Shown here: positions 1 through 33,362 of the stretch, one piece after another
Layout: each line of letters begins with the position of its first letter
How positions within the stretch are numbered: the first letter of the stretch is position 1
DNA from: Actinomycetes bacterium
GTDB lineage: Bacteria > Actinomycetota > Geothermincolia > Geothermincolales > JAHEXQ01
Assembly (NCBI GenBank): GCA_023252035.1
Contig: JAHEXQ010000004.1
Coordinates: 1-33,362, forward strand
Direction: 5' to 3'
DNA length: 33,362 bases
The notes under the pieces: model-generated
Seen by the model: only the letters and a program-made list of their open reading frames with translations
Databases searched by the model: none
What the model was told of the DNA's origin: nothing
Position numbers and translations under genes: made by a program

Positions 1-2
1 GC

Positions 3-155
3 TTCTGGTCCTCGGTCTCGTCCGCCTTCCGCAGCTTCGGCCGGGCGGGGAAGTACCTGGGATTGGGCGTACTCTACACCCTGCCCTACCTGCTCGTGGC
101 CGGTGTGCCCGGGCTCGCGTTCTGGGGGCTGAGAAGGAAGAAGCGCGCGGCTTAA
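3..155 (+). CDS. C-terminal end of a membrane protein (5' truncated by window edge), one TM helix plus basic tail
   Basis: Open frame from the window edge: FWSSVSSAFRSFGRAGKYLGLGVLYTLPYLLVAGVPGLAFWGLRRKKRAA*. Resembles the C-terminus of DUF4349-type proteins. Confidence 0.55.
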   Translation, partial: FWSSVSSAFRSFGRAGKYLGLGVLYTLPYLLVAGVPGLAFWGLRRKKRAA

Positions 156-202
156 AGACAGGAATCCCCGCAAAAGGTTAGACCCTATGCGGGAATTTCA
201 CT

Positions 203-409
203 TTAACCTCTTATAAGACCCTGCTTTTTCTCCAGGACGATCTGGTGCTCCAAAAAGGAGATCTGGGAGATCTCGGCATCGAGGGTCATCTCTTCCCCTA
301 TGATGTTCCCAAGGACTAGCCGCCCGTTCTCCTCCCGGATATCCACCACATCCTCCATGAGCATCTTCTTCTCGCCCCTCTCAACTAGAAAGGCATGAGA
401 TTCGCACAT
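203..409 (-). CDS. CooT-family (nickel-binding) small protein
   Basis: MCESHAFLVERGEKKMLMEDVVDIREENGRLVLGNIIGEEMTLDAEISQISFLEHQIVLE. Has the family MCE(S/A) start, 'MEDV' and 'G(E)' motifs. Start taken at the internal ATG of the listed ORF. Confidence 0.75.
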   Translation of the reverse strand: MCESHAFLVERGEKKMLMEDVVDIREENGRLVLGNIIGEEMTLDAEISQISFLEHQIVLEKKQGLIRG

Positions 410-410
410 C

Positions 411-806
411 TTAACTCCGCCTCGCTTCCTTCTTAGCTCGGCCATTTCCGCCGTTGCTCTCGAAATGCAGACTGCGCAACAGGTGATTCCAGCAACACGC
501 AGTGCAGACCTCCACCACGTAGCAGATGAACGAAGAATACTCGCTGTTCAGCCGATCCCGGATGGCCTGGCTGGGATACACCCTGCCGCTCAGCGGCCCC
601 AACTCGTCCCCAAAGACGAAGTGCAGGTGCCGGACCTCCAGCTTGCCGCAGATAGGACAAGCCACAGCGGTGGCCTCGCCGGAAAGCCGCGCGATGCGCG
701 TTACCTCTGGATGCGCGTCGCAGGCCTCCCAGCGCGAGATGCGCCCCGCGCGCAAGTCCCTCAGGGTGGATTTTCTCTTGAGCGTGTAATCTACCGTGCT
801 AATCAT
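411..806 (-). CDS. DUF5318-like protein
   Basis: MISTVDYTLKRKSTLRDLRAGRISRWEACDAHPEVTRIARLSGEATAVACPICG... matches the actinobacterial DUF5318 pattern. The ORF-track start 'MYNSVKM' overlaps a TATAAT box. Confidence 0.7.
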   Translation of the reverse strand: MISTVDYTLKRKSTLRDLRAGRISRWEACDAHPEVTRIARLSGEATAVACPICGKLEVRHLHFVFGDELGPLSGRVYPSQAIRDRLNSEYSSFICYVVEVCTACCWNHLLRSLHFESNGGNGRAKKEARRS

Positions 807-855
807 CTTCACAGAATTATACATCAGGGCCGCTTGACAGGGGCAAGGGCCGTTG

Positions 856-1380
856 TTAGCCGGCCATGCCCAGTTTTCGCGCCGCCTTCCCCACCTTGGG
901 GGCTACCACGGCACGGCAGTATCCCGAACCCGGGTTCTTCTCGAAGTACTTCTGATGATAGTCCTCGGCTCTATAGAACCGCTGCAGCGGTTTTAACTCC
1001 GTCACGATGGGCTTTGTAAAATCGCCCCGTTTGCGCTCCATATACTCTGCAACTCTCTTGCCCTGCTCCTCCGTCGTGTAAAGGATTATGGAGCGGTATT
1101 GCGTTCCGATATCCGCACCCTGCCTGTTCGGGGTTGTGGGGTCGTGCACCTGGAAGAAGAGTTCCAGGATCGCTTCCAGGCTGGCGGTCTGCGGATCGTA
1201 CTCGACCTGCACGGTTTCCGCATGGCCGGTGAGCCCTCCCGAGACCTCCTTATAGGTGGGGTTCGGCGTGACCCCGCCCGCATAGCCGGGCGTCGCGCTG
1301 ATGACTCCCTCCATTAGGTCGAACACCGCTTCGATGCACCAGAAGCATCCGCCCCCCAGCACGATACTCTCGGTGCTCAT
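856..1380 (-). CDS. msrA: peptide-methionine (S)-S-oxide reductase MsrA
   Basis: GGGCFWCIEAVFD active-site motif and GYAGG; full-length family match. Confidence 0.96.
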   Translation of the reverse strand: MSTESIVLGGGCFWCIEAVFDLMEGVISATPGYAGGVTPNPTYKEVSGGLTGHAETVQVEYDPQTASLEAILELFFQVHDPTTPNRQGADIGTQYRSIILYTTEEQGKRVAEYMERKRGDFTKPIVTELKPLQRFYRAEDYHQKYFEKNPGSGYCRAVVAPKVGKAARKLGMAG

Positions 1381-1766
1381 CTTGATCCCTCCGGCGTTGC
1401 TCCCTCGGGGGTGAAATCGAGCGAGATGGAGTTGACGCAGTGTCTCACATTTTTCGTAGTGAACCCCTCTCCCTTGAAGACGTGCCCCAGGTGCGCTCCG
1501 CAGCGCGCGCAGACGATCTCCGTCCGCATGCCGTCGGCATCGGGCCGCTCCTCCACGGCTCCCTCAACGGCATCGTCGAAGCTGGGCCAGCCCGTACCGG
1601 AATCGAATTTACCCTCCGACCTGAACAGGGGAGCCCCGCATCTCTTGCAGACATACATTCCCTGCTCGTGGCTATAAACGTATGCGCCCCTGAAAGGAGC
1701 TTCCGTTCCCTTATAGACTATGACGCGCTCTTCTTCCGGCGTCAGTTCCTTCATCTTCATGTCCAT
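1377..1766 (-). CDS. msrB: peptide-methionine (R)-S-oxide reductase MsrB
   Basis: CKRCGAPLF / CARCGAHLGHVF zinc Cys pairs, catalytic RHCVNSISLDF; SD GGGAGG; ATGA overlap with msrA. Confidence 0.96.
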   Translation of the reverse strand: MDMKMKELTPEEERVIVYKGTEAPFRGAYVYSHEQGMYVCKRCGAPLFRSEGKFDSGTGWPSFDDAVEGAVEERPDADGMRTEIVCARCGAHLGHVFKGEGFTTKNVRHCVNSISLDFTPEGATPEGSR

Positions 1767-1848
1767 ACGCCTCCCGTATATAGTAGGTGACCTCTCTGCT
1801 TTAACCTTAGCCCTAGTCCGCCTGGGGTGTTCTGATACAGGTCACAAA

Positions 1849-1902
1849 CCATCTGGATGGCGGTTCTGGGGGAAACCGCGACCGGCCGTTCGTGAAGAAC
1901 GG
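1849..1902. other. Three consecutive short stem-loops in an intergenic region
   Basis: CCAT-ctgg-ATGG (1849-1860), GCGGTT-ctggggga-AACCGC (1860-1879), CCGTTC-gtgaa-GAACGG (1886-1902). Confidence 0.4.
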
Positions 1903-2020
1903 CAAAGGGTATATTTGGGGGCAAGACCGGTAGGCGGCTTCAGATGCTTCAATTCTCTCCTATGGCCCGCAAAAGCCCACTCGCAAAGACATTTTCTGTG
2001 ACCCCAAATCGCGACGGATC

Positions 2021-2055
2021 AACTACAATCCGGGGTCAGACCCCGGATTGTAGTT
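2021..2055. repeat. Palindromic element family A, copy 1 (17-bp arms, 1-nt centre)
   Basis: AACTACAATCCGGGGTC-a-GACCCCGGATTGTAGTT; shares its core with 9812-9863. Confidence 0.9.
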
Positions 2056-2619
2056 ATCTGCGGGCTCAGGCTGGCCGGTTGCCCAGGTCTTGATCACGCG
2101 CGCGGGCGTTCCCGCGGCCAGGCAGTGCTCGGGGATATCGCTGAGAACGAGGCTGTGCGCCCCGATGACGGAGTTGAACCCGATTTTCACGTTGCCGAGA
2201 ACAGTGGCGCCCGTATAGAGGATGACGTTGTCACCTACGACTGGATAACCCGGTTCTCCATGATGGGCGCCGGAGGCGCCGCGTCCTCCCAGAGTAACGT
2301 TATTGAGGATCCAGACGTTATCGCCCAGCTTGACGCCCCGTCCTATTACCAGCGCGGCTGTATGCCAGATGTGGCATCCCGAGCCGATATCGGCCCCGGG
2401 GTCGATTTCGGCGCCCGTCAGCAAGAAGTTCAGACGGGCCGATAACTCTGCGATAAGGACATAGCCCTTCAGATAGAGCCAGTGATAGAAACGGTAGAAC
2501 GCCAGGGCCTGGACCCCCGGTTTGGTCAGGATTATGCGCAGTGCATCCCTCGCTCCCGGTTTCCCTTTCAAAGTGCCCCTATCACTGAAGAGCGTCCGAA
2601 TGTCGCCCCCAAATCCCAA
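2023..2619 (-). CDS. serine O-acetyltransferase-like hexapeptide-repeat protein
   Basis: Left-handed beta-helix hexapeptides: IDPGADIGSGCHIWHTAALVIGRGVKLGDNVWILNNVTLGG...AAGTPARVIK. Confidence 0.85.
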   Translation of the reverse strand: MGFGGDIRTLFSDRGTLKGKPGARDALRIILTKPGVQALAFYRFYHWLYLKGYVLIAELSARLNFLLTGAEIDPGADIGSGCHIWHTAALVIGRGVKLGDNVWILNNVTLGGRGASGAHHGEPGYPVVGDNVILYTGATVLGNVKIGFNSVIGAHSLVLSDIPEHCLAAGTPARVIKTWATGQPEPADNYNPGSDPGL

Positions 2620-2672
2620 GACCGCCCTCCTCTACAAAACCCGCAATACAGTCTATCAAATCTCCGCCGCGG

Positions 2673-3935
2673 TCAGGGCTTGGCCAGCTCCAGGGAGTCG
2701 ATGATGCCGCCCGCCAGGTCGCGCGCCTCCAAGCGGAGGTTCTTGCCGTATACGGTCACCTCGACCCAGTTATAGAGAGCTCCCCGCGCCTCCGTCCACC
2801 AGTTGGAGAAGAGGGGACTCAGGGGGGCGCCCCCGCCCCCCGTCACCACGTAGCAGCGGGCATCGCTCCAGTCGGGCATCAAAGCCGCAGGGGACGCCGA
2901 GAAGTTGACCGGGCCGGACCTCTCGTAGTTGTGTTCGTGGCCCGAGAGGACCAGGTCCACATGGTACCGGTCGAAGACAGGACACCACGCTTCGCGCACC
3001 TTCTGGTTGGAGCCGTGTCCGAGGCCCGAACTGAAGGGCGGCTGGTGGAAGAAAACCACCTTCCAGTTGATGTCCGGATTCGCGTCCGCCGCTTGCAGGT
3101 CCTCCTTGAGCCACTGCCCCTGTTCGCTGCCGAGAGCGGTCTCAGTGTCCAGGCAGATCACGTGGACGTTGCCCCAGTCGAAGGAGTACCAGCGCTCGTT
3201 GCCGGGCAGGTTGAACTGCTCGAAGTAGAGAGCCGCGTTACCCTCGTGATTGCCCAGGGTGGGCATGAGGGGCGCCGCGGAATCAAGAAGACCCGCTGCT
3301 TCGAACCAGGCCATCCACTGCGTGGGTGATGCCCCGCTGTCCACGGCGTCGCCGGTATAGAGGGTGAATGCGGGCTGGGCGTCGTGAGCATCGGCAGCTA
3401 TACGGCCGAAGGTGGTCGCCCCGTTGCGGGAATCGCCCATGGCCGCGAATCTGATCTCTCGCGAGGCCCCGGCCGATGGGGCGGTGCGGAAGGTCGCGCC
3501 CGCGCTCCAATCGGCAGCACCGTCGCCGCAGCGGTAGTAATAAAGGGTATCCGGGGCGAGACCGGTCAGCTCGGCCGTATGGAAAACCTCATGCCCGCGG
3601 GTATCCCGTGAGCCCTCCGCCCGGGCGCCGTAATCCGGCACGGTCCCGTATTCAACCACGGAGCCGGGAGCCTCGGGGTCGCTGACCCAGTTGACCGCCA
3701 TGCCGCTAGAGGGGTCGCCGGGAAAAGTCAGGTGCACCTCGCGGATGCGCAGGCTGCCCCGGTCTGGCGACGGGGCGGGTGGCGATTGGCCCTGCCACGG
3801 CTCCGCCGCAGGCGGCGCGCTGGCGCAGCCCAAGGGCATAACGGCGCCTAGCAGGACTATCGATATGGCCAGAACGGCGGAGAGATATCGGGGGCCTCTC
3901 GCGCCCCGGCGGCTCCCTGGAAAATCGGCTTTCAT
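2673..3935 (-). CDS. purple-acid-phosphatase-like metallophosphoesterase lipoprotein (N-terminal Fn3-like domain)
   Basis: Motifs AAMGDSRNG, YTGDAVDSG, LGNHEG, FFHQPPFSSG, LSGHEHNYER; lipobox-like LGCAS. Confidence 0.92.
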   Translation of the reverse strand: MKADFPGSRRGARGPRYLSAVLAISIVLLGAVMPLGCASAPPAAEPWQGQSPPAPSPDRGSLRIREVHLTFPGDPSSGMAVNWVSDPEAPGSVVEYGTVPDYGARAEGSRDTRGHEVFHTAELTGLAPDTLYYYRCGDGAADWSAGATFRTAPSAGASREIRFAAMGDSRNGATTFGRIAADAHDAQPAFTLYTGDAVDSGASPTQWMAWFEAAGLLDSAAPLMPTLGNHEGNAALYFEQFNLPGNERWYSFDWGNVHVICLDTETALGSEQGQWLKEDLQAADANPDINWKVVFFHQPPFSSGLGHGSNQKVREAWCPVFDRYHVDLVLSGHEHNYERSGPVNFSASPAALMPDWSDARCYVVTGGGGAPLSPLFSNWWTEARGALYNWVEVTVYGKNLRLEARDLAGGIIDSLELAKP

Positions 3936-3937
3936 GA

Positions 3938-5557
3938 CTACTTAATGTATACCAGTTTGTAGGGCGTGTCGTCCTGGGCGGTTCTTATGTAGCCATGTAC
4001 GCTGTCCGCGATGACCCGGGCGGTCTGGTAGAAGAGCAGGGGCATCATAGGGGCGTCTTCCAGTATCTTCTGCTCCGCATCGCGGTAGAGCTGCAGGCGC
4101 TTCTCCTTGTTCTTCTCCGAAAGCGCCGATTCCAACAGCTTATCCACGTCGGGGTTGCTGTAATTGGTAAGGTTGTTGCCCCCTGCGTTCCCGGAAAAGA
4201 AGAGCGTGAACAGGAGCGCGTCCCCGCTAGGGTAGTCCGGTCGCCAGGCGAACCGGAAGAAGCTGAGCTGTCCGGATTGCACCATGGCCGTATAGGTGAC
4301 GGGGTCGAAGCCCTCGGTGACCAGGTTTATGCCTATGGCCTGGAACTCCTGGCGCAGCGCATCGGCTATGCGCTGATTATCCGCGGTGTTCGTATAGCCG
4401 AGCTTCATCTCGGGAAGACCCTGGCCTTCCGGGAATCCCGCCTGACGCAGCAGGTCCACGGCCTTGTCCGGATCGTATTCGTAGGCTGTGGCCCCGGGCT
4501 GAAAGCCCGGCATCCCCTGGGGCAGAATCCCGGTGGCGGCGGTGCGGCTCTCGTCCGCCACCACACCGGCCAGAGCATCCCGGTCTATGGTGTAGTTAAG
4601 GGCCTGTCGCAGCTGCGGGTGGCTCCTCCAGGGCTCGGTGTTCATGCTGAATCCGAGGAAGACGATCCCCATGACGGGATTGAAGATGGCCCGGCTGCCA
4701 AAGGAACTGCGAGCGTCGAGGAATTGGTCTGCCGGAACCTGCGCGTCTTGCAGCAGCCCGTCCTGGAAATCCTGATAGGCGGAGTTCCCGTCAGGATAAA
4801 TCTTGAATATGAGTTGGTCTATGTGGGGCTTGTCCGCTCCGTAGTAGTCCGGGTTCTTATCCAGGACAATCTGAGTCTGGTGCTCCCACGCGTTCAGTTT
4901 GAAAGGCCCGGTTCCCGTCGCTCGGTCGGAGAAGCCGGCGTTTCCGGCCTCGTCGATAACGCTCTGCGGGACCGGGGCAAAGCACGGATGGGCCACCACC
5001 GCAGGGAAGTCAGCAAAGGGGCCTGACAGCGTGACCTGCAGGGTGTAATCGTCCGGGGCCTGCAGGCCCGATAGCTCCTGCGCCGTGCCCGCCTCTACCT
5101 CCGCGATACCCTCGATCATCGAGAAGCGGAAAGAAGCCGCAGCCTTCGTTTCCGGCAGCACGGCGCGATTCCAGGAGTAGACGAAGTCGCGCGCCAGGCA
5201 GGCATCGCCGTTGTGGAAGGTCACCCCGGGCCGCAGGTGAAAGGTGAAGGTCTTCAGGTCGCTGCTCGAGTCCCAGCTTCCGGCGATCGCCGGCTTGACC
5301 TCCATGCTCTGGGGATCATAGGTGGTAAGGCAGTCGTAGAGTTGCTTGGCCACTTGAAAATCCTGGTCATCCTGCAGGTGCGCGGGGTCCAAGGAAGTCG
5401 GGCTTCCGACGAGACCCGATGTGAAGGTGCCGCCCTCCGTCGGAGTCGGTGACCCGCTCCCGCACCCCACCATCAGCCCCGAGGCCGCGAAGGCCAGTAA
5501 CAATCCGCATAGGATAGCGGTCCCCGGGACTCCTACCTTGCGCCGGATAGCGTTCAT
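3938..5557 (-). CDS. peptide/oligopeptide ABC transporter substrate-binding lipoprotein (SBP_bac_5)
   Basis: GCGSGS lipobox; SLDPAHLQDDQDFQVAKQLYDCLTTYDP, FHLRPGVTFHNGD, RQALNYTIDRDAL. Start taken at MNAIRRK. Confidence 0.93.
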   Translation of the reverse strand: MNAIRRKVGVPGTAILCGLLLAFAASGLMVGCGSGSPTPTEGGTFTSGLVGSPTSLDPAHLQDDQDFQVAKQLYDCLTTYDPQSMEVKPAIAGSWDSSSDLKTFTFHLRPGVTFHNGDACLARDFVYSWNRAVLPETKAAASFRFSMIEGIAEVEAGTAQELSGLQAPDDYTLQVTLSGPFADFPAVVAHPCFAPVPQSVIDEAGNAGFSDRATGTGPFKLNAWEHQTQIVLDKNPDYYGADKPHIDQLIFKIYPDGNSAYQDFQDGLLQDAQVPADQFLDARSSFGSRAIFNPVMGIVFLGFSMNTEPWRSHPQLRQALNYTIDRDALAGVVADESRTAATGILPQGMPGFQPGATAYEYDPDKAVDLLRQAGFPEGQGLPEMKLGYTNTADNQRIADALRQEFQAIGINLVTEGFDPVTYTAMVQSGQLSFFRFAWRPDYPSGDALLFTLFFSGNAGGNNLTNYSNPDVDKLLESALSEKNKEKRLQLYRDAEQKILEDAPMMPLLFYQTARVIADSVHGYIRTAQDDTPYKLVYIK

Positions 5558-5655
5558 CGCGTTCTCCTTTCCCGCCTGCGACGTTTTCGCTTCGAAACCA
5601 CGATACAATATTTCCCTCGTTTTGGGAAAATCACCCGGGGCCGCCTGTGTATAAT

Positions 5656-6321
5656 ATGAGCACTATGATCGAGCATGTCGCCTTAATCATGGACGGAGAC
5701 CGCCGGTGGGCGGCGCAGCACGGCCTGACCGAGGCGGAGGGCTGGGAAGCCGGCCTGCGGGCGGCCCAGGCCGCGGTGCAGGCTGCCGCCGCCGCGCACG
5801 TGAACAGCCTGACGCTCTTTGCGCCGGAGGAGGATGGAGCGGGCCGCAACCTCCTTTCCAGCCTGGCGAGGTGGGAAGAGGAGGGCCTGCGTGTCCGCTA
5901 CGTCGGTCGCTGCAGTCTGCCGGCGGACATCCTCGCAGCGCTGGAGCAAGTCGAGGAGGCCACGGCAGCCAGCCAGGGAATGTCCCTCAACCTGGCCTTG
6001 GACTACGAGGGGCGCATCGAGATCGCCGATGCCGCCGCGCGGGTGGCGGAGGAGATCGAGCAAGGGCGCCTGGCCCCCGGGGATGCCGGTGAGCAGCAGT
6101 TGGTGCGCCATCTCTACCGGTCTGACATTCCGGATATCGACTTGCTCGTCCGGACTGGCGGCGAAGCCCACCTCGCCGGCTTCATGCTCTGGCAGATGGC
6201 CTACGCTGAGATAGTCTTTCTGGATACGCTCTGGCCCGATTTCACGCCGGATCATCTGGCGGAGGCCATGGCCGAGTTCGGCCGCCGAATCCGGAAGTTC
6301 GGCGCAGTGGACACTATCTGA
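5656..6321 (+). CDS. divergent isoprenyl transferase (UppS)-family protein
   Basis: HVALIMDGDRRWA...LLVRTGGEAHLAGFMLWQMAYAEIVFLDTLWPDF aligns with the UppS family, but several conserved residues are changed. ATG at 5656 or 5665. Confidence 0.85.
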   Translation: MSTMIEHVALIMDGDRRWAAQHGLTEAEGWEAGLRAAQAAVQAAAAAHVNSLTLFAPEEDGAGRNLLSSLARWEEEGLRVRYVGRCSLPADILAALEQVEEATAASQGMSLNLALDYEGRIEIADAAARVAEEIEQGRLAPGDAGEQQLVRHLYRSDIPDIDLLVRTGGEAHLAGFMLWQMAYAEIVFLDTLWPDFTPDHLAEAMAEFGRRIRKFGAVDTI

Positions 6322-6373
6322 CCGCTACGCGGCGTCACACCCAGGACTTCCGCCGGCGACCCGTTGCCCCGCT

Positions 6374-6600
6374 CTAGCAGAAACCCTCGATATTGTTCTT
6401 TATATAGACGCCCGCCGCGTTGAGCTCGCGGAAGGCGGCGGGCCGTCCGCGGGCCGCTTCAACTCATCCGCATATGTGGGCCGCTCCATCCGGAAAAACA
6501 GCCCGCAGGGGATACGGTCCACCCACTCGCAGGACTTATCCATGGCGGCATGCCAGTCCGAGGTATCGTGCGCGGCCGCCGCGATTCCCAAAGCAGCCCC
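6374..6600 (-). pseudogene. remnant C-terminus of a 2-oxoacid:ferredoxin oxidoreductase beta-type subunit
   Basis: Minus strand: SDWHAAMDKSCEWVDRIPCGLFFRMERPTYADEL, then in another frame RPAAFRELNAAGVYIKNNIEGFC*. No intact upstream part. 5' limit approximate. Confidence 0.5.
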
Positions 6601-6665
6601 GGTATGCCAACTGGCAATCAATGGAACGAAGGGATGCTTGGTTAGGAGTAAAACGATTAATTGGG

Positions 6666-6671
6666 TATAAT
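6666..6671 (+). promoter_or_regulatory. -10 box for gap
   Basis: TATAAT 55 bp upstream of the gap ATG; no well-spaced -35. Confidence 0.5.
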
Positions 6672-6726
6672 TCCGCTTGGACGAGAGATATCTACCGACA
6701 TCTCGAGAACAGAGAGGTGATTGCTT

Positions 6727-7725
<999 letters not shown>

Positions 7726-7742
7726 CCGGCATCTGAGAAACG

Positions 7743-7776
7743 GCCTCCCGGCCGCCGCGGCCGGGAGGCTTTCTTC
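7743..7776 (+). terminator. Rho-independent terminator after gap
   Basis: GCCTCCCGGCC-gccgc-GGCCGGGAGGC followed by TTTCTTC. Confidence 0.85.
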
Positions 7777-7840
7777 CGTCTTGGAAGAGCGAACATGTTC
7801 CGGGTCTACTCTTTTGGCCGCTTGGATTGCCGGAGAGGGA

Positions 7841-8176
7841 TTACTCCAGGAACTCCTTGAGCACTACGGCCTGGTTGTGTTCTTTGCCCTTGGCGGAGTA
7901 AACCAGGATGATGTCGCCGCGGCTAGTCGCTTCCAGCCGGTTCTGCGCGGCCGGGTTTCCCCTCAGCTCCCGCCGGTAGCGTCTGCGAAACTCAGGGTAG
8001 CGCTGCGGCACATGGCCGAACAACTTGCGCAGTTCGTCCAAGGAACCCGCCTCTTTCAGCCAGGCGGCGATATTTGGCGTCTTTTTTCTAACGCCCCGGG
8101 GCCACAGGCGGTCCACCAGGTAGCGCTCCCCATCCGAGGGCTCGGGCGCATCGTAAGCACGCTTTATCCGTATCAT
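7841..8176 (-). CDS. DUF488 family protein
   Basis: MIRIKRAYDAPEPSDGERYLVDRLWPRGVRK... typical DUF488 N-terminus; SD GGAAAGG. Confidence 0.92.
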   Translation of the reverse strand: MIRIKRAYDAPEPSDGERYLVDRLWPRGVRKKTPNIAAWLKEAGSLDELRKLFGHVPQRYPEFRRRYRRELRGNPAAQNRLEATSRGDIILVYSAKGKEHNQAVVLKEFLE

Positions 8177-8289
8177 CGCCTAGGTCCTTTCCGCCCGTCC
8201 GGCGAATACTATGAAGCCAGCATATTTGACGCCCCCGATGTGCTTTTCTATGCGGCAAGGGGGGTCCGGAGCTTCAGGAAGGAGGCGGA

Positions 8290-9255
8290 ATGGCGAAACA
8301 CATTCGCATGATCACCTGGTCCGCGGGCGCGGGCAAAGTGCTGGAAGGCAACCTTGATGAACTGTTGCCGGAGAGGGGAGAGCTCCACTGGATCGACATC
8401 CAGCATGCCACCGAGGCCGACCTGGACAAGCTCTCAGAGGCCTATGGAGGCGCCAAGACAAACTGGGCGGAAGTCGGCCGGAAGGCCCTTGTCCCCAAAG
8501 CCCAGACCTACGCCGGTTTCGTCTTCACCGTCTGGTTCGTCTTGGAGAAGTTCGAAGCCGGCAAGAACATCGAGCCCTCGCAGGTCTTCCTGTTCATGGG
8601 GAAGGATCAACTGGTGACGGTGCACCGCAACACTATCGGCCTCCTCGACCAGGTTTGGGATGCGTATGCGGCCGACATGAAGATGATGGCCGAAGGCCCC
8701 TTCCGGCCCTTCTTCCGCGTAATAAGCGACGCCACCAATGCCGGGCTGCCGGTGCTGGAGGACCTGGATACCGAGATCGACAGCATCGAGGACGGTTTCC
8801 TCAACCTGCCGAGCGACGACCAGTTACCCAGGCTGTCCCTGGCCAAGCACAACCTGCTGGATATCAAGCGCATATTTTTCTTCGAGAGCGCCAGCATCTA
8901 CATGCTGGGGAGCGACGGAGGCGTCTTCGGTCCGGAGGATCGCCGCAGCCTGGAGGAACTGCACCAGACGCTCCTCTACCTGGTGGACATGGCGGACACC
9001 TACCGGGATGTCATCACCGGGGCGATAGACCTGCACCTCAGCGCCATCTCCAACCGGCTGAACGAGGTGATGAAGCGCCTGACGGTGATAGCCACCGTCT
9101 TCATGCCCCTCACGTTCGTAGCCGGGGTCTACGGGATGAACTTCGCGCACATGCCCGAGCTCACCTGGCGCTGGGGATATCTCCTGGTCTGGTTACTGAT
9201 GCTGGCTATAGGCATTTACATGGTCGTCTATATCCGGCGCAAGAAGTGGTTTTAG
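8290..9255 (+). CDS. corA: CorA-family magnesium/divalent cation transporter
   Basis: C-terminal VFMPLTFVAGVYGMNFAHMPE (GMN motif) and two TM helices; SD GGAGG. Confidence 0.93.
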   Translation: MAKHIRMITWSAGAGKVLEGNLDELLPERGELHWIDIQHATEADLDKLSEAYGGAKTNWAEVGRKALVPKAQTYAGFVFTVWFVLEKFEAGKNIEPSQVFLFMGKDQLVTVHRNTIGLLDQVWDAYAADMKMMAEGPFRPFFRVISDATNAGLPVLEDLDTEIDSIEDGFLNLPSDDQLPRLSLAKHNLLDIKRIFFFESASIYMLGSDGGVFGPEDRRSLEELHQTLLYLVDMADTYRDVITGAIDLHLSAISNRLNEVMKRLTVIATVFMPLTFVAGVYGMNFAHMPELTWRWGYLLVWLLMLAIGIYMVVYIRRKKWF

Positions 9256-9297
9256 CCACGCAACGGCTAAAAATCTTCCTCGCCCGGCCCGGCCCGC

Positions 9298-9735
9298 TCA
9301 GCGCGGCAGCAGTCCGGCTATCTCCTCGGCGGCCCGGTCTGTAACCCTGTCTTTGCGCCAGAGATAGTTGATTAGAAAAGCGCACTCTGGGGTGTGGAAG
9401 ACCCGGGATATCCAGAAGTTCAGCGGGATGAGAAAGCAGACGAAGCCGAGCAGGCAGGAGACTATCCCCGAACTGAGGCTGCCCGCGAAGACGGCCCGGA
9501 TGCCGTCGGTCCCTTTGCTTTATATTTGCGCGCCACCGAGCGCAACTGGCGCCAGCAGAGAAATCCCGGCGTCGCGGCCATGTAGGTTATCAGTACGAGA
9601 AGGAAGACCGCGAAGAAGCCCAGTGCGTCTCCCCGGACGGCCCATATCGCTGATCGGTGCGAGCAAGCAGCACAACGCATGATTTGCATGGCCAAGGAGG
9701 TAGGGGGGAGCCGCGTCGGGCAATCTGGGCACACG
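9298..9735 (-). pseudogene. frameshifted zinc-ribbon / two-TM membrane protein
   Basis: CPDC...CAAC...GDALGFFAVFLLVLITYMAATPGF (frame 1), continuing in another frame as DGIRAVFAGSLSSGIVSCLLGFVCFLIPLNFWISRVFHTPECAFLINYLWRKDRVTDRAAEEIAGLLPR*. Frame switch near 9505-9515. Confidence 0.5.
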
Positions 9736-9811
9736 CTGGTGCCTGTGCAGATTATTGCAGGGAACTTCACGTTCGGTTTCCCGGGTGGGACTGCGGGTAA
9801 CGAATCATAAT

Positions 9812-9863
9812 CCTTGCCGATCAACTACAATCCGGGGCCCCGGATTGTAGTTGATCGGCAAGG
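9812..9863. repeat. Palindromic element family A, copy 2 (perfect 52-bp palindrome, 26-bp arms)
   Basis: CCTTGCCGATCAACTACAATCCGGGG/CCCCGGATTGTAGTTGATCGGCAAGG. Confidence 0.95.
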
Positions 9864-9881
9864 TCTCGGCGTTTGAGCCGG

Positions 9882-10934
9882 TCAGGTCTTGAAGAGGTGG
9901 TGTTCGGCGAGGCCGAAGTAGTCGGTCACCTCGTGCTCCGCGCCGGAGTTCTCGATGAGTTTGCCGCTGAAGGGGCCGAAGGCCTGGTGGAAGTCGGACA
10001 TGAGGACGCCCGCATTGATCTTGTCGGCGCGCTCTCCCTCCGGCCTCAGCTCCACATCGACCTTGCTGTCGGTGGTGTGCATGTGCCAGGGAGCCAGCGC
10101 GTTCCCCTCCTCGAAACTGAATTCGGCCGCCGTGAGAGGTGTGAGCTTGCCGTCCACCCAGAGGCAGTTCTCGTTATAGATGTCGTCATCCTCGATGAGA
10201 TTGTCGCAGATGTTCAGGGCGATGATGCGGCCTTGCGCATCACGGCCAGCGAAGGTAGCCCACTTCCACCAGCTACGGTAGGGGTAGAAGGTCTTCTGGA
10301 CGTCCATGAGCGAGATGTCCCGCTGGGGGTCGAGCTGGTAGGTGATGTCCCCGAAGCGGACAACGCCCTCCACCGGGCAGGCCGCCTTGTGGGTATAAAG
10401 GGGCCGGTTCGCGGCTATGGGGCTGACACTCACCAGCGGCTGGTAGAGATTCACATCCTCCAGCACGCTGAGATCAGCTTCCAGAGCCGGTAATCCGCGC
10501 TTCGCCTTGATGCGCACGGTCAGGTCATGGCGGCCCTTCTCCAGCCAGCTATGCATCTCGATGTTGTAGCCGGGCTGTTTGAAATAGGTCCAGCCGTCCC
10601 ATAGTTCGCGGCTGACGGTCATGGCCCAGGGTCCCGTCTCCTTGTGGTGCTCGAAGACCTTCTTCTGCCTGCGGTCAAAGATGTAGCAGAAGGAGGTGGA
10701 CATGTACTTGGAATCGAAGGCCACGAAGCCCAGGTAATACTCGGGATGGATGATGCCGAAGTGCTGCCATTCTTTGAGACGCAGGTCGCGCATCCAGCGC
10801 GGGGTCTTGCCCCTCTTGTCGCGAAAGTCCACGTCCAGGATGTTCAGCTCCCGGAAGGGCTGAGCGAATTTGCCGTAGCTCACCACCCGGTTGTTTTCGG
10901 CGAATCTCGAGGGGGTCTCTATGAGTTCTTGCAC
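9882..10934 (-). CDS. DUF2804 domain-containing protein
   Basis: 350 aa; GKFAQPFRELNILDVDFRD...LRLKEWQHFGIIHPEYYLGFVAFDSKY...NEN CLWVDGK layout typical of DUF2804; GTG start. Confidence 0.85.
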   Translation of the reverse strand: MQELIETPSRFAENNRVVSYGKFAQPFRELNILDVDFRDKRGKTPRWMRDLRLKEWQHFGIIHPEYYLGFVAFDSKYMSTSFCYIFDRRQKKVFEHHKETGPWAMTVSRELWDGWTYFKQPGYNIEMHSWLEKGRHDLTVRIKAKRGLPALEADLSVLEDVNLYQPLVSVSPIAANRPLYTHKAACPVEGVVRFGDITYQLDPQRDISLMDVQKTFYPYRSWWKWATFAGRDAQGRIIALNICDNLIEDDDIYNENCLWVDGKLTPLTAAEFSFEEGNALAPWHMHTTDSKVDVELRPEGERADKINAGVLMSDFHQAFGPFSGKLIENSGAEHEVTDYFGLAEHHLFKT

Positions 10935-10994
10935 CTTCCCGTCCTTTCCCTCAAAGCCGGCGGCCCGCGCCGGCTACTGCGATCAGAGCGTGAA

Positions 10995-11621
10995 TCACAG
11001 CGCGAAATAATCCGTGATGAGCCAGCGGGAATCCACCTTCCGGATCAGAAACCGAAAATCCCCGCTCTCTCCTGTCCGGAAGGATTCGGTCACGGTCACG
11101 CTGGCGTGAGAAGTCCCGTTGGGGAAATCCACTCCGCTGGTTCGCCAGGAACGCAAGCGGTTATCGGCTGGCTGTACGACGGCCTGGTTGAATTCTTCCA
11201 GGCTGCGGTCCCGGCGCTGCGAAGCCTCCGGAGCCAGCAGGTTGTAGGCAGTCGCAGCATCACCGTTATTGACCGCCCGGATGTATGCATTGGTCGTATC
11301 CAGGGGCCCCCTGAGGAAATGGACGCCCGATCCGATGCCCAGGCCGATGACTGCCCCGAGTACCAGCAGGCCTATCGCGCCTATTAAAATGCCGACCACC
11401 ATGCCGGTCCTCTTGCCTTGGGGGACCTTCGGCTGGTTTGCTACGGTTGCGGTTTCTGCCGCAGCCGTTCCGGGGGGAAAGGGTGGGGAAGCCGCCCCGC
11501 GCGCCGCACGATTCTCTGCGTTGTCTGGTTCCTCTTTCCCGGCTTGGAGTTCCGCTCCGCAGAAGGGACAAAAGCGGGCCGTCCCGCTTATCTCCCTGTG
11601 GCAGGATAGGCACTCGGGCAT
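10995..11621 (-). CDS. zinc-ribbon, single-TM protein with extracellular domain
   Basis: MPECLSCHREISGTARFCPFCGAEL zinc ribbon; TM GMVVGILIGAIGLLVLGAVIGLGIG. Confidence 0.85.
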   Translation of the reverse strand: MPECLSCHREISGTARFCPFCGAELQAGKEEPDNAENRAARGAASPPFPPGTAAAETATVANQPKVPQGKRTGMVVGILIGAIGLLVLGAVIGLGIGSGVHFLRGPLDTTNAYIRAVNNGDAATAYNLLAPEASQRRDRSLEEFNQAVVQPADNRLRSWRTSGVDFPNGTSHASVTVTESFRTGESGDFRFLIRKVDSRWLITDYFAL

Positions 11622-11844
11622 GGCGCACCTCGCTTAGCTCGGGGTCAATTCTGTCAAGTATTGATTATACAACGATGTGGCGCCCATGGCCCAGGCAGCA
11701 GGCCGCCATCCCTCGCGTGGCGCCGGTGACCCACAGAGCCCTCCTCTCCGGCGGCGTCCGAAGCCCGCCTGCGTCGGGCTTTAGGCTATAATGGACTTAC
11801 CTATCCGGTCGGACGGTTTCTCAACATGAACATGGAGGGCTAAC

Positions 11845-13749
11845 ATGAGCGGAAGGCGGGCGAGTCTGTTACTGAAGGCAATTCCCCCAGTGCTGGTGGC
11901 GCTTCTCCTCGCCGTGCCCGTGCTGGGTGGCTGCAAGTCCTCGAGCAAAGGCGGGGGTGGCGGGGGAGAGGGCCCAGCGGATGCTATCGTCTTTGTGCGG
12001 GGGACCGACATCTGGCTCATCCGGCCCGATGAAACCGGGGAGACCCGGCTCACGGCCACCTCCGACAAGAAAGCCAACCCGAGGCTATCGCCCGACGGCA
12101 AAACCGTCGTCTTCACCTCGTTCTCGAGTTCCCAGGATACCAAAGACGCGGTGGTGAAGAAGGTGCGGCTGTCGGGGATGACCGCGCCCGACAACGGCCT
12201 GGAGACCTTGGCAAGCGGATTCGCGCCATGCTTCGATCCGGCGGGCCGTCTCTACTTCGTGCGAACCATCCCCGGCCTTCCGGGTACCGTCCAGGCGCGC
12301 TTTGACGATATCTTCCGGATGGAGGACGACGGCTCCGACCGCGAGCTGACGGACTTCTCCTCGGTGGTGGATATGGGCGGAGGCCTGGCCATCCAGTACC
12401 TGCAGTTCTCGCCGGACGGGGACAAGCTGGCCTTCATGCGCGGCCGGCGCAGCGACTCCCGGTGGATCGCCGTGATGAGCCCGGACGGCACGGGCGTTCA
12501 GTTCCAGGATGCGCCACCGATAACTCCCGATACCACGGGCAAAGGCCTGGCGGAGGGAGCCTTCGACTTCTTTGGCAACCAGGCGCCCCTCATCTCCCAC
12601 GGCGATCTGCAGACCTCGAACAGCCAGAAAAACCATAAACTCTATCGCGTGGACCTGAACGCGAAGTCGGAGACCGTCCTTACCCGGGGGCCCGAGGATA
12701 CCAATCCGGCCCTCTCGCCCGACCGCTCCCGCATGGTCTTCGAGCGGAACGGCCAGCTCATGCTGGCGGACGCCAATGGCGCCAACATCTCGACCCTCAC
12801 CTCCGGCACCATGCCCTCCTGGGGTAAGGCCGTGGAGGTGGAGAGCGGCGGCGACCAGGATGGCGGTACCGGGCAAGCCAAGATCGCCTACGTGAAGGAT
12901 TATTCCAAGGTCTGTATCGCCAACGAGGACGGCAGCGACGAACGCCAACTTACCACCGATCCCGCCAATGCTTATGGCGGGCTCGCCTTCTCCCCGAATG
13001 GGGAAAGACTGTCAGCGTGGCTGATGCGGGGCGACAGTGTGCCCACTCTGGTTGTGATCGATGTGGCTAGCGGCAACCAGACCGATCTCTGGAGCGGAGA
13101 TTTCCGCTCCTCCTGGATAGCACAAGGCGTTGATCCCTGGTTCGGCAATACCAGTTGGGGAAGCGATTCGGTCCTCTACGCCACCGGCGTGAAAAACGTC
13201 GCCAGCAAATTGATACCCCAGGTAGTGACCGTCGATATCCTCTCTCGCCAGGTCCAGGTAATCCAATCCGCAGCTCAGAACCCCGCCGCAAGCCCGGACG
13301 GGGGAAAACTACTCTTTGTCAAAATGCCCGGCGACCTCTCTCCCCTTATCGGGCATGACTGGGGTCGCGATGATTTTGGGGACCTGACCCTGCGCGACCT
13401 CGCGTCCGGCGGCGAGACGCTCATACAGCGCTACTGCTTTGAGGCCGTTTACTCCCGCGACGGTGCTTCGCTCGCGGCCGTGATCTGGAGCGAGCCGGAT
13501 ACGCAACTGAAGATACTGGGCACCGATGGCATAGTGAAGAGGCAGCTCTCCATGGTCGGCCCCGGTTTCGTACTGGGACATCCGGACTTCAGCCCGGACG
13601 GCGCTCAGTTGGCCTATCACGCGGGGACGAATTCCGGTTTCGGGACGGCCGCGAATACCGACGTCATGATCTCCAAGACGCAGCCAGCATCCGGTGAAAC
13701 CCCCACTACCATCGGGAGGGGCCGCTACCCGGCCTGGTCGCCCAGGTAG
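11845..13749 (+). CDS. TolB/PD40 beta-propeller lipoprotein
   Basis: Signal and lipobox VPVLGGCKS; repeated 'LSPDGKTVVFTS', 'FSPDGDKLAFMRG', 'LSPDRSRMVFE', 'FSPDGAQLAYH'. Confidence 0.9.
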   Translation: MSGRRASLLLKAIPPVLVALLLAVPVLGGCKSSSKGGGGGGEGPADAIVFVRGTDIWLIRPDETGETRLTATSDKKANPRLSPDGKTVVFTSFSSSQDTKDAVVKKVRLSGMTAPDNGLETLASGFAPCFDPAGRLYFVRTIPGLPGTVQARFDDIFRMEDDGSDRELTDFSSVVDMGGGLAIQYLQFSPDGDKLAFMRGRRSDSRWIAVMSPDGTGVQFQDAPPITPDTTGKGLAEGAFDFFGNQAPLISHGDLQTSNSQKNHKLYRVDLNAKSETVLTRGPEDTNPALSPDRSRMVFERNGQLMLADANGANISTLTSGTMPSWGKAVEVESGGDQDGGTGQAKIAYVKDYSKVCIANEDGSDERQLTTDPANAYGGLAFSPNGERLSAWLMRGDSVPTLVVIDVASGNQTDLWSGDFRSSWIAQGVDPWFGNTSWGSDSVLYATGVKNVASKLIPQVVTVDILSRQVQVIQSAAQNPAASPDGGKLLFVKMPGDLSPLIGHDWGRDDFGDLTLRDLASGGETLIQRYCFEAVYSRDGASLAAVIWSEPDTQLKILGTDGIVKRQLSMVGPGFVLGHPDFSPDGAQLAYHAGTNSGFGTAANTDVMISKTQPASGETPTTIGRGRYPAWSPR

Positions 13750-13751
13750 AG

Positions 13752-14615
13752 TATGGAGCGGCGGCGAGGTCATCGACCCTGGCCTTCTTCGGCATCACGG
13801 TCGTCTGGGGAGACACGTTTGCGCTGATCAAACGCTTGCTGGATTACCTACCGCCCTTCTGGTTCATGGCTCTGCGGTTCGGGTTGGCCTTCTGCATCAC
13901 CGCGCCCGCGGTTGTGCTGCGCGGCGAAAGTCCCAGCTCGGCGGGGTTGAGAGCGGGATTGCTCCTGGGCGTGCTGCTCTACGTTTACTATACGCTGCAG
14001 ACCTTCGGGCTGCAGGGGACCATGGCGAGCAACGCCGCCCTCATCACCGGCATGTTCGTGGTTTTCATCCCCCTGCTGTCCGTCGTGATGCTGAATAAGC
14101 GCCCGGACTCGCGGGAGCTTATCGGAGTAGTGACGGCGCTGGTCGGGCTGATTACTCTCACCGTGCAGCCGCATACCCGCGGAAGCATAGGCGACGTGAT
14201 GCTCCTGGCAGCACCGTGTTGCTATCGCTCTACGTGATAGCCATGGATATCTACGCCCCCATCGTGGACCTGCTGGTGCTGACCGCCGTGCAGATGGGGG
14301 TGCTGTTCGTGGGCGTTACCCTTTCGGGCTCATTACCGAGAAGGCCGTCTTGCGCCCGCTGAAATTCGTCTGGTTCTCCGTGGCTGTCTGCGGAATCTTC
14401 GGATCGGCACTGGCCTTCTGGGTACAGGGCTATGCGCAGAGGGAGCTTCCGCTATCCCGCATGGCTGTGATCCTGATAATGGAGCCGGTCTTCGGGGTGA
14501 TTTTCAGCATGGCCATCCTGGGGGGGGGCAGCTGGGAGCGCGCGGCTGGACCGGATGCGCTCTCATCCTGACGGGAATGCTCATCTCCGAACTGTGCCGG
14601 CACGCGCATCCCTAG
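13752..14615 (+). pseudogene. EamA/DMT-family transporter with multiple frameshifts
   Basis: AFFGITVVWGDTFALIKRLLDYLPPFWFMALRF...; frames change near 14210, 14325 and the G8 tract at 14521, ending ...GWTGCALILTGMLISELCRHAHP*. Confidence 0.75.
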
Positions 14616-14620
14616 CTCGG

Positions 14621-14646
14621 TAAACGAAAGGGTCAAAGCCCTTCGT
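14621..14646. terminator. possible bidirectional terminator hairpin
   Basis: AACGAAaGGG-tcaaag-CCCTTCGTT between convergent genes; no strong T tract. Confidence 0.35.
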
Positions 14647-14663
14647 TCACTCTGTTGCTGCGG

Positions 14664-15959
14664 TTACGATTGGTCGTCGGTCTGCAGGTGCAGGTCTTGG
14701 GAGTGCAGCCTTGGTTCCGGTTCCTGCGCCCGTTCCGCCGCCAGGGGCAGCCGCATGACCACGTCGGACCATTTCCCCGGGATGTTCACCAGGTTGAGGC
14801 TGCCCCGGTGGGCCAGCAGGATTCTCTGCGCAAGGGCAAGCCCCAGGTCACCGTGTTCCGGCCGGATGTTCTCCTGGGTGTCCTGTGGGGCGCCGATGGG
14901 GTTGACACGCCGCGTCCGGGACTCGCGGAAGCTGATGGTAAGCACCAGGTCGCTGGCGTCAGCCTTAGCGGAGATGGTCACCCGGCTACCGGGCTCGCAC
15001 TTGGTGGCCACGAACTTGAAGATATTGGCGAAGGATTTATCCAGGCGCTGCGGGTCCGCGTGGACGGTTGGCAGATCGGGCGGCATTGCGAAGCTGACGG
15101 AAGAGAGTCCGCAGACCGGCTCCAGGAAAGGCAGATTCTCCTCAGCCAGGCGCCCCAGGCTGACCTCCTTGCATACGAGATGCGCCTTCCCTGACTCCAG
15201 GCGCGATATGTCCAGCAGGTCCTCGACCAGGGCTGTGAGGCGCAAGGCCTCGTCGTTGATTATCTCGGCAAACTCGCGCTCCTTATCCGGGGAGAAATCC
15301 TGTTGGAGGAGCATCTCCACGAATCCCTGGATGGACGTGAGCGGGGTGCGCATCTCGAAAGAAACGGCGGAGACGAAGTCGGAGGTCGATCTCTCCATCT
15401 CGGATATCCGCTTCAGCTCGGCCAGAGCCTCCTCCTTCTGCTTCACCTGCTCGCGGCTCTCCGCGTCTAACCGGTTGACGAAATAGCCCGCCACGAAGAA
15501 GCTCGCCACCTGCACCGCCAGCATCTGTACATCCTTCAGTTCGAGGTTGCCCCGCAACAAGACCGTCAGGAGATAGGCGGCGGATACGGTCCCCGCCAGC
15601 AGGAAGAAGCTGTGCAGGTAAGCGAAGTAAGCCAAGCCGAAGGAACTGATCAGCAGAAGCAGAGGGAAGACCGGGCTGAAGGCGCCCCCGGTGACGTATA
15701 TGGCTACCAGGGTGGCCGCGACGAACATACCGCTGCCGAAGAGGTAGGAGACGGTGAAGTGGCGCAGGAGGACGCCCTCCACCGGCGCGATGGCCAGCGC
15801 CATATTCACGAGAAAGGAGGCCAGCAGCAAGGCGAGCAACGGGCCATAGCTTATCTCCACGCGGTGAGGCAGCAGAAGGCACCCGATCATCACCGGTATC
15901 ATCACCCAGAGCGAGTGGGAGAGGGTCTGCCAGAGGTTTGTCCGGAACTCCATGCTCAA
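14664..15959 (-). CDS. membrane histidine-kinase-like protein with degenerate catalytic core (pseudokinase)
   Basis: N-terminal multi-TM region, then DFVSAVSFEMRTPLTSIQGFVEML (His replaced by Phe); N box and G1 box not conserved. Confidence 0.9.
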   Translation of the reverse strand: MSMEFRTNLWQTLSHSLWVMIPVMIGCLLLPHRVEISYGPLLALLLASFLVNMALAIAPVEGVLLRHFTVSYLFGSGMFVAATLVAIYVTGGAFSPVFPLLLLISSFGLAYFAYLHSFFLLAGTVSAAYLLTVLLRGNLELKDVQMLAVQVASFFVAGYFVNRLDAESREQVKQKEEALAELKRISEMERSTSDFVSAVSFEMRTPLTSIQGFVEMLLQQDFSPDKEREFAEIINDEALRLTALVEDLLDISRLESGKAHLVCKEVSLGRLAEENLPFLEPVCGLSSVSFAMPPDLPTVHADPQRLDKSFANIFKFVATKCEPGSRVTISAKADASDLVLTISFRESRTRRVNPIGAPQDTQENIRPEHGDLGLALAQRILLAHRGSLNLVNIPGKWSDVVMRLPLAAERAQEPEPRLHSQDLHLQTDDQS

Positions 15960-17203
15960 CTTCCCTTTATTGGCAGCAGCACCGAGAAGGTGCTCCCCTG
16001 GCCGTATTCGCTGGCCACCCGGACCTGGCCTTTGTGCATGTCGGCCAGGTGTTTGATGATGGCCAGCCCCAGGCCCGTACCGCCGATCTCGGCAACGGCA
16101 CTGTCCTCACTGCGCCGGAATCGCTCGAAGATGGACTGCAGGTCCTGCTCCCGGATGCCGAGGCCGCGGTCGGTCACGGATATCCTCATGAACTTTCCCT
16201 CTATGCCGGTGTCTATCTCGATGGGCCCGCCCTCGGGCGAGTACTTGATGGCATTGGAAATGAGGTTCTGCATTATCTGGTGCACGCGATCGCGGTCGGC
16301 GTAGACGAGTGGCAGCCTCTTACGCTCCTTGTAAGTGATGGTGTGCCGGACGGTCTGGGTGCGGAAGAATGTGATGTTCTCCTCGATGACCTGGCCGATG
16401 TCCAGCATCTCCTTGTCGAGCTCCGCGCCCGCGTCGATCTTGGACAGGTTCAGCAGGTTGGTGATCATGCGCGAGAGGCGCTCCGACTCGTTCAGGATTA
16501 TCTCGTAGAACTCGCCGCGCTTCTCCGGTGCCAGCTCGCGGGAGCGCAGCATCTCGCTGAATCCCTGGATGGAGGTGAGCGGCGTGCGCAATTCGTGGGA
16601 TACGGTGGAGATGAAATCCGTCTTGGCCTTATCGATCTGATGGATGAAACCGCTCAGGTTCAAAACCTCGTCGCGGGATAGCTGCTGCCGCTTCAACTCC
16701 TGCGCGACGCGGTTGGCTATAAAGCAGGTAAGGAAGAGATAGACGAGGTTGAAGGCTATCGGCTGCAGGTCATGCAGGACCGCGTTGGAGTAGCCGAAGA
16801 TCACGGCCAGGTAAAAGATGGCGAGTATGGCCGTGCTCACCATGGAGAGGGAGAGCGTGAAGAGGGTCCCCGCCACCAGGGGGCCCACCAGCAGCAGACA
16901 GTAGAAGGGGCTCGCAAGGCCGCCGGTGTAGAAGACCAGCACGCAGATGACGAAGTAGAAAGGGACGAGCCCCAGGAAGAACGGAGGGACGCGTATGAAC
17001 ATCTTCCCGCCGCGCGCCGGGAAGATGTTCACCAGGTTCATCACGATGGCCATGACTCCTATAGTCACGAGAGAGAGGATGGCAACGGAGTAGTCGATGG
17101 GCACCCGGTGCGGGAGATAGAGAATGACGGCGAGTCCCGGGAGAGCCACCAGGCATATGGTCGTCAATATGGAGCTCAGTCTTCGCTCGAAGGGCATAGT
17201 CAT
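15956..17203 (-). CDS. membrane sensor histidine kinase (HisKA-HATPase)
   Basis: DFISTVSHELRTPLTSIQGFSEML H box; NLISNAIKYSPEGG; TDRGLGI; GGTGLGLAIIKHL; ATGA overlap with the downstream kinase-like gene. Confidence 0.96.
   Translation of the reverse strand: MTMPFERRLSSILTTICLVALPGLAVILYLPHRVPIDYSVAILSLVTIGVMAIVMNLVNIFPARGGKMFIRVPPFFLGLVPFYFVICVLVFYTGGLASPFYCLLLVGPLVAGTLFTLSLSMVSTAILAIFYLAVIFGYSNAVLHDLQPIAFNLVYLFLTCFIANRVAQELKRQQLSRDEVLNLSGFIHQIDKAKTDFISTVSHELRTPLTSIQGFSEMLRSRELAPEKRGEFYEIILNESERLSRMITNLLNLSKIDAGAELDKEMLDIGQVIEENITFFRTQTVRHTITYKERKRLPLVYADRDRVHQIMQNLISNAIKYSPEGGPIEIDTGIEGKFMRISVTDRGLGIREQDLQSIFERFRRSEDSAVAEIGGTGLGLAIIKHLADMHKGQVRVASEYGQGSTFSVLLPIKGS
16997..17030. repeat. 13-bp inverted repeat inside histidine kinase CDS
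   Basis: GAACATCTTCCCG-ccgcgcgc-CGGGAAGATGTTC. Confidence 0.85.
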
Positions 17204-17296
17204 ACCTCATCCTATCTGCTGGGAATATATTTCACGAGCGGCCCCGGTGAATCCTCCGCGCCTATCAATCCCTACCCCGCCGAAAACCGGTTCGTG

Positions 17297-17329
17297 GTAG
17301 ATAAACACTGCCTGTCACTGTTTATCTAC
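17297..17329. repeat. Palindromic element family B, copy 1
   Basis: GTAGATAAACAcTGcctgtCAcTGTTTATCTAC, 33 nt. Confidence 0.9.
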
Positions 17330-17430
17330 TTGGCGGCCGCAACTTGAGCTCTGCGGGGGAGCGCCGGCGGGAAGCAGAAGGGATGGCCCGCAAGCGGTTA
17401 GAATACTTAGAGATGCGAGGTCTATCTACG

Positions 17431-19386
17431 ATGCGAAAGAGGATGCTGTTCGCTAGTCTGGCCGTGGCTATCATGGCGGCCGGTTTCGCGCTGCCGGCCG
17501 CGCCAGTAGCGATGGCGGCGGAGGCGGCGCCTTACCGCTGGGCCGGGGGCGACGACATCTGCGGATTCCCGCAGCCCGCCACCGTCTTCTACTTCGCCGA
17601 GGGCTGTACCAGGCACGGCTTTGACGAATGGCTCTGCATCCTGAATCCCAGCGACCAGCCGGCGCACATCGGCGTGGGATTCCTTTTTCCCGACGGAGCC
17701 CCCATGTCCCGCTACGACACTCTTCAACCGGGAACCCGCTATACGCTCTACGTGAACCAGCAAGTGGGTCCGGAGCGGGACGTCTCCGTCACCGTGGCCT
17801 CGGACGTGCCCATCGTGGCGGAGAGGCCCATGTACTTTAACTACCGCGGCGTCTGGGCCGGCAACCATGTTGCGGCGGGTTCGAGCGTTAAATCCACCGA
17901 ATGGTATTTCGCGGAAGGAACCACGCGCGCGGGGTTCGAAGAATGGCTCTGCGTGCTGAACCCCGATGCGGGCACGGCCCAGGTCCAGGTGGAGCTCATG
18001 GAGGCCGGCGGTATCGCGGGCAAGTGGAGCTTCCCCGTGGGCCCCTATTCGCGCGGCACCCTCTCCGTCAATGCGCTGGCGGGGCCGAACAAAGACGTAT
18101 CTATCCGGGCGAGTTCGGATGCGCCCGTGGTGGCCGAGCGGCCCATGTACTTCAATTACATAAAGGGGATCAGCGGGGGGCACGATGCCATGGGGGCCCC
18201 CGCCATCTCCACCGCCTGGTATTTCGCCGAGGGCACCACACGGGCCGGGTTCGACGAATACCTCTGCATGTTCAATCCGGGTTCGGAGACGGCCACCGCC
18301 AACGTGGCTTTTCTGACCTCAGGGGGCGCCTCGGTAACCCGCAGCGTGAAGGTACAGCCGCGGAGCCGTTCTACCATGGTCGTGCGGAGCGAGGTGGGTG
18401 ACGGGAAGGACGTCTCCATCCAGCTCGGTTCGGACAAACCGATAGTCGCAGAGCGGCCCATGTACTTCAGCTATGCGGGCGGCGTGGGAGGTGGCTCTGT
18501 CGCTTCGGGCAGCTCGACGCCCTCGAAGACCTGGTATTTCGCCGAAGGTTGCACGCGGGCCGGCTTCGATGAATGGCTGATCCTTATGAATCCGGCGACC
18601 CAGAGTGCCGACGTACAGGTCAGGTACTTGACGGGCGCGACCAGCGTCACGACCGCGTACAAGGTGGAGCCGGGCACGCGAGCCACCGTGCGGGTCAACG
18701 GTGAAGTGGGGGTGGACCAGGACGTGGGAATGGTAATCACTTCCAGCCAGGGCATCGTCGCTGAACGGCCCATCTACCTGCAATATCTCCCGCTGAGCGG
18801 GCCTACGCCCTTCGTCCTGGCTACGGTGGACGGGCTCACGCTGCTGGGCCCGGTCTCTTACGAGCAACTGGTGGGCATCATGTACCATGAGGCGCCGGTG
18901 TCCGATGTCGGCGCCGGCTCAGCCAACGCCAGGACCATGCAGCCGCAGGGCGGCTGCATGGGCAACGACAATTACGACAACACCCCCACGGACCTGATGC
19001 TCGGCCCTGCCGGCGATCCCTACTACTGGATCGAGGCCAGCCGCTACCGGGGCACCAATGCGACCACGGCCGTGGATGTGGGCTCACGCGCCGGCTGCCC
19101 GGTACTGGCGCCGGTCACCGGAACGGTGGAGGTGGCCTCGCCCTACATGCTCTATAACGCCTACCACGACAACGTCGTGAAGATCAGGCCCGACGGGCGT
19201 GCGGACGTCGTCGTGGAACTCCTGCATATGGGCGCGCTGACAGTCAAAGTGGGGGACCGGGTGCAGGCGGGGGTCAGCGTGGTCGGGACGGTCAACGACC
19301 TTTCCAGGTATTTTCAGTCAGATATCGGCTACTACTACACGGGCGAAGACGGCAACCACGTGCACGTGGAGGTCGACGGCCAGTAA
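17431..19386 (+). CDS. secreted protein with four ~105-aa '(W/F)YFAEG' repeats and a C-terminal degenerate M23-peptidase-like domain
   Basis: Signal peptide MRKRMLFASLAVAIMAAGFALPAAPVAMAAEA; repeated YFAEG(C/T)TR.GF.E(W/Y)L...VAERPMYF; C-term APVTGTVEVA...HMGALTVKVGDRVQAG...NHVHVEV. Confidence 0.85.
   Translation: MRKRMLFASLAVAIMAAGFALPAAPVAMAAEAAPYRWAGGDDICGFPQPATVFYFAEGCTRHGFDEWLCILNPSDQPAHIGVGFLFPDGAPMSRYDTLQPGTRYTLYVNQQVGPERDVSVTVASDVPIVAERPMYFNYRGVWAGNHVAAGSSVKSTEWYFAEGTTRAGFEEWLCVLNPDAGTAQVQVELMEAGGIAGKWSFPVGPYSRGTLSVNALAGPNKDVSIRASSDAPVVAERPMYFNYIKGISGGHDAMGAPAISTAWYFAEGTTRAGFDEYLCMFNPGSETATANVAFLTSGGASVTRSVKVQPRSRSTMVVRSEVGDGKDVSIQLGSDKPIVAERPMYFSYAGGVGGGSVASGSSTPSKTWYFAEGCTRAGFDEWLILMNPATQSADVQVRYLTGATSVTTAYKVEPGTRATVRVNGEVGVDQDVGMVITSSQGIVAERPIYLQYLPLSGPTPFVLATVDGLTLLGPVSYEQLVGIMYHEAPVSDVGAGSANARTMQPQGGCMGNDNYDNTPTDLMLGPAGDPYYWIEASRYRGTNATTAVDVGSRAGCPVLAPVTGTVEVASPYMLYNAYHDNVVKIRPDGRADVVVELLHMGALTVKVGDRVQAGVSVVGTVNDLSRYFQSDIGYYYTGEDGNHVHVEVDGQ
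17587..18846 (+). repeat. four tandem protein-coding repeats, exact 315-bp spacing
   Basis: Repeat starts ([F/W]YFAEG codons) at 17587, 17902, 18217 and 18532. Confidence 0.9.
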
Positions 19387-19404
19387 CCCCGCAGGGCTGG
19401 CTAT

Positions 19405-20544
19405 TCACGATACCGATGCATCCATCAAACCCTGGATATTCACGAAAGTAACGGAGATGTTGGCGATCTTCCGCCGGAAAGCCCTATCTACATCTGCTGC
19501 TACAACGAAATTGGCTCCATGCGCATATCTTTCGCGAAATGCTCGCATGCCGCGAGCATCAAAGTTGTCAGCCGACCATTTGCACTCGATCACGTCCGGG
19601 TTCTTGCCGTGCTTGAGCAACACGAAATCCACTTCGTGCCCGCGCTTATCACGCCAATAGCGGATCCAAGGGCCATAGCCACGGCTCTGCAACTCATTCA
19701 GGACATAATGTTCCCAAAGGATTCCTAGATCTTCCTGTCGCAGCTCCCTCCAACCTTTGAAGTAATTGACGAAACCCGTATCGAATGCGTAGACCTTGGG
19801 GGCAGAGATGATCTCTGTTGAAGTCCGTGTGGAAAAGGGTCTGATCACATGGGCAACCCATGTCGCCTCCAAGACCTTCAGATAATTGGAGACCGAGGTT
19901 CTGCTCAGTTCGGTGACCCTGGCAAAGGTAGTCGCTTTAAATATCCCGCCGCTGCGTGAGAAGAGCAACTCCAGCAATCTTTGGAACGAGTGGCGGCGTT
20001 CCAGCCGAAAGAGTTCCTGAATGTCTTTGGCCCAGAAGGAATCGATCCACTCCTGGAAATCCCTTTCCTCCGGTTCTCCTCGCAGGAAAAAGGGAGGTAG
20101 TCCTCCGCTTGTTAAGCGATGACGGAGATCGGTATCACCGAAGTCCTGCTGATCCTGGCTCATCATAGGGGTCAACCATATCTCACGTTTTCTTCCGGTG
20201 CGCGTATCTCGGAACTTAGCGGACGCTTGCAGGGTTGATGACCCCGTGGCAAGGATTCGCGTCTTCGGAAAATGGTCGGCCGCAATCTTCAGAAGCTCGG
20301 TCGGATTCTCAAGCCTGTGGATCTCATCCAGGACTATTCTCTTGCCTTGATGGTCCGTCAGGAACGATTCAGGGTCATCCATAAGCCGCCTGACACGGGG
20401 CAACTCGCAATCGAAGTACTCAGTGCGATCCAGGCTCTGACTGAGCACGGTCTTGCCGACACGCCGCACGCCGGAAAGCCATACCAGGGGGCGGGCCTGC
20501 CAGGCTTCTTCGATTTGTGCCAGCCAATAGCTTCGAATCTTCAT
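19405..20544 (-). CDS. AAA+ ATPase with DUF4143 domain (AAA_14 family)
   Basis: WLSGVRRVGKTVLSQSL Walker A, KRIVLDEIHRLEN Walker B, ILATGSSTLQ sensor; C-terminal DUF4143-like RTSVSNYLKVLEATWVAHVIRPF. Confidence 0.93.
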   Translation of the reverse strand: MKIRSYWLAQIEEAWQARPLVWLSGVRRVGKTVLSQSLDRTEYFDCELPRVRRLMDDPESFLTDHQGKRIVLDEIHRLENPTELLKIAADHFPKTRILATGSSTLQASAKFRDTRTGRKREIWLTPMMSQDQQDFGDTDLRHRLTSGGLPPFFLRGEPEERDFQEWIDSFWAKDIQELFRLERRHSFQRLLELLFSRSGGIFKATTFARVTELSRTSVSNYLKVLEATWVAHVIRPFSTRTSTEIISAPKVYAFDTGFVNYFKGWRELRQEDLGILWEHYVLNELQSRGYGPWIRYWRDKRGHEVDFVLLKHGKNPDVIECKWSADNFDARGMRAFRERYAHGANFVVAADVDRAFRRKIANISVTFVNIQGLMDASVS

Positions 20545-20630
20545 GCAAATAGTATTTCATATAGTGACACCAAATGCAATTCTATTTGCACTTGGTAAAA
20601 CGATTACCGGCGTCACCCGGCGAAGTTCGC

Positions 20631-21371
20631 TTACTGGGTGATCTCGCTGATGGGGACGTTCACCAACGGGGTCGAGGAGTACTGGGTCGTGCCCAAGTTG
20701 GGATCGATAGCCATGCTGGGAGAGGTGAAGCTACCGGTCACCGCTGTGCTGCCTACCCGATGGTACTCGAAATGTGTTCTCTGCCAGGAATAGTTCAGAT
20801 CCACGAGGCTGTCGTTCACCACCTGCTGCAACCCCACCGCCTCGACATAAGCCCTGGCCGGGTCTATGGCCGCGCCATGGGTGTCAAAGGTGAAGAACAC
20901 CTTCGTCGCCGGGCCGCCCGAATAGCTGGGGTAGCGCACCAGAGGACGCCAGATGAAGGAATCTTTGACGGCGTCCTTGCCGAAGAGCCAGAAGGTCCCG
21001 CTTCCAGTGTGTAATTTCAGCTGCAGCGGTGTGAATGACCCGGGAGGCTCGATGTTCAGGTTGGTGGGCCACTCGATGGTTATGTACAGGTGCACGAAAT
21101 TGGCCGAGTTGAAGGTGTCATGGCCCTGCAGGCCCCGGTAGTCGTTGATGATGGTGCTCTGGGGGTCGAGATCATCGGAGGGAACGATGTTGGTGAGGGT
21201 GTATCTATAGTCTCCCCAGGTTACGCCGGGTTTGGCGGGCGCGGCTGTGGTAGCCTGCGCCGCCTGCGTCTCCGCGACGACCTGCGGCAGCCGGCTCGCC
21301 AGGGGCAATCCCACAAATGTCGCCATCAGCGTCAGGAAAAAGATACCGGTGGCAACCGCCTTCTTTACCAC
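20631..21371 (-). CDS. secreted/membrane-anchored protein of unknown function
   Basis: N-terminal signal MVKKAVATGIFFLTLMATFVGLPLASRLP; no family recognised; GTG start. Confidence 0.75.
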   Translation of the reverse strand: MVKKAVATGIFFLTLMATFVGLPLASRLPQVVAETQAAQATTAAPAKPGVTWGDYRYTLTNIVPSDDLDPQSTIINDYRGLQGHDTFNSANFVHLYITIEWPTNLNIEPPGSFTPLQLKLHTGSGTFWLFGKDAVKDSFIWRPLVRYPSYSGGPATKVFFTFDTHGAAIDPARAYVEAVGLQQVVNDSLVDLNYSWQRTHFEYHRVGSTAVTGSFTSPSMAIDPNLGTTQYSSTPLVNVPISEITQ

Positions 21372-21583
21372 TTCTACCTAGCTTCTCCGTCTATCTCCAC
21401 CTCAACCATCCCTACCGGTGGGCATCTCGCGGCAATAATCTCCCGAAAGGGGCTTCTTAACTTTACTATATCGACACGACGCTTAAAACTCTTGATATGC
21501 TGCAGGCTTAAGCGAAGCTGGCTGGGTTGTCAGCGGCAATAAGGGTGGTTCGGCCGGCCGGACGCGCCGGCCGTGCTATCGCC

Positions 21584-24307
21584 CTAGACATTCTCAAAGG
21601 CCATGGAGTCCACCACCGAGGTATAAGCTACGACGCTGCGATTCACTGCGCTCATGGCGGCGGATATGCCGTCCTTCAGGAAGTCGTCCTCCACCACTTG
21701 CTGGATCTGGCGGAGTATGTCGAGCACCTGCTTCATGGACCGCACGAAGTCCCCGGCGGAGTACTGTGGATAGGTGTCCATGATGTACTCCAACTCCATC
21801 CCCTCGGCCCAGTCGTAAACCACGTTCACGAAGCCGATGTCCGTCTGCCGGAGGAGGTCCAGGCTCTCCGCTTGCTCCACGGATTTAAGCTTGGCTTCCA
21901 TCGCGCGGGCGCGGGCGATAGCCGCTCGCAGCTTGGGGCGCCTCACCTCGCGCAGCATCAGCGGCCGGATGAGTCTGCCGCCTCGCCAGCGGGGCGCGCC
22001 GCCGTCCCGGGATTCGAAGACGAAAATTGAGGCGAACGCCGCCAACTCCGATGGTTCCAGTTCGTGGAAAACGCCCGCGCTGAGACATTCGGTCAGCAGG
22101 AGGTCGCACTCGTTGTGGATGGCGGAGAGCATGACGCCCTTATGTGTCGGCCGGTCGTCATCCAGGTATCCAAGCTGGTTCAGGACTGCGCGCACATTCT
22201 GCAGCTTTCGAGAAGCCACATCGCTGCGAGCTCCCATCTGCCGCCTTAGCTCCTCCATCTCCTTATGGAGGATGCCGGCAGTGCGGGCTGCGTTCTGACA
22301 TTCCTCGCGCCGCTCGCACTGGTGGCAGGGATGCAGCTCCAGGTCCGCGCGAGTCTCCTCGACCTCCTGGCGCAGCGTGCGGTCCGGATGGTCCTCCTCC
22401 AGCTCCTCAGTGGGCAGCCGGGGAGGCAGCTCGAACTTGGCCAGCGCGTCCATGAGGAACTTCCTGTTCTTCTTGGTCACCGGTGAAAGGTGTTTCTCCT
22501 CGATGTGGCCGATGGCCTGCGGCGGCGTCCGGAAATGCCGGTAGATGGCGTTGAGGTAGCGCCCATACCGGTCCAGGACTTTGATGCGCGGATTGCCCAC
22601 CTTATCCTCTCCCATACTCAGGACCACCGCGGCGCGCCGTTTACCGCTGCGGTCTATCACCAGCACGTCGCCGGCGACCAACTCCTGCAACTCGTGGTTT
22701 ATGGCTTCGGCCTTGCGCCGGTGGTGCCGCAAGGCCAACTCCTTCTCCAGCCGGGAGAGACGAGCACGCGCCTCCAGATAGTCCTCGGCCTCAGCCCGCT
22801 CGCAGGACATCTTCTCGAAGAGCTTCTTGATACGCCCTTCCAGCTTTTTCAAGTTGCGCTCCAGGCGCACGACTTCCTTGTCCGCGTGATACTGCGCGAA
22901 GCTCAGGTTCAGAACGTGGACCGCTTCGGTGAAGTCGTAGTTCCTGAGCAGGTTGGCGGCCATGTTGTAGGAGATGCCGAAGCTGGAGGTGATGGGCAGG
23001 CTCGCGGTGCGCGCCAGATGCTGCACCTCACCCAGGGTGACGAAGGGGCTGTAGAGGATGACGGCGTTGCCCACCTTATCGATGCCGCGCCGTCCCGCCC
23101 GCCCGGTGAACTGGGTGTACTGCGTGGAGGTGAGCATCTCGTGGGTCTCCCCCTGGAACTTGTAGAGCGACTCGATGACGCAGGTCTTGGCGGGCATGTT
23201 GATGCCCAGGGAGAGGGTCTCCGTGGCGAAGACCACCTTGACCAGGCCTTGTGCGAAGAGATCCTCGACTATCTCCTTGAAGATGGGCAAGAGGCCTGCG
23301 TGGTGGGCGGCCAGCCCCAGCTTCAGCGAGTTCAGGAAGTGATCGAAGCCGAAGACCCGCAGGTCCTCTTCGGGCAGCCAGGCGGCCCTCTCCAGCGCTT
23401 GCTTCTCGATGACGGCCTTCTCCTCAGGGGTGGTCAGGTCCAGTCCGTCCTCCCGGCAGTGCATGACTGCGGCGTCGCATCCGGCCCGGGAGAATATGAA
23501 GTAGATGGCGGGCAGCATCTTCGACTGGCCCAGACGGTAGGCGACCTGGGACCGCTTCGGTATCAGGTTGCGGGAGGCGCGCGCCTGGGCTTTCTCCCCG
23601 TTGCTCTTTCCGCCCTTGCTCCTGGCGGCCTGCTCCGCGCTGCACACGGTGCGCTCGGCGTTGTCCGAGAAGAGGTTCACCATGGTGCCGTTGATGAAGT
23701 AGTAGTGGCGCAGGGGTACTGGCCGGCGCTCGCTCTGGACGACGACCATCTCGCCGCGCAGGTCGTTCATCCAGCCTCCGAAGTCATCCGGATTGGCCAC
23801 GGTCGCCGACAGGCCCACGATCTTGACGTCGGCGGGCAGGAGGATGATTATCTCCTCCCAGACCGCTCCCCGGAATGGGTCGGTCAGGTAGTGGCACTCG
23901 TCCAGGATCACGTACCGTAGGTCCGTCAGGGTCTCGGACTGCTCGTAGATCATGTTTCGCAGGATCTCGGTGGTCATTATTATGAGTGGCGCCTCCGGGT
24001 GGATGGTGTTGTCTCCCGTCAAGAGGCCGACCTTGCCGTCGCCGTAAATGCGTGAGAAGTCGCGGAACTTCTGGTTGCTCAGGGCTTTGAGCGGGGTGGT
24101 GTAGAAGGCCTTCGCGCCGGAATTCTGCGCCAGGAATACGGCGTACTCGGCTACGACCGTCTTGCCGGAGCCGGTGGGGGCGACGACCAGGACGGAGCTG
24201 TCGGAGTTCAAGCTCTCAATGGCCGCCCGCTGAAAATCATCCAGGGGAAAGGGGTAGTTTCTCTCGAATTCCTCAAGGTAACGTGCTGCTGCTTTATTCG
24301 GTTCCAT
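21584..24307 (-). CDS. Ski2-like DEAD/DEAH-box RNA helicase (HelY type)
   Basis: VLVVAPTGSGKTVVAEYAV, DECHYL, SATVANPDDF, QFTGRAGRRGID. Start taken at MEPNKAAARYLEEFE. Confidence 0.94.
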   Translation of the reverse strand: MEPNKAAARYLEEFERNYPFPLDDFQRAAIESLNSDSSVLVVAPTGSGKTVVAEYAVFLAQNSGAKAFYTTPLKALSNQKFRDFSRIYGDGKVGLLTGDNTIHPEAPLIIMTTEILRNMIYEQSETLTDLRYVILDECHYLTDPFRGAVWEEIIILLPADVKIVGLSATVANPDDFGGWMNDLRGEMVVVQSERRPVPLRHYYFINGTMVNLFSDNAERTVCSAEQAARSKGGKSNGEKAQARASRNLIPKRSQVAYRLGQSKMLPAIYFIFSRAGCDAAVMHCREDGLDLTTPEEKAVIEKQALERAAWLPEEDLRVFGFDHFLNSLKLGLAAHHAGLLPIFKEIVEDLFAQGLVKVVFATETLSLGINMPAKTCVIESLYKFQGETHEMLTSTQYTQFTGRAGRRGIDKVGNAVILYSPFVTLGEVQHLARTASLPITSSFGISYNMAANLLRNYDFTEAVHVLNLSFAQYHADKEVVRLERNLKKLEGRIKKLFEKMSCERAEAEDYLEARARLSRLEKELALRHHRRKAEAINHELQELVAGDVLVIDRSGKRRAAVVLSMGEDKVGNPRIKVLDRYGRYLNAIYRHFRTPPQAIGHIEEKHLSPVTKKNRKFLMDALAKFELPPRLPTEELEEDHPDRTLRQEVEETRADLELHPCHQCERREECQNAARTAGILHKEMEELRRQMGARSDVASRKLQNVRAVLNQLGYLDDDRPTHKGVMLSAIHNECDLLLTECLSAGVFHELEPSELAAFASIFVFESRDGGAPRWRGGRLIRPLMLREVRRPKLRAAIARARAMEAKLKSVEQAESLDLLRQTDIGFVNVVYDWAEGMELEYIMDTYPQYSAGDFVRSMKQVLDILRQIQQVVEDDFLKDGISAAMSAVNRSVVAYTSVVDSMAFENV

Positions 24308-24313
24308 GTACCC

Positions 24314-24319
24314 ATTGTA
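24314..24319 (-). promoter_or_regulatory. -10 box (TACAAT) 6 nt upstream of helicase ATG
   Basis: Minus strand reads TACAAT-GGGTAC-ATG. Confidence 0.5.
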
Positions 24320-24405
24320 GCAGACGCCGTTCAGGAGGCCGGATGAGGCATGCCCTTCGTGCCCCTTTCCTTTTGCCGCCATGCAGGTCTCGGGCTCTTA
24401 GGGCA

Positions 24406-24411
24406 TACTAT
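24406..24411 (+). promoter_or_regulatory. -10 box (TACTAT) 6 nt upstream of GNAT ATG
   Basis: TACTAT-AAGGCG-ATG. Confidence 0.5.
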
Positions 24412-24417
24412 AAGGCG

Positions 24418-25266
24418 ATGAAAGACGTTATGAAGATCAGGCTACTGGCCCCCTCGGAGACACGCCTGGCGCTCAACCTGCTGGGTGGGGATCCCGTGCT
24501 CAACCAGGGCCTCATCCACAACATCGTCAAGTCGGGCCTGAATAACCTGGGCCTGATCGGGCAGGGCTCCTACCTCGGTCTGTTCGCCGACGGCGACCTG
24601 GTCGCCCTGCTCTGCCACGACAACCAGGGCATCTGGAGATTTCACGTGAACCAGCCGGCGGAACTGCTTGAGCTGGCCGATGCGGCGCTGCGGCAGGGGA
24701 TGCGCCCCGTGCTCGTCATGGGCGAGGCCAGGCTCATGGAGGATTTGCTCACCGCTATGGCGCGCGAAATGGGATATCTGAAGCTCGTGGAGGACGAGGT
24801 TATGCTGCTCCTGGCGGGGCCGGATTTCCGGCCCCGCCAGGACCGGGAGTCGCGCTACGCGGTCTCCGACGATTTGGAGCAGGTAGCGGCGCTGGAGGAG
24901 GGGCTGCAGCGTGAGCTGCTGGGGCCGGATGGCTGGCGCAAGGCGGCGGTGCGGCGTTACGCCGCCGAGCTGATTCAGAAGCGGGATACCGTCTTCTGCG
25001 AGGCGGATGGCCGGGCGGTGTCCAAAGCGGACCTGGAGGTCCGCATCACCGGGGTGGCGAGCCTGGGCGGCGTCTTTACGCTCGCAGCCTACCGCGGACG
25101 CGGCTACGCCGCGTCCGCCTGTTCCCTGCTCTGCTCGGATATCCTGGCCTCCGGCGCCGGCGTCACCCTCAATACCGACGCGCACAACCTCCCCGCCCTC
25201 GCTCTCTACCGCTCGCTCGGGTTCCACAAGCACCGGGACTATAAGGTGGCGGTCTTCAACGCATGA
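24418..25266 (+). CDS. GNAT-family N-acetyltransferase
   Basis: C-terminal ITGVASLGGVFTLAAYRGRGYAASACSLLCSDILASGAGVTLNTDAHNLPALALYRSLGFHKHRDYKVAVF (AcCoA-binding RGRGYA). Confidence 0.88.
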   Translation: MKDVMKIRLLAPSETRLALNLLGGDPVLNQGLIHNIVKSGLNNLGLIGQGSYLGLFADGDLVALLCHDNQGIWRFHVNQPAELLELADAALRQGMRPVLVMGEARLMEDLLTAMAREMGYLKLVEDEVMLLLAGPDFRPRQDRESRYAVSDDLEQVAALEEGLQRELLGPDGWRKAAVRRYAAELIQKRDTVFCEADGRAVSKADLEVRITGVASLGGVFTLAAYRGRGYAASACSLLCSDILASGAGVTLNTDAHNLPALALYRSLGFHKHRDYKVAVFNA

Positions 25267-25300
25267 GTAGACAAACAGTGCAGGGCACTGTTTGTCTACT
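25266..25300. repeat. Palindromic element family B, copy 2
   Basis: aGTAGACAAACAGTGC-agg-GCACTGTTTGTCTACt, perfect arms, adjoining the GNAT stop codon. Confidence 0.95.
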
Positions 25301-25383
25301 TCTTGTTGGGGCGTGGATAATAACTATAATGTTTATACTGGGGCTGCCGGAAAATAGAAACGGATCATAAGAAAGGTGAGCTC

Positions 25384-26886
25384 ATGGAACTGGAAGGACG
25401 CTTTAGACCCAAGAGGATAATCGATAATCCTTCCGATGAGGAACTGCGCGCATGGGCGCTCGAACAGGGAGGCATCATAACCCAGGCCGGCAATCTCGCG
25501 GTGGTTACCGAGGTACGCAACCGCAGCGCCAAGTTCACCGAGGTCTTCCACAACAAGAAGCCCAGCCCCGAGACGGAGATACTCCTCCAGGATGTCTTCG
25601 ACTATATCAAGGGCCAGGAGATGATCCGCCTGGACCGGGTCATGTGCCTGCACGAGAACTTCCGATTCCGGGCGCGCGTGTATGTCACCAACGGCTTCGC
25701 CCGCATCCCCCTCATGTGGGGAAATACCCTCTTCATACCGGAGAATCCGGATGCGGAGCCGGATTTCGTCACCATTACCGTCCCGGAGTGGCCGGACCGC
25801 CGCGTTCTGGTATTTCCGGATGAGGGATACACCATCATCTTGGGCACGGACTACAAGGGCGAGAACAAGAAGGCCATGCTGCGCCAGCTGATGTACAGGG
25901 TGAAGAAAGGCGGCTGTCTGGGCCTCCATGCCGGCTCCAAGATAATCCGCGTGAAGGACGGAGATGGGCTTCGGGACTGCGGGTTGCTCTTCTTCGGGCT
26001 CTCGGGTACGGGCAAGACCAGCCTCACCTGCCATTCGCACTGGCTGGATTTCCCCGAGCGCGTCATCATCCGCCAGGATGACGTGGTCATCCTGCAGCCG
26101 GACGGCAGGTCCCTGGGCACCGAGGACTCCTATTACGTAAAGACGGACGCCCTGGACCTGGAGAGCCAGCCGCTGCTCTATGCCGCTTGCCTCAGCCCGC
26201 GCGCCATCCTGGAGAACGTTATGATCCACCCGGAGAGCCGGCGCATAGACTTCAACGACACCAGCCTCACCTCCAATGGCCGGGCCATGGTGAAGCGCTC
26301 GGATGTGGCCTTCACCGACAGCAGCATCGACCTGCCCCGGGTGAACTACGTCATCTTTATCACCCGGCGCAACGACGTGGTACCGCCCATTGCCAAGCTG
26401 AGCCCCGAGTGGGGCGCGGCGGCTTTCATGCTGGGCGAGTCCATTGAGACCTCAGCCGGCGATCCCACCATGGCGGGCCGGGCCATCCGGGTCGTCGGCA
26501 CCAATCCCTTCATTGTGGGCTCCGAGGCCGAGGAGGGGAACATCTTCCTGGACATACTCCGCAAGAACCCCGATATCCAGTGCTACAACCTGAACACTGG
26601 TATGTTCGGGGGCAGCGAGGGAGAGAACATCACGGTGAAGGACTCCGTGCGCATCATCGAGATGATAGCCCGGGGTACCATAAAATGGAAGCAGGACGGC
26701 TATTGGGGTTTCGATGTCGCAGAGGAGATACCCGGAATCGACATGGAGCGCTTCAAGCTGGCCAACTACTACGAGCCGGCTGAGAGCGAGGCTCTCTCGG
26801 CGGCTCTCCGCAAAGAACGGGTGGAGTGGCTGGAGCGTTTCGAGGATCTGGACCCGAAAATCATCAACGCAATCCGTGGACAGTAA
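25384..26886 (+). CDS. phosphoenolpyruvate carboxykinase (ATP)-like protein, divergent
   Basis: LLFFGLSGTGKTSLTCH, RQDDVVIL, MIHPESRRIDFNDTSLTSNGRA, PPIAKLSPEWGAAAFMLG; TATAAT upstream. Confidence 0.85.
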   Translation: MELEGRFRPKRIIDNPSDEELRAWALEQGGIITQAGNLAVVTEVRNRSAKFTEVFHNKKPSPETEILLQDVFDYIKGQEMIRLDRVMCLHENFRFRARVYVTNGFARIPLMWGNTLFIPENPDAEPDFVTITVPEWPDRRVLVFPDEGYTIILGTDYKGENKKAMLRQLMYRVKKGGCLGLHAGSKIIRVKDGDGLRDCGLLFFGLSGTGKTSLTCHSHWLDFPERVIIRQDDVVILQPDGRSLGTEDSYYVKTDALDLESQPLLYAACLSPRAILENVMIHPESRRIDFNDTSLTSNGRAMVKRSDVAFTDSSIDLPRVNYVIFITRRNDVVPPIAKLSPEWGAAAFMLGESIETSAGDPTMAGRAIRVVGTNPFIVGSEAEEGNIFLDILRKNPDIQCYNLNTGMFGGSEGENITVKDSVRIIEMIARGTIKWKQDGYWGFDVAEEIPGIDMERFKLANYYEPAESEALSAALRKERVEWLERFEDLDPKIINAIRGQ

Positions 26887-26903
26887 AGGCGCACAGCGAG
26901 GGG

Positions 26904-27611
26904 GTGAGCGCGTTGGATTGGGAGGAATATGCCGGCCGTCTCAAAGAGTTGCTCGGACTGCCCGGCGAACCGGTAGCCGTCACTTATACCAATGAAGAGA
27001 TGGAGGGAGAGCGCGAGAAAGTCCGGTTCTGCCTCGCCCTGAAAGAGGCGGACAGCGGGAATTCCTTCATCATCGAGCCGGGGAATTCGGCCTGTCCTGG
27101 CGGCACCTGGCACTGCGGACTCATGGAGCCCGCGTCGGGGCAACCGAAGAGAAGGCTGCAGTGGTTCCTTACCCGGGGCGAGAAGCTAACCCACAGCATC
27201 GTCACTTTCGAGCGTATGCAGAAGATGGGGACGCCGCCGCCCACCGGGCTGGCCGAGCGCATCCTCGTCGGGCCGATGGCCGCGGCGGCGATCCGGCCGG
27301 ACCTCGTGGTCTTCCTCTGCAATGCGACCCAGGCCTGCCGCCTGATGGCCCTGGACCAGTACTGGGACGGGGTGCACCCGCGCCTCGAGCCGGCGGGCGC
27401 CCTCTGCCACAGCGTCATCGCCTATCCGCTGATGTCCGGGCAGACCAATCTCTCCCTGGGCGATATCACCGCCCGGCGTTCGCAAGAATACCCCGACGAC
27501 GTGGTCTTCCTGACCGTGCCCTACGAGCGCATGGCCAACCTGATGGCGGCCATCCCCCAGTGCACCGCGGGGACCGCGGAGTTCGTGCGCCCTGCCGATT
27601 TCGGCGGGTAG
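26904..27611 (+). CDS. DUF169 domain-containing protein
   Basis: LGLPGEPVAVTYTNEE...CPGGTWHCGL...ERILVGPM...DLVVFLCNATQACRLM...CHSVIAYPLMSGQTNLSLGDITAR; GTG start. Confidence 0.85.
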   Translation: MSALDWEEYAGRLKELLGLPGEPVAVTYTNEEMEGEREKVRFCLALKEADSGNSFIIEPGNSACPGGTWHCGLMEPASGQPKRRLQWFLTRGEKLTHSIVTFERMQKMGTPPPTGLAERILVGPMAAAAIRPDLVVFLCNATQACRLMALDQYWDGVHPRLEPAGALCHSVIAYPLMSGQTNLSLGDITARRSQEYPDDVVFLTVPYERMANLMAAIPQCTAGTAEFVRPADFGG

Positions 27612-27647
27612 CATTAGCGGTAGTCGAAGCCTTCAAGGGAGCAGAAT

Positions 27648-28961
27648 ATGGATGAGAGTCCGTTTTGGGAAAAGGAGCTGGAAACATTTCCCACTGAACA
27701 ACTGCGGGCCCTGCAGCTGCGGCGCCTGCGGCGCGTAACCGAGCTGTGCGAGCGGAGCCCTTACTACCGGCAGACCTTCCGGGAAGCCAACTTCGAGTCC
27801 TCGCAGTTGAAGACCCTGGATGACCTGAGGCGCATTCCCTTTCTGACCAAGGAGGATCTGCGGGCGAGCGGCCCCTTCAACTTCCTGGCCGTGCCGCAGG
27901 ACGAGATCGTGCGGGTGCACTCCACCTCCGGCACCACGGGCGTGGCCACCCCCATCTTTCATACCGGCGAAGACATCGAGGCCTGGGCCAACCTGGTCGC
28001 GCGCTGCATGTACATGGTAGGAATGCGCCGGTCGGATGTTTTCCAGAACACCATGGGTTACGGGCTCTTCACGGGAGGCCTGGGATTCCACTACGGAGCC
28101 GAGCGCGTCGGTGCCATGACCATACCCGCGGGCGCGGGGAACAGCCGGCGCCAGATAAGGCTTATGCAGGACTTCGGCACGACCTGCCTCCACATCATTC
28201 CGAGCTATGCTCTCTACCTGGGCACGGTCTTCCAGGAGATGGGCCTGAACCCGGCTGCGGATACGCAATTGCGGCTGGCTTTCATCGGCGCCGAGCCCCA
28301 CACGGAGCGTATGCGCGAGCGTATCGAGGAGCTCTATGGCATCAAGGCCTATAACTCCTACGGCCTGACCGAGATGAGCGGGCCGGGCGTCGCTTTCGAA
28401 TGTCCGGAGAAGCAAGGGATGCACCTGTGGGAGGACAGTTTCGTCGCCGAGATCGTCGACCCCGCGAGCGGGGAGCGGGTGGCCGAGGGCGAAGAGGGGG
28501 AGCTCGTGCTCACGGCCCTGCACCGGAGGGGCATGCCGCTGCTGCGCTATCGCACGCGAGACCTCACGGCCGCCATACCCGGCGCCTGTGCCTGTGGCCG
28601 CAGCCATCTCCGTATAGCGCGCATTAAGGGCCGCACGGACGATATGTTCGTCATCAAGGGAGTGAACGTTTTCCCCATGCAGGTGGAGAAGGTCTTGCTC
28701 TCCATCCTGGGTGTGGGCTCGAACTACAGGATAGTGCTGGAGACGGTGGAGATGCAGGACCGCATGAAGCTCATGGTAGAGGTGACCGGAGGCCTGTGGA
28801 AGGGAGACGTGCAGGAGCTCAGCCGCCTGCGCGACCGGCTCGTGGAAGGCCTGCGCGAAGAGATCATGATAACTCCCAGGGTCGAGCTGGTGGAGCCCGG
28901 CTCCCTGCCGCGCAGCGAGGGCAAGGCGGCGCGCGTCGAGGACCTGCGCCGTAACCACTAG
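27648..28961 (+). CDS. paaK: phenylacetate-CoA ligase-family adenylate-forming enzyme
   Basis: VHSTSGTTGVATPIFHT, NSYGLTEMSGPGVAFEC, YRTRDLT, RIKGRTDDMFVIKGVNVFPMQVE. Confidence 0.95.
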   Translation: MDESPFWEKELETFPTEQLRALQLRRLRRVTELCERSPYYRQTFREANFESSQLKTLDDLRRIPFLTKEDLRASGPFNFLAVPQDEIVRVHSTSGTTGVATPIFHTGEDIEAWANLVARCMYMVGMRRSDVFQNTMGYGLFTGGLGFHYGAERVGAMTIPAGAGNSRRQIRLMQDFGTTCLHIIPSYALYLGTVFQEMGLNPAADTQLRLAFIGAEPHTERMRERIEELYGIKAYNSYGLTEMSGPGVAFECPEKQGMHLWEDSFVAEIVDPASGERVAEGEEGELVLTALHRRGMPLLRYRTRDLTAAIPGACACGRSHLRIARIKGRTDDMFVIKGVNVFPMQVEKVLLSILGVGSNYRIVLETVEMQDRMKLMVEVTGGLWKGDVQELSRLRDRLVEGLREEIMITPRVELVEPGSLPRSEGKAARVEDLRRNH

Positions 28962-29015
28962 GACCACCGTTTAAGTGAAACAGCGACGTCGTTTGAGGCG
29001 GAGGGGGGATGGCAC

Positions 29016-29444
29016 ATGGCGCACCAGATAAATGTCTTTGCCCAGAACCAGCCCGGCCGGCTGGAACACATGACCAAGATCCTGACGGAGGCCGGTGTCA
29101 ATATCCGGGCTATCACTATCTCCGGGGTGGGCGATTTCGGGGTGGTCAAGCTGCTGGCGGACAATCCCGACCTGGCCTGCCAGGCACTGGAGGCAGAGGG
29201 TTTCTCCGCCTTCAAGAAAGAGATCCTCGCCGCCGTCATGGACGACCGGCCCGGCGGCCTGCACCGCATTTTCAACATCCTGGGTGGAGCGGGGATAAAC
29301 GTAGAGGACGCCTACGGTTTTGTGGTGAAAGACCGGGAGACCGCGGTGCTGCTCATGGAGCTGTCGGCCATCGCCGAAGCCGAGCAGGTCCTTGCTGCCG
29401 AGGGCGTTGAGATACTGAGCGAACGGGAACTGTACGAACTCTAG
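29016..29444 (+). CDS. tandem ACT-domain amino-acid-binding protein
   Basis: Two ACT motifs: FAQNQPGRLEHMTKILTEAGVNIRAITI and DDRPGGLHRIFNILGGAGINVEDAYGF. Confidence 0.93.
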   Translation: MAHQINVFAQNQPGRLEHMTKILTEAGVNIRAITISGVGDFGVVKLLADNPDLACQALEAEGFSAFKKEILAAVMDDRPGGLHRIFNILGGAGINVEDAYGFVVKDRETAVLLMELSAIAEAEQVLAAEGVEILSERELYEL

Positions 29445-29926
29445 TGGACCGGAACCTCAAGGTTAGGAGTTGCGGGGTGGCCAGGAAAGGGCGGCAGATC
29501 TCCGCAGGGGGCGTGCTCTACCGGATGGGTGAGGCCGGACCGGAGGTGGCTCTGATCTCCCTGAAGGCCGGCAAGGTCTGGGCCCTGCCCAAGGGCATCG
29601 TGGATGAGGGCGAGAAGCCCGAGCAGGCCGCCCTCCGCGAAGTGCGTGAGGAGACCGGCATGGAGGGCGACATAGTGGCGCCCCTCGGCTACATCAAGTA
29701 CTTTTATTACTCGCGTGACGACGACACCCGCTACTTCAAGCTCGTGCACTTCTTTCTCATGCGTTACCTGGCCGGTAGCGAAGAGGATCACGATTGGGAG
29801 GTGGAGGCCGTTGCCTGGTTTCCTCTCGAGGAGTCCATCAAGCGGGCCAGCTACAAGACGGAGCGCGGCGTCCTTCAGAAGGCCGCCGCGCTGCTCGCTC
29901 CCCTTTCGCAACCTCCGGTGTTATAG
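29444..29926 (+). CDS. NUDIX hydrolase
   Basis: Complete Nudix box GIVDEGEKPEQAALREVREETGM; GTG start overlapping the previous stop. Confidence 0.92.
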   Translation: MDRNLKVRSCGVARKGRQISAGGVLYRMGEAGPEVALISLKAGKVWALPKGIVDEGEKPEQAALREVREETGMEGDIVAPLGYIKYFYYSRDDDTRYFKLVHFFLMRYLAGSEEDHDWEVEAVAWFPLEESIKRASYKTERGVLQKAAALLAPLSQPPVL

Positions 29927-29959
29927 AGGCTGAGATCATGAAAGGTGTTGCATAAGATT

Positions 29960-30027
29960 GAAAGAAGGGTCACCCTTTCTCACGCTCTGGCGTAGGTGGT
30001 TTCCATGGCTTGTTGCCAGGTGAAACC
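29960..30027. other. two adjacent intergenic stem-loops
   Basis: gaaagaagggt-c-accctttct (29960-29980) and GGTTTC-cat-GGC-ttgtt-GCC-aggt-GAAACC (29998-30027). Confidence 0.4.
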
Positions 30028-30073
30028 CGTAGCGTGATATCATCGTCTAAGATAGCAGTTCGGAGACGGTATT

Positions 30074-30925
30074 TTGCGCAAGAAGCTCATTATCATGATA
30101 GTCGCGGTCATGGTCGCCGCCCTTGCGGGCGGCATCTTCGGCGGATGCGGCAGCGGCACCGGGGAGGCGTTGCCCGAACGCTCCCTGCCCGCCGATGCTT
30201 CCCCCGAGACCGTTCTGGTGGAGGCCCTGCGCAACACCAACGACGCGAGGACCTTCCACTATGACCTGGAATGGGCGACCATCATCCTGCCCACCCGCCA
30301 GCAGACGAACAAAGCCGTCATTGACATGGAGGTCGTGGCGGACCAGGATATGCAGAACTCCAGCGCCCAGGGCACGCAGAACATCGCCAACGTGACCCTC
30401 GACTTCGTCATCGTCGGCAACACGGAATACCGCAAAGAACAGTTCAGCAACGGTTGGGTCGCGGTGCCGCAGCAGACTACACTCCTGGATTTCGGGTCGG
30501 TGCTGAAGAACGCCACCGAGTACCTTAAGAACTTCCAGTCCATCGAGCAGGTGAGCGACGAAACCATCAACGGCCGGCCCTGCATCCATCTCAAGCTGAA
30601 AGCGGACGTCATGAGCATGTTGAATCGCCCGGACCTGCGCCAGTTCCTGGCCACAGGGCCCGCGGGGGCCGACAACAACGTGACCATAGATATCGACAAG
30701 TACCGGGCTTCACTTGCGGATCTGCAACTGAGCATCGAGTACTGGGTGGACAAGGACTACCTGGTGCTGCGCAAGAGCTTGCAACTGTGGGAAGAGCGGA
30801 TGAAGCCCGGCACCTCGCCGGATGTCGGCTCCGACAGGAATATCACCCTGACTATGCTACTGTCCGCCTACAACCAGCCCTTGAACATCCAGGCGCCCGA
30901 GCCGGTCGTGGGCGCTTCTCAATAG
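30074..30925 (+). CDS. lipoprotein, possible LppX/LolA-like fold
   Basis: Lipobox GIFGGCGSG; pattern of a short-repeat beta-sheet lipoprotein. TTG start at 30074. Confidence 0.75.
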   Translation: MRKKLIIMIVAVMVAALAGGIFGGCGSGTGEALPERSLPADASPETVLVEALRNTNDARTFHYDLEWATIILPTRQQTNKAVIDMEVVADQDMQNSSAQGTQNIANVTLDFVIVGNTEYRKEQFSNGWVAVPQQTTLLDFGSVLKNATEYLKNFQSIEQVSDETINGRPCIHLKLKADVMSMLNRPDLRQFLATGPAGADNNVTIDIDKYRASLADLQLSIEYWVDKDYLVLRKSLQLWEERMKPGTSPDVGSDRNITLTMLLSAYNQPLNIQAPEPVVGASQ

Positions 30926-30941
30926 AGGCGGACGAGGGTGG

Positions 30942-31799
30942 ATGAATAAAGTCGGCAAGCGAATTGGGACCCTGGCCCTCCTGGCCGTACTCGTTGTCGT
31001 CTTGGTGGGGAGCGCGCTCTGGGCCACGGGTTGCGGCTCTTCCCAGGATGCTTCGGCCTTGTTGCTTGAAGCCGTGGACAGGACCTCGTCCCTTCAGAGC
31101 GTTAGAGCGGAGTTCCTGGTGCAGGGATTTAGGGGCGACAAGAATGCGCAGATGCCTCTGCTCAGCCTCCCCGGAAGTACGGCCGTGGACCTCACCACCA
31201 ACGCCCTCGAGGTGAGCAGCACCCTCCCCGTCCTGGGGACTCCCTTGGGTTTGAGACTGGTCGACGGCGACCTGTACCTGAACATCTCCGGCAGGTGGAT
31301 GTCGAACCCCGAGAGCCTGCTAGGCAGCCCGGGACTGGAGGCAGTCGGGCAGAGCCTGCCCGCTTTCGGCGAACTGTTCCAGCTCGTGCGTTACTTCAGC
31401 CAGATTAAGAAGCTCGGCTCGGAGGCGGTCGATGGTTTGGATTGCGACCATCTGGCGGTGAAGCTCGATTATAGCAAGATCATCGGCGCTGACCAGATAC
31501 CGGCCTTCCTGCAAAAGCTGGCGGGTGGGGCTCGGGCGGCCGGCGACGCCTTGCAGAAATCAAACCTGACCATCGAGGCCTGGGTGGCCAGGGGCTCCGG
31601 GTTGCTCAAAAAGGCGCTCTTCTTCTTCAACATCGACTTACCCAAACTGCCGTTGCTGGACATGTTCCTGCAGGAGGGTCCCGCCGGGTTCCAGGTCGCC
31701 GTGGAGTTGCGGGATTACAATGAACCGGTGCAGGTGGAGGTGCCCCGGGACGCCAAGCCCGCCGGCCCCGGTTCCGGCATCCCAGGCCTGAACATGTAA
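30942..31799 (+). CDS. lipoprotein, possible LppX/LprG-like, related in layout to the preceding gene
   Basis: WATGCGSSQDASALLLEAVDRTSSLQSVRAEFLVQG; lipobox ATGCG. Confidence 0.75.
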   Translation: MNKVGKRIGTLALLAVLVVVLVGSALWATGCGSSQDASALLLEAVDRTSSLQSVRAEFLVQGFRGDKNAQMPLLSLPGSTAVDLTTNALEVSSTLPVLGTPLGLRLVDGDLYLNISGRWMSNPESLLGSPGLEAVGQSLPAFGELFQLVRYFSQIKKLGSEAVDGLDCDHLAVKLDYSKIIGADQIPAFLQKLAGGARAAGDALQKSNLTIEAWVARGSGLLKKALFFFNIDLPKLPLLDMFLQEGPAGFQVAVELRDYNEPVQVEVPRDAKPAGPGSGIPGLNM

Positions 31800-31885
31800 A
31801 GCCTGAGCCGCCGATTCTTCTCGCCCGGCTCAAGCCACGTTCATGTTATTATTAACCTTCAAAAAGCCCTAATCGGAGGTTTGGC

Positions 31886-32776
31886 GTGTATTTTCAGGAC
31901 GTGATCATAGCTCTGCAGACCTTCTGGACCAGCCGGGGTTGCCTGCTGGGCCAGCCTCACGACATCGAGACGGGGGCCGGTACCTTCAATCCATCCACCT
32001 TTCTGCGCGCCCTCGGCCCCGAGCCCTGGAGCGTTGCTTACGTGGAGCCGTCCCGCCGGCCCACGGACGGGCGCTACGGTGACAATCCCTACCGCATGCA
32101 CCTGCACCACCAATTCCAGGTCATCGTGAAGCCATCGCCCGATGATATCCAGGACGTCTACCTGGAAAGTATTGCTAGCCTGGGATTGAAACTGGCCGAG
32201 CACGACGTACGCTTCGTTGAGGACGACTGGGAGTCGCCCACCTTAGGGGCGTGGGGGCTGGGCTGGGAGGTCTGGCTCGACGGCATGGAGGTTACCCAGT
32301 TCACCTACTTCCAGCAGGTCGGCTCCATAGACTGCAACCCGGTCTCGGTGGAGCTCACCTACGGGATGGAGCGTCTGGCCATGTTCCTGCAGGGCATCGA
32401 GAACGTTTACGACCTGGCATGGAACGAGCGCTATTCCTACGGCGATATCCAGAAGCAGGCCGAGGTGGAGTGGAGCCGCTACAATTTCGATCTGGCCGAC
32501 ACCGCGCTGCTCTTCCGACTCTTCGATCAATATGAGGCGGAATGCCGGCGCATAATAGAGGAGCAGCTCGTGCTGCCGGCCTACGACTACGTCCTCAAGT
32601 GTTCGCACGTCTTCAACCTCCTGGACGCGCGAGGCGCTATCAGTGTTACGGAGCGCACCGGCTTCATCGCCCGCGTGCGCCAGATGGCCCGCGCCTGTGC
32701 GGCCGCCTACCTGGCGCAGCGCGAGGGGATGGGATTTCCCCTTCTGCGACGCGATGAGGAGGGAGGTGCCGCATGA
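31886..32776 (+). CDS. glyQ: glycyl-tRNA synthetase alpha subunit
   Basis: [49 protein letters not shown] start with SD GGAGG. Confidence 0.98.
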
Positions 32777-33362
32777 GCCGCGAGTTGCTCTTCGAGATAG
32801 GTACGGAGGAACTGCCCTGGGGTGCTATAGAGTCGGGACGTGAGCAACTGGCGGAAAAAGCGGAAAAGTTCTTCCCGGCATCCGGCCTGCATTTCTCGGG
32901 GATGGAGGTCTATTCAACACCACGGCGGTTGACTCTCTATGTGGCGGAACTGCCGGAGAAACAGGAAGATACGGAAATTTGGGTTACCGGGCCCCCGGCA
33001 GAAATTGCTTTTGCGGAAGACGGCTCTCCGACAAAAGCGGCTATCGGTTTTGCTCGCGGGCAGGGAGTGGATGTATCGAGCCTCAAGATCGTCGACAAGC
33101 CTAAAGGGAAGTTTGTAGAGGCATATATAAGGGAGGAAGGCCGTCCCACTCTAGAGTTGCTGCCGGATATGCTGGCGGAACTGGCTCGCAGCCTGAATTT
33201 CAGGAAATCGATGCGCTGGGGCTACGGCGAGCTTCGCTTCGCGCGTCCGGTCCGCTGGCTGCTGGCGCTGTACGGCGCGCAGGTGGTCCCGGTCGAGCTG
33301 GATGGCCTGGTGGCCGACAACACCACACGAGGTCACCGTCTCTACAGCAGCAATAAGCTGAT
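32773..33362 (+). CDS. glyS: glycyl-tRNA synthetase beta subunit (3' truncated by window edge)
   Basis: [22 protein letters not shown]...[16 protein letters not shown]...[30 protein letters not shown] overlap with glyQ, open to the window end. Confidence 0.97.

Follow-up and report, generated by a model that had tools for sequence, protein, structure and literature searches.

Two adjacent minus-strand genes in the window, the stretch of 33,362 nucleotides analysed here as a whole, encode a pair of paralogous membrane proteins of the histidine kinase family, of which one (gene A) appears live and the other (gene B) dead, and which recur side by side through the order to which the genome belongs. 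We propose, with a probability of about 0.6, that B is a non-catalytic partner of A in a receptor with two sensors and one active site, where it would set the balance between the kinase and phosphatase activities of A. The genes and the sites that distinguish them are as follows.

15956..17203, minus strand: gene A, sensor histidine kinase, 415 aa, ATG start (open reading frame)
14664..15959, minus strand: gene B, pseudo-histidine kinase, 431 aa, TTG start (open reading frame)
15956..15959, minus strand: TTGA overlap of the stop codon of A (TGA) with the start codon of B (TTG), read at the junction
16595..16597, minus strand: phospho-acceptor His203 of A
15357..15359, minus strand: Phe201 of B at the phospho-acceptor His site (Phe in all 15 B sequences)
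15189..15383, minus strand: DHp (HisKA) domain, which is the best conserved region of B (mean pairwise identity 0.76)
14739..15032, minus strand: degenerate CA (HATPase_c) domain of B, from which the N, G1, F and G2 boxes are missing

Gene A is, judged by its sequence, a complete HisKA/HATPase_c histidine kinase. Six predicted transmembrane helices are followed by the HisKA domain (78 bits; Pfam cut-off 26.9) and the HATPase_c domain (99 bits; cut-off 26.4); all catalytic boxes are present, and they are invariant among 14 orthologues, with the canonical residue wherever a sequence covers the site. The nearest solved relative in the PDB, searched with the A profile, is HK853, with DivL only 13th. 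Within the coding sequence, positions 16996-17031 form a near-perfect palindrome of 36 bp (34/36) in the segment encoding VNIFPARGGKMFI.

Gene B, in sequence and in predicted structure, is a pseudo-histidine kinase: it retains the DHp-CA fold from which the catalytic residues are gone. It scores 64 bits against HisKA, above the cut-off, and 20.2 bits against HATPase_c, below it. Comparison of 15 B sequences, the window's own included, reveals losses well beyond the His-to-Phe substitution: the Mg-binding Asn of the N box is Phe in the window and Phe, Tyr, His or Gln across the set; N1, N2, the G1 Asp and the G2 glycines are lost or replaced; and neither the G1 Asp, nor DxGxG, nor a regular F box is left. 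G2 reads HGDLGLALA in the window, with Asp and other residues in place of its glycines across the set (the second glycine is Asp in 14/15), and positions newly fixed in B specifically include G377 to D (14/15) and G403 to W (15/15). With such losses a protein of this family is unable to bind ATP in the normal manner or to take phosphate from it. The residues flanking the lost His (E, R, T and P) are all retained in the window; beside the His site the E is kept in 15/15 sequences and the T in 14/15, the exception being the orthologue L038, which has Ala. The H box of B is thus altered at a single point, not eroded. In the AlphaFold2 model of full-length B (pLDDT 71.6, pTM 0.53), six helices span the membrane, the DHp domain forms a long hairpin, and the CA domain has a lid without structure; Pfam matches no PAS domain in B, and the six-helix sensor stands in its place.

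These results bear out a first-pass annotation of the same DNA, which had called A canonical, had read in B the Phe for His, the altered N box, the missing G1 and the HGDLGLALA at G2, and had proposed aligning both proteins to the HisKA and HATPase_c models, which A passes twice and B once. The two minus-strand reading frames lie where it had placed them, with the overlap of 4 bp, and the membrane-domain pattern that it had noticed in both proves to be part of a full-length paralogy that includes the membrane domain (28% identity, E 6e-42). In several orthologues and lineages A and B overlap or lie very close together, which suggests that their translation is coupled. At the junctions of L034, L036, L038 and L045, B follows directly after the TGA stop of A, in the same frame as A; a junction of this type could be the source of a fusion like that described below.

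Among 18 genomes analysed from the order (Actinomycetota), 15 contain the tandem pair, counting that of the window, as do all 12 that are at least 90% complete. The exceptions are G014, in which the genes are fused; G017, a 62% complete assembly with fragments at contig ends; and G011. A true loss of the pair in G011 was considered and set aside, as the neighbouring PP-loop gene is missing too and an assembly gap is more likely. Wherever the contigs allow, A and B are adjacent in genomes of the order and neither occurs without the other. No full-length match to B was found outside the order among 397 genomes drawn from the phylum, and among close relatives a GTDB scan reached just one, the Actinomycetota isolate STE_163.

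All 15 B genes are open frames, with no frameshifted orthologue. Within genera, dN/dS (NG86) is approximately 0.20-0.35 for B in full, lower for its DHp domain, and 0.12-0.29 for A, values that are rough because synonymous sites are partly saturated and YN00 gave no result on some pairs. Mean pairwise identity of the DHp domain is 0.76 in B versus 0.78 in A, and of the CA domain 0.47 versus 0.66. On these estimates B is under purifying selection, and a structural or regulatory role as a partner fits its being conserved mainly in the helices of dimerisation and docking. A and B fall into separate clades of the tree (support 0.98 and 0.95) with similar internal branching, which places the duplication before the order. 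The dedicated pseudokinase suggested in the first-pass annotation is therefore well supported, with Phe in 15/15 sequences, open frames and dN/dS well below 1; an intact H box in relatives or frameshifts, which were to have spoken for simple decay, occur in none of the 15 B sequences.

A further sign of partnership comes from genus g9, where a single draft genome (G014) carries A and a B-like half in one reading frame of 858 aa; the fusion is whole there only, with fragments in G017. Its first half resembles A, whereas the second, which has Lys at the His site, reaches 60.8 bits against the B profile and 19.5 bits against the A profile. Natural fusion of neighbouring proteins is classical evidence that they are partners. 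When the DHp domains of A and B were compared by the mirror-tree method, co-evolution did not rise significantly above the species background (partial r 0.23, p 0.13), and the retention in A of all sequence features sufficient for action as a homodimer counts against a heterodimer. From co-occurrence, gene coupling, the constrained DHp domain, the g9 fusion and published precedents we infer that B heterodimerises with A.

The sensor domains offer a hint of the signal.

16709..17197, minus strand: membrane domain of A, six helices, with LPH and GGxxSP motifs (alignment; AlphaFold2 of the domain alone)
15465..15953, minus strand: membrane domain of B, a paralogue of the A domain (alignment; AlphaFold2 of full B)
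16904..16924, minus strand: GGLASPF motif of A, which lies between TM3 and TM4 (from profiles compared with RegB relatives)
15666..15689, minus strand: GGAFSPVF motif of B, in the same position as that of A

Both domains look like distant relatives of the quinone sensor RegB, a six-helix protein with GGXXNPF as its quinone motif (PMC8191878). The motif is GGLASPF in the A of the window and GGxxSP(L/F) in most other A sequences, in the register of the GGxxNPF of RegB with Ser for Asn; hhalign comparison with RegB relatives brings the motifs into register and scores 42.4, and the highest of 60 locally shuffled controls reaches 22.4. The membrane domain of A alone is modelled by AlphaFold2 with a pLDDT of 87.8, and a fold search of the PDB with the membrane domain returned nothing significant (best match adenylyl cyclase 8, E 0.71). 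The best NCBIfam match of A is PnpS (238.7 bits), and the RegB model NF033792 (cut-off 350 bits) is absent from the best 25. The likeness to RegB/PrrB/ActS (PMC8191878) consists of six transmembrane helices, a GGxxNPF-like motif and similarity of membrane-domain profiles. The differences are the Ser found here for Asn, and that RegB works as one catalytic kinase, belongs to Proteobacteria and has a regulator dedicated to it. Quinone binding by these membrane domains is a lead only.

The window contains no linked response regulator from which the output of the pair could be read. The first-pass annotation had seen none there; receiver domains are in fact absent from the whole contig, and 22 are encoded elsewhere in the genome. 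Two genes upstream of the pair help to place the locus among its relatives.

20634..21371, minus strand: probably exported protein, 246 aa (synteny; no Pfam or NCBIfam match)
21587..24382, minus strand: helicase-like gene that marks the syntenic locus (synteny; function from sequence only)

In genomes of family f2 the locus runs from the helicase through the probably exported protein, which belongs to no known family, to A, B and a PP-loop protein; beyond these, on the opposite strand, come a single-domain response regulator and the gene for undecaprenyl diphosphate synthase. The window has the helicase, the exported protein and A-B in common with f2, with two other genes in between; A-B stands apart from these neighbours in f3. 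The exported protein is upstream of A-B in the f2 genomes with contig coverage except G014, beside whose fused gene it was not found; it is also near A-B in f1, and is a possible extracytoplasmic partner. The single-domain regulator (L034:4451-4864) lies 2-4 kb from the pair in f2 genomes with coverage, and no close orthologue of it was found in the genome of the window. As a fixed partner of the pair it was rejected, given this distance in f2 and the lack of any such gene by the pair in f1 and f3; it is a candidate partner in f2 only. Elsewhere in the window, a gene with DUF5719 repeats and an M23 peptidase domain (17344-19386) diverges from gene A; an ORF for a membrane protein of 133 aa (13836-14237) resembles, by its sequence, the front of a longer EamA-type transporter and is possibly truncated; and palindromes at 2021-2055 and 9809-9866 have in common the core AACTACAATCCGGGG, of which there are 18 copies in the genome versus 0 for the reversed control, so that they look like a dispersed REP-like element.

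We envisage that one six-helix membrane histidine kinase was duplicated before the last common ancestor of the order, the copies remaining side by side ever since, and that B lost ATP binding and phosphate acceptance and retained its own sensor domain and an intact pair of DHp helices. B would then pair with A through the DHp four-helix bundle to form a physical heterodimer, a receptor in which two sensor domains would govern one active site; B would set the kinase/phosphatase balance of A; the signal, to go by the RegB-like membrane domain, may be quinone or redox state; and A would pass its phosphate to an unlinked response regulator. Activity of an A:B dimer demands that A phosphorylate its own His in cis, as HK853 has been reported to do (PMC4734776); A may work in the same way, and the dimer could then stay active. 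Whether the pair is throughout the order an obligate heterodimeric receptor kinase with one active site, a live RegB-like kinase joined to a dead regulatory and sensing twin and, in one genus, built as a single chain, is a broader claim that we put forward tentatively, as possible but somewhat doubtful.

Pseudo-histidine kinases and heterodimers of kinases are already known (DivL, RetS/GacS, FasB/FasC and ChrS), and the first two of these systems suggest other roles for B. DivL of Caulobacter is the top PDB match for both the B profile and the B model, by a narrow margin over HK853; it has a DHp-CA fold with an aromatic residue in place of His (Tyr in DivL, Phe in B), lacks kinase activity and controls another kinase (PMC4211667; PDB 4q20). 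DivL binds DivK~P (PMC4211667), and B has kept the H-box surface that contacts regulators; B might by analogy be a reader of regulator state and not a sensor subunit, its DHp domain docking a phosphorylated response regulator and informing A. We regard this as unlikely: DivL reads DivK~P and has PAS sensors, whereas B retains a full six-helix sensor domain paralogous to that of A, and in f1 and f3 the surroundings of the pair yielded no response regulator. The gene for DivL, moreover, is not known to lie beside that of its kinase or of any paralogous kinase; its partners are CckA and DivK. In Pseudomonas aeruginosa, RetS blocks GacS by pairing with it (PMC12189002), and a dead partner would likewise poison a kinase that works in trans, so that B might titrate A away from active homodimers into inactive heterodimers. 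This is improbable, since A is nearest to kinases of the HK853 type and HK853 works in cis (PMC4734776), whence a dead partner need not poison it, and since adjacency and fusion imply equal dosage, which would leave A permanently off unless a signal separated the two. RetS and GacS are hybrid kinases and not a tandem live/dead pair.

A dedicated phosphatase for the response regulator of A would be another use for a protein without kinase activity. In the HisKA proteins studied, the Thr/Asn of the H box is needed exclusively for phosphatase activity and the neighbouring acidic residue, Glu, for kinase activity (PMC3510030). The presence of Thr at the former position in 14/15 B sequences is what such a role predicts, yet the kinase-linked Glu is kept in 15/15, which indicates that retention does not track phosphatase function, and L038 has Ala at the Thr site; the odds seem to us clearly poor. 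That B might be a duplicate in decay or an artefact of sequencing, as damage in every one of its catalytic boxes could suggest, is scarcely credible and was rejected: its 15 genes are open and share the His-to-Phe change, dN/dS lies far below 1, and the DHp domain is as conserved as that of A.

The closest parallels to a non-catalytic partner differ in construction. FasB and FasC of group A Streptococcus are paired histidine kinase-like proteins, one of them a proposed pseudokinase, that form a heterodimer by bacterial two-hybrid assay (PMC12675982); as here, two adjacent genes encode six-helix kinase-like proteins, but FasC keeps the phospho-acceptor His (H246) and FasB provides the kinase domain, whereas A has both and B neither, and no regulator gene lies beside the pair in the window. 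RetS and GacS are similar insofar as one kinase-like protein controls another by heterodimerisation (PMC12189002). In Corynebacterium glutamicum a dead paralogue, ChrS, modulates a live kinase (PMC9491836); it is a laboratory-evolved frameshift allele and not a conserved natural gene, and no heterodimer was seen for its truncated form. The open literature searched, of which coverage is incomplete, contains no report of the present pair or of a conserved pair of live and dead paralogues so built.

Bacterial histidine kinases are generally assumed to act as homodimers, and well-documented pseudo-histidine kinases are, to our knowledge, few. Annotation based on domains would label B a histidine kinase, which it cannot be. 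A live/dead pair that spans an order, together with a natural single-chain fusion, makes a clean system for studying the role of the dead half in a kinase dimer. The pair could show whether one active site is enough, whether the live half acts in cis, and how a dimer integrates its two sensor domains.
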